Source: Vineibacter terrae (GTDB taxonomy: Bacteria > Pseudomonadota > Alphaproteobacteria > Reyranellales > Reyranellaceae). From it: 64,000 bases of DNA. The notes under the pieces are model-generated. The model ran no database searches. It saw only the letters and a program-made list of their open reading frames with translations, and was not told the DNA's origin. A program made the translations under genes and the position numbers. Where the stretch lies: contig NZ_VDUZ01000010.1 of NCBI RefSeq assembly GCF_008039615.1, positions 62,001 through 126,000 on the forward strand, written 5' to 3'. This document shows positions 1 to 64,000 of this stretch, in pieces (position 1 is the stretch's first letter; each line of letters starts with the position of its first letter).

Positions 1-48
1 GGTTCCCCCTCCGGCCTTCGGCCACCTCCCCCACGTTGTGGGGGAGGG
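1..48. repeat. Half element of interspersed repeat family B
   Basis: The window opens inside a GC-rich repeat made of two small hairpins: a CCGGCCTTCGG-type hairpin, then CCTCCCCC/GGGGGAGG around a short loop. The same two-hairpin unit occurs as inverted pairs at 3722-3871 and 51405-51530. The element ends just before the lolC start and includes a GTG that should not be used as that start. Confidence 0.75.
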
Positions 49-55
49 GATCCCC

Positions 56-1315
56 ATGACCCTCTTCCCGACTCGTCCCGAGCGCATGATCGCGCTGCGC
101 TACCTGCGCACCCGCGAGCAGGACGGCTTCATCTCCTTCATCGCCATCTTTTCCCTGATCGGCGTGGCGCTGGGTGTGGCCACGCTGATCGTGGTGCTGG
201 CCGTCATGAACGGCTTCCGCGGCGAGCTCTACAACCGCATCCTGGGCGTGAACGGCCACATCCAGGTGGCGCCTGAGAAAGGCGTGATCAGTGATTGGGA
301 GCCGCTGGTGACACGGCTGGCCGCCATTCCCGGGGTGACCGCGGTGACGCCGGTGGCCGAGCGGCAGACGATGGTCACGGTCGAGGGGCTGACGCGGGCC
401 ATCACGCTTCGCGGCATCCGTCCGGAGGATCTGGAGAGCCGCGAGATCATCGCCAGGAACCTCACCGGCAACTCGTTGGCCGGGTTCACCGACAAGCCCA
501 ATCCCATCGTGCTGGGCGATCGCCTGCGCCAGGCGCTGGGGGTGCGCTTCGGCGACCAGATCCGTGTCACGGCTTATGTGCGCGACGACAAGGGAGCGGT
601 GCAGACGCGCCCGGTGACCTACGAGGTGATCGCAAGCTTCCTGACCCGGCGCATGGAGTTCGACCTGAACCTGGCGTTCATCCCGCTCGACCTGTTCCAG
701 GAGGATTTCGGCCTGGCCGAGGATGCCGTGACCGCGATCGACATCATGATCGCCGATCCCGCCCGCGCCGCCGACATGGTGCCCCTGGTGCGCCAGCGGC
801 TGGAGCGCGACGGGCTGCGGGTCAGCGACTGGCGCACGCGCAATGCACGGCTGGTGGGCGCCCTGGAGCTGGAACGCGTCATGATGTTCCTGATCCTGGG
901 GCTGATCGTGCTGGTGGCCTCGATGAACGTGATCGCGAGCTTCACCATGCTGGTGCGCACCAAGGGTAGGGGCATCGCCATCCTGCGCACCATGGGCGCC
1001 ACCCGCGGCGGTGTCGTGCGCATCTTCTTCCTGGCCAGCGCCAGCGTTGGCGTCGTGGGCACGCTGGTAGGCGCTGCGCTTGGCCTGCTGATCTGCGCCA
1101 ACATGAAGCCGCTGGGGACGTTCCTCACTGCCGTCACCGGTGGACCGATGCGCAGCGGCGAGGTCGATTTCCTGGCCTCGCTGCCGGTGCGCGTCGACAT
1201 GCGCGAGGTCGCCGCGATCCTGATCCTGGCGCTGGCGCTGTCGCTGGCCGCCGCCATCTATCCGGCCCGCCGCGCGGCGCGGCTCGATCCGGTCGAGGCC
1301 TTGCGTTATGAGTGA
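56..1315 (+). CDS. lolC: Lipoprotein-releasing ABC transporter permease (LolC/LolE family)
   Basis: Inner-membrane permease of the LolCDE machine, which extracts mature lipoproteins from the inner membrane and hands them to the periplasmic chaperone LolA. The 419-residue product has the family layout: an N-terminal membrane segment (about residues 25-50), a large periplasmic MacB-type domain (about 50-265), and three C-terminal membrane segments in the FtsX-like domain. The family signature for a one-permease LolC/E of Alphaproteobacteria fits the single copy here. I chose ATG 56 because the in-frame GTG at 38 lies inside a repeat; ATG 86 is another possibility. The gene overlaps lolD by 8 bases (ATGAGTGA), so the two are translationally coupled. 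The upstream partner is outside the window. Confidence 0.93.
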
Positions 1316-1994
1316 ACCCGTGGCCGCCCTGGCGCTGCGCGACATCCGCCGCACCTTCCACCAGGGCGACAGGACCCTGGAGGTCCTGCGCGGCGCCGAG
1401 CTGGAGCTGCAGCCGGGCGAGATCGTGGCCCTGGTCGGCCCGTCCGGGGCCGGCAAGTCGACGCTGCTGCATATCGCCGGCTTGCTCGAGAAGCCCGATG
1501 GCGGCGACGTGCTGCTCGACGGCCGCCCGGCGGCCGGCCTGTCCGATGCCGAGCGCACGGCGCTGCGCGGGCGCTATCTCGGCTTCGTCTACCAGTACCA
1601 CCACCTGCTGCCGGAGTTCTCGGCCCTGGAGAACGTGATGCTGCCGCAGATGCTGGTCGGCACCGGCCGCGCGGTGGCCCGCAGCCGGGCGCACGAGCTG
1701 CTCACCATGGTCGGCCTGGCCGAGCGCGAGAGCCATCGCCCGGCGCGGCTTTCGGGCGGCGAGCAGCAGCGCGTCGCCATCGCGCGCGCCGTGGCCAACG
1801 CGCCGCGCGTGCTGCTGGCCGATGAGCCGACCGGCAATCTCGATCATGCCACGTCGGATACGGTCTTCCGTCAGCTCCTGGCCCTGACCCGGGGCGCCGG
1901 CCTTGCCGCCCTGATCGCCACCCATAACCCCGAGCTGGCCGGCCGGATGGACCGCATCGTGCGGCTGGAGGACGGCGTGATCGTGCCCGGGTGA
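1308..1994 (+). CDS. lolD: Lipoprotein-releasing system ATP-binding protein LolD
   Basis: Cytoplasmic ATPase that powers LolC/E. The 228 residues contain every ABC motif: Walker [10 protein letters not shown] (about 44-52), signature LSGGEQQR (about 147-154), Walker [13 protein letters not shown] (about 167-178) and a switch His in IATHNPE. Length is normal for LolD. The start overlaps the end of lolC. The gene is followed by a repeat-bearing intergenic stretch rather than dnaE, its usual alphaproteobacterial neighbour, which starts only at 8662. Confidence 0.95.
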
Positions 1995-2005
1995 TTTTCT
2001 CAAGA

Positions 2006-2053
2006 CTGTCATCCCTAAATCAGGAGATCCCTCGCTGGCGCTCGGGATGACGG
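2006..2053. repeat. Inverted repeat, family C (GTCATCCC type)
   Basis: TGTCATCCC (from 2007) and GGGATGACG (to 2052) form an imperfect stem-loop directly after lolD. Cleaner copies with the same GTCATCCC/GGGATGAC arms lie at 45917-45949 and 46796-46826. It may also act as a transcription end for lolCD, but no T-run follows. Confidence 0.6.
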
Positions 2054-2162
2054 TGAAGATGTGTGAATACCGCAGCCCCTCCGGGGGAAGGTTGAAGTCA
2101 CGGACGCTCGGGGTGACACGAGGCTGCCGGACGATATACTACGCCGGATATATCGCCCGGCG

Positions 2163-2200
2163 GCACCAAGACCTCTGGCCATCCGAGGCCAGTTCGGTGC
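2163..2200 (+). other. Hairpin in the leader of the aldehyde dehydrogenase gene
   Basis: GCACC (2163-2167) can pair with GGTGC (2196-2200), enclosing CTGGCC-ATCCGA-GGCCAG (2175-2192). It lies about 60 bases before the dehydrogenase start. No known RNA family was recognised. It could be a chance GC-rich fold. Confidence 0.3.
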
Positions 2201-2261
2201 AGGGTAGGGGCCGGGAACGACATCACCGTTTCACCAGCCTGCCCAGAGCGGAGGGAAAGTC

Positions 2262-3692
2262 ATGTCCAACAACCTCAACTTCTATATCGATGGCGCCTGG
2301 GTGGCGCCGGCCGTGCCCAAATCGATCGATGTGATCAACCCGGCCACCGAGGAGCCGTGCGCGCAGATCAGCCTGGGCTCGGCCAAGGATGTCGACCGTG
2401 CGGTGGCGGCGGCCAAGGCGGCGTTCGCGACTTATTCGCGCACCACGCGCGAGGAGCGGGTGGCGCTGCTGGAAGCCATCCTGGCGGCCTACAAGAAGCG
2501 CTACGACGACATCGCCAAGGCGATCTCGATGGAGATGGGCGCGCCGGTCACGCTGGCCACCAAGGCGCAGGCGGCGACGGGCATCGGGCATCTCAACCAG
2601 ATGATCAAGGTGCTGAAGTCGTTCGAGTTCGAGGAGATGCGCGGCACCACCCTGCTGGCCAAGGAGCCGATCGGTGTCTGCGGCTTCATCACGCCGTGGA
2701 ACTGGCCGATCAACCAGATCACGGCCAAGGTGGCGCCGGCGCTGGCGGCGGGCTGCACCATGGTGCTGAAGCCCAGCGAGATCGCGCCGCTCAATGCCAT
2801 CCTGTTCGCCGAGGTGATGCACGACGCCGGCGTGCCCAAGGGCGTGTTCAACCTGGTGAACGGCGACGGGCCGACGGTGGGGCAGGCGATCGCCTCGCAC
2901 CCCGACGTCGACATGGTGTCGTTCACCGGCTCGACGCGCGCCGGCGTTCTGGTGGCCAAGGCGGCGGCGGACACGGTCAAGCGGGTGCACCAGGAGCTCG
3001 GCGGCAAGTCGGCGAACATCGTGCTGCCGGATGCCGACCTCGACAAGGCGGTGGGCCGCAGCGTGGTCAGCATGATGGGCAACAGCGGCCAGTCGTGCAA
3101 CGCGCCGACGCGGATGTTCGTGCAGGCCGCGCAGCATGACCGGGCGGTGGCGATCGCCAAGGCGGCGGCGGAGAAGCTGAAGGTGGGCGACCCGACCTCG
3201 CCGGAGACCGGGCTGGGCCCGGTGGTGAGCGAGACGCAGTACAACAAGATCCAGCGCCTGATCGAGGCGGGGATCGCGGAAGGCGCGACGCTGGTGACGG
3301 GCGGGCCGGGCCGGCCGGACGGGCTGAACCGCGGCTACTACGTGCGGCCGACGGTGTTCGCCAACGTGCGCAACGACATGACGATCGCGCGCGAGGAGAT
3401 CTTCGGGCCGGTGCTGTCGATCCTGCCGTATGAGACGGAGGCGCAGGCGATCGCGATGGCCAACGACACGCCATATGGCCTGTCGGCCTACGTGCAGTCG
3501 GGCAGCATCGAGAACGCCCGCCGCGTGGCCGCCCAGATGCGGGCCGGCAACGTGCACCTCAACGGCGCGCCGATGGACACGTCGGCGCCGTTCGGCGGCT
3601 ACAAGCAGTCGGGCAATGGCCGCGAGTTCGGTGAGTTCGGCCTGGACGAGTTCCTCGAGCTCAAGGCCGTCCTGGGCGTCCAGGCGGCGTAA
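2262..3692 (+). CDS. NAD(P)-dependent aldehyde dehydrogenase family protein
   Basis: Oxidises an aldehyde to the acid with NAD(P)+; the natural substrate cannot be read from the sequence. The 476-residue product has the full ALDH fold with the expected active-site elements: WNWPINQ near the nucleotide site, the general-base glutamate in ELGGKS (Glu245), the nucleophile in GQSCNAP (Cys279), and the EEIFGPV segment near residue 375. The closest family memory is the group of broad-specificity bacterial ALDHs annotated as aldehyde dehydrogenase (NAD+). A good ribosome site (GGAGGGAAAGTC) precedes ATG 2262. It stands alone, flanked by repeats. Confidence 0.92.
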   Translation: MSNNLNFYIDGAWVAPAVPKSIDVINPATEEPCAQISLGSAKDVDRAVAAAKAAFATYSRTTREERVALLEAILAAYKKRYDDIAKAISMEMGAPVTLATKAQAATGIGHLNQMIKVLKSFEFEEMRGTTLLAKEPIGVCGFITPWNWPINQITAKVAPALAAGCTMVLKPSEIAPLNAILFAEVMHDAGVPKGVFNLVNGDGPTVGQAIASHPDVDMVSFTGSTRAGVLVAKAAADTVKRVHQELGGKSANIVLPDADLDKAVGRSVVSMMGNSGQSCNAPTRMFVQAAQHDRAVAIAKAAAEKLKVGDPTSPETGLGPVVSETQYNKIQRLIEAGIAEGATLVTGGPGRPDGLNRGYYVRPTVFANVRNDMTIAREEIFGPVLSILPYETEAQAIAMANDTPYGLSAYVQSGSIENARRVAAQMRAGNVHLNGAPMDTSAPFGGYKQSGNGREFGEFGLDEFLELKAVLGVQAA

Positions 3693-3721
3693 GCGATCGG
3701 CCCGGGAGCGTCGGTTTTCGA

Positions 3722-3871
3722 CTACCTTCCCCCGCTTGCGGGGGAAGGTGGCGCGAAGCGCCGGATGGGGGACGCTTCAACGCAAATGGTGTATCCCATC
3801 GAGCATCCGCGTCGTTGCAACGCCCCCCATCCGCCCTTCGGGCACCTTCCCCCGCAAGCGGGGGAAGGTAG
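3722..3871. repeat. Inverted pair of family B repeats in a gene-free stretch
   Basis: This fills most of the gap 3693-4046. The left copy (from 3722) reads CTACCTTCCCCC, a GGGGGAAGG arm, then a GGCGC/GCGCC mini-hairpin and GGATGGGGG. The right copy is its reverse complement and ends at 3871. The mini-hairpin bases differ between copies but keep pairing (GGCGCGAAGCGCC versus GCCCTTCGGGC). The spacer of about 55 bases holds no gene. Rest of the gap: nothing recognised. Confidence 0.8.
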
Positions 3872-4046
3872 AGGGCATCGCTGAAATTCACCAGCTCAAC
3901 GCCTTATGAGATAGCCCTGCGGGTAGCCGGGTGCTTCAGAAGCTGCACGATGCAGCGTCTTGCGGGCACGGATTTCGCCTCAGTCCAAGACCGGACCGCG
4001 GTTTTCGTGCACATTCGTCGAGTGCAACGTCACCGACGAGGATGCC

Positions 4047-4298
4047 ATGCATCTGGTCCGTATCGCTTTTGCCGCGCTGGTGATCCTCCTGCCCGGCACG
4101 GCCCTCGCCACGACCTACATCTACTGCCGCAACGACAAGATCGTGGTCGATACGCGTCCCTTGTCGCAGATGAAAAGTGGCCGCGACGATTCGACGATCT
4201 GCATCATTGGCCCCAACTTCGACTTCGGCCCCGACGCCGTGCGCTGGGTGGAGACCAACCTGCGCAAGAAGGTCGGTGATTCATGTTCCTGCCGGTGA
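4047..4298 (+). CDS. Small secreted protein of unknown function
   Basis: An 83-residue product that I do not recognise. It starts with a short hydrophobic stretch ending in GTALATTY, which looks like a Sec signal peptide cleaved near residue 19-20. The mature part has five cysteines (YIYCRN, TICII and the C-terminal CSCR), so disulfide bonding in the periplasm is possible. ATG 4047 was preferred over an upstream in-frame start because it puts the signal peptide at the N terminus. The end overlaps the next gene by 16 bases, suggesting an operon of two exported proteins. Confidence 0.6.
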   Translation: MHLVRIAFAALVILLPGTALATTYIYCRNDKIVVDTRPLSQMKSGRDDSTICIIGPNFDFGPDAVRWVETNLRKKVGDSCSCR

Positions 4299-4693
4299 CT
4301 CGAGCGGGGCGGGCGGCGCTGTGCGCTGCGATCGCCCTGGGCTTCGTCTTTGACGCCTCGGCGCAGGAGGCTGCGCCCAAGGTCATCGGAACCGAGCCGG
4401 CAGCCGGCGCCGCGATCGCGGCCGGAACGATCGTCCTGCGCGTGACGTTCGATCAGCCGATGGCGCCTGGCGCGCACTCCTACGTGACGAGCGAGAATGG
4501 TGCCTTTCCCGAATGCGCCTTTCCGCCGCGACTGCTGCCTGATGGCAGGGCATTTGAAGTTTCGTGCCGCACGGCGCCGGGCACGCGCTATGCCCTGTGG
4601 TTCAACCGACCGCCGTACCTCAACTTCCGCAGCGCATCGCAGGTACGGGCAGCGCCGTTCGAGCTTCGCTTCTCCACAGCGGCGAGCCGCTGA
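4283..4693 (+). CDS. Secreted protein with bacterial Ig-like (SbsA-type) domain
   Basis: The 136-residue product has a signal peptide (hydrophobic core about residues 10-25, cleavage after DASAQ). A single domain follows with the pattern P-x-V-x-G-x-EP-x-x-G-x-x-I ... V-x-FDQPM, typical of SbsA/Big_5 Ig-like domains found in exported and surface proteins. It is probably periplasmic or surface-exposed; no enzymatic residues are evident. It overlaps the preceding small secreted gene by 16 bases. Function unknown. Confidence 0.65.
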   Translation: MFLPVTRAGRAALCAAIALGFVFDASAQEAAPKVIGTEPAAGAAIAAGTIVLRVTFDQPMAPGAHSYVTSENGAFPECAFPPRLLPDGRAFEVSCRTAPGTRYALWFNRPPYLNFRSASQVRAAPFELRFSTAASR

Positions 4694-4760
4694 TGCACTT
4701 GCTTGGGCCGGGCGGCCTGCTCGGCGCTGCAGCGCGGGGCGCGGCCCCTCGTCAGCCCGC

Positions 4761-5054
4761 TCAGGCGTCGGCCAGCAGGGCCTCGGCGATCGCCGTCCAT
4801 TCGACGTCCAGCGGCTCCGTCGCCGCCGGCCGCTGCGCGCGGCGATACCAGTAGCCGGCGTTGGACAGATCGCCCTCGACGCGATGCAGATGGGCATGCA
4901 CCCAGGCGCTGGGCGAATCATCCTGCGACTGCGCAACCTCGTGCGCCTTGTTCCAGTCGCCCTTGCCCATCCACCACAGCGCCACGAGCGGGGGCGGCAG
5001 GCTGGTGCCCGGCGTGTCGCCGGCAAGCGATGCCCTGAAATCGGCGACATCCAT
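4761..5054 (-). CDS. Small conserved alphaproteobacterial protein of unknown function
   Basis: A 97-residue protein rich in W, H and A, with GDWNKAHEVAQ and WVHAHLHRVEGDLSNAGYWY. Proteins with this pattern are recurrent in Alphaproteobacteria and resemble a short tetratricopeptide-like helical repeat, but no function is known to me. The start at 5054 (MDVADFRAS) is favoured over a longer frame to 5150, because the longer frame would run into the toxin-antitoxin promoter and its extra residues look non-coding. It is convergent with the secreted gene at 4283 and divergent from the antitoxin. Confidence 0.6.
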   Translation of the reverse strand: MDVADFRASLAGDTPGTSLPPPLVALWWMGKGDWNKAHEVAQSQDDSPSAWVHAHLHRVEGDLSNAGYWYRRAQRPAATEPLDVEWTAIAEALLADA

Positions 5055-5092
5055 GGCCTGTCTCCGGCAGGCTCTGTCGCCTGCTATTGTAG

Positions 5093-5128
5093 ATCCTGAC
5101 AGCGAAGCGTACCGTATCAGGTCAGGAT
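5093..5128 (+). promoter_or_regulatory. Inverted repeat, probable toxin-antitoxin operator
   Basis: ATCCTGAC (5093-5100) and GTCAGGAT (5121-5128) are perfect 8-base inverted arms separated by 20 bases. The right arm ends 3 bases before the antitoxin ATG and overlaps its ribosome site. Autorepression by the antitoxin or the complex through such a repeat is the rule in Phd-type systems; binding here is inferred. Confidence 0.5.
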
Positions 5129-5131
5129 ACC

Positions 5132-5395
5132 ATGCCAGACACCTACACATATAGAGCGGAGGGTGAGCTCGCGAGGCTTGTCGAGCGCGCTCGCGCTGGC
5201 GATGAGGTGATTGTCACGACGGACGACAACCACCAGGCCAAGCTTGTGCCTGTTGAAACCGCGCCCCAAAGTCGTGCGGCAAGGGAGCCCCGTAAGTTCG
5301 GACTTCTACGCGGGCAGATCCGCCCAGCGCCCGATTGGGACTCAGACGAGGTGAATGAAGAAATCGCTCGTCGATTCAACGATGACGAGATCTGA
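5132..5395 (+). CDS. Antitoxin, Phd/YefM-type, of a VapC-family pair
   Basis: An 87-residue antitoxin. The first ~40 residues have the Phd/YefM pattern, with A-x-x-E-L-x-x-L-V-E-R-A-x-x-G-D-E-V-I-V-T followed by K-L-V-P-V. This N-terminal half should bind DNA. The acidic C terminus (about 65-87, with DWDSDEVNEEIARRF) should wrap the toxin active site. It lies 5 bases upstream of the toxin gene, the standard antitoxin-first order. An inverted repeat covers its translation start. Confidence 0.85.
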   Translation: MPDTYTYRAEGELARLVERARAGDEVIVTTDDNHQAKLVPVETAPQSRAAREPRKFGLLRGQIRPAPDWDSDEVNEEIARRFNDDEI

Positions 5396-5400
5396 CTGCA

Positions 5401-5778
5401 GTGAGGCTGCTGCTCGATACACATAGCCTCATTTGGCTGCTGGACAGTCCCGAGGTGCTGCGCCCGCAGGCACGGGAGGCGATAGCCGAGCCTCAGAACG
5501 ATGTTCTCGTCAGCATCGCTTCCGTGTGGGAGGCCGCTATCAAGGCACGGACTGGCAAGCTAACTTTGCCGGCGAACTTCGTGCTGGCAATACGCGAGTC
5601 GGGAATCCAGATTCTTGGCATTACTGAAGAGCACGCGCTCGCGGCGGCCGGCCTGCCGATGCATCACAAGGACCCATTCGATCGCATGCTGATCGCGCAG
5701 GCGGCCATAGAGGAGCTGACGCTGATCACGCGCGACGCCAACATGCCACTGTACGGCGTGCCGATACTGCTCCCTTGA
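5401..5778 (+). CDS. Type II toxin, VapC-family PIN-domain ribonuclease
   Basis: A 125-residue PIN-domain protein, predicted to be an Mg2+-dependent endoribonuclease held inactive by the upstream antitoxin. The acidic metal-binding residues are in place: Asp6 (LLLDTH), Glu44 (SVWEAAIK) and Asp91/Asp94 (KDPFDRML), followed by the LITRD motif near the end. It starts with GTG 5401. Length and motifs are those of a complete toxin, so the module looks functional. Target RNA unknown. Confidence 0.88.
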   Translation: MRLLLDTHSLIWLLDSPEVLRPQAREAIAEPQNDVLVSIASVWEAAIKARTGKLTLPANFVLAIRESGIQILGITEEHALAAAGLPMHHKDPFDRMLIAQAAIEELTLITRDANMPLYGVPILLP

Positions 5779-5826
5779 CGACGCGGCTTTCCGCTCCTGT
5801 CGAGCCTCTGCAGGAGCGGGAGATCG

Positions 5827-7116
5827 CTATGCCGCCGAGACCTCGCGCTCGATCAGGTCGCCCAGCTTGGCGATGGCCGCGTCGCGCAGATGCGGGATGT
5901 ACTGCGTCGGGAAGAGCTGGTTGGTGCCGTGATAGTCACGCAGCACCTGGCGCGCCACGGTCACCTTGTGCACCTCGGTAGGCCCGTCGGCGAGGCCCAT
6001 GTGGAAGCTCTCGATCACCTGCTCGGCGAAAGGCATGTCGGGCGTCACGCCCAGCGAGCCGTGCAGGTGCAGCGCCCGCGCCGCGACGTCGTGGAAGATC
6101 TTGGGCATCAGCGCCTTCACGGCCGAGATGTCCTTGCGGACCTTCATGTAGTCCTTGTGCTTGTCGATCTTCCAGGCGGTCTGCAGCACCAGGAGGCGGA
6201 ACTGCTCGATCTCCATCCAGCTGTCGGCGATCTTCTCCTGCACCATCTGCTTGTCGGCCAGCAGCGAGCCCTGCGTCTCGCGTGACAGCACCCGCTCGCA
6301 CATCATGTCGAACGACTTCTTCACCTGGCCGATCGTGCGCATCGCATGGTGGATGCGGCCGCCGCCCAGCCGGGTCTGCGCCACGACGAAGCCGTCGCCG
6401 CGGTTGCCCAGCATGTGGTCCTTCGGGATGCGCACGTTGTTGTAGCGCAGGTAGGCGTGGCCGGGCTTGGAATGGTAGCCGACCGGCATGTTGCGGATCA
6501 TCTCGATACCGGGGGTCTCGGCCGGCACGATGAATTGCGACAGGCGGCGATAGGGCGGGGCCTGCGGATCGGTCACCGCCATGACGATCAGGAAGCTGGC
6601 GAGATGGGCGTGCGAGGAGAACCATTTCTCGCCGTTGATCACCCATTCGTCGCCGTCGAGCTCGGCGCGGCAGGTGAAGACCTTCGGGTCGGCGCCGCCC
6701 TGCGGCTCGGTCATCGAGAAGCAGGAGACGATCTCGTTATCGAGCAGCGGCTGCAGATACTTCTTCTTCTGCGCCGGCGTGCCGTAATGGGCGAGGATCT
6801 CGGCGTTGCCGCTGTCGGGCGCCTGGCAGCCGAAGACGATCGGCCCGAAATGCGAGCGGCCCAGAATCTCGTTGAGCAGCCCCAGCTTGACCTGGCCGTA
6901 TCCCTGGCCGCCGAGGTCAGGTCCCAGGTGGCAGGCCCACAAGCCCTGCCGCCGCACTTCGGCCTGCAGCGGCTTGACCGCCTTGTTGCGCTTCTCGTTC
7001 TTCACGTCGTAGGACTGGACGCCGAGGTAGTCGAGCGGCTCGACCTCGTCCTTCACGAAGCGCATCACCCAATCCAGCTTCTTCTGGTAGTCGGGATCGG
7101 TCTCGAAGCTCCACAT
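5827..7116 (-). CDS. Acyl-CoA dehydrogenase family protein
   Basis: FAD-dependent oxidation of an acyl-CoA thioester to the enoyl-CoA. The 429 residues cover the N-terminal helical, middle beta (TEPQGGADP, GEKWFSS) and C-terminal helical domains, with LHLHGSLGVTPDMPF near the C-terminal end and EVHKVTVARQVL as the usual tail motif. It resembles the longer ~410-430 residue members often annotated as acyl-CoA dehydrogenase with unknown substrate. A clear GGAGGACGCC ribosome site precedes ATG 7116. The LysR gene at 7320 is divergent and is the likely regulator. Confidence 0.9.
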   Translation of the reverse strand: MWSFETDPDYQKKLDWVMRFVKDEVEPLDYLGVQSYDVKNEKRNKAVKPLQAEVRRQGLWACHLGPDLGGQGYGQVKLGLLNEILGRSHFGPIVFGCQAPDSGNAEILAHYGTPAQKKKYLQPLLDNEIVSCFSMTEPQGGADPKVFTCRAELDGDEWVINGEKWFSSHAHLASFLIVMAVTDPQAPPYRRLSQFIVPAETPGIEMIRNMPVGYHSKPGHAYLRYNNVRIPKDHMLGNRGDGFVVAQTRLGGGRIHHAMRTIGQVKKSFDMMCERVLSRETQGSLLADKQMVQEKIADSWMEIEQFRLLVLQTAWKIDKHKDYMKVRKDISAVKALMPKIFHDVAARALHLHGSLGVTPDMPFAEQVIESFHMGLADGPTEVHKVTVARQVLRDYHGTNQLFPTQYIPHLRDAAIAKLGDLIEREVSAA

Positions 7117-7137
7117 GGCGTCCTCCAGGGGGCAGGG

Positions 7138-7210
7138 GGTCGGGCCGCGTCGCTCCAGCGACGCTCATGGATCGCCCGACGGAAGCGCGCTGCAGCGGCG
7201 CGGCCCGGCC
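7138..7210. repeat. Composite palindrome, family A, copy 1
   Basis: The left arm (7138-7164) contains an internal hairpin GCGTCGCT-CC-AGCGACGC. The right arm (7185-7210) is its imperfect reverse complement, and TCATGGATC follows the left hairpin. The architecture matches copies at 12108-12191 and 48626-48706. It lies between the acyl-CoA dehydrogenase and LysR genes. Confidence 0.75.
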
Positions 7211-7280
7211 GGCCTTCACATCCGGGCGCACACTGGCGCCATCGCTGCGTGCCGCTCCAATACTTTTTCCTTTGCGGATT

Positions 7281-7301
7281 GATCCAAAAACCTTATGGAT
7301 C
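7281..7301 (+). promoter_or_regulatory. Dyad upstream of LysR gene, candidate LysR-type binding site
   Basis: GATCCA (7281-7286) and TGGATC (7296-7301) flank an A/T-rich 9-base centre, 18 bases before the LysR start. LysR-type sites are T-N11-A dyads with A/T-rich centres, and autoregulation from a shared divergent promoter is common. Binding is inferred. Confidence 0.4.
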
Positions 7302-7319
7302 GCATCTGCCGGTCACGCC

Positions 7320-8252
7320 ATGGACCTCGACGCCAAGCCCTACCGCGCTTTCGTCGCCGTCGCCGAGGAACGCTCCTTCGGCCGGGCTGCGGCGCGGCTC
7401 AACGTCTCGCAGCCGGCGCTGTCGGCGCAGATACGCGAATTCGAACGCCGTCTCGGCTTCGCGCTTTTCCAGCGCACCAGCCGCAGCGTCGAGCTGACGG
7501 CGCAGGGTCGCCTGTTCCTCGGCAACGCGCGGCGCATGGTGGCGGAGACCGAAGGGGCTGCGCTGGCCGCGCGGGCGATCCGCACCAACCAGCTCACCAT
7601 CGGCGCCGCGATCGAGACGGTGCTGGTGCCCGAGCGCGTGGCGCTGCTGGAGCGCTTCCTGATGCGGCGGCCGGATATCCCGCTGCGCATCACCAATGAC
7701 ACCAACGGCCGGCACCTCGCGGCGGTCGCGCGGCGCGAGATCGACCTTGCGCTGCTGATCGAGCCCATGCTGGGGCCGGCGCCGACCTATTCGCCGCTCG
7801 ATGCCGGTGGTGCCGTGGCGGCGGATCTCGAGCGGCAGATCCTGGGCCAGCGGCGGGTCGAGATCCTGGTGCCGCGCGAGCATCCGGCCAGCCGGCTGGC
7901 GGTGCTGCCGCGGTCGGTGCTGGACGGCTTGCCGGTCGTGACCTTCGATCGCACCCACGGCATTGCGCTGACCGATGCGATCGGCCGGTTCTTGCACGAT
8001 ACCGGCGCCAACATCGTGCGGGCGCCCGAGCGCAACGCCCTGGCGGTCGAGCGCTACGGCGCCGTGACGCGCACGCCGGCGATGAGCCTGGGCTGGTTCG
8101 GCCGCTCGCACCTGAAGGGATTGGCGCCGGTGGTGAGCCGGCCCGTCGAGGGACTGGAGGCGGCCACCGGCCTGACTTTATTGCGCGCCAAGGGCGAGGA
8201 GCGTCCGGCAGCGACGGCCTTCTGGGCGATGGCGGTGGAGTCGGCGGTGTAG
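7320..8252 (+). CDS. LysR-family transcriptional regulator
   Basis: A 310-residue LysR-type regulator. The N-terminal winged helix-turn-helix is clear (FVAVAEERSFGRAAARLNVSQPALSAQIREFE, about residues 9-40), followed by the linker helix and a periplasmic-binding-like effector domain (about 90-300). ATG 7320 puts the DNA-binding domain at the N terminus; an upstream in-frame start at 7167 lies in the family A palindrome and is unlikely. It is divergent from the acyl-CoA dehydrogenase gene, the probable target. Effector unknown. Confidence 0.9.
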   Translation: MDLDAKPYRAFVAVAEERSFGRAAARLNVSQPALSAQIREFERRLGFALFQRTSRSVELTAQGRLFLGNARRMVAETEGAALAARAIRTNQLTIGAAIETVLVPERVALLERFLMRRPDIPLRITNDTNGRHLAAVARREIDLALLIEPMLGPAPTYSPLDAGGAVAADLERQILGQRRVEILVPREHPASRLAVLPRSVLDGLPVVTFDRTHGIALTDAIGRFLHDTGANIVRAPERNALAVERYGAVTRTPAMSLGWFGRSHLKGLAPVVSRPVEGLEAATGLTLLRAKGEERPAATAFWAMAVESAV

Positions 8253-8661
8253 GGCATCGAACATCGGTGTAATCTTCTTGTTCTTCCGCTGAGAATTTAG
8301 TAGGATGTCTGATGCGCGCTTTCCGGTCCATCGTCCCGGCCGGCACGCCGCCAGTGGCCGCGACCGGGCCGTCACCTTTCCATCGAGGGGCACCAAAATG
8401 CGAAGCCTCGTTGGCCGTTCGCTCGGCTGGACTGGAAATAGCGCCATCTGCGCAATCGCCGCAGTGGGCTTCGCGGCGAATGCAAGCGCTTGCAGCTCCA
8501 AACGAATTCGGAACGGCGCTATCAGCGCAATTGGCGCAGACGGTTCGCGCGGATGTCCCCTGTTTCCGGCCGGCCGGAAACCCGATGCGGGACGAATCCT
8601 GGTTTTCCACACCCGACCTGGCCGAAGATAGCGTCCAACAACCATTTCACCCCTCGGTCCG
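8253..8661 (+). other. Gene-free stretch upstream of dnaE with two perfect palindromes
   Basis: No convincing gene is seen in these 409 bases. They hold a perfect 14-base palindrome TGCAAGCGCTTGCA (8481-8494) and a perfect 20-base palindrome made of GTTTCCGGCC (8562-8571) followed by its reverse complement (to 8581). A short AT-richer patch (8270-8310) may hold a promoter. A frame from 8398 encodes 77 residues with a signal-like start, but the rest of it is not protein-like. Confidence 0.5.
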
Positions 8662-11600
8662 ATGTCCTTCGCTCCTTTCGTCCATCTGCGCGTGCGTTCG
8701 GCCTATTCCCTGGCCGAGGGCGCGATCAAGCTCGACAAGCTGGCGTCATTGACCAAGTCGATGATGATGCCGGCGGTGGCCGTCACCGACCGCGACAACC
8801 TGTTCGGGGCGCTCGAGTTCGGGCAGTACGCCGCCGGCGCCGGCGTGCAGCCGATCATCGGCTGCGACCTGGCGATCAGGCGCGAGGAGGAGGGCGGCAT
8901 CGCCGGCGCGATCAAGGCGCCGCAGGCCGACTGGCTGGCGCTGCTGGCCCAGAATGAGCAGGGCTACCTCAACCTGCTGCACCTCGTGAGCGCCGCCCAT
9001 CTGCGCTTCAAGACCGGCACGCTGTCGGCCATCCCGCTCGGCGAGCTGGAGGGCCATACCGACGGGCTGATCGCCTTGACCGGCGGCGCTGCCGGCGCGC
9101 TCGGCCGCCTGCTCGCCGACCGCCAGGAGGTGGCCGCCGGCCACCTGCTGGACCGGCTCAAGGACTTGTTTCCCGATCGTCTCTACATCGAGCTGCAGCG
9201 TCACGGCGAGGCTGTCGAGCGGCGCGTCGAGCCGATGCTGATCGATCTCGCCTACAGCCACAGCCTGCCGCTGGTGGCGACCAACGATGCGCATTTCGCG
9301 GCCGCCGACATGTTCGAGGCGCACGACGTGCTGATGTGCATCGCGCAGGGCACGCTGCATGATGATCCCAACCGCCGCCGGCTGACGCCGGAGCACTGGC
9401 TGAAGCCGGCCGATGCGATGCGCACCCTGTTCGCCGATCTGCCGGAGGCCTGCGACAACACGCTGGTGGTGGCGCGGCGCTGCGCCTACATGCCCGAGCC
9501 GCGCAAGCCGATCCTGCCGCGCTATCCCAAGCTGGGCGAGCGTTCCGAAGGCGAGGCGTTGCGCGAGATGGCCGAGACAGGCCTCGTGGCCCTGCGCGAT
9601 GCCGGCCGGCTGGCCGAGGGCATCGCCTTCTCCGAATACGAGAAGCGGCTGGCCTACGAGGTCGCGATGATCGACCGCATGGGCTTCTCCGGCTACTTCC
9701 TGATCGTCGCCGACTTCATCGCCTGGGGGAAGGATCACGACGTGCCGATCGGCCCGGGCCGCGGCTCGGGCGCCGGCTCGCTGGTCGCCTGGGCGCTGAA
9801 GATCACCGACCTCGACCCGCTGCGCTGGGGCCTGCTGTTCGAGCGCTTCCTCAATCCCGAGCGCGTGTCGATGCCGGACTTCGATATCGACTTCTGCCAG
9901 GACAAGCGCGGCCGGGTCATCAAGTACGTGCGCGACGAGTACGGCGCCGACCGCGTCGCCTCGATCATCACCTTCGGCAAGCTGCAGGCGCGCGCCGTGC
10001 TGCGCGACGTCGGCCGCGTGCTGGGCATGCCCTACGGCCAGGTCGATCGCATCTGCAAGCTGGTGCCCAACAACCCGGCCAAGCCGGTGACCCTGGCGCA
10101 GGCGCTGGAGAGCGAGCCGCTGCTGAAGGAGCAGTACCAGGATCCCGAGATCAAGCGGCTGATCGATCTGGCGCTGCGCCTGGAGGGCCTCTACCGCAAC
10201 GCCTCGACCCACGCCGCCGGCGTGGTGATCGGCGACAGGCCGCTCGATCAGCTGGTGCCGCTGTTCCGCGACAGCGACGACCAGAGCCAGCTGCCCGCCA
10301 CCATGTTCAACATGAAGTGGGTCGAGACGGCGGGGCTGGTGAAGTTCGACTTCCTGGGGCTGAAGACGCTGACGGTGCTGGAGAAGGCCGTCGAGCTGAT
10401 CGGGCGCGACAGGATCAATCTGGCATCGCTGCCGCTGGAGGATACGCCGACCTACCGCATGCTGGCGCGCGGCGACGTGTCGGGCGTGTTCCAGCTCGAA
10501 GGCAGCGGCATGCGTGACGTGCTGCGCAAGCTGCGGCCCGACCGCTTCGAGGACATCATCGCCGTCGTGGCGCTCTATCGCCCGGGTCCGATGGAGAACA
10601 TTCCCAGCTACATCAAGCGCAAGCAGAAGGAGGAGCCGATCGACCATCTGCATCCGATGCTGGAGGGCATCCTCAAGGAGACCTACGGCATCATCATCTA
10701 CCAGGAGCAGGTGATGCAGATCGCGCAGGTGCTGGCCGGCTACTCGCTGGGCGGCGCCGACCTCCTGCGCCGCGCGATGGGCAAGAAGATCAAGGCGGAG
10801 ATGGACGCCCAGCGCGCCATCTTCATCGAAGGCGCGCAGAAGAACGGCGTGGCTGCGGCCCAGGCTTCCTCGATCTTCGACCAGGTCGACAAGTTCGCAG
10901 GCTACGGCTTCAACAAATCGCACGCGGCCGCCTACGCGCTGGTCTCGTATCACACGGCCTATCTGAAGGCGAACTACGCCGTCGAGTTCATCGCCGCCTC
11001 GATGACGCTCGATATGGGCAACACCGACAAGCTGTCGCTGTTCCGCCGCGAGCTCGACCGCCAGAAGGTCGCCATGCTGGCGCCCGACGTGAACGCCTCG
11101 GGCGCCGAGTTCTCGGTCGAGACGACGGATGACGGCAAGAAGGCCGTGCGCTATGCGCTGGGCGCCATCAAGGGCATCGGCCGCGAGGCGATGGAGACAC
11201 TGGTGCAGGAGCGGCGCGCCAGAGGGCCGTTCAAGACCCTGTGGGATTTCGCCGAGCGCCTGGACAACCGCGTGCTCAACAAGCGGCAGCTCGAGAACCT
11301 GGTGCGCGCCGGCGCCTTCGATTCGCTGAACAACAACCGCGCCCAGACCTTCCAGGCGATCGAAAGCCTGATCAAGCACTCCAACGCCACGCATGAAAGC
11401 CGCCGCAGCGACCAGGTGGCGCTGTTCGGCGACGATACCGCCGCGCGGCGCCCGCCGCTGCCCAAGGTCAGCGACTGGTCGGCCATGGAGCGCCTGGATC
11501 ACGAGATGGCCGCGATCGGCTTCTACTTCTCGTCGCACCCGCTGGCCGCCTATGCCCGCAGCCTGGAGCGCCTGGGCGTGGTGCGCGCCGCCGACCTGCC

Positions 11601-12102
11601 GGCCCGGCTGCAGCATGGCGGCGGGCGCGTGAAGCTGGCGGGCACGGTGATCGACAAGGCCGAGCGCACCTCGGCCAAGGGCAACCGCTTCGCCTTCGTC
11701 TCGGTGTCCGACGCATCGGGCAATTTCGAGCTCACCGTCTTCAGCGAGGTGCTGGGCGCCAAGCGCGATCTGCTGCAGCCGGGCATGGCGATCCTGGTGT
11801 CGGCCGACGGCCGGCTGGACGGCGAGCAGGTCAAGCTCACGACCCAGACCGTCGAGAAGCTCGACGATGCCGTGCAGCATGCCGCGGCCGGCCTGCGCAT
11901 CACGCTCAACGACCCGACGGCGCTGAGCCGCCTGAAGGAGATCATCGGCCAGTCCAAGGGGCGCGGCCGCATCAGCCTGCTGATGCCGGTCGATGGCGAC
12001 GACGAGGCCGAGGTGGCGCTGCCGGGCGGCTATGCCGTCGCGCCCGGCATGCGCGAAAGCCTGGCCCGCATCGAAGGCGTCACCCAGGTCGAGGAGGTGT
12101 GA
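8662..12102 (+). CDS. dnaE: DNA polymerase III alpha subunit
   Basis: Replicative polymerase of the chromosome. The 1146-residue product has the PHP domain at the N terminus (HLRVRSAYSLAEGAIK, about 8-23), the C-family palm with catalytic aspartates in MPDFDIDFC (Asp406 and Asp408 plus Asp410), fingers, a helix-hairpin-helix region with GYGFNKSHAAAYA (about residue 750), and a C-terminal OB fold (about 990-1070). Length and the N-terminal motif fit DnaE1 rather than the shorter mutagenic DnaE2. In relatives it usually follows lolD; here about 6.7 kb separate them. A family A palindrome begins 5 bases after the stop. Confidence 0.97.
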   Translation: MSFAPFVHLRVRSAYSLAEGAIKLDKLASLTKSMMMPAVAVTDRDNLFGALEFGQYAAGAGVQPIIGCDLAIRREEEGGIAGAIKAPQADWLALLAQNEQGYLNLLHLVSAAHLRFKTGTLSAIPLGELEGHTDGLIALTGGAAGALGRLLADRQEVAAGHLLDRLKDLFPDRLYIELQRHGEAVERRVEPMLIDLAYSHSLPLVATNDAHFAAADMFEAHDVLMCIAQGTLHDDPNRRRLTPEHWLKPADAMRTLFADLPEACDNTLVVARRCAYMPEPRKPILPRYPKLGERSEGEALREMAETGLVALRDAGRLAEGIAFSEYEKRLAYEVAMIDRMGFSGYFLIVADFIAWGKDHDVPIGPGRGSGAGSLVAWALKITDLDPLRWGLLFERFLNPERVSMPDFDIDFCQDKRGRVIKYVRDEYGADRVASIITFGKLQARAVLRDVGRVLGMPYGQVDRICKLVPNNPAKPVTLAQALESEPLLKEQYQDPEIKRLIDLALRLEGLYRNASTHAAGVVIGDRPLDQLVPLFRDSDDQSQLPATMFNMKWVETAGLVKFDFLGLKTLTVLEKAVELIGRDRINLASLPLEDTPTYRMLARGDVSGVFQLEGSGMRDVLRKLRPDRFEDIIAVVALYRPGPMENIPSYIKRKQKEEPIDHLHPMLEGILKETYGIIIYQEQVMQIAQVLAGYSLGGADLLRRAMGKKIKAEMDAQRAIFIEGAQKNGVAAAQASSIFDQVDKFAGYGFNKSHAAAYALVSYHTAYLKANYAVEFIAASMTLDMGNTDKLSLFRRELDRQKVAMLAPDVNASGAEFSVETTDDGKKAVRYALGAIKGIGREAMETLVQERRARGPFKTLWDFAERLDNRVLNKRQLENLVRAGAFDSLNNNRAQTFQAIESLIKHSNATHESRRSDQVALFGDDTAARRPPLPKVSDWSAMERLDHEMAAIGFYFSSHPLAAYARSLERLGVVRAADLPARLQHGGGRVKLAGTVIDKAERTSAKGNRFAFVSVSDASGNFELTVFSEVLGAKRDLLQPGMAILVSADGRLDGEQVKLTTQTVEKLDDAVQHAAAGLRITLNDPTALSRLKEIIGQSKGRGRISLLMPVDGDDEAEVALPGGYAVAPGMRESLARIEGVTQVEEV

Positions 12103-12107
12103 TGGCT

Positions 12108-12191
12108 TTTTTCGGACCGCGCGCGTCCACGCGCGCTCATGATCCGGCGCTGCCGCGCCGGTGCGCGCGCGGACGCGCGCGGTCCGAAAAA
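12108..12191. repeat. Composite palindrome, family A, copy 2
   Basis: Two 29-base arms (12108-12136 and 12163-12191) match at 28 positions in inverted orientation. Each arm contains a small hairpin with a two-base loop (left: GCGCGCGT-CC-ACGCGCGC). A third hairpin CCGGCGC-TGCC-GCGCCGG sits in the centre (12144-12161). TCATGATCC follows the left hairpin. It fills the space between dnaE and the DUF72 gene. The outer T and A runs are part of the stem, so this is not a standard intrinsic terminator. Confidence 0.85.
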
Positions 12192-12199
12192 CCAGCCCC

Positions 12200-13255
12200 G
12201 TGACCGACCAGCTCTTCATGTTCGAGCCGCCGGCGCCGGCGCGGCGGGCGGGGGCGTTGCCGGCGCCGGCGCCCGATTCGCCGCTGCGCCTGCAGCCGCC
12301 CGCCGGGCTCTATCTCGGCACGTCGTCGTGGTCGTTCCCGGGCTGGAAGGACCTGGTGTGGGACGGCGCGTACGCGACCGAGACCCTGGCGCGCAGCGGG
12401 CTCGCCGCCTATGCCGGGGTCGGCCTGTTGCGCAGCGTCGGCATCGACCGCACCTACTACGAGCCGATCGATGCCGCCGCCTTCGCGGCCTATGCCGCGC
12501 AGGTCCGCGACGGCTTCCGCTTCCTGGTCAAGGCGCCGCAGCTGGTGACCGACGCCGTCATTCGCACCGAGACGGGGCAGGGGCGGGCGCCCAACGCCTG
12601 CTATCTCGACAGCGCCATCGCCACCGACCGCTTCGTGGTGCCGGCGATGGAAGGGCTGCGCGACAAGGCGGGTCCCCTGGTGTTCCAGCTGCCGCCGGCG
12701 CCGCGCGACATCCTGCGCGATGCCGCCGCCTGGGTGGAGCGCCTGGGCCTCTTCCTCGAGGCGCTGCCGCGCGATGTCGGCGGCCGCCGGCCGATCTATG
12801 CCGTGGAGCTGCGCAATCCCGAGCTGCTGACGCCGCGGCTGATGCGCACGCTGCGCGATGTCGGGGCCCGCTACGTCGTCGGGCTGCACGACCGCATGCC
12901 GCCGGCGGCGCGGCAGGTGAACGCCCTGCGCGTGCTCGATGGCTGCCCCGACGGTCCCTATGCGCCGGCCGGTCCGGTGATCGTGCGCTGGAACCTGAGG
13001 CCCGGCTTCCGCTACGAGCAGGCCAGGAGCCGCTACGCTCCCTTCGACCGCCTGGTCGACGAGGATCCCGACACGCGCCACGCGCTCGCGCTGCTGGCCG
13101 ACGACGTCCTGGCGCCGGGCCAGGCGATCTGGATCATCGCCAACAACAAGGCCGAAGGCAGCGCGCCGCTGACCCTGCTGCGGCTTTTCCAGGCGCTTCT
13201 GGCGATCAGAGAAAGTCGCCCAGATAGGGCTGACCCGGCCCCAGCGCCGCCTTGA
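12200..13255 (+). CDS. DUF72 (YecE-family) protein
   Basis: A 351-residue member of the DUF72/YecE family, a TIM-barrel-like fold of unsettled function. Family features seen: LYLGTSSWSFPGWKDLVW near residue 35, an IDRTYYEPID segment, FLVKAPQLVT, and YAVELRNPELL. The start is uncertain: GTG 12200 comes just after the palindrome, and ATG 12218 (MFEPP) is the alternative. An ATG at 12161 lies inside the palindrome and was rejected. The 3' end overlaps the convergent gene by 50 bases. Confidence 0.85.
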   Translation: MTDQLFMFEPPAPARRAGALPAPAPDSPLRLQPPAGLYLGTSSWSFPGWKDLVWDGAYATETLARSGLAAYAGVGLLRSVGIDRTYYEPIDAAAFAAYAAQVRDGFRFLVKAPQLVTDAVIRTETGQGRAPNACYLDSAIATDRFVVPAMEGLRDKAGPLVFQLPPAPRDILRDAAAWVERLGLFLEALPRDVGGRRPIYAVELRNPELLTPRLMRTLRDVGARYVVGLHDRMPPAARQVNALRVLDGCPDGPYAPAGPVIVRWNLRPGFRYEQARSRYAPFDRLVDEDPDTRHALALLADDVLAPGQAIWIIANNKAEGSAPLTLLRLFQALLAIRESRPDRADPAPAPP

Positions 13256-13715
13256 CCTTGAACGGCAGCGGGTTGAGGCCCTTCCACTGCGGGATGCCCG
13301 AGCCCGGCGGGTACGTCTCGATGGCGGAGTGGTCGATGACCGGAATCACCTTGGCCAGGCGCTGGTGGCCGCTGATCGAGAACTGGGTGGCGATCTGGCG
13401 CTCTTTGAAGCGTCGCACGTCGGCGGCGCTCCAGCCTTGGTCCTTGATCAGCAGCTGCTCCTGCACCGGCGGCGGGGTGGTGTGCTTGAGGTGACCCTGC
13501 ACCATGCCACCCGAGAAATGGGTGTAGCCATGCATCGCGTAGTCGTCGGGCCTGGGCAGGCGGGTCATGAAGAAGAGGTACCAGCCCTGCGACAATCGGC
13601 CGGGCCGGAAGCCGATCCGCCGCTCCAGCTCGGCCGGCGACTGCCCGCGGATGAAATGCAGCTGCAGGAAATAGCCCCTCATGTCGATGATGTCGCCAAC
13701 CCTGAACGCGGCCAT
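13206..13715 (-). CDS. Conserved protein of unknown function
   Basis: A 169-residue soluble protein I do not recognise. Features: RVGDIIDMRGYFLQLHFIRG at the start, a predicted beta-rich N-terminal half, and SGGMVQGHLKHTTPP in the middle. The phrase about a long IGFRPGRLSQGWYLFFM segment suggests a small-molecule or nucleotide-interacting fold, but this is a guess. ATG 13715 is used because a GGGAAC-type ribosome site and a plausible promoter (13749-13778) lie upstream; longer starts would run into that promoter. Confidence 0.65.
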   Translation of the reverse strand: MAAFRVGDIIDMRGYFLQLHFIRGQSPAELERRIGFRPGRLSQGWYLFFMTRLPRPDDYAMHGYTHFSGGMVQGHLKHTTPPPVQEQLLIKDQGWSAADVRRFKERQIATQFSISGHQRLAKVIPVIDHSAIETYPPGSGIPQWKGLNPLPFKVKAALGPGQPYLGDFL

Positions 13716-13748
13716 GACAGTTCCCAACCTCAAAGAAAAATTTATAAC

Positions 13749-13778
13749 TGAATAGTCACTTTTTATGAGTGCCGTCAA
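13749..13778 (-). promoter_or_regulatory. Candidate sigma70-type promoter for the gene at 13715
   Basis: Reading the minus strand, TTGACG (13778-13773) and TATTCA (13754-13749) are separated by 18 bases in an AT-rich patch. The -10 element is 33 bases upstream of the ATG at 13715. Confidence 0.4.
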
Positions 13779-13875
13779 GGAATGGCGAGATCATTCAGCG
13801 CCCGCTGTCGCGACCTCTTGCAAAGCTGGCGGCGGCCCTGTATCACGCGCGCCATCTCGCACGCGGGGCTGCGGT

Positions 13876-13944
13876 CGGCGGGGAGAAATCCCGCCGTTCG
13901 CTCCGGTGTCCGCAAGGACGACCCCCGCGGAGGCTCAACCGGAG
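13876..13944 (+). promoter_or_regulatory. Structured rpsB leader, possible ribosome-site sequestration
   Basis: Three pairings can be drawn: CGGCGGG/CCCGCCG (13876-13896), a GTCC-GCAA-GGAC hairpin with a GNRA loop (13908-13919), and CTCCGG (13901-13906) with CCGGAG (13939-13944). The last one covers the start of the rpsB ribosome site GGAGAAGG. Feedback control of rpsB-tsf by S2 through the leader is known in Escherichia coli; its use here is inference. Confidence 0.4.
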
Positions 13945-13952
13945 AAGGTTAG

Positions 13953-14747
13953 ATGACGATTCCATCGTTCACGATGCGTCAGCTGCTGGAAGCTGGCGTG
14001 CATTTCGGCCACCACACCCGCCGCTGGAACCCCAAGATGAAGCCGTACCTGTTCGGGGTGCGCAACGGGGTGCACATCATCGATCTGACGCAGACCGTGC
14101 CCCTGCTGGAGCAGGCGATGCGGGTCGTGCGCGACACGGTGGCCGCGGGCGGGCGCGTGCTCTTCGTCGGCACCAAGCCGGCAGCGGCCGAGCGCGTCGC
14201 CGAGGGGGCGCGGCGCTGCGGCCAGTACTTCGTCAACCACCGCTGGCTCGGCGGCATGATGACCAACTGGCAGACCATCTCGGCCTCGATCAAGCGGCTG
14301 CGCGAGCTCGACGACAAGCTGGCCGGTGACGTGGTCGGCCTGACCAAGAAGGAGACGCTGGACCTGTCGCGCGAGCGCGACAAGCTCGAGCGCTCGCTGG
14401 GCGGCATCAAGGAGATGGGCGGCCTGCCTGACATCCTGATCGTGATCGACACCAACAAGGAGGCGATCGCGGTGCAGGAGGCGCGCAAGCGCGGCATCCC
14501 GATCGTGGCCATCCTGGACAGCAACTCCGATCCGGACGGCATCACCTATCCGGTGCCGGGCAACGACGACGCCATCCGCGCCATCTCGCTGTATTGCGAG
14601 CTGCTGTCGGGCGCCGTGCTCGACGGCATCCGCGAGGAGATCAAGGCGTCGGGCGGTGATATCGGCGAGGTCGCCGAGCCGCTGCCGGAGGAGCTGCCGG
14701 ACGTGACCGAGTTGGCGCCCGAGGAAAGCCCGGCCCCGGCTGCCTGA
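13953..14747 (+). CDS. rpsB: 30S ribosomal protein S2
   Basis: Structural protein of the small ribosomal subunit, bound between head and body near bS1. The 264 residues carry the S2 signatures: [22 protein letters not shown] at the start, the [13 protein letters not shown] segment near residue 75, [12 protein letters not shown] near 95, and [20 protein letters not shown] near 160. The C-terminal tail is acidic and proline-rich as in other Alphaproteobacteria. GGAGAAGG lies 5 bases before ATG 13953. It heads the cluster rpsB-tsf-pyrH-frr. Confidence 0.98.
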
Positions 14748-14796
14748 GCCGCCCCTGCACATGACGTATTCGGGGCGGCCGGTCGCATGACCGGCC
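14748..14796 (+). terminator. Two overlapping, mutually exclusive hairpins between rpsB and tsf
   Basis: GCCGCCCC (14748-14755) pairs with GGGGCGGC (14772-14779). GGCCGGTC (14777-14784) pairs with GACCGGCC (14789-14796). The two helices share bases 14777-14779, so they compete. No T-run follows, so partial termination or RNA processing is more likely than a full stop. Confidence 0.5.
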
Positions 14797-14827
14797 GTCT
14801 CGCATTGCAAGACATGGAGACCCGACA

Positions 14828-15763
14828 ATGGCCGAGATTACCGCCGCCCTGGTGAAGGAGCTTCGCGAGAAGACCGGCGCCGGCATGATGGACTGCAAGA
14901 AGGCGTTGAACGAGACCGGGGGCGACCTCGAGGCGGCGATCGACTGGCTGCGCAAGAAGGGCTTGTCGGCGGCGGCCAAGAAGGCCGGCCGCGTCGCGGC
15001 CGAGGGCCTGGTCGGCGTGGTCGCCGACGGCACGGCGGGCGCCCTGGTCGAGGTCAATTCCGAGACCGACTTCGTGGCCCGCAACGACCTGTTCCAGGCG
15101 TTCGTGCAGACGGCCGCGCAGCAGGCGCTGGCCAACGACGGCGACATCGCCAAGGTCGCCACGGCTGCCTATCCCGGCACCGGCCGTGACGTGCATGGCG
15201 AGCTCACCCACCTGATCGCCACCATCGGCGAGAACATGTCGCTGCGTCGCGCTCGCCGCCTGGCGGTGTCGCGGGGCGTGGTGGCCAGCTACGTGCACTC
15301 GGCCGTGAGCCCGTCGCTGGGCAAGATCGGCGTGCTGGTGGCGCTCGAATCGGCCGGCGACAAGGCCAAGCTGGCGGCGTTCGGCAAGCAGCTCGCCATG
15401 CACATCGCCGCGGCCAACCCGCAGTCGATCTCGACCGCCGACCTCGACCCGGCGGCCGTCGAGCGCGAGCGCAAGGTGCAGCTGGATGTGGCCGGCCAGA
15501 CCGCCAAGACGCCGGAGATCGCCGCCAAGATGGTCGAGGGCCGGCTGCGCAAGTTCTACCAGGACGTCGTCCTGCTGGAGCAGACCTATGTGATCGACGG
15601 CGAAAGCAAGGTCGCCAAGGCGATCGAGGCGGCAGGCAAGGATGCCGGGGCGCCGGTCAAGCTCGTCGGCTTCGCCCGCTTCGCGTTGGGCGAGGGCATC
15701 GAGAAGAAGCAGGATGATTTCGCCGCCGAGGTCGCGGCCCAGGCCGGCCTGCCCAAGGCCTAG
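14828..15763 (+). CDS. tsf: Translation elongation factor Ts
   Basis: Guanine-nucleotide exchange factor that recycles EF-Tu. The 311-residue product has the N-terminal UBA-like domain with [16 protein letters not shown] (about 10-25) and the core signature [15 protein letters not shown] (about 75-90). Length is typical of alphaproteobacterial EF-Ts. It is transcribed with rpsB. A strong hairpin at 15780-15813 follows and may lower read-through into pyrH. Confidence 0.98.
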
Positions 15764-15779
15764 GCGGTCACAACAAGGT

Positions 15780-15813
15780 CTCCACCGCATCTGGCAAGGT
15801 TGATGCGGTGGAG
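15780..15813 (+). terminator. Stem-loop between tsf and pyrH
   Basis: CTCCACCGCATC (15780-15791) and GATGCGGTGGAG (15802-15813) form a perfect 12-base stem with a 10-base loop. CACAAAATA follows, so there is no T-run in the plus direction. It probably separates rpsB-tsf from pyrH-frr by processing or partial termination. Confidence 0.6.
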
Positions 15814-15898
15814 CACAAAATACCGTGCGTGGGGGGACGGCTGGTGTAATATCCGCCGTTGCCCCTGGTCCGTCGGCAACAAGACAAAGAGTTCAGGC

Positions 15899-16627
15899 AT
15901 GTCCGCTGCACCTACCTATCGCCGTGTGCTGATCAAGCTGTCCGGCGAAGGGCTAATGGGCGAGCGCGAGTATGGCCTGGATCCCAAGATGCTGGGCGCG
16001 ATCGCGCGCGAGATCAGCACCGTGCACGCCATGGGCGTCGAGGTGTGCATCGTGATCGGCGGCGGCAACATCTTCCGGGGCGTGGCCGGAGCAGCCAGCG
16101 GCATGGAGCGGGCCAGCGCCGACTACATGGGCATGCTGGCCACGGTGATCAATTCGCTCGCCCTGCAGAGCGCGCTGGAGAAGACCGGCCTGCACACCCG
16201 CGTCCTCTCGGCCATCCCGATGACCACCGTCTGCGAGCCCTATATCCGCCGCCGCGCGGTGCGTCATATGGAGAAGGGCCGCATCGTGATCTTCGCCGCC
16301 GGCACCGGCAACCCGTTCTTCACCACCGACACCGCCGCCGCCCTGCGCGCGGCCGAGATGGGCGTGGGGGCCATGATGAAGGCCACCCAGGTCGATGGCG
16401 TCTATTCCGCCGACCCCCTCAAGCATCCGGACGCCGAGCGCTACGACCGGCTGACCTACATGGATGTCCTTTCCCGTGACCTGCAGGTGATGGACGCGTC
16501 GGCCATCTCGCTGGCGCGTGAGAACCGTATCCCGATCGTCGTGTTCGACCTGCATCGCGCCGGTAGCCTGGCCGAGGTCATGCGTGGCGAAGGTACATTC
16601 ACCATCATCAGTGATGACAAGGAGTGA
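15899..16627 (+). CDS. pyrH: UMP kinase
   Basis: Phosphorylates UMP to UDP with ATP in pyrimidine nucleotide synthesis; a hexamer of the amino-acid-kinase fold. The 242 residues show KLSGEGLMG (about 15-23), IGGGNIFRG (about 56-64), an [19 protein letters not shown] segment (about 137-155) and [13 protein letters not shown] (about 160-173). ATG 15899 was chosen as the family start; a longer frame from 15800 runs through the intergenic hairpin. The stop overlaps the frr ribosome-site region. Confidence 0.97.
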
Positions 16628-16632
16628 TGGTC

Positions 16633-17190
16633 ATGGCCGCTGCCGACCTCAAGGAATTTGAGAAGCGCATGCAGGGCGCGATCGATGCGCTCAAGAAGGA
16701 ATTTGCCGGCTTGCGCACGGGGCGCGCCTCGGTGAGCCTGCTCGATCCGGTGGTGGTCGAGGCCTACGGCCAGCGTCTGCCGCTCAACCAGTGCGGCACC
16801 GCCAGCGCGCCCGAGCCGCGGCTGCTGTCGGTCCAGGTCTGGGACAAGGGGCTGGTCGTCGCGGTGCAGAAGGCGATCCGCGAAGCCGGCCTGGGCCTCA
16901 ACCCCTCGGCCGACGGCACGCTGGTGCGGGTGCCGATCCCCGAGCTGAACGAGGAGCGGCGCAAGGAGCTGACCAAAGTCGCCCACAAATACGCCGAGCA
17001 GGCGCGGGTGGCGGTGCGCAACGTCCGCCGCGACGGCATGGAAGACCTGAAGAAGGCGGAGAAGGACAAGTCCATCTCCCAGGACGAGCATCGCCGTCTG
17101 CACGAGGAGGTCCAGAAGATGACCGACCGGTTCGTCAAGATCGCGGACGAGACGCTGGCCTCCAAGGAAAAGGAGATCATGACGGTCTGA
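16633..17190 (+). CDS. frr: Ribosome recycling factor
   Basis: Works with EF-G to split the post-termination ribosome. The 185-residue product matches the usual length exactly. It shows [15 protein letters not shown] (about 25-39), [16 protein letters not shown] (about 99-114) and [14 protein letters not shown] (about 130-143). Two other in-frame starts (16624, 16627) exist, but AAGGAG at 16619-16624 is 8 bases from ATG 16633 and only 2 from 16627, which decides the start. Its ribosome site overlaps the end of pyrH, indicating coupling. Confidence 0.97.
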
Positions 17191-17217
17191 GGCGCCTCTT
17201 CCGTCCGCCTGCCGGCA

Positions 17218-17964
17218 ATGTCGACGCTCGCCGCGCCCATTCCCATGCCCGCCGGGATGCCGGAGGGGCCGCGCCATGTCGCCATCATCATGGACGGCAA
17301 CGGGCGCTGGGCCAAGGCGCGGGGCATGCCGCGTACGGCGGGCCATCGGCGCGGCGTCGAGACCGTGCGCGCCACCGTGCGCGCCGCCGGCGAGCTTGGC
17401 ATCGAGTACCTTACGCTGTTCGGCTTCTCGACCGAGAACTGGAAGCGGCCGCTCGATGAGGTCAACTTCCTGATGGGGTTGCTGCGGCAGTACCTGCGCG
17501 CCGAGCTCGAGACCCTGGCCAAGGAGGGGGCGCGGCTGCGCGTCGTCGGCGACCGTGACGGGCTGGCGGCGGACATCGTCGACATGATCAAGACCGCCGA
17601 GGAGCGCACGCGGGCCAACGCCCGCATCCATGTCTCGATCGCGCTGAACTACGGCGGGCGCGCCGACATCGTGCAGGCGGCGCAGCGCCTGGCCACGGCG
17701 GTGGCGCAGGGCAAGCTGGCGCCCGCGGCGATCGACGAGGACATGCTCGAGGGCTGTCTGCTGACGCGCGACCTGCCGGAGCTGGATATGTTGATCCGCA
17801 CCGGCGGCGAGCAGCGCATCAGCAATTTCCTGCTCTGGCAGTCGGCCTACACCGAGCTCGTCTTCACCAACGCCCTTTGGCCCGACTTCAGCAAGGCCGA
17901 CCTCGAGCACGCCATTGCCGAATTCCGGCGGCGGGAACGTCGCTATGGCGCCGTCGCCGGCTGA
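17218..17964 (+). CDS. uppS: Isoprenyl (undecaprenyl) diphosphate synthase
   Basis: cis-Prenyltransferase that builds the C55 lipid carrier for peptidoglycan and other envelope polymers from farnesyl and isopentenyl diphosphates. The 248 residues contain the catalytic MDGNGRWAKARG (about 24-35), the HRRGVE segment, TLFGFSTENWKRP (about 68-80) and the substrate-binding RTGGEQRISNFLLWQSAYTE (about 194-213). The start is ATG 17218 with a weak ribosome site, 27 bases after frr. Its end overlaps cdsA by 20 bases. Confidence 0.97.
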   Translation: MSTLAAPIPMPAGMPEGPRHVAIIMDGNGRWAKARGMPRTAGHRRGVETVRATVRAAGELGIEYLTLFGFSTENWKRPLDEVNFLMGLLRQYLRAELETLAKEGARLRVVGDRDGLAADIVDMIKTAEERTRANARIHVSIALNYGGRADIVQAAQRLATAVAQGKLAPAAIDEDMLEGCLLTRDLPELDMLIRTGGEQRISNFLLWQSAYTELVFTNALWPDFSKADLEHAIAEFRRRERRYGAVAG

Positions 17965-18637
17965 GGCGCCGCGCGCCGGCCGCTTCCGTGATCTGGCGGT
18001 ACGGGTGGGCTCGGCGGCGGTCATGGCGCCGCTGGCCATCGCTGCCGTCTGGTACGATTTTCCCTGGTTCGATCTGCTGGTGGCGCTGGCGACTGTGCTG
18101 ATGGTGGCCGAGTGGCGGCGGATGGCAGGCGGCAGGCGGCGCCCCGGCTGGCTCCTGTTCGGCTATGCCTACATCGCGCTGGCGGTCCTCGCCGCACTGT
18201 GGCTGCGCCATGACGCCCAGTTCGGCCTGATGACGTTCCTGTGGCTGCTGGCGGCCGTCTGGGCGACCGATGTCTTCGCCTTCTTCACAGGCCGCAGCCT
18301 GGGCGGGCCCAGGCTGGCGCCGACCGTCAGCCCGAGCAAGACTTGGTCCGGGCTGGCCGGCGGCGTGCTTGCGGCCGCCCTGGTCAGCGTCGCCTTCATG
18401 GCCTGGAGCGCCGCCTCCGGGTTGTGGCTGGCGCTCTGGGGGGCGTTGATCGCGATCGTCGCCCAGCTGGGCGATCTCGCCGAATCGGCGGCAAAGAGGC
18501 ATTTCGGCCTCAAGGACAGTGGCCGACTCATACCGGGCCATGGTGGTATTCTGGATCGGGTGGATGGCCTGCTCGCTGGGCTGCTGTTTCTCGCGGCAGT
18601 CCGCTTGCTGGGCGGCGGAGCGACACCATGGAATTGA
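17945..18637 (+). CDS. cdsA: Phosphatidate cytidylyltransferase
   Basis: Integral membrane enzyme making CDP-diacylglycerol from CTP and phosphatidate, the branch point of phospholipid synthesis. The 230-residue product has about six or seven membrane segments and the family C-terminal signature around residues 180-215 (KRHFGLKDSGRLIPGHGGIL, then DRVDG). SPSKTWSG near residue 130 is also typical. It is at the short end of the family, as usual in this class. Start ATG 17945 lies inside the end of uppS; the end overlaps dxr by 10 bases. Confidence 0.94.
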   Translation: MAPSPAEAPRAGRFRDLAVRVGSAAVMAPLAIAAVWYDFPWFDLLVALATVLMVAEWRRMAGGRRRPGWLLFGYAYIALAVLAALWLRHDAQFGLMTFLWLLAAVWATDVFAFFTGRSLGGPRLAPTVSPSKTWSGLAGGVLAAALVSVAFMAWSAASGLWLALWGALIAIVAQLGDLAESAAKRHFGLKDSGRLIPGHGGILDRVDGLLAGLLFLAAVRLLGGGATPWN

Positions 18638-19848
18638 CGATGGAGCTGACACGACCGGCGACCGCCCAGGGGGCCCGCTGTGTGACGATCCTGGGATCGA
18701 CGGGGTCGGTCGGTCGCAACACGGTCGACCTGATCATGCGCGCGCCCGGCCGCTTCGACGTCGAGGCTCTGACGGCGAACCGCAATGTCGCCCTTCTCGC
18801 GCAGCAGGCGCGGCAATTGCAGGCGCGCCTTGCGGTCGTGGCGGATGAGTCCTGCTACGGCGCCCTCAAGCAGGCGCTGGCCGGCAGCGGCATCGAGGCG
18901 GCCGCGGGCGCGTCGGGCCTGAGCGAAGCCGGCGAGCGGCCGGCCGACTGGGTGATGGCGGCGATCGTCGGCTTCGCCGGCCTGCCGCCGACCCTGGCGG
19001 CGGCAAGGCGCGGCGCCGCCGTGGCGCTGGCCAACAAGGAAGCGCTGGTCTGCGCCGGCGCCGTGCTGCTGGATGCCGTGCGCGGCAGCGGTGCCCGGCT
19101 CCTGCCGGTCGACAGCGAGCACAACGCCATCTTCCAGTGCCTGGACGAAGCCAACCGCAGCGCCGTGGAGCGGCTGATCCTGACCGCCTCGGGCGGCCCG
19201 TTCCGCACCTGGACCCTGGAGCAGATGGAGACGGCGACCCCGGCCCAGGCGGTGGCTCACCCCAACTGGGACATGGGCGCCAAGATCTCGGTCGACTCAG
19301 CCACCATGATGAACAAGGGCCTGGAGCTGATCGAGGCCCACCACCTGTTCGACCTGCCGGCCGAGCGCATCAACATCGTGGTGCACCCGCAGTCGGTCAT
19401 CCACTCGATGGTCGAGTACACCGATGGCTCCGTGCTGGCGCAGCTCGGCGACAAGGACATGCGCGTGCCTATCGCCCATGCGCTGGCGTGGCCGCGGCGC
19501 ATGAAGACGCCGGTCGCGCGCCTCGACTTCGCCAAATTGTCGGCGCTCACATTCGAGGCGCCGGATCCTGCGCGCTTCCCGGCGTTGCGACTCGCGCGAG
19601 AGGCTCTCCAAGTGGGCGGAAGTCAGGCCATTATTCTTAATTCGGCCAATGAGATAGCGGTAGAATCTTACCTTAAATCTCAAATTTCGTTCCTGGACAT
19701 CATGCGGATCGTGACCGACGTGGTCGAACGGGTGGGCGGCCGCTTCGGCGCCGCGGCGCCGTCCAGCGTCGATGAGATCTGCGCTGTCGACGAGCAGGCC
19801 CGGGCTGAGGCCCGGCGGCTGTGCGCGCAGCGCGCCACGGCAGGCTGA
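18628..19848 (+). CDS. dxr: 1-deoxy-D-xylulose 5-phosphate reductoisomerase
   Basis: Second step of the MEP pathway: NADPH-dependent conversion of DXP to 2-C-methyl-D-erythritol 4-phosphate for isoprenoids. The 406 residues show the NADPH site VTILGSTGSVGRNT (about 16-29), ALANKEALVCAG (about 132-143), the metal-binding DSEHNAIFQCL (about 157-167), the flexible-loop TASGGPFR (about 188-195) and NWDMGAKISVDSATMMNKGLE (positions about 212-232). ATG 18628 has GGAG upstream; ATG 18640 is an alternative. Its end is 20 bases before rseP. Confidence 0.97.
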   Translation: MELTMELTRPATAQGARCVTILGSTGSVGRNTVDLIMRAPGRFDVEALTANRNVALLAQQARQLQARLAVVADESCYGALKQALAGSGIEAAAGASGLSEAGERPADWVMAAIVGFAGLPPTLAAARRGAAVALANKEALVCAGAVLLDAVRGSGARLLPVDSEHNAIFQCLDEANRSAVERLILTASGGPFRTWTLEQMETATPAQAVAHPNWDMGAKISVDSATMMNKGLELIEAHHLFDLPAERINIVVHPQSVIHSMVEYTDGSVLAQLGDKDMRVPIAHALAWPRRMKTPVARLDFAKLSALTFEAPDPARFPALRLAREALQVGGSQAIILNSANEIAVESYLKSQISFLDIMRIVTDVVERVGGRFGAAAPSSVDEICAVDEQARAEARRLCAQRATAG

Positions 19849-19868
19849 AGAACGGAGAACACCGTCCC

Positions 19869-21266
19869 ATGGACTTCATCGGGTTCTTCACCAACAACAT
19901 CATCCTGACCCTGCTGGTCATCACCGTCCTGGTGTTCGTCCATGAGTGGGGACACTACTGGATCGGCGTGCGCAACGGCGTGCATGCCGAGGTGTTCTCG
20001 ATCGGGTTCGGGCCGGAGCTGTGGGGCTGGACCAGCCGCAAGACCGGCACGCGCTGGCGGATCTCGGCGCTGCCGCTGGGCGGCTACGTCAAGTTCCTGG
20101 GCGACAGCAACCCGGCCAGCGTCGGCGGCGACGATGGCCTGACCGGTGAGCAGCGCAAGCGCGCCTTCCACACCCAGAGCCTCGGCGTGCGCGCCGCTGT
20201 CGTTGTCGCCGGTCCGGCCGCGAACCTGATCTTCGCGATCGTGCTGATGGCCGGCCTGCTGATGACCTATGGCCAGCCCTACACGCCGCCGACCGTGGTC
20301 GTGACCGAGCCGCAGGGCGCGGCGGCCAAGGCCGGCCTGCGCAGCGGCGACACCGTGGTTTCGATCGGCGGCCGCTCGGTCGAGAGCTTCGAGGACATTC
20401 TGTCGATCGTGCAGCTGAACCCGGGGATCACCATCCCGGTCACGCTGACGCGCGATGGCCAGACCCAGACAACGATGGTGACGCCGGCGCCCATCGACTT
20501 CAAGGACCGCTTCGGCAACATCCATCGCCTGGGTGACCTGGGCGTGTCGAACGTCAATGCCCTGCCGGTGATCGGCCGGGTGGTGCCGGGCAGCGCCGCC
20601 GAGCGCGCCGGCCTCAAGGCCGGCGATCGGATCCTTGAGATCGAAAGCGCGCCGATCGACAATTTTGGTCAGATCCAAAGATTCATCCGCGAGCGGCCCA
20701 ATCAGCCCACCGCCATCAAGGTCGAGCGCGGGGGCGCCGTGATCGACGTCACGGCGACGCCGGCGCCGGAGGAGGTGCGTGGCGCCGACGGCAAGCCGCG
20801 CTTCGAGGGTCGCCTCGGGTTTGCCAGCGGCTCGGTCTCAGTCGTGCGCAAGATGGGCCCGCTGGACGCCACGGTCGAGGCGACAGCGCAGGTCTGGCAC
20901 ATGTCGGGCACCATCTACACGGTGATCCGGCAGATCGTGCTCGGGCTGCGGCCGGCCAATGAGATCGGCGGCCCGATCCGCATCGCCAAGACGGCCGGCG
21001 AAGTCTCGCAGATCGGCTGGAGCGCGGTGCTCTACTTCGTGATCGGCCTGTCGGTGACGCTGGGCATATTCAATCTCCTGCCGATCCCCATGCTCGATGG
21101 CGGCCATCTGCTGTTCTATGCCATCGAGTGGATCCGGGGCCGGCCGCTGTCGGCGCGGGCCCAGGATATCGGCTTCCGGATCGGGCTCGCGGCCATGGGC
21201 GGCCTGATGGTGTTCGCGACCTTCAACGATATCTCGTTGCTGATTGGGCGCATCCTACCGCTATGA
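19869..21266 (+). CDS. rseP: RIP metalloprotease RseP (site-2 protease)
   Basis: Intramembrane zinc protease that cuts membrane-bound anti-sigma factors and cleaved signal peptides. The 465 residues contain the active-site HEWGH (His25, Glu26, His29) in the first membrane helix and two PDZ domains (about 115-200 and 215-300). Three more C-terminal membrane helices carry the LLPIPMLDGGHLLFY motif, where the Asp is the third zinc ligand. ATG 19869 was chosen because it places HEXXH near residue 25. The stop overlaps the bamA start as ATGA. Confidence 0.96.
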   Translation: MDFIGFFTNNIILTLLVITVLVFVHEWGHYWIGVRNGVHAEVFSIGFGPELWGWTSRKTGTRWRISALPLGGYVKFLGDSNPASVGGDDGLTGEQRKRAFHTQSLGVRAAVVVAGPAANLIFAIVLMAGLLMTYGQPYTPPTVVVTEPQGAAAKAGLRSGDTVVSIGGRSVESFEDILSIVQLNPGITIPVTLTRDGQTQTTMVTPAPIDFKDRFGNIHRLGDLGVSNVNALPVIGRVVPGSAAERAGLKAGDRILEIESAPIDNFGQIQRFIRERPNQPTAIKVERGGAVIDVTATPAPEEVRGADGKPRFEGRLGFASGSVSVVRKMGPLDATVEATAQVWHMSGTIYTVIRQIVLGLRPANEIGGPIRIAKTAGEVSQIGWSAVLYFVIGLSVTLGIFNLLPIPMLDGGHLLFYAIEWIRGRPLSARAQDIGFRIGLAAMGGLMVFATFNDISLLIGRILPL

Positions 21267-23641
21267 GTAGTAGTATGAGTTCGAATAGAGGGTGGAATGA
21301 GCGTCCGCTGTCGGCTAAACAGGAAGCCTGTCAGATCGAAAACGACCCCGACGGGGCAGGGGGAGCTTTGTTGCGTCTGAAACGCTTTATGGGCGTCATC
21401 GCCCTTTGTGCCGCCTGCGCCGTCGCTGCCGCCCCACCGGCAGTGGCCCAGCGTGGCGGAGTCATCACGAGCATCGTGGTCCAGGGTAACAGCCGCGTCG
21501 AGCTGGAGACCATCCGCTCGTACATCGCGTTGCGCGAAGGCCAGCCGTACGACCCGGAAGCCGCCGACCGGTCGCTCAAGGCCCTGTTCGGCACAGGTCT
21601 GTTCAGCGATGTCGTGCTGCAGCAGGATGGCTCCAGGCTGGTCGTCAAGGTGGTCGAGAACCCGATCATCAACCGCGTCGCTTTCGAAGGTAACAAGAAG
21701 CTCGACGACGAACAGCTCAAGCAGGAGATCCAGACCAAGCCGCGCACGGTCTTCACGCAGGCCAAGGTGCAGTCGGACGTCAGCCGCTTGGTCGAGGTCT
21801 ATCGCCGCGCCGGCAAGTTCAACGCCCGCATCGAGCCCAAGGTCATCAAGCTCGACCAGAACCGCGTCGACCTCGTCTTCGAGATCGACGAAGGCGCCAC
21901 GACCGGCATCCGCCGCATCACGTTCGTCGGCAACGAGCATTTCAGCGACGGCACGCTGCGCGAGAAGATCCGCACCACCGAGTCGGCGTGGTATCGCCTC
22001 TTCACGTCCGACGACCGCTACGATCCCGACCGCCTGAACTACGACAAGGAGCTGCTGCGCAAGTTCTACCTCTCGGAGGGCTATGCCGACTTCCGTGTCG
22101 TGTCGGCCGTCGCCGAGCTGGCACCGGACCGCGACGGCTTCTACGTCACCTTCACGATCGCGGAAGGCGATCGCTACAAGTTCGGCAAGATCGACGTCAC
22201 GACGCGCTTCGAAGGGCTGGATGTCGAGGCGGCGAAGGCGCTGGTCACGACCCGGGAAGGCGACTGGTATGACGCCGACCAGGTGGAGAAGACGATCACC
22301 GCCATCGCCGAGGCCGTCGGCACCCTGGGCTACGCCTTCGTCGACGTGCGGCCCAACATCCGGCGCAACAAGGACACCCTGACGATCGATGTCGACTACG
22401 ACATCCAGGAGGGGCCGCGGGTCTACGTCGAGCGCATCAACATCACCGGCAACACGCGCACCCTGGACAAGGTCATCCGCCGCGAGTTCCGCCTGGGCGA
22501 GGGCGACGCGTTCAACACCGCCAAGCTGCGCCGCTCGCAGCAGCGCCTGCAGAACCTGGGCTTCTTCGAGAAGGTCGACGTCTCCAACCAGCCGGGATCG
22601 GCGGCGGACAAGACCATCATCGAGGTCAATGTCGTCGAGCAGAGCACGGGCGAGATCTCGATTGGCGCCGGCTACTCGACATCCTCGGGCATCCTGGGCG
22701 ACATCTCGGTACGTGAGCGCAACCTGCTCGGCCGCGGCCAGGACCTGCGCCTCGGCCTGTCGCTGGGCACCAAGAGCACGCAGATCGACCTTGGCTTCAC
22801 CGAGCCTTATTTCCTCGACCGCAACGTCTCGGCGGGCTTCGATATCTTTCGCATCACCCGCGACAACCAGAAGACCAGCTCCTACGACGAGAGCACGCTG
22901 GGCTTCGCGCTGCGCGCCGGATGGAGCATCTCCGAGAATACACGCCAGAGCGTGAAGTACACGTTGCGGCGCGACGTCATCAAGAACGTCGGCGACAACG
23001 CCTCGCCCCTGATCAAGGCGCAGGAAGGCAAGACCTGGACGTCCGAGATCGGCACGGTGGTGGCCTGGGATACGCGCGACAACCGCTTGAATCCCACCAA
23101 AGGCTGGGTCCTGCGCTATGCGCTGGACATTGGCGGCCTGGGCGGCACCGAGCACTACGTACGCAACCGGATCGAGGGCCAGTGGTACTATGAAGTCTTC
23201 AGCGAGGTCGTGCTCTCGCTGCAGGCCCAGGGCGGCGTCGTGCAGCCGATCAATGACGATCTGAAGATCGCCAACCGCTACTTCCTCGGCGGCGACAACT
23301 TCCGCGGGTTCCGCACGGGCGGCGTCGGCCCGCATAGCGGTGGCGACGCGCTGGGCGGCAAGTACTATTATGTCGGGACCGCCGAGCTCAGCTTCCCCAT
23401 CGGGTTGCCGCGCGAGCTCGGGATCCTGGGTAAGGCCTTCGTCGATGCCGGCAGCCTGTGGGGCGCGGAGGAGAAGGATCCTTCCGTGCAGGACTCCAGC
23501 GCGCTGCGCGTGTCGGCGGGCATCGGGCTGCAGTGGGTCTCGCCGTTCGGGCCGATCCGCATCGACTACGGTATTCCGATCCAGAAAGAGAAGTTCGACA
23601 AGACGGAGAGGTTCCGGTTTAGCTTCGGCACCCGACTGTAG
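21263..23641 (+). CDS. bamA: Outer membrane protein assembly factor BamA
   Basis: Central beta-barrel of the complex that folds proteins into the outer membrane. The product is 792 residues as drawn: signal sequence, five POTRA domains (about 75-400) and a 16-strand barrel (about 430-792), with GGDNFRGFRTGGVGP and a C terminus ending in the FSFGTRL pattern expected for a barrel protein. ATG 21263 overlaps the rseP stop (ATGA) but gives an unusually long N-region. TTG 21371, which has a GGGGGAG ribosome site, gives a normal signal peptide and may be the true start. In relatives lpxD follows; here fabZ does, 31 bases later. Confidence 0.95.
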   Translation: MSSSMSSNRGWNERPLSAKQEACQIENDPDGAGGALLRLKRFMGVIALCAACAVAAAPPAVAQRGGVITSIVVQGNSRVELETIRSYIALREGQPYDPEAADRSLKALFGTGLFSDVVLQQDGSRLVVKVVENPIINRVAFEGNKKLDDEQLKQEIQTKPRTVFTQAKVQSDVSRLVEVYRRAGKFNARIEPKVIKLDQNRVDLVFEIDEGATTGIRRITFVGNEHFSDGTLREKIRTTESAWYRLFTSDDRYDPDRLNYDKELLRKFYLSEGYADFRVVSAVAELAPDRDGFYVTFTIAEGDRYKFGKIDVTTRFEGLDVEAAKALVTTREGDWYDADQVEKTITAIAEAVGTLGYAFVDVRPNIRRNKDTLTIDVDYDIQEGPRVYVERINITGNTRTLDKVIRREFRLGEGDAFNTAKLRRSQQRLQNLGFFEKVDVSNQPGSAADKTIIEVNVVEQSTGEISIGAGYSTSSGILGDISVRERNLLGRGQDLRLGLSLGTKSTQIDLGFTEPYFLDRNVSAGFDIFRITRDNQKTSSYDESTLGFALRAGWSISENTRQSVKYTLRRDVIKNVGDNASPLIKAQEGKTWTSEIGTVVAWDTRDNRLNPTKGWVLRYALDIGGLGGTEHYVRNRIEGQWYYEVFSEVVLSLQAQGGVVQPINDDLKIANRYFLGGDNFRGFRTGGVGPHSGGDALGGKYYYVGTAELSFPIGLPRELGILGKAFVDAGSLWGAEEKDPSVQDSSALRVSAGIGLQWVSPFGPIRIDYGIPIQKEKFDKTERFRFSFGTRL

Positions 23642-23672
23642 CGGTCCCGGGTCAAAGCTCCTGGATGCAGAC

Positions 23673-24152
23673 ATGAGCGCAACAGAAACAAAGGCAGCTG
23701 AAGGCATGACCATCGACACGCTCGAGGTCCGCCGCATCATGGAGATGATTCCGCATCGCTACCCGATGCTCCTGGTCGATCGGGTCATCAACCTGCGGCT
23801 GGGCGAGGGCGCGATCGGGATCAAGAACGTCTCGATCAACGAGCCGTTCTTCCAAGGCCATTTCCCGACCGAGCCGGTCATGCCGGGCGTCCTGATCGTC
23901 GAGTCCATGGCCCAGACCGCCGGCGTCGTGGTGGTCGCGACGATGGGCGCCGATGCCGAAGGCAAGCTCGTCTACTTCATGTCGATCGATGGCGCGCGCT
24001 TCCGCCGCCCCGTGGTGCCGGGCGATCGTGTCGAAGTGCATGTCCAGAAGCTGCAGAGCCGACAGAACGTCTGGAAGTTCTCCGGCAAGGCGATCGTCGA
24101 TGGCAACATCGCCGCCGAGGCGACCTTTGCCGCGATGATCCGCGGGCGCTGA
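23673..24152 (+). CDS. fabZ: 3-hydroxyacyl-ACP dehydratase FabZ
   Basis: Dehydrates 3-hydroxyacyl-ACP to trans-2-enoyl-ACP in fatty-acid elongation; hot-dog fold, hexamer. The 159 residues show IPHRYPMLLVDRV (about 31-43) and the catalytic GHFPTEPVMPGVLIVE (about 68-83). ATG 23673 gives the slightly extended N terminus common in Alphaproteobacteria; ATG 23706 is an alternative. The gene normally stands between lpxD and lpxA. Here both neighbours, and lpxI/lpxB beyond, are absent, and a convergent small gene ends 10 bases downstream. Confidence 0.96.
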   Translation: MSATETKAAEGMTIDTLEVRRIMEMIPHRYPMLLVDRVINLRLGEGAIGIKNVSINEPFFQGHFPTEPVMPGVLIVESMAQTAGVVVVATMGADAEGKLVYFMSIDGARFRRPVVPGDRVEVHVQKLQSRQNVWKFSGKAIVDGNIAAEATFAAMIRGR

Positions 24153-24161
24153 ACCGCGCTT

Positions 24162-24391
24162 CTATCTGATCAGGGCCACCAGGACCGCGACGCCTGCCAG
24201 CACCAGCAGCAGGCGGACGAGAAGGCGTGCGCTACGCGCATAGGCCGGCCCGTTGTCGTTGGCCGGCGCCGGGACCCGCACCACGGTCGACCGGCGGAAA
24301 CCATCCTGCCGGCGGCCGTCGCCGCCGGCAGGACCCTTGGAACGAGGCTTGTTGGCGCTCATCGCCCGCCCGCCCGTGGCCCGGGCCCGGG

Positions 24392-24395
<4 letters not shown>
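24162..24395 (-). CDS. Small single-pass membrane protein downstream of gltA
   Basis: A product of up to 77 residues: a basic, low-complexity N-terminal part with the short motif PAPANDNGP, then one C-terminal membrane helix of about 22 residues rich in L, V and A. The ATG at 24395 overlaps the gltA stop as ATGA, which supports coupling to gltA; ATG 24362 (MSANKPRSK) is the alternative, giving 66 residues. It probably sits in the inner membrane with the basic part in the cytoplasm. Function unknown. Confidence 0.55.
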
Positions 24396-25693
<1,298 letters not shown>

Positions 25694-25860
25694 GGCGTCA
25701 CCTGCTGTGCAATACCGGCCTTGGCGCGGCACAGGGATTGGCTCCCCCGACCATCGTCGGAACGCATCCGTTTCCCCGCATCGCCCCGGAAATCGTCAGC
25801 ACCCTAACAAGCCCGTTCGGCGGGCGCAATTCTGTCAGGCGTGCTGACACGCTCGACGCG

Positions 25861-27258
25861 TCAGGCCGCCGCCTGACGCAGCCGCGACAGCGATTCCTCG
25901 CGTCCCAGGATCGCCAGCACCTCGAAGATCCCTGGCGAAACCGTTGAGCCGGTCAGGGCCACGCGCAGCGGCTGCGCGACCTGGCCGAGCTTGACGCCGT
26001 TGCGCTCGGCGTAGGATTTGATCGCCGCTTCCAGATCGGGCTCGGCCCACGAGGCCGGCTCCAGCGCCCCGGCGGCACCCGCCAGCAGCGCCTTGGCATC
26101 CTTCGTCAGGATCGCGGCAGCCTTCTCGTCGGGCGCTGGCGCGCCGGTGCGCGCATAGAACGCGAGCCCGGCCACGAGCTCGACAAGGGTCCGCGAGCGC
26201 TGCTTGACACCGCTCATGCCGCGCGTGACCCGATCGCGGGCCGTGTCGCTGAGCGCGCCGCCGACAGCCGCCTCGATGGCCGGCAGCACCAGCGGCAGCA
26301 GCTCGGCATCCGGCGTCTCGCGCAGATAATGCGCATTGAGGTTCGTCAGCTTGGCGAAATCGAAGCGCGCGGGCGAGGGGCCGACATGCTCGAGGTCGAA
26401 CCAGGCGACGGCCTGCTCGGTCGAGATGATCTCGTCGTCGCCGTGGCTCCAGCCCAGGCGCAGCAGATAGTTGCGCAGCGCCGCCGGCAGGAAGCCCATG
26501 TCGCGGTAGGCGTCGACGCCCAGGGCGCCGTGCCGCTTGGACAGCTTGGCGCCGTCCGGCCCGTGGATCAGCGGCAGGTGCGCGAATTCCGGCACCGGCC
26601 AACCCAGCGCCTCGTAGAGCTGCACCTGGCGGAAGGTGTTGGTGTGGTGATCGGCGCCGCGGATCACATGTGTGATGCCCATGTCGTGGTCGTCGACCAC
26701 CACCGACAGCATGTAGACCGGCGTGCCGTCCGAGCGCAGCAGGACCATGTCGTCGAGCTGGTTGTTCTGCAGCGTGACCGATCCCAGGACGCGATCCACG
26801 ATCGTGCGCTCGCCGCTCTGCGGCGCCTTGAGCCGGACCACCGGCTTCACGCCCGGCGGCGCCTCCTTGGGGTCGCGGTCGCGCCAGCGGCCGTCGTAGC
26901 GCATAGGCCGGCTCTCGCGCCGTGCCTGCTCACGCATCTGCTCGAGCTCCTCGGGCGAGGCGTAGCAACGATAGGCTTTGCCCTCCGCCAGAAGCTGGTG
27001 GGCGATCTCGGCGTGACGCGCGGCGCGGTCGAACTGGTGGACGACGTCGCCGTCCCAATCGAGGCCAAGCCAGGAGAGCCCGTCCACGATCGCGTCGATC
27101 GCCGCCTTGGTCGATCGCTGCCGGTCAGTATCTTCGATCCGCAGCAGGTACGTGCCGCCGTGGTGGCGGGCGTAGAGCCAGTTGAACAGCGCCGTGCGGG
27201 CGCCGCCGATATGCAGGAAGCCCGTGGGCGAAGGAGCGAAGCGGGTAACGACAGTCAT
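25861..27258 (-). CDS. gltX: Glutamyl-tRNA synthetase
   Basis: Class I aminoacyl-tRNA synthetase charging tRNA-Glu, and in organisms without GlnRS also tRNA-Gln. The 465 residues show the HIGH-type motif in [18 protein letters not shown] (about 6-23), the KMSKS-type KLSKRHG (about 240-246) and the C-terminal anticodon-binding helical domain. ATG 27258 gives the standard N terminus ([11 protein letters not shown]). comEC is transcribed divergently from about 150 bases upstream. Confidence 0.96.
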
Positions 27259-27406
27259 GGGTCCAGGCGGTTGTCGGGGCACGCAAAACATCGTGGCTTG
27301 CGCCATGTCGGCCCCGCTTTGGTCACAAAGGGCGGGGTAGCATAAGAATCGCGCCCTGTCAGTCAAACCGCCGGCATGGCGCCAGGGGGGCTGCTTCAGC
27401 ACGGTC

Positions 27407-29635
27407 GTGGGGATCGTCGATATCGCGGCATCGCCGTCGCCCGGGCCCGTGGCCGGACTCCCGGCGCGCGCGCTTGCCGTCATGCGGCGGCGCCTGGAAG
27501 CCGAGCGAGAGCGCTGGGTCTTGTGGTTGCCGGTGCTGCTGGGCAGCGGCATCGCCCTGTACTTCGAGCTGCCGGTCGAGCCCCCGCAATGGGTAGGCGT
27601 CGCCATCGTCGGCCTCGGCGTCCTGCTGGCATGGTCGGCCATGGCCGGCATGCCGGTCAGGCCGTTGGCGCTTGCCGTCATCGCCTTCGGCGCCGGCTTC
27701 GGCGTGGCGACATGGCGCACCGCGCAGATGGCGGCGCCGGTGCTGGCCCGCGCCTATGGACCGGCGGCGGTGGAAGGCCGGGTGGTGGAGGTCACGCTGC
27801 TGCCGGGCGGCCGGCGCCTGGTGCTCGACGATGTCGTGCTGCGCGGCCTGCGGCGCGAGGAGACGCCGGCGCGGGTGCGCGTGTCGCTGACCCGGGGCGG
27901 TGGCGAGCGCCTGGCCACGGGCGATCGCATCACCCTGGTCGCGGCCCTGTCGCCGCCGCCCGGCCCGGCGGCGCCCGGCGCCTTCGACTTCCAGCGTTTC
28001 GCCTGGTTCGCGCGCATCGGGGCGGTCGGCTACGCCGTGGGCAGGCCCACAATCATCCAGGCGGGGCAGCCGTCGGGCATCATCATGTGGATCGACGAGC
28101 TGCGCCGCCGGCTATCGGCGCGGCTCGTGGCGGTGCTGCCGGGCGATGCCGGTGCCCTGGCAGCGGCGCTGGTCGCGGGCGATCAGAGCGGCATTTCCAA
28201 GGACACGATGCAGGCCATGCGCGACTCGGGCCTGGCGCACCTGCTGTCGATCTCGGGCCTGCATATCAGCTTCGCGGCGCTGCTGGTGATGGGGCTGGTG
28301 CGCTACGGCCTGGCCGCCGTGCCACGCCTGGCGCTGCGCTATCCGATCAAGAAGTGGGCGGCGCTGGCCGGCGTGCTCGGCGCGTTGTTCTACACGATGC
28401 TGGCCGGCGCGCCGGTGCCCGCCCAGCGGTCGTTCCTGATGCTGGCCATCGTGCTGCTGGCGGTCCTGACAGACCGCACGGCGCTGACGATGCGCCTGGT
28501 CTGCTGGGCCGCGGTGGTGATCCTGCTGCTGCTGCCGGAGAGCCTGGTCGGCGCCAGCTTCCAGTTGTCGTTCGCGGCCGTCGTCGGCCTGGTCGCGGCC
28601 TGGGAAGCCTGGCGGCCATGGCAGGTCCGCCGCGAGGCAGGGCAGGCGCCGACTTTCCCGGGGCGCGTCGGTGGCTATGTGGCGGCCTCGCTGTTCACCA
28701 CCCTGGTCGCCAGCATCGCCACGGCGGGGTTCTCGGCCTACCACTTCAACCGGCTCAGCCTGGTCGGGATCCTGGCCAACCTCCTCGCCGTGCCGCTGAC
28801 CGGGATTTGGGTCATGCCCTGGGGGCTGGCGGCGCTCCTGCTGCTGCCGTTCGGTGGCGAGGCCCTGGCGCTGGTGCCGATGGGCTGGGGCATCGACGCC
28901 ATCATGTGGGTGGCGCGCGAGGCCGCGTCGTGGCCGGCGGCCGCGACGATGACACCGGCGATGCCGGGCGCATCGCTGTGGCTGCTGACACTGGGCGGCC
29001 TGTGGCTGTGCCTGTGGCGCACGTCGTGGCGCTGGTGGGGGCTGGCGCCCGTGGCCCTGGCGATGGCGCTGGGGCCGCTGCACCGGCCGCCGGACATCCT
29101 GGTGAGCGGCGATGCCCGGCTGGTCGGCGTGCGCACGGCCGATGGCGGCATGCTGCTGTCGTCGGGCCGCATCGAGCGTTTCACGGGGGAGAGCTGGGTC
29201 CGCCGCGCCGGTGTCGAGCAGGCCGGCCTGTGGCCGGTCGGCACCGAAAGCGCCGACGGCCGGCTGCGCTGCGACGCGCTGGGCTGCATCTACCGCCGTG
29301 ACGGCCGGCGCATCGCCATCGTCAGCAAGGTCGATGCCCTGGTCGACGATTGCGATGCCGTCGATATGATCCTGTCGCTGGTGCCGGTGCGCCGGCGCTG
29401 TCCGGCCGTGCGTCAGGTCGTCGACCGGTTCGACATCTGGCGCAACGGCGCTCACGCAGTCTGGCTGCAGGACGATGGCGACCTGCGGATTGAAAGCACC
29501 CGGCAAGCCCGCGGCGAGCGTCCCTGGGTGCCCAAGCCGGAAACGCGGCCGCGGCCGGCCGAAACCGGGAATGATCGGAGAGGATCGCCGGGACGCCGCG
29601 AGGAACGTCCGCGCCGCAATCAGAACTTGCGGTAG
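27407..29635 (+). CDS. comEC: ComEC/Rec2-family DNA-uptake channel protein
   Basis: Inner-membrane protein thought to move single-stranded DNA into the cytoplasm during natural transformation. The 742-residue product has an N-terminal membrane pair and DUF4131-type OB domain (about 40-205), then the competence domain with [17 protein letters not shown] (about 268-284) and some eight to ten membrane helices (to about 560). The C-terminal part (about 560-690) is a reduced domain without the HxHxDH metal-binding motif of a complete beta-lactamase-like nuclease, as in other Alphaproteobacteria. Start uncertain: GTG 27407 or ATG 27482. The end overlaps lexA by 16 bases in opposite orientation. Confidence 0.88.
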
Positions 29636-30381
29636 AGGCCGACCATGCGGCCCTGCACCTTGACCCGGTCCGGTCCGAAGATCCGGGTCTCGTAGCGGGC
29701 ATTGGCCGGCTCGAGCGCGATCGAGGCACCCTTGCGCCGCAAGCGCTTCAGGGTCGCTTCGGCGTCGTCGATCAGAGCCACCACGATGCTGCCGTTGTCG
29801 GCCGTGTCGCCGCTCTTGATGATGGCGATGTCGCCGTCGTTGATCCCGGCCTCGATCATCGAGTCGCCCTCGACCTGGAGGCAGTAGTGCGCGCCCTGGC
29901 CCAGCAGCGACACCGGCACGTCGATCGTCGTGGTGTTGTCGCGCAGCGCCTCGATCGGCGTGCCGGCGGCGATCTTGCCGTAAAGCGGCAGCGACAGTGC
30001 CGCAGCCTCGTTTGCCGGCACCAGCACGCCCGGCAGGTTGGGGCGGAAATCGCCCTTGATCACCTGCGGCACGAAAGTCGAGCCTGGTTCGCGCATCCCG
30101 ATATTGGCGGCGGCACGGCCGGCGGCGGGGACGAAGGCTGGATCCGGCATGTGCGGCACGGCCGCCGCTTCCGGCAGCTTCACCACCTGCAAGGCGCGGG
30201 CCCGGTGCGGCAGGCGGCGCAGGAAACCGCGCTCCTCCAGGCCGGTGATCAGGCGATGAATGCCCGACTTGGAACGCAACCGCAGCGCTTCTTTCATCTC
30301 ATCGAATGAAGGCGATACGCCATCTTCGTTGAGCCGCTTGTTGATGAAAACGAGCAACTCATACTGTTTGCGGGTCAGCAC
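29620..30381 (-). CDS. lexA: SOS-response repressor LexA
   Basis: Represses SOS genes until RecA filaments trigger self-cleavage. The 253 residues show the winged helix ([17 protein letters not shown] to about 65), a long alphaproteobacterial linker (about 70-130), the cleavage site Ala-Gly in KIAAGTP, the nucleophile in VEGDSM (Ser174) and the general base Lys212 (ATLKRL). It starts with GTG 30381 behind GAGGGCCAAC. A GTTC-N7-GTTC operator lies 59 bases upstream, so autorepression is expected. It is preceded by moeA in the same orientation. Confidence 0.96.
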
Positions 30382-30439
30382 GTTGGCCCTCGCTCCTGAT
30401 GCACCGCCTCATCTGGAATAAAACCAGAACAGGCGCCAT

Positions 30440-30454
30440 GTTCTAGTTTAGTTC
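30440..30454 (-). promoter_or_regulatory. LexA binding site (alphaproteobacterial SOS box)
   Basis: GTTCTAGTTTAGTTC matches the direct-repeat SOS box GTTC-N7-GTTC established for Alphaproteobacteria. It lies in the lexA promoter region. A GAAC at 30427-30430 also faces the first GTTC. Confidence 0.85.
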
Positions 30455-30497
30455 ATGACAAATAGCAAGGGCTTACAAACTGGAGGGGCTTATTCGC

Positions 30498-31715
30498 TCA
30501 GAAAGTGCCGCCGAGATCGGCAAAATCGATGATTTCGACCGCGCTGCCGGCGATGCGCGCCGCATCATGCGCCGGCCGCACCAGCAGGCCGTCGGCATGG
30601 GCGAGGAAGGACAGCATCGAGCTGTCCTGCACGCTGAACGGGGTCACGACCGGCAGGCCGCTGCCGTCGCGGCCGAGCCGGCAGCGCACATAGTCCTGGC
30701 GCGTGTCGTTGGCCGCGACATCGCTGCCGAGCACGGCGCGCCGCGTCGCAACGGGGCTGCCGGGCAGGCCCGACAGGCGCTCGATGGCCGGCTTGAGGAA
30801 CAGTAGGGCGCAGACCATGGTCGATACCGGATTGCCCGGCAATCCCAGCGCCGTCTGCGCCGCACGCTCGGCGAACATCAGCGGCTTGCCCGGGCGCATC
30901 GCGATGCGCCAGAAATCGAGGTCGAAACCCTGCGCCTTGAGCGCGTCCTGGACGAGGTCATGCTCGCCGACGGAGGCACCGCCCAGCGTCACCAGCAGGT
31001 CGCACGACAAGCCGGCGCTGATGCGCGTCCCGATGTCCTCGTGCGTGTCGCGCGCGATGCCCAGCAGGATCGCCTCGCCGCCCCAGCCGCGCACGAGAGC
31101 GGCCACCGCCAGCGCGGATGACGAGAGGATCTGGTTCGGCCCCACCGGCTCGCCCGGCATGACGAGCTCGTCGCCCGTCGCGAGGATGCCGATGCGCGGC
31201 CGCCGGTGCACCGACAGCCACGGCGTGTTCATCGCCGCCGCCAAGGCGACGTCGCGCGGCGCAAGGCGGCGGCCGGTCTCGATCCCGACAGTGCCGGCTG
31301 CGAAATCAAGCCCGCGTCGGCGGATATGCCGCCCCGGCTGAGCCCCCTCGAGGATCGTGACGGTGCCGGCCGTCTCGACCTTGGTGTTCTCCTGAATCAC
31401 GATCGTGTCGGCGCCGGCCGGCACGGGCCCGCCGGTGAAGATGCGGACCGCTTCGCCGGCGCCCAGCGTCCCCGCATAGGCGCCGCCAGCGGGCGCCTGT
31501 CCCACCACGTGCAGCGTGGCCGGCAGCCTGCCGCAATCGACGGCGCGCACGGCGTAGCCGTCCATCGCCGACAGGTCGGCGAACGGCTGGTCGAGCCGGG
31601 CCACGACGGGTGCCGCCAGCACACGTCCGGCGGCGTCCGCGATGGACACCGTTTCTGCCGGCAGCGGCGCGTGCCGCGCCACGATCCGGGCCAGCGCCTC
31701 GTCTACCGTGAGCAT
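30498..31715 (-). CDS. moeA: Molybdopterin molybdotransferase
   Basis: Inserts molybdate into adenylylated molybdopterin to give the molybdenum cofactor. The 405 residues show the MoeA N-terminal domains with DQPFADLSAMDGYAVRA (about 45-61), IFTGGPVPAGADT (about 92-104), the MogA-like domain with ILSSSALAVAALVRGWG (about 194-210) and LVTLGGASVGEHD (about 245-257), then the GLPGNPVST motif. ATG 31715 (MLTVDEALARI) gives the usual N terminus. It ends an apparent trpD-trpC-moaC-moeA transcription unit, 15 bases after moaC. Confidence 0.95.
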   Translation of the reverse strand: MLTVDEALARIVARHAPLPAETVSIADAAGRVLAAPVVARLDQPFADLSAMDGYAVRAVDCGRLPATLHVVGQAPAGGAYAGTLGAGEAVRIFTGGPVPAGADTIVIQENTKVETAGTVTILEGAQPGRHIRRRGLDFAAGTVGIETGRRLAPRDVALAAAMNTPWLSVHRRPRIGILATGDELVMPGEPVGPNQILSSSALAVAALVRGWGGEAILLGIARDTHEDIGTRISAGLSCDLLVTLGGASVGEHDLVQDALKAQGFDLDFWRIAMRPGKPLMFAERAAQTALGLPGNPVSTMVCALLFLKPAIERLSGLPGSPVATRRAVLGSDVAANDTRQDYVRCRLGRDGSGLPVVTPFSVQDSSMLSFLAHADGLLVRPAHDAARIAGSAVEIIDFADLGGTF

Positions 31716-31729
31716 GCGCGAACCTCGTC

Positions 31730-32206
31730 CTACTGCGCTTCGTAAGTGCCGGATTTGCCGCCCGACTTGCGGACCAGCCGCAGGTCGGTGATGGTCATGC
31801 CGCGGTCGACTGATTTGCACATGTCGTACACGGTCAGCGCCGCGACCGAGGCCGCCGTCAGCGCCTCCATCTCGACTCCCGTCCGGCCCGTCAGCTTGCA
31901 GGTGGCCTCGATGTCGACGGCAGCGCGCGCTGCGTCGCAGCGCAAGGTCACCTGCACCGACGTCAGCGCCAGCGGATGGCAGAGCGGGATCAGGTCGGGC
32001 GTGCGCTTGGCGGCCATGATGCCGGCGAGCTGCGCCACGGCGAGCACGTCGCCTTTCTTGACCACCTTGTCCTGGATCAGCTTCAGGGTGTCGGGACGCA
32101 TGGTCACGGTGGCGCGTGCCGTGGCCAGCCGCTCGGTCTCGGCCTTGTCGCCGACATCGACCATGCGCGCATTGCCTTCGACGTCGAAATGGGTCAGCTC
32201 GGCCAT
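31730..32206 (-). CDS. moaC: Cyclic pyranopterin monophosphate synthase MoaC
   Basis: Forms cyclic pyranopterin monophosphate from the MoaA product in molybdenum-cofactor synthesis; a hexamer. The 158-residue product matches the family length. It shows the [20 protein letters not shown] start, [14 protein letters not shown] (about 70-83), [19 protein letters not shown] (about 105-123) and the catalytic [11 protein letters not shown] (about 127-137). An ATG at 32221 overlaps the trpC stop, but GGAGG lies 7 bases before ATG 32206, so the latter is preferred. Confidence 0.95.
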
Positions 32207-32217
32207 GGCAGCCTCCG

Positions 32218-33087
32218 TCATCCCGCGGCGTCCGCCAGCGGCAGCGGGTCGGCGAGCATGGCGCGCACGGCGGCCGCGACGTCCTGCTTGCGCATGAAGC
32301 TTTCGCCGATGAGGAAGCAGCGGGCGCCGACCCGCGCCATGCGGGCGAGATCCGCGGCGCTGTCCAGGCCGCTCTCGCAGATCAGCAGGCGGTCGCGCGG
32401 GATTGCGCGCGCCAGCGCCTCGGTCGTGCCGAGGTCGACCTGCAGCGTCTTGAGATTGCGGTTGTTGATGCCGATCAGCTTGGTGTCGAGGGCGAGCGCA
32501 CGCTCCAGCTCGGCCGCGTCATGCACCTCCGCCAGCACGTCCATGTCCCAGCGCCGCGCCAGGCAGCACAGCTCGCGCGCCAGCGCCTCGTCGAGGCAGG
32601 CCATAATCAGCAGGATGCAATCGGCGCCCAATGCACGGCTTTCGACGACCTGGTAGGGGTCGAGCATGAAGTCCTTGCGCAACGCCGGCAGCGTCGGCGC
32701 GGCGGCGCGGGCGGCTACGAGATAGGCGTCATTGCCCTGGAAGTAGGGCGTGTCGGTCAGCACCGACAGGCAGGTGGCGCCGCCCGATGCGTAGGCAGCC
32801 GCCAGCGCCGGGGGATCGAAGTCGGCCCGGATCAGGCCCTTGGATGGCGAGGCCTTCTTGATCTCGGCGATCAGCCCGTAGCGCCCGCCATCCGCCGCCG
32901 CCTGCAACGCGGCGCCGAAGCCGCGGGGCGCTTCGGCACGGCGCGCATCAGCCTCCACCGCCGCCAGCGGCCGCTCCGCCTTGCGCCGCTGAACCAGCGC
33001 CGCCTTGTCGGCGTTGATGCGGTCAAGCGCGGTGCCGGTGGCGGCGAAGCCGGCGATCATCTGCAGGGTGGTGGCGTCTGCGGGCAT
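32218..33087 (-). CDS. trpC: Indole-3-glycerol phosphate synthase
   Basis: Fourth pathway step of tryptophan synthesis, ring closure of CdRP to indole-3-glycerol phosphate; a TIM barrel. The 289 residues show [15 protein letters not shown] (about 72-86), [11 protein letters not shown] (about 133-143), [11 protein letters not shown] (about 197-207) and the C-terminal LIGESFMR. The N terminus as drawn is slightly long; ATG 33060 (MIAGFAATG) is possible. It lies 77 bases after trpD and overlaps the moaC leader. Confidence 0.95.
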
Positions 33088-33164
33088 TGCCTGGGGTCCT
33101 TGCCGATCTGGCCGCTGTCAGGGGCGCTGCCCATGGTCTACGCGATGCGCCGCCGGTCCGCTAT

Positions 33165-34220
33165 CTATCCCTTGGCCGCACCGCAGATCGCGATCAGCTT
33201 GTCGAGCGCGGCTTTGGCCTTGCCCGAGGCGATGGCCTGGGCGGCCATGGCGGCGCCGTCCTTGATGGTCGAGGCCTTGCCGGCCACGGTCAGGGCGGCG
33301 CCGGCATTGAGCAGCACGATGTCGCGGAAGGCGCTCTTCTCGCCGCTCAGCACGCCGCGGATCGCCGCCGCGTTGTAGGCCGGGTCTCGGCCCTTGAGCT
33401 GCTCCAGGGTCGCGCGCGGCAGGCCGGCTTCCTCGGGTGTGATCTCGAGCTCGCGGATCGTGACGCGGCCGCCGTCGTGCGACATCATCTCGGCGGCGAA
33501 CGTGGTGGTCGTGGTCGTGATCTCGTCCATCCCGTCGGCGCCGTGCACGACCAGCGCGCGCTCGAGCCCGAGCTGGCCCAGGGCTTCGGCGACCGGCCGC
33601 ACCCATTTGCGGTCATAGACGCCGACCAGCTGGCGGCGCACCAGGGCCGGGTTCGACAGCGGGCCCAGCATGTTGAAGATGGTGCGGGTTGGCGCCAGCT
33701 CGACCCGAGGGCCGGCGACGTTGCGCATGGCGCTGTGGTGGCGTGGCGCCATCAGGAAGCAGATCCCAGCCTCCCGCAACGATTGCTCGAGGGTCTCCAC
33801 CGGCAGCTCGAGGCCGACGCCCAGGGCGCCCAGCACGTCGCCGGCTCCCGACTTGGAGGTGAAGGCGCGATTGCCATGCTTGGCCACCGGCACGCCGCAG
33901 CCGGCGACCACCAGCGCCGAGGCGCTCGACACGTTGTAGGTGCCGTGATGGTCGCCGCCGGTGCCCACGATGTCGATGGCGCCCGGCGGGGCGTTGACCC
34001 GCAGCACCTTGGCGCGCAGCACGGCGGCGCCGCCGGCCAGCTCGTCGGCCGTCTCGCCGCGCACGCGCAGCGCCATCAGGAAGGCGCCCATCTGGGCCGG
34101 CGTGGCGTTGCCTGCGGTCATGATGTCGAAGGCGCGCTCGGCCTCGGGCCGCGTCAGACCGGCGCCGGTGCCGACCTTGGCCAGAAGCTGCCGGAATTCG
34201 TCGATGTCTCCGCTCACCAC
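33165..34220 (-). CDS. trpD: Anthranilate phosphoribosyltransferase
   Basis: Second step of tryptophan synthesis, joining anthranilate and PRPP. The 351 residues show the PRPP loop DIVGTGGDHHGTYNVSSASALV (about 83-104), KHGNRAFTSKSGAGDVL (about 113-129), the anthranilate-binding RTIFNMLGPLSNPA (about 178-191) and VVHGADGMDEIT (about 224-235). It probably starts with GTG 34220 or the adjacent GTG 34217. No trpG or trpE is nearby, unlike many relatives where trpG precedes trpD. Confidence 0.95.
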   Translation of the reverse strand: MVSGDIDEFRQLLAKVGTGAGLTRPEAERAFDIMTAGNATPAQMGAFLMALRVRGETADELAGGAAVLRAKVLRVNAPPGAIDIVGTGGDHHGTYNVSSASALVVAGCGVPVAKHGNRAFTSKSGAGDVLGALGVGLELPVETLEQSLREAGICFLMAPRHHSAMRNVAGPRVELAPTRTIFNMLGPLSNPALVRRQLVGVYDRKWVRPVAEALGQLGLERALVVHGADGMDEITTTTTTFAAEMMSHDGGRVTIRELEITPEEAGLPRATLEQLKGRDPAYNAAAIRGVLSGEKSAFRDIVLLNAGAALTVAGKASTIKDGAAMAAQAIASGKAKAALDKLIAICGAAKG

Positions 34221-34327
34221 ACCGCCCTCGGGAAATCACGTCCGAGGCAGCTATAGCCACTGTGCCGGGGCAAGTCGACCAGCGCATCCGAACAGGGCAG
34301 GGAGCCTAAAATACAACTATAGATTAG

Positions 34328-34344
34328 TTCTATGTATCATAGAA
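34328..34344. other. AT-rich palindrome in the trpD upstream region
   Basis: TTCTATG-TAT-CATAGAA is a perfect 7-base inverted repeat in an unusually AT-rich patch (about 34305-34370). It could be an operator for trpD or for the coiled-coil gene at 34509. No known motif was recognised. The rest of 34221-34508 shows nothing else. Confidence 0.4.
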
Positions 34345-34508
34345 TCTACTAATAGGAATTTAAGGCGAATTGAAAGGTCGCAGTGATCCGATGACCGAAA
34401 AAGCGGGCCCTGCGCGAGTAGCGTTGTCGTGTTGAGCAGCCAGTGATCATCTGACTGCGTGGAGCGGCGAGACGTGACCACCTTCCATCAACCCACTATA
34501 ATCGGAGA

Positions 34509-34742
34509 ATGACCGCCGTGCCCGAACCCTCGCTCGAACTCCTCCAGGTGATGGTCCAGAAAGCGCTGGACGGCATCGCCCGAATGGAGGTGGGGCAGCG
34601 CGAGATCATCCAGCGGCTTGGCCGGCTGGAGCGGCTCACCGCCGACCTGCACCAGGATTGGGCAACGCAGTCGCTGCGCATGGACAATATCGGCGACCGG
34701 CTCACCCGGATCGAGACCCGCATTGGCTTGGTGGAGGGGTGA
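34509..34742 (+). CDS. Small coiled-coil protein of unknown function
   Basis: A 77-residue, strongly helical protein. Leucine/isoleucine heptads run through most of it (LLQVMVQKALDGI, then IIQRLGRLERLTADL and RMDNIGDRLTRIETRI), so a coiled-coil dimer or trimer is likely. CGGAGA just before ATG 34509 serves as ribosome site. No operon partner: trpD is divergent and the helicase is convergent. Function unknown; similar short coiled-coil proteins are common in this class. Confidence 0.6.
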   Translation: MTAVPEPSLELLQVMVQKALDGIARMEVGQREIIQRLGRLERLTADLHQDWATQSLRMDNIGDRLTRIETRIGLVEG

Positions 34743-34787
34743 GTCCAGCCGACCAGATCAGCACGCCAATGCGCATCACCTGGGGTC

Positions 34788-34808
34788 GCCGGGCGGGCTG
34801 AGCCCGGC
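34788..34808. terminator. Hairpin between convergent genes
   Basis: GCCGGGC and GCCCGGC form a perfect 7-base stem with a 7-base loop, between the coiled-coil gene and the convergent helicase gene. No T-run follows on either strand. Confidence 0.35.
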
Positions 34809-34836
34809 TGTGCCCCAGGATCTTCCGTGCGAAGGC

Positions 34837-36453
34837 CTAGCGGCCGTCGCCACCGTGGCTGCTCAGGGACCGCATCCAGGAGTCGCCACGCGGCCGCGAC
34901 GGCCCGCGCGCAGGTCCGGACGCCCGCGACGCGCCGTCAGCGCCCGGATGCCCTTTGCCATGGCTGTGGCGTCGCTCGCCGCGCGGCCCATGCGCGCGCG
35001 CGCCGTCGTCGTTGTGGCGGGCACCGTCGCGCCGGCTGTCGGCATGGGCCGGGCGTTCCCGCTTGGGCGTAGGATGATTGCGGCTGGCCGGGTCGGCGCC
35101 GCCACGCGTGCCATCACCACCGCGATGAAGATGGCGCGTCGACCGGTCCTCGTGTCGCGGCGACTCGTTGCGCCCACCGGCGCCATGGCCCCGCTGCCCG
35201 CGGCCGGGATGCTCGCTGCGTCGCCCGCCATGGCCGCCGCCACCGCCACCGCCATGGGTGCGGCGACCCTGCAGGCTGGCCGGCGGCGGCGCCGTGACAC
35301 TGCCGTTGGCGATGCCGGCGTGGTGGAACGGATGGTCGGTCGACACCGGTATCTTCTGGCGCGTGGTGCGCTCGATGTCGCGCAGATAGCCGGCTTCGCC
35401 GGCATCGCAGAACGCGATCGCCGCGCCGTCGGCGCCGGCGCGCGCCGTGCGGCCGATGCGGTGCACGTAGCTCTCGGGCTCGTTGGGCAGGTCGAAGTTG
35501 AAGACGTGCGTGACGTCGTCGATATCGATGCCGCGGGCCGCGATGTCGGTGGCCACCAGCACGCGCAGCCGGCCTTCCTTGAACTGCGCCAGCGCCTTCT
35601 GGCGGGCGCCCTGGGACTTGTTGCCGTGGATGGCGGCGGACGGCACCGCAGCCTTGTCCAGGGCCTCGGAGACCTTGTTGGCGCTGTGCTTGGTGCGGGT
35701 GAAGACCAGCGCGCGGCGGATTGACGAGTCCTGCAGCAGGTGGACCAGCAGCTCGCGCTTCTTGGCGGTGTCAACGAACATCACCTGCTGGGCGATGCGC
35801 TCGACGGTGGTGGCCGGCGGAGTCACCTCGATCCTCACCGGCTCGCGCAGCAGGTCGCGTGCCAGGGTGGCGATGTCGGCCGGCATGGTGGCCGACAGCA
35901 GGGCCGTCTGGCGCGCCGCCGGCAGTGTGCGCACGATGCGGCGCACGTCGTGGATGAAGCCCATGTCCAGCATGCGGTCGGCTTCATCGAGGACGAACAC
36001 CTCGAGCTCGCCCAGGGACACGGCGCGCTGGCCGATCAGGTCGAGCAGGCGGCCCGGTGTCGCCACCAGGATGTCGACGCCGGGCTGCAGCGCCTGGATC
36101 TGCGGCCGTTCGCTGACGCCGCCGAAGACGCATGCCACACGCAGCGGCAGGAAGCGGCCGTAACGGTTGAAGCTCTCGGCGATCTGCAGCGCCAGCTCGC
36201 GCGTCGGCGCCAGGATCAGCGCGCGGCAGGTGCGGCCGGCCGGCCGCCGGCGCGCCGCCGCCAGGCGGTGCAGGATCGGCAGCGCGAAGGCCGCGGTCTT
36301 GCCGGTGCCGGTCTGGGCGATGCCCAGCAGGTCGCTGCCGGCGAGCAGCGGCGGGATCGCCTTCTGCTGAATCGGGGTAGGGGTCTCGTAGCCATCGGCG
36401 GCCAGCGCGCGCGAGAGGGGCTCGGCAAGCTGGAGGTCGGTGAACGAAGTCAT
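34837..36453 (-). CDS. rhlE: DEAD-box RNA helicase (RhlE type)
   Basis: ATP-dependent RNA unwinding, likely in ribosome assembly or RNA turnover. The 538-residue protein has the full motif set in the first ~370 residues: Q motif (TPTPIQQKAIP), AQTGTGKT, APTRELALQI, TPGRLLD, VLDEADRMLDMGF, SATMP, VATDIAARGIDID and HRIGRTARAG. Residues from about 395 onward are a disordered, basic tail rich in G, R, H and S, as in RhlE-type enzymes, probably for RNA binding. ATG 36453 is the family start; upstream codons look non-coding. Confidence 0.94.
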   Translation of the reverse strand: MTSFTDLQLAEPLSRALAADGYETPTPIQQKAIPPLLAGSDLLGIAQTGTGKTAAFALPILHRLAAARRRPAGRTCRALILAPTRELALQIAESFNRYGRFLPLRVACVFGGVSERPQIQALQPGVDILVATPGRLLDLIGQRAVSLGELEVFVLDEADRMLDMGFIHDVRRIVRTLPAARQTALLSATMPADIATLARDLLREPVRIEVTPPATTVERIAQQVMFVDTAKKRELLVHLLQDSSIRRALVFTRTKHSANKVSEALDKAAVPSAAIHGNKSQGARQKALAQFKEGRLRVLVATDIAARGIDIDDVTHVFNFDLPNEPESYVHRIGRTARAGADGAAIAFCDAGEAGYLRDIERTTRQKIPVSTDHPFHHAGIANGSVTAPPPASLQGRRTHGGGGGGGHGGRRSEHPGRGQRGHGAGGRNESPRHEDRSTRHLHRGGDGTRGGADPASRNHPTPKRERPAHADSRRDGARHNDDGARAHGPRGERRHSHGKGHPGADGASRASGPARGPSRPRGDSWMRSLSSHGGDGR

Positions 36454-36661
36454 TGTTGTGATGTTTCTTTCCAAACAGACATGCCCGGCCCGCAAACGGG
36501 GGCGTGAGGGCATCGCGGGCGCGCAATCGCGACGCACGTCTGGGCGCGCGCGGACGGTCCGCATTCAAACCCTTGGCTCGCGACGGCGGGTTCTGGGAGG
36601 TCTCAGCAGCGCGCTGATATGCCGGCTCGAAGCGGGCGAGGCGCGTTACCGCGAGAAGAGG

Positions 36662-36681
36662 TCAAACGCGTAAACGTTTGA
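36662..36681. promoter_or_regulatory. Palindrome, candidate operator
   Basis: TCAAACG-CGTAAA-CGTTTGA has perfect 7-base arms. It lies 209 bases upstream of the helicase start and 64 bases after the PfkB gene. The AAACG/CGTTT arms resemble LacI-family half sites in general style. No regulator of that family is nearby. Confidence 0.35.
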
Positions 36682-36744
36682 TGGCGAACGATATGCGGGT
36701 TTTGATATCGGATGTCAACCACGCATCGACGCATGGCATACCGG

Positions 36745-37749
36745 CTATACGCCACGGTGCGGAGGCATCCGTGGCTCGCTAGACGGTGAAGGGCTATCGC
36801 CGAGCAGGGCCTCGAACAGGCCCACATCGAGCTCGTGGCGGTGTGGCGGGTTGGCGCCACTGCGGCTGCAGGTGACGGCGGCACACGCGGCCGCGAATGT
36901 CAGTGCCCGGTGCAGCTCATTCGTGCTTATCGTGGCGAGCGCATCGGGGGCGATCCGGTTGATTTCACGCAACGCCATCAGCAGCGAACCCTGGAAGCTG
37001 TCACCGGCGCCGACCGTGTCGACGACGCGGGCGGGTGGCGTCGCCACGTCGACTCGTCCGGCGCTGCGATGCCAGGCCGAAGTCCCGCGCTCGCCGCGCG
37101 TGATCACGACCAGGCTGGCGCCATCCTCCATGAGCGCCGCGGCCTTGGACTCATGGTCGTCGCCGCCATAGAGAAAATCGAAGTCGACATCCGACATGCG
37201 CACGATGTGCGCACGCTTAGCGAATGAGTCCATGCGGGCGGCGTAGAGCGCCTTGTCGCGCACGAGGTTGGGTCGGCAATTGGGGTCGAACGAGACCGTG
37301 GTCGAGCCGCGTGCGTCATCGACCATCGTCAGCGTTTCCGTCGATGCCGGTTCGTTGACAAGCGTCGTCGATCCGACATGCAGCGCGTCGATCGTCGTGA
37401 AGTCGATCGCGCCGGATCGGTAGGTCCAGCGTTGTGCCGCCGTGCCGTCATCGTAGAAGACGTAGTGCGGCTCGCCGGCGATGAAATGCACGAAAGCGAG
37501 CGTGGTTTCATGCGGACTGCGGGTCGCGTAGCGCAGGTCGACGCCCGATCGCTGTGCATGATCGGCGATCATCTGCCCGAACAGGTCGGTCGAGATGCCT
37601 CCCATCAGCCCGGTGGGAGCGCCGAGGCGAGCCATGGTCACCGCGACGTTGAGGCAGGAGCCGCCGACAACCGGGATGTATGCATCACGCCCGTCACCGG
37701 TGCTCGCGGGCATGAAATCGATCAACGCATCACCGCAGCTCAGGAGCAC
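36745..37749 (-). CDS. PfkB-family carbohydrate kinase (fructokinase-like)
   Basis: Transfers phosphate from ATP to a sugar; fructose is likely from the operon context but not proven. The 334 residues show the ribokinase fold signatures: GGSCLNVAVTMARLGAPTGLMGG (residues about 29-51), a FDPNCRPN segment (about 154-161), and the catalytic and anion-hole motif DTVGAGDSFQGSLL (about 240-253, Asp246 as base). It lies 12 bases after the FGGY kinase gene and is the last gene of the polyol operon. Confidence 0.9.
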   Translation of the reverse strand: MLLSCGDALIDFMPASTGDGRDAYIPVVGGSCLNVAVTMARLGAPTGLMGGISTDLFGQMIADHAQRSGVDLRYATRSPHETTLAFVHFIAGEPHYVFYDDGTAAQRWTYRSGAIDFTTIDALHVGSTTLVNEPASTETLTMVDDARGSTTVSFDPNCRPNLVRDKALYAARMDSFAKRAHIVRMSDVDFDFLYGGDDHESKAAALMEDGASLVVITRGERGTSAWHRSAGRVDVATPPARVVDTVGAGDSFQGSLLMALREINRIAPDALATISTNELHRALTFAAACAAVTCSRSGANPPHRHELDVGLFEALLGDSPSPSSEPRMPPHRGV

Positions 37750-37761
37750 GGCACGCTCCCG

Positions 37762-39429
37762 TCAGCCGCCGAGGTTGTCGGCGGCGAAGCCTGCCATGAC
37801 CGCGCGGCCCTGCCGGTCGAGCTGCCGCAGCAGCTGATAGGCCTGTCGCTTCGCGGCGTGATAGCGCGCCAGGCCTGGTGCCGTGGGAGACGTCGATGGC
37901 CCGAGACGGGACATGGCACGCATGGCGTGCGGGATCGACGGGTGGGCCGCACCGGCAACAGCGCCCAGCATCGAGGCACCGAGCAGGACCGGCTCCGCCG
38001 TCGCCGGCAGGGCGACGGTCAAGCCGGTCGTGTCGGCTATGATCTGTCTGACCAGGGGGCTGCGGCTTGCGCCGCCGCTGATCACCATCATGCCGCAACG
38101 AACCCCTTGCGCGCCCATGGCGTCGACCACTTCCGCCAGCCCATAGGCAAGACCGCACAGCCCGGCCACGAACAGGCGCTCGAGGCTCTCGATGTCGTTG
38201 TCGAGATCGAGGCCGGCGATGATGGCGCGCACATCGGGGTCGGCATGCGGTGAGCGATTGCCCAGGAACTCGGGCAGCACGTGGATGTCGCGCGCCAGCA
38301 AGGCGGCGTCACCCGGCGAGCCGCAGCGTGCTGCCAGGCGCCGTTCCAGGAAGTCGAGAATGTCCAGGTTGGCAGCGCGCGCGGCGGCAGCGGCCTCGGG
38401 GTAGGCGGGGTGTGATCGCACGAGATGGTCGATGCCGGCGCCGGCCGCGGATTGGCCGCCCTCGATGAGCCACAGACCGGGAACCATGGCCGAGAAGTAT
38501 GGTCCCCAGACCCCCGGCACGAACTGAGCCTGGGCGGTCGTCGCCATGATGCAGGCGGACGTGCCCATGATGTACGCCAGCCGATCAATCGCGGTGGCCG
38601 GCTCACCGGACGGATCGGCGCTGCCCACGGTGCCTATGCCGCCGGCATGCGCATCGATCAGCGATGCGCCCACAGGCGTGCCGGTCATCAGGCCGAAATC
38701 CGCGGCGGCGCTGCTGGTCAGGCCGCGTCCCAGCGCCGTGCCGGGCTCGACGATCTCGCGGCCGATTTTCCGATAGCCGTCGGCGGTCAGCGCGCCGAGG
38801 CCGATCCGCTCGAAATAGGCGTCGCTCCAGCGCCGTTCATGCGCGAGATAGGTCCATTTGCATGTCACCGTGCACATCGAGCGCGCCGTGCTGCCGGTGG
38901 CACGAAACGACAGATAGTCGGCAAGATCGAAGAAATGCCCGGCCGCCTCATAGGTCGCCGGGAGGTGCCGCTTCAGCCACAGCAGCTTGGGCGACTGCAT
39001 CTCGGGTGAGATGATGCCGCCGACATAGCGCAGCACGTCGTCGCCGGTTTCGGTGATGTGCCGTGCCTCGGCCGTCGCGCGATGGTCCATCCAGACGATG
39101 ACGTTGTGCGACGGATCGCCGGATCGGCTGATGGTCAGCGGCTGGCCGGCAGGATCGAGCGCGACCAGGGAGCAGGTGGCGTCGAAGCCGATGCCATTGA
39201 CGGCGGATGGCGGCAGCGCCGCGGTTTTCATGGCCGTCCGGACAGCCAGCGCACAGGCGTTCCAGATATCCGAGGACGACTGCTCGAAAATGCCGCCGGC
39301 CTCGTGCCACGTGGTGATCGGATGACGCGCGGTCGCCAGCAAGGTACCGTGGGCGTCGAAGATGCCGGCGCGGGCGTACGTGGTGCCGACGTCGACGCCG
39401 ATGAAGGCACGCCGCGCCGCGCCGCTCAT
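37762..39429 (-). CDS. FGGY-family pentulose kinase
   Basis: ATP-dependent kinase of a ketopentose or related sugar (D-ribulose-type by similarity to the ~540-residue FGGY pentulose kinases). The 555-residue product has the FGGY N-terminal ATPase domain (FIGVDVGTTYARAGIFD, about 9-25), the sugar-binding WMDHRATAEA (about 112-121), and a C-terminal domain with MMVISGGASRSPLVRQI (residues about 446-462). It lies between the SDR dehydrogenase (16 bases) and the PfkB kinase (12 bases), so the three are likely co-transcribed. Confidence 0.9.
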   Translation of the reverse strand: MSGAARRAFIGVDVGTTYARAGIFDAHGTLLATARHPITTWHEAGGIFEQSSSDIWNACALAVRTAMKTAALPPSAVNGIGFDATCSLVALDPAGQPLTISRSGDPSHNVIVWMDHRATAEARHITETGDDVLRYVGGIISPEMQSPKLLWLKRHLPATYEAAGHFFDLADYLSFRATGSTARSMCTVTCKWTYLAHERRWSDAYFERIGLGALTADGYRKIGREIVEPGTALGRGLTSSAAADFGLMTGTPVGASLIDAHAGGIGTVGSADPSGEPATAIDRLAYIMGTSACIMATTAQAQFVPGVWGPYFSAMVPGLWLIEGGQSAAGAGIDHLVRSHPAYPEAAAAARAANLDILDFLERRLAARCGSPGDAALLARDIHVLPEFLGNRSPHADPDVRAIIAGLDLDNDIESLERLFVAGLCGLAYGLAEVVDAMGAQGVRCGMMVISGGASRSPLVRQIIADTTGLTVALPATAEPVLLGASMLGAVAGAAHPSIPHAMRAMSRLGPSTSPTAPGLARYHAAKRQAYQLLRQLDRQGRAVMAGFAADNLGG

Positions 39430-39445
39430 ATCATCGGGCTCGGGG

Positions 39446-40219
39446 CTACCAGCACGTGTAGCCGCCGTCGGCGAGGACGACGCTGCCGGTCATCAGGCTG
39501 GCGGCATCGGAGGCAAGGAACAGCACCACGGACGCGATCTCCCGCACGTCGCCGAGGCGGCCCATGGGTGTGCCGCCGATCCAGGCATCGTACATGGCCG
39601 GCTTGGATTTGACGAATTCATTGAGCGGCGTGGCGATATAGGTGGGGGCCACGGCGTTGACGCGCACGCCGCGGCTTGCCCATTCGGCGGCGAGCGACTT
39701 GGTGAGGTGATGAACGGCGGCCTTGGATGCGTTGTAGTAGCTCTGCTCCTGCGGCTTGTTGACGATGAAGCCGGACATCGAGCCGACATTGACGATGACG
39801 CCGGACTTCGCGGCCAACATGTGCCGGCCGAATGCGCGGCAGCACCAGAACGTGCCGTTGAGATTGACGTCGAGAACATTGAGCCAGTGCTCGTCGGTCA
39901 CGGTCTCGGCCGGCGTTTCGCTGCGGGCGATGCCGGCGTTGTTGACCAGGATGTCGATCCTGCCGTGATGCGCCACGACATCGGCGGCGACCTCGGCGAC
40001 CTGCGACGGCAGCGTCACATCCATGGCGACGACCTCGGGGTCATGTCCCTTGGCCTGGAGGACGGCGCGGCCTTGCTCCGCCAGCGCCCGGTCGCGATCA
40101 GCGATGATCACCTTGGCCCCGGCGTCGGCGAGCGCCTCCACGCAGGCCAGCCCTATGGCGCCGCCGCCGCCGGTGACAAGCGCGACGCGGCCATCGAGCT
40201 TGAACAGGTCCAGGTACAT
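39446..40219 (-). CDS. SDR-family oxidoreductase, probable polyol dehydrogenase
   Basis: NAD(P)-dependent oxidation of an alcohol, presumably a sugar alcohol given the operon. The 257-residue product is a complete classical SDR: cofactor site TGGGGAIG (about 17-24), NNAG (about 93-96), catalytic Ser in NVGSMSG, Tyr-x-x-x-Lys in YYNASKAA (about 161-168), and a C-terminal VLADGGYTCW. It may now be the only working dehydrogenase of the cluster, since the neighbouring SDR gene is broken. Confidence 0.92.
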   Translation of the reverse strand: MYLDLFKLDGRVALVTGGGGAIGLACVEALADAGAKVIIADRDRALAEQGRAVLQAKGHDPEVVAMDVTLPSQVAEVAADVVAHHGRIDILVNNAGIARSETPAETVTDEHWLNVLDVNLNGTFWCCRAFGRHMLAAKSGVIVNVGSMSGFIVNKPQEQSYYNASKAAVHHLTKSLAAEWASRGVRVNAVAPTYIATPLNEFVKSKPAMYDAWIGGTPMGRLGDVREIASVVLFLASDAASLMTGSVVLADGGYTCW

Positions 40220-40265
40220 GGCACGTCCCTCGCATGCGGATTGAGGATTCTCGGCGGAGCCCCGG

Positions 40266-40600
40266 TCAGCTCATCCAGTTGCCGCCATCGACGTTGATGG
40301 TCTGGGCGACGACGTAATCGGCCTCGGCCGAGGCCAGGAAGACGGCCGCACCGGCATGGTCCTCGGGATATCCCATGCGGCCGTACGGCACCGCGGCGCC
40401 GACCAGCCGCTTCTTCTCACCCGGCGGACGCCCCTCGTATCGGGCGAAGAGCGCATCGACCTCGGTCCACATGGGCGTGTCGACGACGCGGGGCGCGATG
40501 CTGTTGACGTTGATCCGGCGGCGTAGCGCTGCGCGATGGCGGCGCCGATGCCGCGGGCGCCGCCGGTCACGACGGCGACCTTGCCGGCGAGCTTGCTCAT
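40266..40600 (-). pseudogene. Broken SDR dehydrogenase (sorbitol-dehydrogenase-like) with internal deletion
   Basis: The 5' part (from ATG 40600) encodes [19 protein letters not shown] and AAIAQRYA, a normal SDR start. After about residue 28 this frame turns to nonsense. In another frame, from about 40520 to the stop at 40266, the sequence resumes with INVNSIAPRVVDTPMW and ends AQTINVDGGNWMS, the C-terminal part of a sorbitol/polyol dehydrogenase. A classical SDR of ~257 residues would need about 130 residues more between the two parts, including the NNAG and YxxxK segments, which are absent. The junction is therefore an out-of-frame internal deletion, near 40515-40530. The start overlaps the ATPase stop as ATGA. 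Confidence 0.85.
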
Positions 40601-41598
40601 CGGATGGCCGTCCCGCTCTTGTCGAAGCGGTGGATGCGCGTCGGATCGGGCCGCAGCCGCACGCTGTCACCCTCGCCAAGGCCGAGCTCGCCGACACAGC
40701 GCACCGTGATGCTGCCGATTTCGGGCGTGTCGACGTAGAGGAACGTGTCGCTGCCCAGATGCTCGGCGGCGCGGACGGTTCCGCTCCAGCCGTCGCCGTC
40801 GCGGCTGACCGTCATGTGCTCGGGCCGGACGCCGATGGTGGCCGCGCCCCGGTGCTGTTCCGTCTCGCGCTCGATCATGTTCATGCGCGGCGAGCCGATG
40901 AAGCCGGCGACAAACAGGTTGGCCGGCCGCTCGTAGAGCTCCAGCGGCGTTCCGTATTGCTCGATGCTGCCGGCGTTGAGCACCACGATTCGATCCGCCA
41001 TCGTCATGGCTTCGACCTGATCGTGGGTGACGTAGATGGCGGTGGTCTTGAGCTGCCGCTGCAGGCGGGTCACTTCCTGCCGCATCTGCACGCGCAGGGC
41101 GGCGTCGAGGTTGGATAGCGGCTCGTCGAACAGGAACGCCTTCGGCTCACGCACGATCGCCCGTCCGATCGCCACCCGCTGGCGCTGGCCGCCGGAGAGC
41201 TCGCGCGGCTTGCGGTCGAGGTAGCTCGTGAGATTGAGGATGGCAGCAGCGGCGTCGACCTTGCGGTCGATTTCCGGCCGCGGCAGGCCGGCCATCTTGA
41301 GCCCGAACGCGATGTTGCCCCGCACGCTCATGTGCGGGTAGAGGGCGTAGGACTGGAACACCATGGACAGGCCGCGCCTGGCCGGCGGCACGTCCACGAC
41401 ATTGGCGCCGTCGATCATGATGCGGCCGCTGGTGACGTCCTCGAGGCCGGCGATCATCCGCAGCAGCGTGGTCTTGCCGCAGCCCGAGGCGCCGACGAAC
41501 ACGACGAAGGATCCGTCCTCGATCTGGAGATTGGCTCCGGGAATGACGACGTGGGGGCCGAAGGCCTTGCGCACGTCCTGCAGGGTGATGCTTCCCAT
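40597..41598 (-). CDS. ABC transporter ATP-binding protein, sugar/polyol type (UgpC/MalK family)
   Basis: Energises the permease pair encoded just upstream. The 333 residues have Walker [10 protein letters not shown] (about 37-45), signature [14 protein letters not shown] (about 134-147), Walker [14 protein letters not shown] (about 154-166), the switch His in VTHDQVEAM, and a C-terminal TOBE/OB regulatory domain (about 235-333) as in MalK-type ATPases. It lies 7 bases after the MalG-type permease gene and overlaps the broken SDR gene at its end. Confidence 0.94.
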
Positions 41599-41605
41599 GG
41601 CGAAC

Positions 41606-42436
41606 CTATTTGACGGCGCCGAAGGTCAGTCCACGGACAAGCTGCCGCTGGGTGAACCAGCCGAGGACCAGGATGGGCGCGATGGCGAGCGTGGAGGCGG
41701 CGGACAGCTTGGCCCAGAACAGCCCTTCGGGGCTGGAGTACGAGGCGATGAACACCGTGAGCGGCGCGGCTTCCGAGGTCGACAGGTTGAGCGTCCAGAA
41801 CGCCTCGTTCCACGCCAGGATGACGTTGAGCAGGATCGTCGAGGCGATGCCCGGCACCGCCATCGGCGTCAGCACGTAGACGAGCTCGCGGCCGATCGTG
41901 GCGCCGTCCATGCGCGATGCCTCCAGGATGTCCTTGGGGATTTCCTTGAAGTAGGTGAACAGCATCCACACGACGATCGGCAGGTTGCTGAGGCAGAGGA
42001 TGCAGAGCAGCCCGATGCGGCTATCGAGCAGCGCCAGGTCGCGGAAGATGAGATAGATCGGGACCAGGACGCCGACCGCCGGCATCATCTTGGTCGACAG
42101 GATCCACAGCAGAATATCGCGCGTGCGCCGCGACGGCACGAAGGCCATCGACCAGGCTGCGGGGATCGCGATCACCATGGCAACCAAGGTCGAGCCGCCG
42201 GCGATGATGATCGAGTTCGGCGCATGGTGCAGGTAGTTGCTGCGCTCCTGGACGGTGGCGTAGTTCTCGGTCGTCCACTGGAAGAGCAGGAACGAGGGCG
42301 GCGTGTTGAACGCTTCCAGCTCGGTCTTGAAGCTGGTGATCGCCATCCACAGGATCGGGAAGAAGATCACGAAGCCCACGATCCAGGCGGCGACCGTGGC
42401 CGTGACCGTGTGCGCTACCGCGACGCGTCGGGCCAT
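41606..42436 (-). CDS. Carbohydrate ABC transporter permease (MalG type)
   Basis: Inner-membrane channel subunit. The 276-residue protein has six membrane segments and the ATPase-docking EAA loop [21 protein letters not shown] (positions about 187-207). ATG 42436 ([10 protein letters not shown]) was chosen because upstream codons belong to the end of the preceding permease and do not look coding. It resembles the second permease of sorbitol/mannitol importers. It is spaced 4 bases from the first permease gene. Confidence 0.93.
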
Positions 42437-42440
42437 GGCG

Positions 42441-43313
42441 TCAGGCCTCCAGGTTGCGGCCGACGATGCGGACGAGGAAGAAGGCCAGGATGTTGGCGAC
42501 GACCACGGCGACCAGGCCGCCGGCCGATGCCGTGCCGACGTCATAGTGCATCAGCGCCTGCGAGTAGATCAGGAACGCGATGTTCGTCGTCTGCAGGCCG
42601 GGGCCGCCGCCTGTGGTCACGAAGATGTCGGCAAACACCGACAGCAGGAAGATGGTCTCGATCAGGATCACCACCGTGATCGGCCGCGCCAGATGCGGCA
42701 GCGTGATGTAGAGGAACGTCGAGAGCGAGCGGGCGCCGTCCATTTCGGCCGCTTCGCGCTGCTCGGCGTCAAGCGACTGCAGCGCCGTCAGCAGGATCAA
42801 GGTCGCGAACGGCAGCCACTGCCAGGAGACGATCAGGATGATGGCGAACATCGGCGCCTCGGCGAACCAGTCGATCGGCTCCAGGCCGAGGGAGGTCGCG
42901 ATCCAGGCGAAGAGGCCGGAGACCGGGTGCATCAGGAGGTTCTTCCAGACCAGCGCGCTGACCGTCGGCATGATGAAGAACGGGCCGATCACCATCAGGC
43001 GCACGACGTTGCGACCCAGGATGGGCTGGTCGAGAAGCAGGGCGATGAGGATGCCGAAGACGACCGTGATGGCCAGCACCGATCCGACCAGCACCAGCGT
43101 GTTCCTGAAGGCGGCGAGGAAGGCGGGATCGGTGAGGAAGTAGTAGTAGTTGTCGAGGCCGGCGAAATTCTCCATGCCGGGGTTGAGCAGGTTGTAGTTC
43201 AGGGCCGAGAAATAGATCGTCATCGCCAGCGGGACGATCATCCAGACGAACAGCAGGATGATCGTCGGCGACAGCATGAGCCGGCCAAGCGTGCGCGCTT
43301 GCTGAGTGGCCAT
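42441..43313 (-). CDS. Carbohydrate ABC transporter permease (MalF type)
   Basis: First channel subunit of the polyol-type importer. The 290 residues contain six membrane segments, a periplasmic loop after the first one (NYNLLNPGMENFAGLDNYYYF), and the EAA loop EQREAAEMDGARSLSTFLYI (positions about 184-203). It lies about 107 bases after the binding-protein gene, with a hairpin between them. Confidence 0.93.
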   Translation of the reverse strand: MATQQARTLGRLMLSPTIILLFVWMIVPLAMTIYFSALNYNLLNPGMENFAGLDNYYYFLTDPAFLAAFRNTLVLVGSVLAITVVFGILIALLLDQPILGRNVVRLMVIGPFFIMPTVSALVWKNLLMHPVSGLFAWIATSLGLEPIDWFAEAPMFAIILIVSWQWLPFATLILLTALQSLDAEQREAAEMDGARSLSTFLYITLPHLARPITVVILIETIFLLSVFADIFVTTGGGPGLQTTNIAFLIYSQALMHYDVGTASAGGLVAVVVANILAFFLVRIVGRNLEA

Positions 43314-43374
43314 GGATCTGTGGCTCCCTTGCCTGGATCGGGAGGCTATTCGACGCAGCCGCGTCTACCGTGCG

Positions 43375-43407
43375 GCGGTGCCGAAGCGCGACAGGCTCCG
43401 GCACCGC
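43375..43407 (-). terminator. Stem-loop between binding-protein and permease genes
   Basis: GCGGTGCCG and CGGCACCGC form a perfect 9-base stem with a 15-base loop. Such hairpins after binding-protein genes commonly protect that mRNA segment and reduce permease expression. No T-run follows. Confidence 0.55.
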
Positions 43408-43420
43408 TCGAGGCGCGCGG

Positions 43421-44736
<1,316 letters not shown>

Positions 44737-44764
44737 GTTTCCTCCCGGCCTCGAGTTGAGACAT

Positions 44765-44787
44765 TGCTCATTAGAGAGCATATGCTC
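44765..44787 (-). promoter_or_regulatory. Candidate SorC-type operator upstream of the polyol operon
   Basis: TGCTC (44765-44769) and GAGCA (44776-44780) form a dyad, overlapping a perfect palindrome GAGCATATGCTC (44776-44787). It lies 29 bases upstream of the binding-protein start. A related dyad, TGCTCATTGTATGAACA, lies upstream of the regulator gene at 45879-45895, and both share TTGCTCATT. Confidence 0.5.
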
Positions 44788-44871
44788 AAGGCGCGATCAT
44801 ATCGCTCACACCCTGGACGCGGCCTGTCAACCGCATTCAGGCGTGCGGAAGCTGCGTGCCGGGGCAGATGA

Positions 44872-45828
44872 TCAACTCGCCGCCAGCAGGGCCCGGGCGG
44901 TCGCTTCGTCGGTGATGAGGCCGTTCAGCATGCGGCCTTTCAATGCCGCGCGCATGGCGACGACCTTGGAGGGTCCCAGGGCTGCGCCGACCGTGAGCAT
45001 GGTGTCCGATACGCAATGGGGCACGCTCGTGACCCGCAGGTTGGTGCCGCCGTCGATGATCTGGCCCTGCGCGTCGAAAGCCCAGCCGGTCAGCTCGCCG
45101 ACGGCGCCCAGGCGCATGAGCTCCAGCAGCTCCTCGCGCGAGATGAAGCCGTCGACATGCAGCTGCGCGCCCTGATCGAGCTGCCCGACCCCGACGAGCC
45201 GCAGGTCGGCCTGCTCCGCCATCGCGTGCACCCGCATGACGGAGTTGATCTTCAGCAGCTGGGCGCGCTCCGCCTTGGACGAGACGAAGACCGGCAGCGG
45301 CATGGGATAGTGGCGCGCCTTGGTCAGGTCGGCGAACCGGCCGATCGTATCGAACAGGCTGGCGGAGCCGTCGGGGGAAATGTTGCCCACCAGCGACACC
45401 AGCTGATGGTTCGGGCAATCCATGGATGGCAGCTGCTCGACCGAGGCGCGCATGGCGCGCCCGGTGCCGATGCCGATGATGGCCGGCTTCTTGCGGCGCA
45501 GGATCGATTCCAGGACGGCGGCGGCCCGCTCGGCGATGCCGGCCGTGGAGGCCGGTGAGGCCGGATCGCTCGGGACGACCTCGCAAAGGCGCAGCTCGAA
45601 CGTATTGGTCAGCCGTGTGGCCAGCTCCATGCAGGCGGCGATCGGATGCTCCAGGCGGAAGGTGATGAGGCGCTCCGCCAGGCACAGCGACACCAGGCGC
45701 TGGGCGGTGGGGCGCGACACATTCAGCACCCGGGCGATCTCGTCCTGGGTCTTGCCGGCGATGAAATAGAGCCAGCCGGCGCGGGCGGCATTGTCGAGGC
45801 GCAACTTTTCGCTATCGGACAGTTCCAT
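44872..45828 (-). CDS. SorC/DeoR-type sugar-binding transcriptional regulator
   Basis: A 318-residue regulator. The N-terminal helix-turn-helix is clear (IAGKTQDEIARVLNVSRPTAQRLV, about 23-46), followed by a sugar-phosphate-isomerase-like effector domain (about 60-318) with IIGIGTGRAMRASVEQLP and LRLVGVGQLD. The family responds to phosphorylated sugars. It lies directly upstream of, and in the same orientation as, the polyol transport operon, with shared candidate operators. ATG 45828 was preferred to GTG 45834. Confidence 0.92.
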   Translation of the reverse strand: MELSDSEKLRLDNAARAGWLYFIAGKTQDEIARVLNVSRPTAQRLVSLCLAERLITFRLEHPIAACMELATRLTNTFELRLCEVVPSDPASPASTAGIAERAAAVLESILRRKKPAIIGIGTGRAMRASVEQLPSMDCPNHQLVSLVGNISPDGSASLFDTIGRFADLTKARHYPMPLPVFVSSKAERAQLLKINSVMRVHAMAEQADLRLVGVGQLDQGAQLHVDGFISREELLELMRLGAVGELTGWAFDAQGQIIDGGTNLRVTSVPHCVSDTMLTVGAALGPSKVVAMRAALKGRMLNGLITDEATARALLAAS

Positions 45829-45878
45829 GGCCACCGCCTGTCGCGTGCCCGTCCTGCTGAAGCGATAGGGCGATCAAT

Positions 45879-45895
45879 TGCTCATTGTATGAACA
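45879..45895 (-). promoter_or_regulatory. Candidate operator upstream of the SorC-type regulator gene
   Basis: TGCTCATTGTATGAACA is a 17-base dyad with 6 of 7 paired positions (TGCTCAT/ATGAACA). It shares TTGCTCATT with the site before the transport operon at 44764-44772. Autoregulation is inferred. Confidence 0.45.
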
Positions 45896-45916
45896 TTCGC
45901 TCGAAATTGGTAGCGT

Positions 45917-45949
45917 CCTGTCATCCCGAGCGCGGCGCGGGATGACAGG
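45917..45949. repeat. Inverted repeat, family C
   Basis: CCTGTCATCCCG (45917-45928) and CGGGATGACAGG (45938-45949) are perfect 12-base arms. It lies between the SorC-type gene and the hydrolase gene. Confidence 0.75.
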
Positions 45950-45967
45950 TGGCCGGCCGGCGCGGCC

Positions 45968-46756
45968 TCAGTTCAGCGTCGCAAGCGCGCGCAGCACCTC
46001 GTCGGGCTTCTCGTGGCCGACCAGGTGCCCGGCCTGTGGGATCGTCACGACTCTTGCGTCGGCGAGGGCGCTGCGGAATGCTTCGGCATAGGGCAGCGGG
46101 ATCAGCCTGTCGTTCTCGCCCCACACGATCAGCGTGCGCGCCTTGATGCGGTAGAGCCGGTCCGACAGGCCGCGGTCGGGGATCGGGAACAGCATCTTGC
46201 CGGCCATGCCCAGGCGGCGGGCGTTCATCACCATGAAGTCGGCCAGGAACTTGATGTCGTTGAGGTCACCGCCCGGCGCCATCAGCTTGCTGCCGCGCTC
46301 GACGTCATGGAAGAGATAGCCCGGCAGCTCCTGCGGCAGCATCGCGAACAGGTCGGGCAGCGGGTGCTGCGCCAGCCACAGGCCGGCCGAGGCGACGAGG
46401 CACAGCCGCTCGATCTCGTTGGGCGCCAGCGCCGCCATCTCGGCCGCGATCATGCCGCCCATCGACAGGCCGCAGACCAGCGGCTTGGCGAGCCCCAGCG
46501 CGTCGGACACGTCGTAGGCGTGCAGCGCGATGTCGAGCATCGTGCGCAGCCGCTCCTCGCCGGTGGAGTCCTCGTAGCCTGGCAGCAGGGGCGCATGCAC
46601 GCGATAGCGCGTCGCCAGCGCGGCCAGGAACGGATCGTCGCGCATCAGGCCGCCGGCGCCGTGCAGGAACAGCAGGGGCGGGCCGTCGCCGCCTTCATAC
46701 ACGCGAACCTTGGCGCGGCCGCCGGCGACGTCGATCAGACGGGAGGAGAGAGGCAT
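45968..46756 (-). CDS. Alpha/beta-fold hydrolase
   Basis: A 262-residue esterase/lipase-type enzyme; substrate unknown. It shows the oxyanion-hole segment LLFLHGAGG (about 28-36), the nucleophile elbow GLSMGG (Ser about 97), an acid within VWGENDRLIP (about 213-222) and the catalytic His in PQAGHLVGHE (about 242-251). The triad is complete. It lies downstream of the flavin-dependent oxidoreductase gene in the same orientation, so it may act on the same compound, for example in opening or cleavage of an oxidised ester. Confidence 0.88.
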   Translation of the reverse strand: MPLSSRLIDVAGGRAKVRVYEGGDGPPLLFLHGAGGLMRDDPFLAALATRYRVHAPLLPGYEDSTGEERLRTMLDIALHAYDVSDALGLAKPLVCGLSMGGMIAAEMAALAPNEIERLCLVASAGLWLAQHPLPDLFAMLPQELPGYLFHDVERGSKLMAPGGDLNDIKFLADFMVMNARRLGMAGKMLFPIPDRGLSDRLYRIKARTLIVWGENDRLIPLPYAEAFRSALADARVVTIPQAGHLVGHEKPDEVLRALATLN

Positions 46757-46795
46757 GGTGTGCTCGGGAAGCTGTGACTGTTGAGTGGGCAGCCT

Positions 46796-46826
46796 GTGTC
46801 ATCCCGCGCCGTGCCCGGGATGACAC
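46796..46826. repeat. Inverted repeat, family C
   Basis: GTGTCATCCCG (46796-46806) and CGGGATGACAC (46816-46826) are perfect 11-base arms. It lies between the two genes of the hydrolase/oxidoreductase pair. Confidence 0.75.
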
Positions 46827-46842
46827 CAAGCCACGACATGTC

Positions 46843-48075
46843 CTATTCCGCGGCCAGCCGGCGCTCGGAATCCTGCATCGGCTTGATCCAGAAGCGGTCC
46901 TCGTTGCGCCACTCCGGGAACATCTCGGCCTTCAGGCGCGGCATCACCTTCTCGGCGAAGAGCTGCGTGGAGTGCCGCACCTTGTCGCCCGGCATGTCGC
47001 CGACCTGGAACAGGGCGAAGATGTTGCCCACGCGCAGCGTCTTGGCGAGGTCGACCATGCGGTCGTAGACCGTCTGCGGCGAGCCGGCGATGACGTAGCC
47101 CTGGTCGACGAGATCCTTCCAGGTGAGCGTCGGATAGTTGCGCAGCTGCGCCTGGGTGAGCTGCGTGATCATGTTGGCCTGCAGCGTCTTGATCGTGCGG
47201 TAGCCGGGCGCGTCGGCGAAGCCCGGATAGACATGCAGGCAGCGATTGTAGAAATAGTGGACGTGCGGCGCGTACAGCCGCTCGGCTTCGGCATCGGTGT
47301 CGGCGACGCAGATCACCTGCGCGAAGCCGCCGCGATAGGGGCTGTCGTCCTTGCCGCTCTTGGCGACGCGCTCCCAGTAGCCGTCCATCAGCTGCTTGGC
47401 GCGCAGATAGCCCGAGTAGCTGAGGTAGCAGTAGGTGTAGTCGAACTCGAGGCAGAAATCGTAGGTCTCCAGCGATCCGCCACCGGGGATGAAGATCGGC
47501 GGCCGCGGCCGCTGGATCGGCTTGGGCCAGCAATTGACGTAGCGCAGCTGCGTGTAGCGGCCGTTGAACGCGAACGGCTCGTCCTCGCGCCACGCCTTCA
47601 TGATCAGCTCGTGCGCCTCGGCGTACTTCTCGCGCGTCAGCGCCGGGATCTGGCCGTAGGCGTAGTTGGTGTCCATCGACGTGCCGACCGGGAAGCCGGC
47701 CACCAGCCGACCGCCGGTGATCACGTCGAGCATGGCGAACTCCTCGGCCACGCGGATCGGCGGGTTGTAAAGCGCGATCGAGTCGCCCAGCACCATCACC
47801 GCTGCCTTCGACGTGCGCCGTGCCAGCGCCGCCGCCATGATGTTGGGCGACGGCATCAGGCCGTAGGCGTTGGCGTGGTGCTCGTTCACGCCCAGCGCGT
47901 CGAAGCCCATCTTCTCGGCGAACTCGAGCTGATCGAGGTAGTCGTGATAGATCTGGTGGCCGCGCTTGGCGTCGTAGAGCGTCGTCGGGATGTCGACCCA
48001 CACCGAACGATATTTCTCGCGGAAATCGTCCGGCAGATGCGGCCACGGCATCAGGTGGAACCAGGTGAACTTCAT
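46843..48075 (-). CDS. LLM-class flavin-dependent oxidoreductase
   Basis: Luciferase-like TIM-barrel monooxygenase using reduced flavin supplied by a partner reductase. The 410 residues show the family start (FAEKMGFDALGVNEHHAN, about 51-68), DSIALYNPPIRVAEEFAMLDVITGGRLVAGFP (positions about 98-129), and IFIPGGGSLETY (residues about 196-207). Substrate unknown. ATG 48075 gives the conserved MKFTWFHLMPW N terminus. Separated from the hydrolase by 86 bases containing a family C repeat. Confidence 0.9.
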   Translation of the reverse strand: MKFTWFHLMPWPHLPDDFREKYRSVWVDIPTTLYDAKRGHQIYHDYLDQLEFAEKMGFDALGVNEHHANAYGLMPSPNIMAAALARRTSKAAVMVLGDSIALYNPPIRVAEEFAMLDVITGGRLVAGFPVGTSMDTNYAYGQIPALTREKYAEAHELIMKAWREDEPFAFNGRYTQLRYVNCWPKPIQRPRPPIFIPGGGSLETYDFCLEFDYTYCYLSYSGYLRAKQLMDGYWERVAKSGKDDSPYRGGFAQVICVADTDAEAERLYAPHVHYFYNRCLHVYPGFADAPGYRTIKTLQANMITQLTQAQLRNYPTLTWKDLVDQGYVIAGSPQTVYDRMVDLAKTLRVGNIFALFQVGDMPGDKVRHSTQLFAEKVMPRLKAEMFPEWRNEDRFWIKPMQDSERRLAAE

Positions 48076-48196
48076 CCCGTCCTCCGGCGGTGCATTGTTT
48101 TTCGCCGGCAGCCTAGCGACTGCCGGCGATCATGAACAACTGTTCATCCCGTGCTATCCGCGCTGCGGAACACCGCAGCGATGTGCCGGAACCGGC

Positions 48197-48517
48197 TCAG
48201 GCGGGCGTCAGCAGCTTCAACCCGACGATGCCGCAGACGATCAGGCCGATGCAGGCCAGGCGCAGCACCGCCGTCGATTCGCCCAGCACGAGCATGCCGA
48301 CAATCACGGTGCCGACGGTGCCGATGCCGGTCCAGATGGCGTAGGCGGTGCCCAGCGGCAGGGTGCGCAGGGCGAGGCCCAGCAGGCCCAGGCTCGCCGC
48401 CATGCTGACGATCGTCGCGATGGTGGGCAGCGGACGCGTGAAGCCGTCGGTGTATTTCAGGCCGACGGCCCAGCCGATCTCGAGAAGGCCGGCGAAGAAA
48501 AGATAGACCCAAGCCAT
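48197..48517 (-). CDS. gdx: SMR-family guanidinium exporter Gdx (SugE type)
   Basis: Small multidrug-resistance dimer in the inner membrane that exchanges guanidinium for protons. The 106-residue product has four membrane helices, and its sequence is of the SugE/Gdx subtype: [18 protein letters not shown] with the essential Glu13 in helix 1, and [19 protein letters not shown] (about 55-73). Start ATG 48517 is decided by GGAGGG 5 bases upstream; an ATG at 48535 lies within the riboswitch fold. The guanidine-II riboswitch directly upstream supports the Gdx assignment over a general drug exporter. Confidence 0.95.
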
Positions 48518-48535
48518 GGCAACCCTCCGGTCCAT

Positions 48536-48588
48536 GACAGGGTCGTCCCCGTCGATCGATCATAGAAAAACGCCAGGTCGTCCTGGCG
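48536..48588 (-). ncRNA. Guanidine-II riboswitch (mini-ykkC motif)
   Basis: On the minus strand two hairpins with the same ACGA tetraloop lie in series: CGCCAGG-ACGA-CCTGGCG (48588-48571) and GACGGGG-ACGA-CCCTGTC (48553-48536, one G-U pair). Two stem-loops with ACGR loops in front of a gdx gene define the guanidine-II class. The second hairpin ends about 9 bases before the GGAGGG ribosome site, which fits control of translation start by ligand. Confidence 0.92.
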
Positions 48589-48625
48589 TTCATCATTATA
48601 TGGGGATGGCCAAGGCCCGTTTCAA

Positions 48626-48706
48626 GGTCGGGCCGCGGCGCTCCAGCGCCGCATCCGGCGCGTAGCGCCGGACCTATGAGCGGCGCTGGAGCGCCGCGGC
48701 CCGACC
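48626..48706. repeat. Composite palindrome, family A, copy 3
   Basis: Two perfect 27-base inverted arms (48626-48652 and 48680-48706). Each arm contains the hairpin GCGGCGCT-CC-AGCGCCGC or its complement. A third hairpin TCCGGCGC-GTA-GCGCCGGA (48654-48672) sits in the centre. Read on the minus strand, TCATAGGTCCGGCGC follows the first arm, matching copy 2. It lies between the gdx riboswitch and the 3' end of the formamidase-like gene. Confidence 0.9.
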
Positions 48707-48710
48707 GAAA

Positions 48711-49574
48711 TCAAGGACCGTCCAGAGCCTGCGCGCGGATGGCGCGCACGATGGCGGAGTCGGGCTGCAGATACTGGTTCATGATATCGAAGTGGTTGTA
48801 GCCGGGCAGCACCTCGACGGCCGGATCGAGGCCATGCCGGCGCAGGTGGTGCGAGTAGGCGAACGACTGCTCGATCCAGCGCCATGGCTCGCGCCCGCCG
48901 GCCAGGATGGCGACCGGGCAGGCCAGCATCGGCGCACGCTGCGCCACGTTGTGGCGGGCGGCGAGCTCGGGCGTGAGGTTGAGCTCGGCGTTGACGGTGG
49001 TTCGTATCGCCGGCGCCGGATCGAAGATGCCGCTGATCAGCACCGCGCCCCTGATGAAGCCGGGGTCGATGCCCTGGGCGCGCCAGTCGGCGGCCAGCAC
49101 CTCGGCGCCGAGATGCGCGCCGGCGGAGTGTCCCGATATCGTGATGCGGGCCGGATCGCCGCCGAAGCGGGCGATCTCGCGGCGCGTCCAGGCGACGGCG
49201 GCGATCGCCGAGGCGGCGACGCCGTCCAGCGTCGCGGCCGGACAGAGCTCGTAGTTGGCGATCACCGTGGTGATGCCCAGCGCCGCCAGCGTGCCGGCGA
49301 CGAAGGCGAAGTTCTCCTTGTCCTGCGCCCGCCAATAGCCGCCATGGAGGAAGACATGCACCGGCGCCGCGCCGGCCGACGCCGCGGCGGGAAAGATGTC
49401 GAGCTTGTGCAGGGCGTGCGCGCCATAGGCGACGTCCAGCGTCGCCGTCTTCTGCGCCCGCGCGGCGCCGTTGCTGGCGGCGCGCTCGGCCTGGTAGTCC
49501 TTGAAGTGCGGCACGGCGCGCTGCGGATTGTAGTGCAGCTCGTGCTCGTCGTCGGTGAGGGGCTCGTTGGTCAT
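48711..49574 (-). CDS. Alpha/beta hydrolase, kynurenine-formamidase-like
   Basis: A 287-residue hydrolase of the arylformamidase/hormone-sensitive-lipase-like branch. It has the oxyanion-hole motif HGGYW (about residues 77-81), the nucleophile GHSAGAH (about 148-154), and a His in PGYNHFD near 257. Members of this branch hydrolyse N-formylkynurenine or other amides and esters. ATG 49574 (MTNEPLTDDEHELHYN) was chosen; upstream codons look non-coding. It is the last gene of the peptide-type ABC transporter cluster, 14 bases after the DppC-type permease. Confidence 0.85.
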   Translation of the reverse strand: MTNEPLTDDEHELHYNPQRAVPHFKDYQAERAASNGAARAQKTATLDVAYGAHALHKLDIFPAAASAGAAPVHVFLHGGYWRAQDKENFAFVAGTLAALGITTVIANYELCPAATLDGVAASAIAAVAWTRREIARFGGDPARITISGHSAGAHLGAEVLAADWRAQGIDPGFIRGAVLISGIFDPAPAIRTTVNAELNLTPELAARHNVAQRAPMLACPVAILAGGREPWRWIEQSFAYSHHLRRHGLDPAVEVLPGYNHFDIMNQYLQPDSAIVRAIRAQALDGP

Positions 49575-49588
49575 CGCGTGCGGCTCTC

Positions 49589-50449
49589 CTAGCGGCGGTC
49601 GACGGTGCGTTGCAGGGCGCGGCCGGTCAGCATCAGCGCAAAGGCGGTGATCAGCACGGCAAGCCCGGGGAAGAGCGAGATCCACGGCGCCAGCAGGATC
49701 GCGTCCTTGCCCTGCTGCAGGATGGCGCCCCAGTCCGGCGTCGGCGGCTGCACCCCCAGGCCGAGGAAGCCGAGCGCCGCCTGGATCTGCAGCACCAGGG
49801 GGAACTGCACGATGTACTGTATCAGCACCAGCGGCAGCACATTGCGCAGCACGTGGCGGCGCAGGATCATGGTCTCCGGCAGCCCCAGGCCGCGCGCCGC
49901 CTCGACATAGGTCTTGCCCACCTCGCTCACGGCGCCGGCGCGCGCGATGCGGAAGAAGACCGGCAGATAGATCACGCTCAACGCGAAGATGAGGTTCGCG
50001 GTCTGCGGCCCCAGCACGCCGGTGACGATCACGCCGAGGATGATCGGCGGGAAGCTCAGGATGACGTCGACGAACCGCCCCAGGCCGAGGTCGATCCAGC
50101 CGCCGAAGAAGCCGGAGACCGTGCCCGCGACGCCGCCGACCGCGGCCGCGATCAGCAGGGCGCCGGCGCAGATCGCCAGCGTGATGCGGGTGCCGTGGAT
50201 GACGCGCGCGAAGATGTCCCTGCCGGTGTCGTCGGTGCCGAACAGGTGCGCGGCCGTCGGTGGCTGCAGCGCGTTGGCGACGTCGATGTCATAGGGCGAC
50301 TGGCCGCTGAACAGGCCCGGCGCGATGGCCACCAGGCCGAGCAGCGCCAGCACGAGGCAACCCAGCGCGAGCCCCGGTTCGCGGCGCAAGGTGCGCGACC
50401 AGCGCGGCAGCAGGGGCAGGGGAGCGGTGTCGGTATCGGCCATCGTCAT
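49589..50449 (-). CDS. Dipeptide/oligopeptide-type ABC transporter permease (DppC type)
   Basis: Second inner-membrane channel subunit of the importer. The 286 residues have about six membrane segments, the family N-terminal segment HLFGTDDTGRDIFARVIHGTRI (positions about 67-88), and the EAA-like docking loop EAARGLGLPETMIL near residue 185. It starts with ATG 50449, sharing one base with the stop of the preceding permease (TGATG). Confidence 0.93.
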   Translation of the reverse strand: MTMADTDTAPLPLLPRWSRTLRREPGLALGCLVLALLGLVAIAPGLFSGQSPYDIDVANALQPPTAAHLFGTDDTGRDIFARVIHGTRITLAICAGALLIAAAVGGVAGTVSGFFGGWIDLGLGRFVDVILSFPPIILGVIVTGVLGPQTANLIFALSVIYLPVFFRIARAGAVSEVGKTYVEAARGLGLPETMILRRHVLRNVLPLVLIQYIVQFPLVLQIQAALGFLGLGVQPPTPDWGAILQQGKDAILLAPWISLFPGLAVLITAFALMLTGRALQRTVDRR

Positions 50450-51393
50450 CAGGCCAGCCGCACGCGCGGGTCGATGACGCGGTACAGCAGGTCGACACCC
50501 AGGTTGACCAGCATGGCTGCGACGACGACAACGAGCAGCGCGCCTTGCAGGACAGGATAGTCGCGGGTCTGGATCGCGGTCAGCAGCAGCCGGCCCAGCC
50601 CGGGAATGGCGAATAGCGACTCCACGATCACCACCCCGCCCAGGATCTGGGTCAGCATCAGGCCCATGAAGGTGACCAGCGGGATCGCGATGTTGCGCAG
50701 GATATGCTTGAAGAACACCAGGCGTGCCGGCACGCCCTTGGCGATGGCGGTGCGCACATAGTCCTGGTGCAGGGCCGACACCACGTTCTGGCGCACGAAC
50801 TGGCTGTAGGCCGCAGCCTGCAGCAGGCCGAGCGCCAGGATCGGCAGCACCAGGATGGAGAGATTGTCCGCCAGCGACTCGCCCGGCGCGGCATAGACCA
50901 GCGGCGGCGACCAGCCCAGCATGGACGAGGCCAGCACCAGCAGCATCAGGCCGGTCCAGAACACGGGTGCGGCCAGGCCCAGCAGGTTGAAGGTCTGGAT
51001 CAGCGTGTCGGGCCAGCAGTCTTCATAGACGCCCGACAGCAGGCCCAGCGGCACGCCGACCACGGACGCCAGCGCCAGCGTCAGCAGCGCAATCTCCAGC
51101 GTGACCATGAAGGCGTCCGTCACCATCATGGCGACCGGGCGGCCGCTGGCCCAGCTGGTGCCGAAATCACCCTGCAGCGCGGCGCCGATCCAGCTGCCGT
51201 ATTGCACCCACACCGGCTGGTCCAGGCCGAAGAAGGCGCGCAGCGAGCGGCTGGCCGCCGGATCGCTGGTCTGGCCCAGCATCTGCGCCACCACGTCGCC
51301 CGGCACCGCGCGCACGATCAGGAACACGACGATCGAGGCCAGCACGGCCGTGACGACCGAGGCTGCGAAGCGGCGGGCGAGATAGCGGGTCAT
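50449..51393 (-). CDS. Dipeptide/oligopeptide-type ABC transporter permease (DppB type)
   Basis: First channel subunit. The 314 residues show the DppB N terminus (MTRYLARRFAASVVTAVLAS), a periplasmic part with LDQPVWVQYGSWIG, and the docking loop around TAIAKGVPARLVFFKHILRN (positions about 216-235). ATG 51393 was chosen; an upstream frame runs through a family B repeat. The substrate-binding protein gene lies upstream, separated by that repeat. Confidence 0.93.
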   Translation of the reverse strand: MTRYLARRFAASVVTAVLASIVVFLIVRAVPGDVVAQMLGQTSDPAASRSLRAFFGLDQPVWVQYGSWIGAALQGDFGTSWASGRPVAMMVTDAFMVTLEIALLTLALASVVGVPLGLLSGVYEDCWPDTLIQTFNLLGLAAPVFWTGLMLLVLASSMLGWSPPLVYAAPGESLADNLSILVLPILALGLLQAAAYSQFVRQNVVSALHQDYVRTAIAKGVPARLVFFKHILRNIAIPLVTFMGLMLTQILGGVVIVESLFAIPGLGRLLLTAIQTRDYPVLQGALLVVVVAAMLVNLGVDLLYRVIDPRVRLA

Positions 51394-51404
51394 GGGGGCT
51401 ATTT

Positions 51405-51530
51405 CCTCCCCCAACTTTGTTGGGGGAGGTGGCCGAAGGCCGGAGGGGGAGCCGACGCGGTCCATGTAGCAGAGACCACGTCGGCTCCCCTCCGCCCCTT
51501 CGGGGCACCTCCCCAGCAAAGCTGGGGAGG
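51405..51530. repeat. Inverted pair of family B repeats
   Basis: Two copies in head-to-head orientation between the binding-protein and permease genes. The outer hairpins are CCTCCCCCAAC/GTTGGGGGAGG at the left and CCTCCCCAGC/GCTGGGGAGG at the right. The central arms end in AGCCGACG and CGTCGGCT. Differences between the copies keep base pairing, so structure is conserved. Confidence 0.85.
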
Positions 51531-51544
51531 AAGAAGGCAAATCG

Positions 51545-53134
51545 TCACTTCTTCAGGTACGCCCGCGCCAGGCCGTAGAACCAGCCGGTCGGATGCTGCT
51601 GGTAGTTCTGCACCGCCTCGCTGCGCACGCTGACATGGTCGGCGCTGAACAGCATCACGGTCGGCACCGTCTCGGCCAGCACCTTCTGGAACTGCACGTA
51701 GTCCTCCTTGCGCTTGGCGGCGTCGGTCTCGCTCAGGCCGCGGTCGAGCAGGGCGCTGGCCTCGGCATTGGCCCAGTTGCGGAAATCGGCACCCTCGGGC
51801 GTCTTGTGGAAGTGGCGGTAGAACAGCAGGTGCGGATCGGGCTGCGTCGCCCAGTCGTTGAACGTGAGGCCCATCTGCTTGGACTGGAAGTTCTTGATCC
51901 AGACCCCCAGATCGATGCGGCGGATGGCGAGGTCGATGCCGGCCCGCGCCAGCTGCTGCTTCATCGTGACGGCCGCCGGATCCATCCAGTCGTAGCCGTT
52001 GATGGTGGTGAGCGTGAGGCTGAGCCCGTTGCCGTGGCCGGCAGCGGCCAGCAGCGCCTTGGCCTTCTCGATATCGGGCTTCTGGTTGGGCAGGCTGTCG
52101 AGCGGCGCGCCCCAGCGCTCCTGCATCGCTGGCACCATGGTGCCCAGCACCTTGCCGTAGCCGCCGACGGCGGCGCGCATGATCTCCTCGCGGTCGAGCG
52201 ACAGCGCCACCGCCTGGCGCACGCGCACATCGCCCAGCGGCGCCAGCTCCGAGCCCAGGTCCAGCGCCTTCTGGTTCAGCGACGGCCAGCGCTCCAGCGC
52301 CAGCCCCGGCGCCTTCTCGACCTGCTGGATGTCCTGCGGGCGGGTGAGCAGGGCAAGGTCGACGCGCTTGTTGCGCAGCGCCACGATCAGGCTGGCGCTG
52401 TTGGGCACGAACAGGATGTTGATGCGGTCGAGATAGGGCGCGTCTTGCTCCCAGTAGTGCTCGTTGCGCACCAGGGCGAGGTGGCTGTTGGGCTTGAACT
52501 CGGCCAGCTTGAACGGGCCCGTGCCGACGCTCTTCTGGTTTAGCGCCTGCTTGGCGTCGGGAGCATCGAAGTACCCGGCCGGCACCACGCCGCCATACTT
52601 GTTGCCCAGGGTCATGGGCAGGGCCGCGTTGGGCTTGGACAGCGTGAAGCGCACCGTCGTGTCGTCGACGGCGTCGATGGCCGTGACCAGCGTCAGGTCG
52701 CCGGCGCCGGGCGAGCCGTTCTTGGGGTCGCGCAGGTAGTTGTAGCTGTAGGCCACGTCCTTGGCGGTCATCGCCTGGCCGGTGTGGAACTTCACGCCCG
52801 ACCGCAAGGTCACGGTGTAGACCAGGCCGTCGGGCGATACCGTGTAGCCCTGCGCCAGCAGCGGCATCGCCTCGCCCGACGCGGCCTCATAGAAGAGGCC
52901 CTGGTAGATCAGCACCGTGAAGCGGATGCGCGCGTCGGCGCCCTGGTGGTAGGGATCCAGCGCCGGCGGCTCGACCAGCGAGCCGAAGGTGAGCGTGCCG
53001 CCCTTGGAGGCCCCGGCCGCCTTCGGACCGTAAAGCTCCTGGGCCGCGGCCGGCCTCGCCGGCAGGCCGGTCAGCGCGGCCAGGCCGGCGGCCGTCAGCA
53101 CCCAGCGGCGCGTTGCGTTCATTGCGGGCCTCAT
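51545..53134 (-). CDS. ABC transporter substrate-binding protein, family 5 (peptide type)
   Basis: Periplasmic binding protein of the importer. The 529 residues begin with a signal peptide with an RRW motif (about residues 9-11, possible Tat signal) and cleavage near ARPAAAQE. The family 5 signatures are LTFGSLVEPPALDPYHQG near 48 and LRSGVKFHTGQAMTAKDVAYSYN near 110. The ligand could be a peptide, opine, nickel complex or other small molecule. Start: an upstream in-frame codon lies within a repeat (family D); AGGGAG 8 bases before ATG 53134 supports that start. Confidence 0.9.
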   Translation of the reverse strand: MRPAMNATRRWVLTAAGLAALTGLPARPAAAQELYGPKAAGASKGGTLTFGSLVEPPALDPYHQGADARIRFTVLIYQGLFYEAASGEAMPLLAQGYTVSPDGLVYTVTLRSGVKFHTGQAMTAKDVAYSYNYLRDPKNGSPGAGDLTLVTAIDAVDDTTVRFTLSKPNAALPMTLGNKYGGVVPAGYFDAPDAKQALNQKSVGTGPFKLAEFKPNSHLALVRNEHYWEQDAPYLDRINILFVPNSASLIVALRNKRVDLALLTRPQDIQQVEKAPGLALERWPSLNQKALDLGSELAPLGDVRVRQAVALSLDREEIMRAAVGGYGKVLGTMVPAMQERWGAPLDSLPNQKPDIEKAKALLAAAGHGNGLSLTLTTINGYDWMDPAAVTMKQQLARAGIDLAIRRIDLGVWIKNFQSKQMGLTFNDWATQPDPHLLFYRHFHKTPEGADFRNWANAEASALLDRGLSETDAAKRKEDYVQFQKVLAETVPTVMLFSADHVSVRSEAVQNYQQHPTGWFYGLARAYLKK

Positions 53135-53157
53135 TCTTTTCGCTCCCTTCTGGTGGC

Positions 53158-53243
53158 CTTCATGGTGAGCTTGTCGAACCATGAAGGCCTCGCACAGCGG
53201 TCCGTGCGTGGCGCTTCATGGTTCGACAAGCTCACCATGAAGC
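53158..53243. repeat. Inverted repeat, family D
   Basis: CTTCATGGTGAGCTTG at 53158 is mirrored by CAAGCTCACCATGAAG ending at 53242; inside, GTCGAACCATGAAG faces CTTCATGGTTCGAC. A second copy lies at 53940-54023. It separates the RidA gene from the binding-protein gene. Confidence 0.85.
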
Positions 53244-53251
53244 TTTTCCTT

Positions 53252-53710
53252 TTACTCGGTGTACGCCACGACGAGCTCGATCTCGACGGCGGCGTTGCGC
53301 GGCAGCTCGGCGACGCCGACGGCGGAGCGCGCATGCCGGCCCTTGTCCTCGAACAGGGCGACCAGCAGGTCGGAGGCGGCGTCGATCACCTTGGGCTGGT
53401 CGTTGAAGCCGGGGGCCGAGGCGACGAAGCCCGTGACCTTCAGGATCCGCTCGACGCGGGCCAGGTCGCCCAGGGCATCGGCCAGGCAGGCGATACCCTG
53501 CAGCACGCAGATGCGGGCCTCCTCGCGCGCGGCATCAAGCGACACCTCGCGCCCGACCTTGCCGAAGACGCGCACCTCGCCGTCGACCTTGGGCAGCTGG
53601 CCGCTGACATAGGCCACGCCCTGATGCAGGCTCACCGGCGTGTAGTTGAAGGTCGGCTGCGCCGCCGGCGGCAGGACCAGGCCCAGGCGCTTCAGTCGTT
53701 CAGCGATCAT
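53252..53710 (-). CDS. RidA/YjgF-family protein
   Basis: A 152-residue member of the Rid superfamily; canonical members deaminate reactive enamines and imines, others act as amidohydrolases or endoribonucleases. It shows the YVSGQLPKVDGEV segment (about 34-46), and GVAELPRNAAVEIELVVAY near the C terminus. Canonical RidA has an Arg in its R-x-x-V/C-x-x-x-x-LP-x-x-x-x-VEI motif; here RSAVGVAELPRNAAVEIE keeps it. Its length exceeds the usual ~128, as in Rid subgroups found beside transporters. It lies in the importer cluster, so it may act on the imported compound. Confidence 0.88.
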   Translation of the reverse strand: MIAERLKRLGLVLPPAAQPTFNYTPVSLHQGVAYVSGQLPKVDGEVRVFGKVGREVSLDAAREEARICVLQGIACLADALGDLARVERILKVTGFVASAPGFNDQPKVIDAASDLLVALFEDKGRHARSAVGVAELPRNAAVEIELVVAYTE

Positions 53711-53722
53711 GTCGTCACCCCT

Positions 53723-54155
53723 CTGTCGTCCCGAGCGAAGCGAAGGATCTTGCGGTGCGTCGATCGCACGAGCGGTGCGATGGGAGGGAAAAAGACTTCA
53801 TCACAGAGACACGGAGGGCACAGAGGAACACAGAGAAAACCAACTGCGCGCCGTCGGCGCGCAACATTCTTCTTTCTCCGTGCTCCTCTGTATCCTCTGA
53901 CCTCAAGAATCTTCGCAAGCCGCGGCGATTTTTTATAGCCTTCATGGTGAGCCTGTCGAACCATGAAGGCGTCGCACGGACAGTGGTGCGGCGCTTCATG
54001 GTTCGACAAGCTCACCATGAAGCGTTTTTCCGCCGTTTGGGTTGCGGCCAACGGCTGCGCTGTGTCGCTGTGGTTTGACTTTCCGCGGTAGTTGGTTCGC
54101 GCCATTGCAAGTGATCGGCGCGCCGCAAGGTCCTTCGCTTCGCTCAGGACGACAG
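53723..54155. repeat. Nested repeat island (families D, E and F)
   Basis: This fills the gene-free stretch 53711-54176. From outside in: family E, CTGTCGTCCCGAGCG... (53723-53759), and its inverted partner at 54121-54155 (CGCTTCGCTCAGGACGAC). Inside lie an A/G-rich element (53801-53839, ACAGAGACACGG type) with its inverted partner (53869-53900) around a GCGCGCC/GGCGCGC hairpin, and a family D copy (53940-54023). No gene is seen. Confidence 0.8.
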
Positions 54156-54176
54156 GATGTGGCTTTATCGTCGTCT

Positions 54177-55139
54177 TCATGCCGTCACCGACGCCATGTC
54201 GTCGATCAGGCCGGCGAGGTCGATGGCCGGCGTGAAGCCGGTGTCGCGACAGAAGCGGGCGTCGCTCACCAGCGGGAAGAGCGCGCCCGGCGGCGCGATG
54301 TCGTGCGTGACGAGGAGGTCGGGACGGCGGACTCGGAGCCGGGCGATGATCTCTGGCACCGAGGCAGTGAAGCCGTTGATGTTGTAGGCGCCCGACAGCG
54401 GCGGCGTGCACGCCAGCGCCACCAGGCAGGCGGCGGCGGCGTCGCGCACATGCATGAGGTCGATCGGCTGGTCGTGGAAGGCGATGCGGTGCGTGCCGCC
54501 GGCCGGCGTCGCGCGCAGCAGGCCCATGAGCCCGGCGGCGGCGCCGTCATACCAGAGGCCCGGCCCCAGCACGAGCGGCAGGCGCAGGCCGGCAATCGGC
54601 ATGCCGTGCCGCCGGGCGGCGAACGCCGCAGCTTCCTCCGCCAGGTGCTTGGTGAGGCCGTAGACGGTGCGCGGCCGCTTGGCTGCGTCCTCATCGACCC
54701 GCGCCGCGCCGTAGTCGCCGGCGGGGCCATAGACCACCGTCGAGCTGGTCCACACGACGCGCTCGACCCCGGCCGCGGCGGCGGCGTCGAGCAGGTGGCG
54801 CAAGCCGTCGACGTTCACGGCGAAGGCGCGGTCGGCGTCGCGCTCGCCCGAGCGCATCAGGCCCTCGCGTCCGGCCCCGAAGGCGGCGCAGCAGACCACG
54901 GACGCCGGCCGCACCCGCGCCAGCACGGTGCGCACCAGGGCCTGGTCCTCGAGGCTGCCGACGGTCTCGTCGATGCGGCCGGCAAGGTCGGCCAGCAGGT
55001 CGCAATCCATCGCCGGTCCGAGCACATGCGGACGATGGCCGGCAGCCAGCAGGGCGCGCACGATGTGCGATCCGACGAAGCCGCGTCCGCCGACGACAAC
55101 GACGGAAGCGCATGGTGCGTCAGAGGGTGAGGTCGTCAC
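54177..55139 (-). CDS. NAD-dependent epimerase/dehydratase family protein
   Basis: Extended SDR of 320 residues. It shows the Rossmann motif VVGGRGFVGSHI (about 15-26), a TSSTVVYGP segment with the catalytic Ser/Thr (about 130-138) and the YGLTKHLAEE motif with the catalytic Tyr-x-x-x-Lys (about 159-168). The substrate is unknown; sugar nucleotides are usual for the family, but its place between ABC transporter ATPase and RidA genes suggests a small imported metabolite. It probably starts with GTG 55139, overlapping the stop of the upstream ATPase gene by 20 bases. Confidence 0.88.
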   Translation of the reverse strand: MTTSPSDAPCASVVVVGGRGFVGSHIVRALLAAGHRPHVLGPAMDCDLLADLAGRIDETVGSLEDQALVRTVLARVRPASVVCCAAFGAGREGLMRSGERDADRAFAVNVDGLRHLLDAAAAAGVERVVWTSSTVVYGPAGDYGAARVDEDAAKRPRTVYGLTKHLAEEAAAFAARRHGMPIAGLRLPLVLGPGLWYDGAAAGLMGLLRATPAGGTHRIAFHDQPIDLMHVRDAAAACLVALACTPPLSGAYNINGFTASVPEIIARLRVRRPDLLVTHDIAPPGALFPLVSDARFCRDTGFTPAIDLAGLIDDMASVTA

Positions 55140-56082
55140 GGATGCAGGCCTTCAGGTGGCCGGGTCGAACGGCGGTGAGGCGGGGAATGTCGCGCGCGCA
55201 GTCGGCAAGCGCAAACGGGCAGCGCGTGCGGAACACGCAGCCGGAGGGCGGCGCCGACGGGCTCGGGATCTCGCCCTTCAGGATCAGCCGGTCGCCGCCG
55301 CGCTTGCCGCCGCCCGGCGCCGCCTGCAGCAGCGCCAGCGTGTAGGGATGCGCCGGACGGCTGTAGAGGTCGTCGATCGGCGCGATCTCCATCACGCGGC
55401 CGAGATACAGCACCATGGCGCGGTCGGAGATCGCCTCGACGACGCTGAGGTCGTGGCTGATGAACATCAGTGCCAGGCCGAACGTCTCCTGCAGGCTCTT
55501 CAGCAGGTTGACGACCTCGGCCTGGATCGACACGTCGAGCGCCGACACGGCCTCGTCGGCGACCAGGAAGCGCGGCGCCGTGGCCAGCGCCCGGGCAATC
55601 GCGATGCGCTGGCGCTGGCCGCCGGAGAAGGCGCGCGGATAGCGGTCCAGATGCTCGGCGCCGAGGCCGACCTGGGCGAGCAGGGCGGCGGCGCGGTCGC
55701 GCGCGGCGGCCCGGCCGAGGCCGTCATGGAAGCGCACGGGCTCGGCCAGCGCCTCGCCCACCGTCATGCGCGGGTTGAGGCTGGCGAACGGGTCCTGGAA
55801 GATCATCTGCATGTGGCGCCGGAAGCGCCGCAGCTCGGCCGCCGCCAGCGCCATCAGCTCGGTGCCGTCGAAGGCCACCGTGCCCGTGGTCGGCTCGACC
55901 AGGCGCAGCACCAGCCGGCCGAGGGTCGACTTGCCGCAGCCCGATTCGCCCACCACCCCCAGCACCTCGCCGCGGCCGATCTCGAACGAGACGTCCTGGA
56001 CCGCACGCACCGGCGGGCCCTTGGCCGCGAAATGCTTGGTGATGCCGCGCACGGCCAGCAGCGGCTCTGCCGCCGCGGTCAC
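55120..56082 (-). CDS. Peptide-type ABC transporter ATP-binding protein (DppF/OppF type)
   Basis: One of two ATPases for the importer. The 320 residues show Walker A GESGCGKST (about 44-52), signature FSGGQRQRIAIARAL (about 154-168), Walker B FLVADEAVSALD and the C-terminal oligo_HPY extension with ACIRDDLTL at the end. GTG 56082 overlaps the stop of the preceding ATPase as GTGA. The end overlaps the epimerase start. Confidence 0.93.
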   Translation of the reverse strand: MTAAAEPLLAVRGITKHFAAKGPPVRAVQDVSFEIGRGEVLGVVGESGCGKSTLGRLVLRLVEPTTGTVAFDGTELMALAAAELRRFRRHMQMIFQDPFASLNPRMTVGEALAEPVRFHDGLGRAAARDRAAALLAQVGLGAEHLDRYPRAFSGGQRQRIAIARALATAPRFLVADEAVSALDVSIQAEVVNLLKSLQETFGLALMFISHDLSVVEAISDRAMVLYLGRVMEIAPIDDLYSRPAHPYTLALLQAAPGGGKRGGDRLILKGEIPSPSAPPSGCVFRTRCPFALADCARDIPRLTAVRPGHLKACIRDDLTL

Positions 56083-57146
56083 GGCCCGATCTCCCGCCAA
56101 CGCACGCAGCGCGCCCGGCGGTCCGGCGCGATCGCCTCGAGCGCCGGGACGGCCTCGATGCAACGCGCCGCGGCATGCGCGCAGCGGGGATGGAAGCGGC
56201 AGCCCGACGGCACGGCGAGCGCGCTGGGCATCGTGCCGGGGATCGGCGTCATGCGCCGCCGCTTCTCGCCGCGCTGCTGGCGCGGCACGCAGGCCAGCAG
56301 CGCGCGGGTATAGGGATGCGCCGGCGTCGCCAGCACGTCGGCGACCGGCCCTTCCTCGACCACCTGGCTCGCATACATCACCGCGACGCGGTCGGCGACG
56401 TCGCCGACCAGGTGCAGGTCGTGCGTCACGAAGATCATGGCCATGCGGCGGCGTGCTTGCAGCGCGCGCAGCAGCGCGATGATCTGGGCCTGGACGGTGA
56501 CGTCGAGCGCCGTCGTGGGCTCGTCGGCGATCAGCAGGCGCGGCTCGCAGGCCAGCGCGATCGCGATCATGATGCGCTGGCGCATGCCGCCGGAGAGCTG
56601 GTGCGGGAAGGCGTCGACCTGGCGCGCCGGGTCGGACAGGCCGACCAGCGCCAGCAGCTCGACCGCCGCCGCCCGCGCCGCGCGGCGCGACAGGCCCTTG
56701 TGCAGGCGCAGCGGCTCGGCGATCTGCTCGCCGACCGGGAACACCGGATTGAGGCTCGACATCGGGTCCTGGAAGATCATCGCGATCTCGCTGCCGCGCA
56801 GCCGCTCCATGTCCGCGTCCGCCAGCCGTGCCAGGTCGACCCGGTTCCCGTCGCCGCGCGTCAGCCAGATCTCGCCACCGGCGATCTGTGCGCCAGCGCG
56901 GCCCAGCAGGCGCATGATCGTGAGGCCGGTCACCGACTTGCCCGAGCCCGACTCGCCGACGATGGCCAGCGTCTCGCCCTCGCGCACGGCGAAGCTGACG
57001 CCGTTGACGGCCCGCACCGTGCCGGCATCGGTGGGGAAGAAGGTCTTGAGGTCCTGCACGTCGAGCACCGGCGGCAGGGCGCCGCCGTCATCGGCACGCC
57101 CGGCGGGCGGGATGGAAGGGACGTCTTGGACGCGCGGCACCACCAC
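56079..57146 (-). CDS. Peptide-type ABC transporter ATP-binding protein (DppD/OppD type)
   Basis: The other ATPase of the pair. The 355 residues include Walker A GESGSGKS (about 63-70), the signature QLSGGMRQRIMIAIAL (about 177-192), Walker B LLIADEPTTALD (about 200-211) and the oligo_HPY C terminus with CRFHPRCAHA. The extended N terminus (about 25 residues) is unusual; the start is GTG 57146 or GTG 57143. It is the first gene of the cluster. The operator-like palindrome at 57272-57283 lies upstream. Confidence 0.92.
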   Translation of the reverse strand: MVVPRVQDVPSIPPAGRADDGGALPPVLDVQDLKTFFPTDAGTVRAVNGVSFAVREGETLAIVGESGSGKSVTGLTIMRLLGRAGAQIAGGEIWLTRGDGNRVDLARLADADMERLRGSEIAMIFQDPMSSLNPVFPVGEQIAEPLRLHKGLSRRAARAAAVELLALVGLSDPARQVDAFPHQLSGGMRQRIMIAIALACEPRLLIADEPTTALDVTVQAQIIALLRALQARRRMAMIFVTHDLHLVGDVADRVAVMYASQVVEEGPVADVLATPAHPYTRALLACVPRQQRGEKRRRMTPIPGTMPSALAVPSGCRFHPRCAHAAARCIEAVPALEAIAPDRRARCVRWREIGP

Positions 57147-57519
57147 TCTCCCCGGACGCTCGCACCATCCGAGCCGATCGAGGATCCTTTCCGGACGTGC
57201 CGCTGCGCACCGTCGCGGCTTTCGTGGTCGGCGTCAAGGCGGCGCGCGCGGTCCTCGTCGGTACATGGGTTGCGCAATTGCGCCAATTCGATTGTGCAGG
57301 GAAATCAAGGACGTGGCAGCACCCGTGCGACGCGTGCGGCGATGCCCGAAAACAAGATCGCCGTCGCGAAACGCGTGACAACAACGACAACAATGACTGA
57401 AAGTCGCCTGTGCCACGGTTGCCTCCGGGTAGTGCCCGCCGATGGAGGTGCCGTATATGGTGGGGCTGCAGGCGTGCACAACGGAACGAAATCAGGCGTA
57501 GCTGCTTTTTCCGTCGTGC
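57147..57519 (-). other. Gene-free stretch upstream of the importer cluster
   Basis: No convincing gene is seen in these 373 bases. They must contain the promoter of the importer cluster. A perfect 12-base palindrome GCGCAATTGCGC lies at 57272-57283, about 126 bases upstream of the first start, and is a candidate operator. No riboswitch fold was recognised. Confidence 0.45.
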
Positions 57520-59613
57520 CTACTTCGCGAACTCGATTCCGAGTTCCGGAAAAGCCTGCAGCATTCGGGTCATGGCTTCGTTCTGAATCAGGTCCGCTTT
57601 GCCCGGGCGGGCCGTGAATCTGAAGCTGACGGTCATTGCACTGTCGGTGACATCGGCAACACCCTGCATCCTGAATGGCTCCATCAGGGCGGCCTTCAGC
57701 TCAGGGATATCCATCATGGCCGTGCCGATTCCATCGGCCGCCTGGCGCAGCTTCTCGAGGTCCGTGGCGCGCGAGAATCGCAGCTTGAGCTCGGCTGAGG
57801 CCCAGTCCCGGCTGAAATTCGTGATCTGGCCAAGCGTGCCGAACGGGATCGTGTAGACTTGGCCATTCGGGTGACGCAGCCGGATCGAACGAAGCGTGAA
57901 GCCCTCCACCGTTCCTTTGGAGCCACCGCACTCGATGTGCTCGCCGACCCGAAAGGCATCCTCGGCCAGGTAGAAGATGCCCGAGACGATGTCGCGTACC
58001 AGGGTCTGGCTTCCGAAGGAAAGGGCGAGGCCGAGCACCGACATTCCGGCGAGCAGGGGTGTGGTGTTGACGCCGATGGCTTCCAGCGCGATCAGGCCGG
58101 CAACGACGAACAGGATGGCCGCCACGGTGGCGCGCAGCATTGGCATCACCGTGACCAGGCGCGAGCCGATCGACGCGCCGCGCGTCTCGACTCCCCGGGC
58201 TCCCGGCTCGCGTTCCGGAAGCCGGTCCAGATAGGAGTCCAGGGCATACTTGAACAGCTCCCAGATCACGAAAGCGGTGAAGAGCGCGATCCCTGCGGTC
58301 CTGCAGGCGCGCGTCAGCTGATCCCACGCGCTGGCATCGACCAGCTCGAGCACCTCGACAACCCAGCTCTCCGCGATGATCACGACAACGCCGATCAGGA
58401 CCGCGATCCGCACGCAGCGGGCGATGACATCAGGCAGCCTGGGCGTCGTGCCGGCGGGCGTGAAGCCGGCCAGTTGCGAGTCGAGCCGTCGCACCAATGC
58501 CTGCAGCAAGGTCTCGAACAGGATCAGGCCGACAAGAAGGTTCATCGTCAGAATGACGGCAATCGGCACGTCCATGCGGCCGGAAATGGCCCCGTATGTC
58601 TGTGTCGCGGCCAGCGCCAGGACCAGAATCGTCGCGAGCGCCACCCAGTTTCGGCCGATGAACCCGAACAGCGGTGCCGCCTCTCCCAGGCCGGTCAGCC
58701 ACTGGCGTGCCGCGTCCCGCGATCGCACGAGCATCCACACGAATATCAGGAAAACGATGGGAGACCCGATGACCCGGCAGGCCTGGATGGCTTCCACCGG
58801 GGTCTGAAGACCGGCAAGGATGAAATTGCCAAGCCGCAAGACGATCGCCAGCAGGATGATGATCGTAAGCAGGCCGTACATCCGCCGGGCGTCGTCATCG
58901 TGCATCTCGCAGAGTCGCGCGGGCGGCAGGCCGGGCCGCAGGACAATGCGGAAGACAAGAATGTACAGTCGCCAATAGACGATGGCGGTCATGACGCCGG
59001 CGGCCACTTTGTCCTGGACGGCCGACCCGGAAAACCACAGGCCGACTTCCGCGCGGCCGACCAGCCACAGGGCGACAACGCCGAGACCGTCCAGAAACGC
59101 GAGGGCGCCGAGATTGGCCAGCGACCGCAGCCCCCGTTCGGGCACGGCGCCGGCGGCGATCCGGGTCCGCAGGCCACCGCAGATCGTCCGCAGAATTGCC
59201 TCGGTGGCCAGCGCCCCGGCGACGGCCAGCACGAGGACCAGAAGGAACTCGCCCGTTCCGCGCCCACCTCTTGCGCGTTCGTCGAGCGCCGCGGGTACAG
59301 CGGCAATATGGTGGCCAAGCACGGGCACGGCCTTCACGACCGTTGTCACCTGCTGCACGAAGACAGCAAGCTCGTCCGGGGCTTCCGGCCCGGCATGGCT
59401 GAAGGGCCTCGATTTTGGCGTTGTGTCCGGAACGGGCTTGGCAGCAACGCCCTCGGTCTTCAGTTTTTCGACGACGGATTTGCTGATGGCGCTGACGAGC
59501 GCATCGAACTGCTCCTGCGTCATGCCGGGAGGCGGTGGCGTCTGTGCCGATGCCACGCCGGCTGTCGTCAGAAGCAACAGGATCGACGCTGCGATTGAAC
59601 GTAATGCGGTCAC
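57520..59613 (-). CDS. Large MscS-family mechanosensitive channel protein
   Basis: Inner-membrane channel that should open on membrane tension during osmotic downshift. The 697-residue protein has a signal peptide (to about residue 23, VASAQ), a periplasmic stretch (about 25-115), and about ten membrane segments. The MscS core follows: pore-lining helix with LAGMSVLGLALSFGSQTLVRDIVSGI (residues about 523-548), the beta domain with VGEHIECGGSKGTVEGFTLRSIRLRHPNG (positions about 561-589), and a C-terminal alpha/beta domain. Much longer than the 286-residue Escherichia coli MscS. It starts with GTG 59613. Expression partner not evident. Confidence 0.9.
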   Translation of the reverse strand: MTALRSIAASILLLLTTAGVASAQTPPPPGMTQEQFDALVSAISKSVVEKLKTEGVAAKPVPDTTPKSRPFSHAGPEAPDELAVFVQQVTTVVKAVPVLGHHIAAVPAALDERARGGRGTGEFLLVLVLAVAGALATEAILRTICGGLRTRIAAGAVPERGLRSLANLGALAFLDGLGVVALWLVGRAEVGLWFSGSAVQDKVAAGVMTAIVYWRLYILVFRIVLRPGLPPARLCEMHDDDARRMYGLLTIIILLAIVLRLGNFILAGLQTPVEAIQACRVIGSPIVFLIFVWMLVRSRDAARQWLTGLGEAAPLFGFIGRNWVALATILVLALAATQTYGAISGRMDVPIAVILTMNLLVGLILFETLLQALVRRLDSQLAGFTPAGTTPRLPDVIARCVRIAVLIGVVVIIAESWVVEVLELVDASAWDQLTRACRTAGIALFTAFVIWELFKYALDSYLDRLPEREPGARGVETRGASIGSRLVTVMPMLRATVAAILFVVAGLIALEAIGVNTTPLLAGMSVLGLALSFGSQTLVRDIVSGIFYLAEDAFRVGEHIECGGSKGTVEGFTLRSIRLRHPNGQVYTIPFGTLGQITNFSRDWASAELKLRFSRATDLEKLRQAADGIGTAMMDIPELKAALMEPFRMQGVADVTDSAMTVSFRFTARPGKADLIQNEAMTRMLQAFPELGIEFAK

Positions 59614-59740
59614 GGGCCACCTGTTCCCACATCTTCACGCGCTCGATGCAGACCCTGATCCCGCGATCCGCTCTGTCCGCAGGTTCGGCATCCCGGGTTT
59701 CTTCATGTCGTTTCTCCTGCCCCCATGACCTCCGCGGGCG

Positions 59741-60298
59741 TCAGCGGTCAGGCTGCGCTCCGGCGCCGGTGCCGAACAGCAGCGCGCCCAGCCTGCCCGG
59801 ACCCAGAGCCCGGTTGATATTTCTGAGCGCGAAGTAAGGCATCAGCGCGAAGAAGAATATCACCGCGACGCAAAGAACGCCCGCCCATCCTCCGCCGCCA
59901 ATGTACGGAACGCTTGCCTTCAACGCTTCACCTTTGAAGAGCCCGATGATCACATGCTCCACGACGTGGAAGCCGATGAACAGGAGCGCGAAGAGCAGCG
60001 AATCTTGAAGGATAGGGTAGATCAGCGGCCGGCGATCCAGCCAGTGCCCCAGATTCAGATCCTCCGCGACCAGCATCACCTTCGCGAGGACGAGCGCATT
60101 GATGACCGCAAAGCCGTGCGCTGCGAAGTCGATCTGGCGCTGCTGCAGGACGATTCGCTCGTTGAGGACGAACAGCCCGAACAGGATCCACAGATAGATG
60201 AACAGGATGACGAAGCGCCTGACCTCATCGATCGCGCGCGCCTTCAGAGTTCGCCCGTGACCTTCCGGCTGGGTGGATGCCGTATCGTGCCCGTCCAT
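59741..60298 (-). CDS. Membrane protein of unknown function
   Basis: A 185-residue product with four predicted membrane segments: about residues 28-45 (VILFIYLWILFGLFVL), 60-77, 95-118 and 138-160. A short charged N terminus precedes them. The segment VLQQRQIDFAAHGFAVINALVLAK recalls small membrane proteins found in Alphaproteobacteria but no function is known to me. It lies between the MscS-family gene and the CMD-like gene, all in the same orientation; the 24-base gap to the CMD-like gene suggests co-transcription. Confidence 0.7.
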   Translation of the reverse strand: MDGHDTASTQPEGHGRTLKARAIDEVRRFVILFIYLWILFGLFVLNERIVLQQRQIDFAAHGFAVINALVLAKVMLVAEDLNLGHWLDRRPLIYPILQDSLLFALLFIGFHVVEHVIIGLFKGEALKASVPYIGGGGWAGVLCVAVIFFFALMPYFALRNINRALGPGRLGALLFGTGAGAQPDR

Positions 60299-60322
60299 GG
60301 AACGCCGCCTCCGGACCGGTGC

Positions 60323-61048
60323 CTATGCTTGTGCGAGCGCGCGTGCCGCCAGCTCCTCCTCGAGGATCGGCACGCCCATGTTGCAGGTCTGCACGCCCTG
60401 AACCACGCAGAGCTTGAGCACTTCCATGATCTCCTCGACGGTGGCCCCTAGCTCGAGTGCCGCCTTGATGTGGCGCCGCGTCCCGGGCGCGTACATGTGG
60501 GTATAGGATGCGTCGAAAGCGATGCTCAGAAGCTCGATTTCCTTGGGCGTGAGCACTGAGCTCGCGTATATGCCGACACCCGTCGCCATGAACGCGTCGG
60601 TCCAGACGGGGTCGAGCACGACGAACGGATCCCAGGCCGTGTTCCATTGGCCTACCGCCCGCATCCTGTCGCATGCCGGCGTCGGCGCCGCAGGCTTCGT
60701 TGCCGCCCTCACGCCTGTCGCAGCCGCCTCTTCGAGCAGGACCGGCGCGCCGAGGCTGCACGAGTGGATGGCCATCACCGATCCCATCTTCAGGACCATG
60801 ACGATCTCTTCGCGCGTCGCGCCGGCTTCGAGCGCGGCGCGGATATGGCGTCGCGTCCCGTCCGGGTTGAGGTTGGTGCAGGCCGCGTTCAGGGCGATGC
60901 CGATCAGCTCGATGAACTTGCGGGGCAGGACCCCGCTGGTCCACGGATTGGTCGTCATGCCGACGCAGATGGCGCTCCATGCCGGATCCCAGCTGCGCAG
61001 CTGATCGAGCGCTGCATCCCACGGCCCGGTTTCCGAACCCGTCGGCAT
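60323..61048 (-). CDS. Carboxymuconolactone-decarboxylase-like protein with two domains
   Basis: A 241-residue protein with two copies of the all-helical CMD/AhpD fold. Copy 1 (about 35-110) has LPRKFIELIGIALNAACTNLNPDGTRRHIRAAL (in part) and copy 2 (about 160-235) has the matching LTPKEIELLSIAFDASYTHMYAPGTRRHIKAAL (in part). The AhpD redox CxxC is not present: single Cys residues stand in HSCSLG and QTCNMG. So a peroxidase role is unlikely, and a decarboxylase- or lactonase-like reaction is more plausible. It lies next to a BKACE gene, which suggests a shared catabolic route. Confidence 0.85.
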   Translation of the reverse strand: MPTGSETGPWDAALDQLRSWDPAWSAICVGMTTNPWTSGVLPRKFIELIGIALNAACTNLNPDGTRRHIRAALEAGATREEIVMVLKMGSVMAIHSCSLGAPVLLEEAAATGVRAATKPAAPTPACDRMRAVGQWNTAWDPFVVLDPVWTDAFMATGVGIYASSVLTPKEIELLSIAFDASYTHMYAPGTRRHIKAALELGATVEEIMEVLKLCVVQGVQTCNMGVPILEEELAARALAQA

Positions 61049-61137
61049 GCTGTTCCTCCCCCGTCGCCAGTGCGCTCATGACGTTCGGATCGCCGGCTGC
61101 GGCGCCGCCGATACGAGCGTCGCCGGTGCCACGAAGG

Positions 61138-62247
61138 CTACAGGATGCTGGTGGGACTGGTCCGTGCGTCCGCCGCCTTGGGCAAACGCCCGTCGGTAGC
61201 ATAGGTGAGGAACCCCTTGTAACCTTCCGGCCGGTTCGGCGGCAGCGCAAGGTTGTAGAGCGTTTCCTCGACAGTGTCGTACCATTCGCCGATTTTCATC
61301 ATCTTGCGCGCCTCGTCGGCCGTCGCGACCTTGCGGCCGAACTGCTCGGCCATTTTCACGGCCCACTCGACCTGCCTGACCGACTCCCAGCGCTGCTTGC
61401 GCGCGTCCCAGAGATTGTCCTCGTTGCCGACACGCACATGAGCGCCAAGAATGAGCGCCAGGTTCTGGATCGCGATGTTGCCGCGCATGCTGCTCCAGAA
61501 GGTCACGGTGCTCGACCCGTGCGGCGTGCGGCGCAGCATCTCCATCCAGTCGAACGGATTGCGGCCCATCGAGCCACCGCCGTAGCCACAGAGGGCCACG
61601 TTCAGCGGTCCCATGTACACACCCCTGCGGATCAGCCGCTCGATGATCTCAAGCTGATGGACATGGCCGGGAACGAAGTAGGGCTGGATCCGGTTCGCGC
61701 GCAGCCGCTTCAGGTGCTCCACATAGAACTTGGATGTCGAGTCGACGACCATGTCGGCCCAGGCGGCCTGCACCTTGGGGTCGTCCAGGTGCGTTCCCTT
61801 GGCATCGTCCGGCACGAAGGCTTGCGTGACGTCCCAGAGCGTCGTGCCTGTTGTCACCGTGACGCAGTCGGGCTTGGGATCGAGCTCCGTGAGCATGTGC
61901 CGGGTGTCGTAGTCGAGCCATTTGGCTTTGGCATCTTCCGTATGCGGGGCAAACGAGATGGAGCCTCCCACCTGCAGGATCATCTCCGGCACCGCCTGCC
62001 GCAGGCGGCCGATGAAATAGTTGTATTCCTCGAAATTGCTCGAGCCCTGGCCGGTCTTGGGATCGCGCACATGGACGTGCAGCATCGTGGCGCCCGCGTT
62101 GTAGCAATCGACCGCACGCTGCACCTGCTCGTCCCAGCTGACCGGAATATCCGCATCTCCCGGAAGCCATTCCGGCCCGAACGGTGCCGCCGTGATCATC
62201 AGCGGTTGCATGTTTTCAGGAAAGAGCGAGTCGTCGGTGAAGTACAT
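61138..62247 (-). CDS. Beta-keto acid cleavage enzyme (BKACE/DUF849 family)
   Basis: Zn-dependent enzyme of the Kce family: a beta-keto acid plus acetyl-CoA gives acetoacetate plus a CoA ester. The TIM-barrel signatures are MLHVHVRDPKTGQGS (residues about 52-66, His zinc ligands in HVHVRD), VGGSISFAP (about 93-101), and an FVPGHVHQLE segment (about 188-197). The 369 residues exceed the ~270-310 of typical members, with an added C-terminal part. The substrate cannot be read off. ATG 62247 is backed by GGAGGCTACTT. It is divergent from the AraC-type regulator. Confidence 0.88.
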   Translation of the reverse strand: MYFTDDSLFPENMQPLMITAAPFGPEWLPGDADIPVSWDEQVQRAVDCYNAGATMLHVHVRDPKTGQGSSNFEEYNYFIGRLRQAVPEMILQVGGSISFAPHTEDAKAKWLDYDTRHMLTELDPKPDCVTVTTGTTLWDVTQAFVPDDAKGTHLDDPKVQAAWADMVVDSTSKFYVEHLKRLRANRIQPYFVPGHVHQLEIIERLIRRGVYMGPLNVALCGYGGGSMGRNPFDWMEMLRRTPHGSSTVTFWSSMRGNIAIQNLALILGAHVRVGNEDNLWDARKQRWESVRQVEWAVKMAEQFGRKVATADEARKMMKIGEWYDTVEETLYNLALPPNRPEGYKGFLTYATDGRLPKAADARTSPTSIL

Positions 62248-62541
62248 AAGTAGCCTCCAGTTGCTGGTCGACCAAGTCTGATCACGGCCCAATACGGACG
62301 AGGCGTCGCGTTCTGAGGCGGCACCGCGAATGCGAGCCGGTGCAGGAAAGTCGCTGTCAGGCTGCCTTCATTGCCGCGACGGCAGCGGCACCTACCAAGC
62401 TTCTGACTCGGGCAGATTCGCAGGTCATCGTGGCCCTGCTTGTCGCGTTCCTGGATAATTCCGCCAGGGCCAGGCCGCTTGTTTATTTGCGACAAAGTGA
62501 CGATGATGGGTGCATGAGCGGCTCGCTCTTGGCGTGGTGCG

Positions 62542-63582
62542 ATGCTGCGTGAGCGGGCTCATACGCGGGGGGAGCGCGTGGAAGGGCGACAGCGGGTCGG
62601 GGCACTGGCCGGGATCCCCGTGATTCTTGACGAGATGGGCAAGGAGGCGGCGGCAGTGATCGCCCGCGCCGGGATTAATCCTGATGTCTTGCGGAATCCC
62701 GAGAACTTCCTGTCATTCACCGAGGTCGGAAGACTTTTGCAGGCCTGCGTGACGGCGACGGATTGTCAGCATTTCGGATTTCTTGTCGGTCGGCGATCGA
62801 CGACTGCCAGCCTTGGACTCGTGGGCCGGCTGATGCGGAATGCGCCGACGCTTGGACAGGCGATCCGGGATATATGCGTTAATCAGAAGTATTATGTGCA
62901 GGGTGCCGTCACGTATCTCGCGCTACAAGGCGAGACCGCCTTCTGGGGATACGCTGTCTACTTTCAGGGCATGCAGGCCAGGGAGCAGCTCGTTGACGGC
63001 GCGACCGCCGTGGGCGTCAGCATGTTCAGGGAGCTGTCGGGCGTGTCACCCGATGCGGTGCTGAGCTTGCGTCAACCGCCCAGAGATGTTGAACCATATC
63101 GGCAGTTCTACGGGTACGTGCCGCAGTTCGGCGCGGAGCAGAACGCGATCGTGTTCCCGGCTCGGTTGCTTGCCGCGCCCGTTCAGGGGGCGGATCGCCA
63201 GCTGAGACGGATCCTGGAAGCGTCGGTGGCGAAATACTGGGCAGCCAAGAAGCCAAGCGTCTCAGAGCAGGCCATCCGGCTTCTTCGCGCCGCGATCATA
63301 TTCGACCGCGCCTCGCTGGAAGAGGTCGCGGGTGATCTCGGCATGCAGGCCCGGACGGTGAACCGTCGTCTGAAGGAAGAGGGCACGACCTTCCGTGACC
63401 TGCTGAACAAGGCACGCTTCGACGTTGCCCGCGAGATGCTCATGGGCACGAGAATGCCGGTCACGGATGTTGCGCTCGCCATGGGGTACGCGGACGCAAG
63501 CACCTTCAACCACGCATTCCAGCGATGGGCCGGCATGGCGCCGAGCGAGTGGCGAGGGCACCCTGAGGTGAAGCAGTTGTAG
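62542..63582 (+). CDS. AraC-family transcriptional regulator with an AraC-binding-like (Arabinose_bd) domain
   Basis: A 346-residue regulator. The N-terminal domain (about 25-210) is of the PF12625 type found in OruR/ArgR-like regulators, and the C-terminal domain (about 245-340) has two helix-turn-helix motifs, with ASLEEVAGDLGMQARTVNRRL and the AraC signature ATMGYADASTFNHAFQRW-like segment (MGYADASTFNHAFQRWAG). It is divergent from the BKACE gene across 294 bases and probably controls it. ATG 62542 is used; GTG 62578 has a closer ribosome site and is an alternative. No structure was recognised in the intergenic space. Confidence 0.9.
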   Translation: MLRERAHTRGERVEGRQRVGALAGIPVILDEMGKEAAAVIARAGINPDVLRNPENFLSFTEVGRLLQACVTATDCQHFGFLVGRRSTTASLGLVGRLMRNAPTLGQAIRDICVNQKYYVQGAVTYLALQGETAFWGYAVYFQGMQAREQLVDGATAVGVSMFRELSGVSPDAVLSLRQPPRDVEPYRQFYGYVPQFGAEQNAIVFPARLLAAPVQGADRQLRRILEASVAKYWAAKKPSVSEQAIRLLRAAIIFDRASLEEVAGDLGMQARTVNRRLKEEGTTFRDLLNKARFDVAREMLMGTRMPVTDVALAMGYADASTFNHAFQRWAGMAPSEWRGHPEVKQL

Positions 63583-63591
63583 CGCGCGTTT

Positions 63592-63933
63592 CTAGCGTTT
63601 CCGATAATGACGAACAATGATCTCGTCGGACCGGTCGCCCCAGTCAAACTCCGCCTCTCCTCCAGGAGCGTATGAAGGCGCGGCACGGAGCTGGTCCTCC
63701 GTGACGTCCAGCTCATAGGCACCTGATTGCAGATTATACTTGAGAGACGCCCATGGAATGGGAATGTGCTTTTGGGCGAAGCCGAGGAAGCCGCCGAAGC
63801 TCAGGACTGCGTAGGCAACGTTGCCTGACACCTTGTCGATCATGAGCCGCTGGATCTCGCCGATCTTCTCGCCAGTTGGTCGGCAAACCGGGGTTCCCTC
63901 CACACGATCGCTAGCGATCAAGCTATGGGCCAT
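63592..63933 (-). CDS. PRC-barrel domain protein
   Basis: A 113-residue protein with one PRC-barrel domain (about 3-80): ASDRVEGTPVCRPTGEKIGEIQRLMIDK, then AYAVLSFGGFLGF and IPIPWASLKYN. This small beta fold occurs in photosynthetic reaction-centre H subunits, RimM and many stress proteins of soil bacteria. The charged C-terminal end is not typical of a known subfamily. It ends 9 bases from the AraC-type gene, convergent. Function unknown; general stress or envelope adaptation is a guess. Confidence 0.88.
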   Translation of the reverse strand: MAHSLIASDRVEGTPVCRPTGEKIGEIQRLMIDKVSGNVAYAVLSFGGFLGFAQKHIPIPWASLKYNLQSGAYELDVTEDQLRAAPSYAPGGEAEFDWGDRSDEIIVRHYRKR

Positions 63934-64000
63934 GGCGCACCTCTATCATGCTGCCTGACGATACCATGGCTCATCATCCGTGGTAAGAAACCCTCGACAA

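Follow-up and report, generated by a model that had tools for sequence, protein, structure and literature searches.

The window analysed here, a stretch of 64 kb, contains an acyl-CoA dehydrogenase gene (5827-7116, minus strand) that diverges from a gene for a LysR-family regulator (7320-8252, plus strand). The gap between them holds a short palindromic repeat at 7138-7210 on the plus strand (69138-69210 of contig C10), about 21 bp from the start of the dehydrogenase gene. The left arm of this repeat, hereafter copy 1, is intact (7138-7164) and consists of GGTCGGGCC joined to GCGTCGCT[CC]AGCGACGC and then TCATG. The perfect 8-bp hairpin with a CC loop that had been predicted from the sequence is present at 7147-7164 on the plus strand (GCGTCGCT-CC-AGCGACGC), and its flanks, GGTCGGGCC before and TCATGGATC after, are as described. 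The right arm reads GCGCGCTGCAGCGGCGC and ends in GGCCCGGCC; it is decayed and has lost the perfect hairpin. With one intact arm lost, copy 1 is probably now immobile.

Two intact copies lie elsewhere in the window, and the stems originally quoted for them were exact. Copy 2 (12110-12189, plus strand) is situated between dnaE on one side and a DUF72 gene on the other. Its stem is GCGCGCGT/ACGCGCGC at 12119, its foot GGACC and its outer sequences TTTCGGACC/GGTCCGAAA, and its stem/foot subfamily differs from that of copy 1. Copy 3 (48626-48706, minus strand) belongs to stem subfamily GCGGCGCT, with the stem GCGGCGCT/AGCGCCGC at 48635 and its partner arm, on the minus strand, at 48697; it lies in the opposite orientation to copy 1, a few bp beyond the stop codon of an alpha/beta-hydrolase gene. 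A guanidine-II riboswitch (48538-48589, minus strand), 37 bp from copy 3, precedes a gene for small multidrug resistance (48197-48535, minus strand).

The unit is an inverted pair of REP arms of about 27 nt, spanning 73-81 nt in all (about 80 nt when intact). Intact copies run in the order GGTCGGGCC, 8-bp hairpin with CC loop, TCATG, mirror hairpin and GGCCCGACC, and an inner hairpin, CCGGCGC...GCGCCGG, often sits between the two arms. The two arms of a pair often carry different stem variants, for example GCGTCGCT with GCGCCGCT. Copy 1 has a damaged right arm and lacks the inner hairpin. Two REP arms inverted about a short spacer, together able to form a single long hairpin, define a REPIN; copies 2 and 3 show this arrangement in full and copy 1 in part. 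As single-stranded DNA, the three units fold far more strongly than shuffled sequences (z = -3.9, -9.4 and -12.4). An Rfam search gave no match at the gathering score over the repeat; the same database gave an rpsB sRNA match just above its gathering score at 13858-13956 (plus strand). The window also contains, at 53156-54027, two pairs of near-identical palindromic repeats of 38-40 nt (CTTCATGGT...ACCATGAAG type; 95-97% alike, about 780 bp apart), and a further short palindrome, CCTTCCCCCGC..GCGGGGGAAGG, which is repeated and occurs at least twice (3717-3881 and 17-61).

Although the original prediction of a three-copy family sharing one plan was right in that three copies exist in the window, the family is far larger and copy 2 represents another stem/foot subfamily. 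The covariance-model scan that had been proposed, applied to the 8.76-Mb host genome (135 contigs), which belongs in the Reyranellaceae neighbourhood of the Alphaproteobacteria, located at least 95 distinct REPIN places, in agreement with blastn and pattern searches. Exact class-A arms (CCGCGNCGCTCCAGCGNCGC) number 152 in the genome, against 0 for a reversed control, and arms of the copy 2 type number 86, again against 0. These copy numbers are lower bounds, because scoring was confined to the top candidates and because some dozen contigs break off within a copy; the latter also accounts for part of the fragmentation of the assembly.

The stems were predicted to vary and yet to pair, and this was borne out. 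Since covariation counted on covariance-model matches is biased towards pairing, we used a pattern that leaves one stem pair unconstrained, applied to the loci found by the covariance model. The free pair was paired in all 134 class-A arms of the fetched loci (shuffle mean 70), as C-G in 66, T-A in 37, G-C in 29 and T-G in 2, and was never unpaired; 100 class-A matches listed genome-wide agree. The 134 counts are copies rather than independent events, yet wholly different stems in other classes and other genomes point to the same pairing rule.

Of the 82 copies that could be scored, at least 55 fall between genes; a crude codon-usage gene caller, which over-extends starts, rates 84% of the DNA as coding. 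By the same caller, copies are found in convergent or codirectional contexts more commonly than in divergent ones. In about 15 REPINs of the genome the terminal repeats are some 11 nt longer (GCTGGTGACGG), and another dispersed repeat, GTCGTCCTGAGCGAAGCGAAGGACCTTGCGGTGG, flanks some of these on either side, giving nested composites of about 200 bp (L145, L151, L181, L187, L190 and L191, around position 1500). One TCCTGAGCG...CGAAGGACC stretch of this outer repeat lies in the window (54137-54149, minus strand). A search for the empty palindrome of the long-arm class, CTGGTGACG adjoining CGTCACCAG with no REPIN between, returned 0 matches, and a pre-existing target palindrome for this class is therefore unsupported.

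The 64-kb window contains no transposase, as had been noted, and both Y1 genes of the genome lie outside it. RAYT-A (L001:1426-2007, minus strand; contig C74) sits exactly between inverted arms, with GGTCGGGCCGCGCCGCTCCAGCGGCGC at about L001:1395-1421 and the exact reverse complement of this sequence at about L001:2019-2045. This framing arm is the same arm as that of the REPIN family, of the GCGCCGCT class, which supports the original suggestion of a mobile REP-like element served by an unlinked transposase. The RAYT-A product matches Pfam Y1_Tnp above the cut-off, falls just under the curated cut-off of 80 for NCBIfam REP_Tyr_transpos (78.3 bits, E 5e-22) and matches E. coli TnpAREP in the PDB (4er8, E 9e-6). 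Its HUH and tyrosine motifs are intact: PNHVH and the tyrosine of YIEENPV are 60 residues apart, within the published range for TnpAREP (PMC6006769).

The second gene, RAYT-B (L002:1228-1809, plus strand), lies between copies of another REP, GGGAGNGCCGGCTTCCAGCCGGC, with 27 genomic matches against 0 for the control; each RAYT gene therefore has its own REP family. RAYT-B is probably inactive, because its HUH motif reads PNYVH and the first histidine is gone. For the GCGCGCGT class of copy 2 (arm GCGCGCGTCCACGCGCGC) this assembly contains no matching RAYT. Either RAYT-A accepts this class as well, or the enzyme of that class was lost.

Among named genomes, those of Reyranella and Reyranellaceae have the closest RAYTs, with about 61% identity. 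The RAYT relatives examined, which span alphaproteobacteria, Gallionella and Nitrococcus, are nearly all framed by arms of the same plan: a GG-R-S-C foot, a GC-rich stem of 7-8 bp whose letters differ between lineages and, in most cases, a (T)CC loop. Under strict filters, REPINs that fit the model fully or almost fully were scored in 30 of 36 same-family genomes besides the host and in 0 of 24 outside the family. In six genomes the stem at the RAYT gene is the sampled REPIN stem of the same genome: GCGGGCCT in G028, GCGCCACT in G017, G030 and G012, and GCGYCGCT in G007 and G002. A RAYT tree, built with a quick method, places the four RAYTs with GCGCCGCT arms inside one supported clade of six. 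Several genomes of the family have many REPINs but no RAYT-A relative at 1e-10 (for example G015, with 66 matches).

Comparison of insertion sites in close relatives, also proposed at the outset, showed that copies 1 and 2 have congeneric counterparts without the element. In G002, which lacks copy 1, the acyl-CoA dehydrogenase and LysR genes lie about 75 bp closer together, and G003 lacks copy 2 downstream of dnaE; G002 carries a divergent REPIN at the latter site. The exact insertion boundaries cannot be fixed because the congeners have diverged.

The results presented above lead us to conclude, with high confidence, that copy 1 is a partly decayed, non-autonomous REPIN of a family very probably spread in trans by RAYT-A. 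The observations that carry this reading are direct ones: the repeat family, the paired stem, the arm-framed RAYT, the stem match at the RAYT genes of relatives and the empty orthologous sites. Movement of the doublet itself is putative; the empty sites fit mobility, and no event has been caught. Further points against this reading are the non-canonical foot, the absence from this genome of a RAYT matching the subfamily of copy 2, the NCBIfam score just below the curated cut-off and the family genomes that are rich in REPINs but have no RAYT-A relative at 1e-10. In the model we favour, RAYT-A would act in trans as a single-strand-specific Y1/HUH transposase. The arm would fold as single-stranded DNA, perhaps on the lagging strand, and RAYT-A would recognise the foot and the loop, as suggested by TnpAREP biochemistry (PMC8266576). 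Its tyrosine would presumably cut near the foot of the hairpin, and the enzyme may then excise the pair and rejoin it at mostly intergenic sites. Stem letters can drift because pairing matters more than sequence. Selection on structure and REP-like mobility, put forward originally as alternatives, are thus not rivals, because TnpAREP reads the foot and the hairpin or loop, so that stems may drift provided that they remain paired (PMC8266576).

Three other explanations deserve consideration. The palindromes might be retained as RNA or DNA control elements, such as transcription terminators or mRNA 3' stabilisers, with a host function under selection and mobility incidental. Their strong folds, their mostly intergenic positions, the excess of convergent or codirectional over divergent contexts and the location of copy 3 directly beyond a stop codon would all suit such a role. 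However, no T-run follows the hairpins, the element is absent at orthologous sites, a transposase gene is framed by the same arms and the stems track the transposase across relatives, so that we consider this explanation very improbable. We give still less credence to the view that the unit is a classical MITE derived from an insertion sequence of DDE type and that its terminal repeats are hairpins by chance. Long terminal inverted repeats, small size and dispersed copies are what such an element would have, but the one gene seen to lie between such ends is a Y1 RAYT, each arm forms a hairpin of its own, which is what a Y1 enzyme requires, and no target duplication is evident on inspection of the listed flanks. 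Least credible of all is that the hairpins arose by chance in a window of 68% GC. Hairpins of 8 bp with a 2-nt loop are indeed common (15 in the window) and not rare in themselves, but the combination of a foot (GGnSC), a perfect 7-8-bp stem and a (T)CC/TCT loop occurs 4 times in the window against 0.03 per window in Markov sequences; all four arms belong to copies 1-3, and the genome-wide count of 152 against 0 refutes chance.

Beyond the spread of the family by RAYT-A, we offer a broader scheme as speculation, and think it less likely than not to hold. These RAYTs may be a widespread class of enzymes that recognise a non-GTAG foot (GG-R-S-C) together with a (T)CC loop and are indifferent to the letters of the stem; a foot switch between GGAGC, GGACC and GGGCC might shift the cleavage dinucleotide predictably, one enzyme might move mixed-stem pairs, and the nested long-arm copies might be larger composite mobile units. 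The many matched enzyme/arm pairs, which differ chiefly in stem letters, constitute a natural data set on what a RAYT reads in the hairpin.

Among the papers searched, none joined REPIN, RAYT and Alphaproteobacteria, and the present work documents a REPIN/RAYT system and the enzyme cognate to it in a family of alphaproteobacteria. Assignment to two named REP superfamilies was rejected. The feet are GGGCC or GGACC and the canonical GT[AG]G of GTAG-tagged REPs is absent. CGTC-tagged REPs (PMC3733652) are common in alphaproteobacteria and mostly form head-head dimers, but they are defined by a CGTC end motif and have a loop of 4-5 nt, AT at the start of the stem and no associated transposase, whereas the arms described here have a 2-nt loop, a GC-rich stem and an attached RAYT. 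TIRtrons with double-palindromic TIRs (Di Nocera 2013, PMC3733652), which belong to other species and are compared here by description only, also have RAYT-like genes set between inverted repeats without GTAG; some of these repeats are self-complementary, and they form dispersed families. Group 3 TnpAREP and subclass 2.5 REPs, such as S. maltophilia REPtron Sm (PMC8266576, PMC6006769), resemble the present system in features: the short perfect palindrome of about 8 bp has a tiny loop, and RAYT-A has ordinary HUH-Tyr spacing. The loop is critical for the group 3 enzyme acting on a perfect 8-bp palindrome (PMC8266576), which fits the invariant loop and drifting stems found here, but that enzyme cuts only with GTAG (PMC8266576, PMC6006769), and the foot here lacks it. 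A close parallel in organisation is the REPIN/RAYT system of Bertels and Rainey (2011; PMC3116915), with an inverted REP doublet of similar length, a spacer, a predicted long hairpin, a mostly extragenic distribution and a matching RAYT gene that has this REP on its flanks; that study, too, reported compensatory changes. The present family differs in being alphaproteobacterial, in its GGGCC/GGACC foot and in pairs that often mix two stems. It is a well-formed REPIN/RAYT system of the ordinary kind and, as far as the literature searched shows, a new one for this bacterial family; its unusual points are the non-GTAG foot, a modest variation, and the pairing of arms with different stems.
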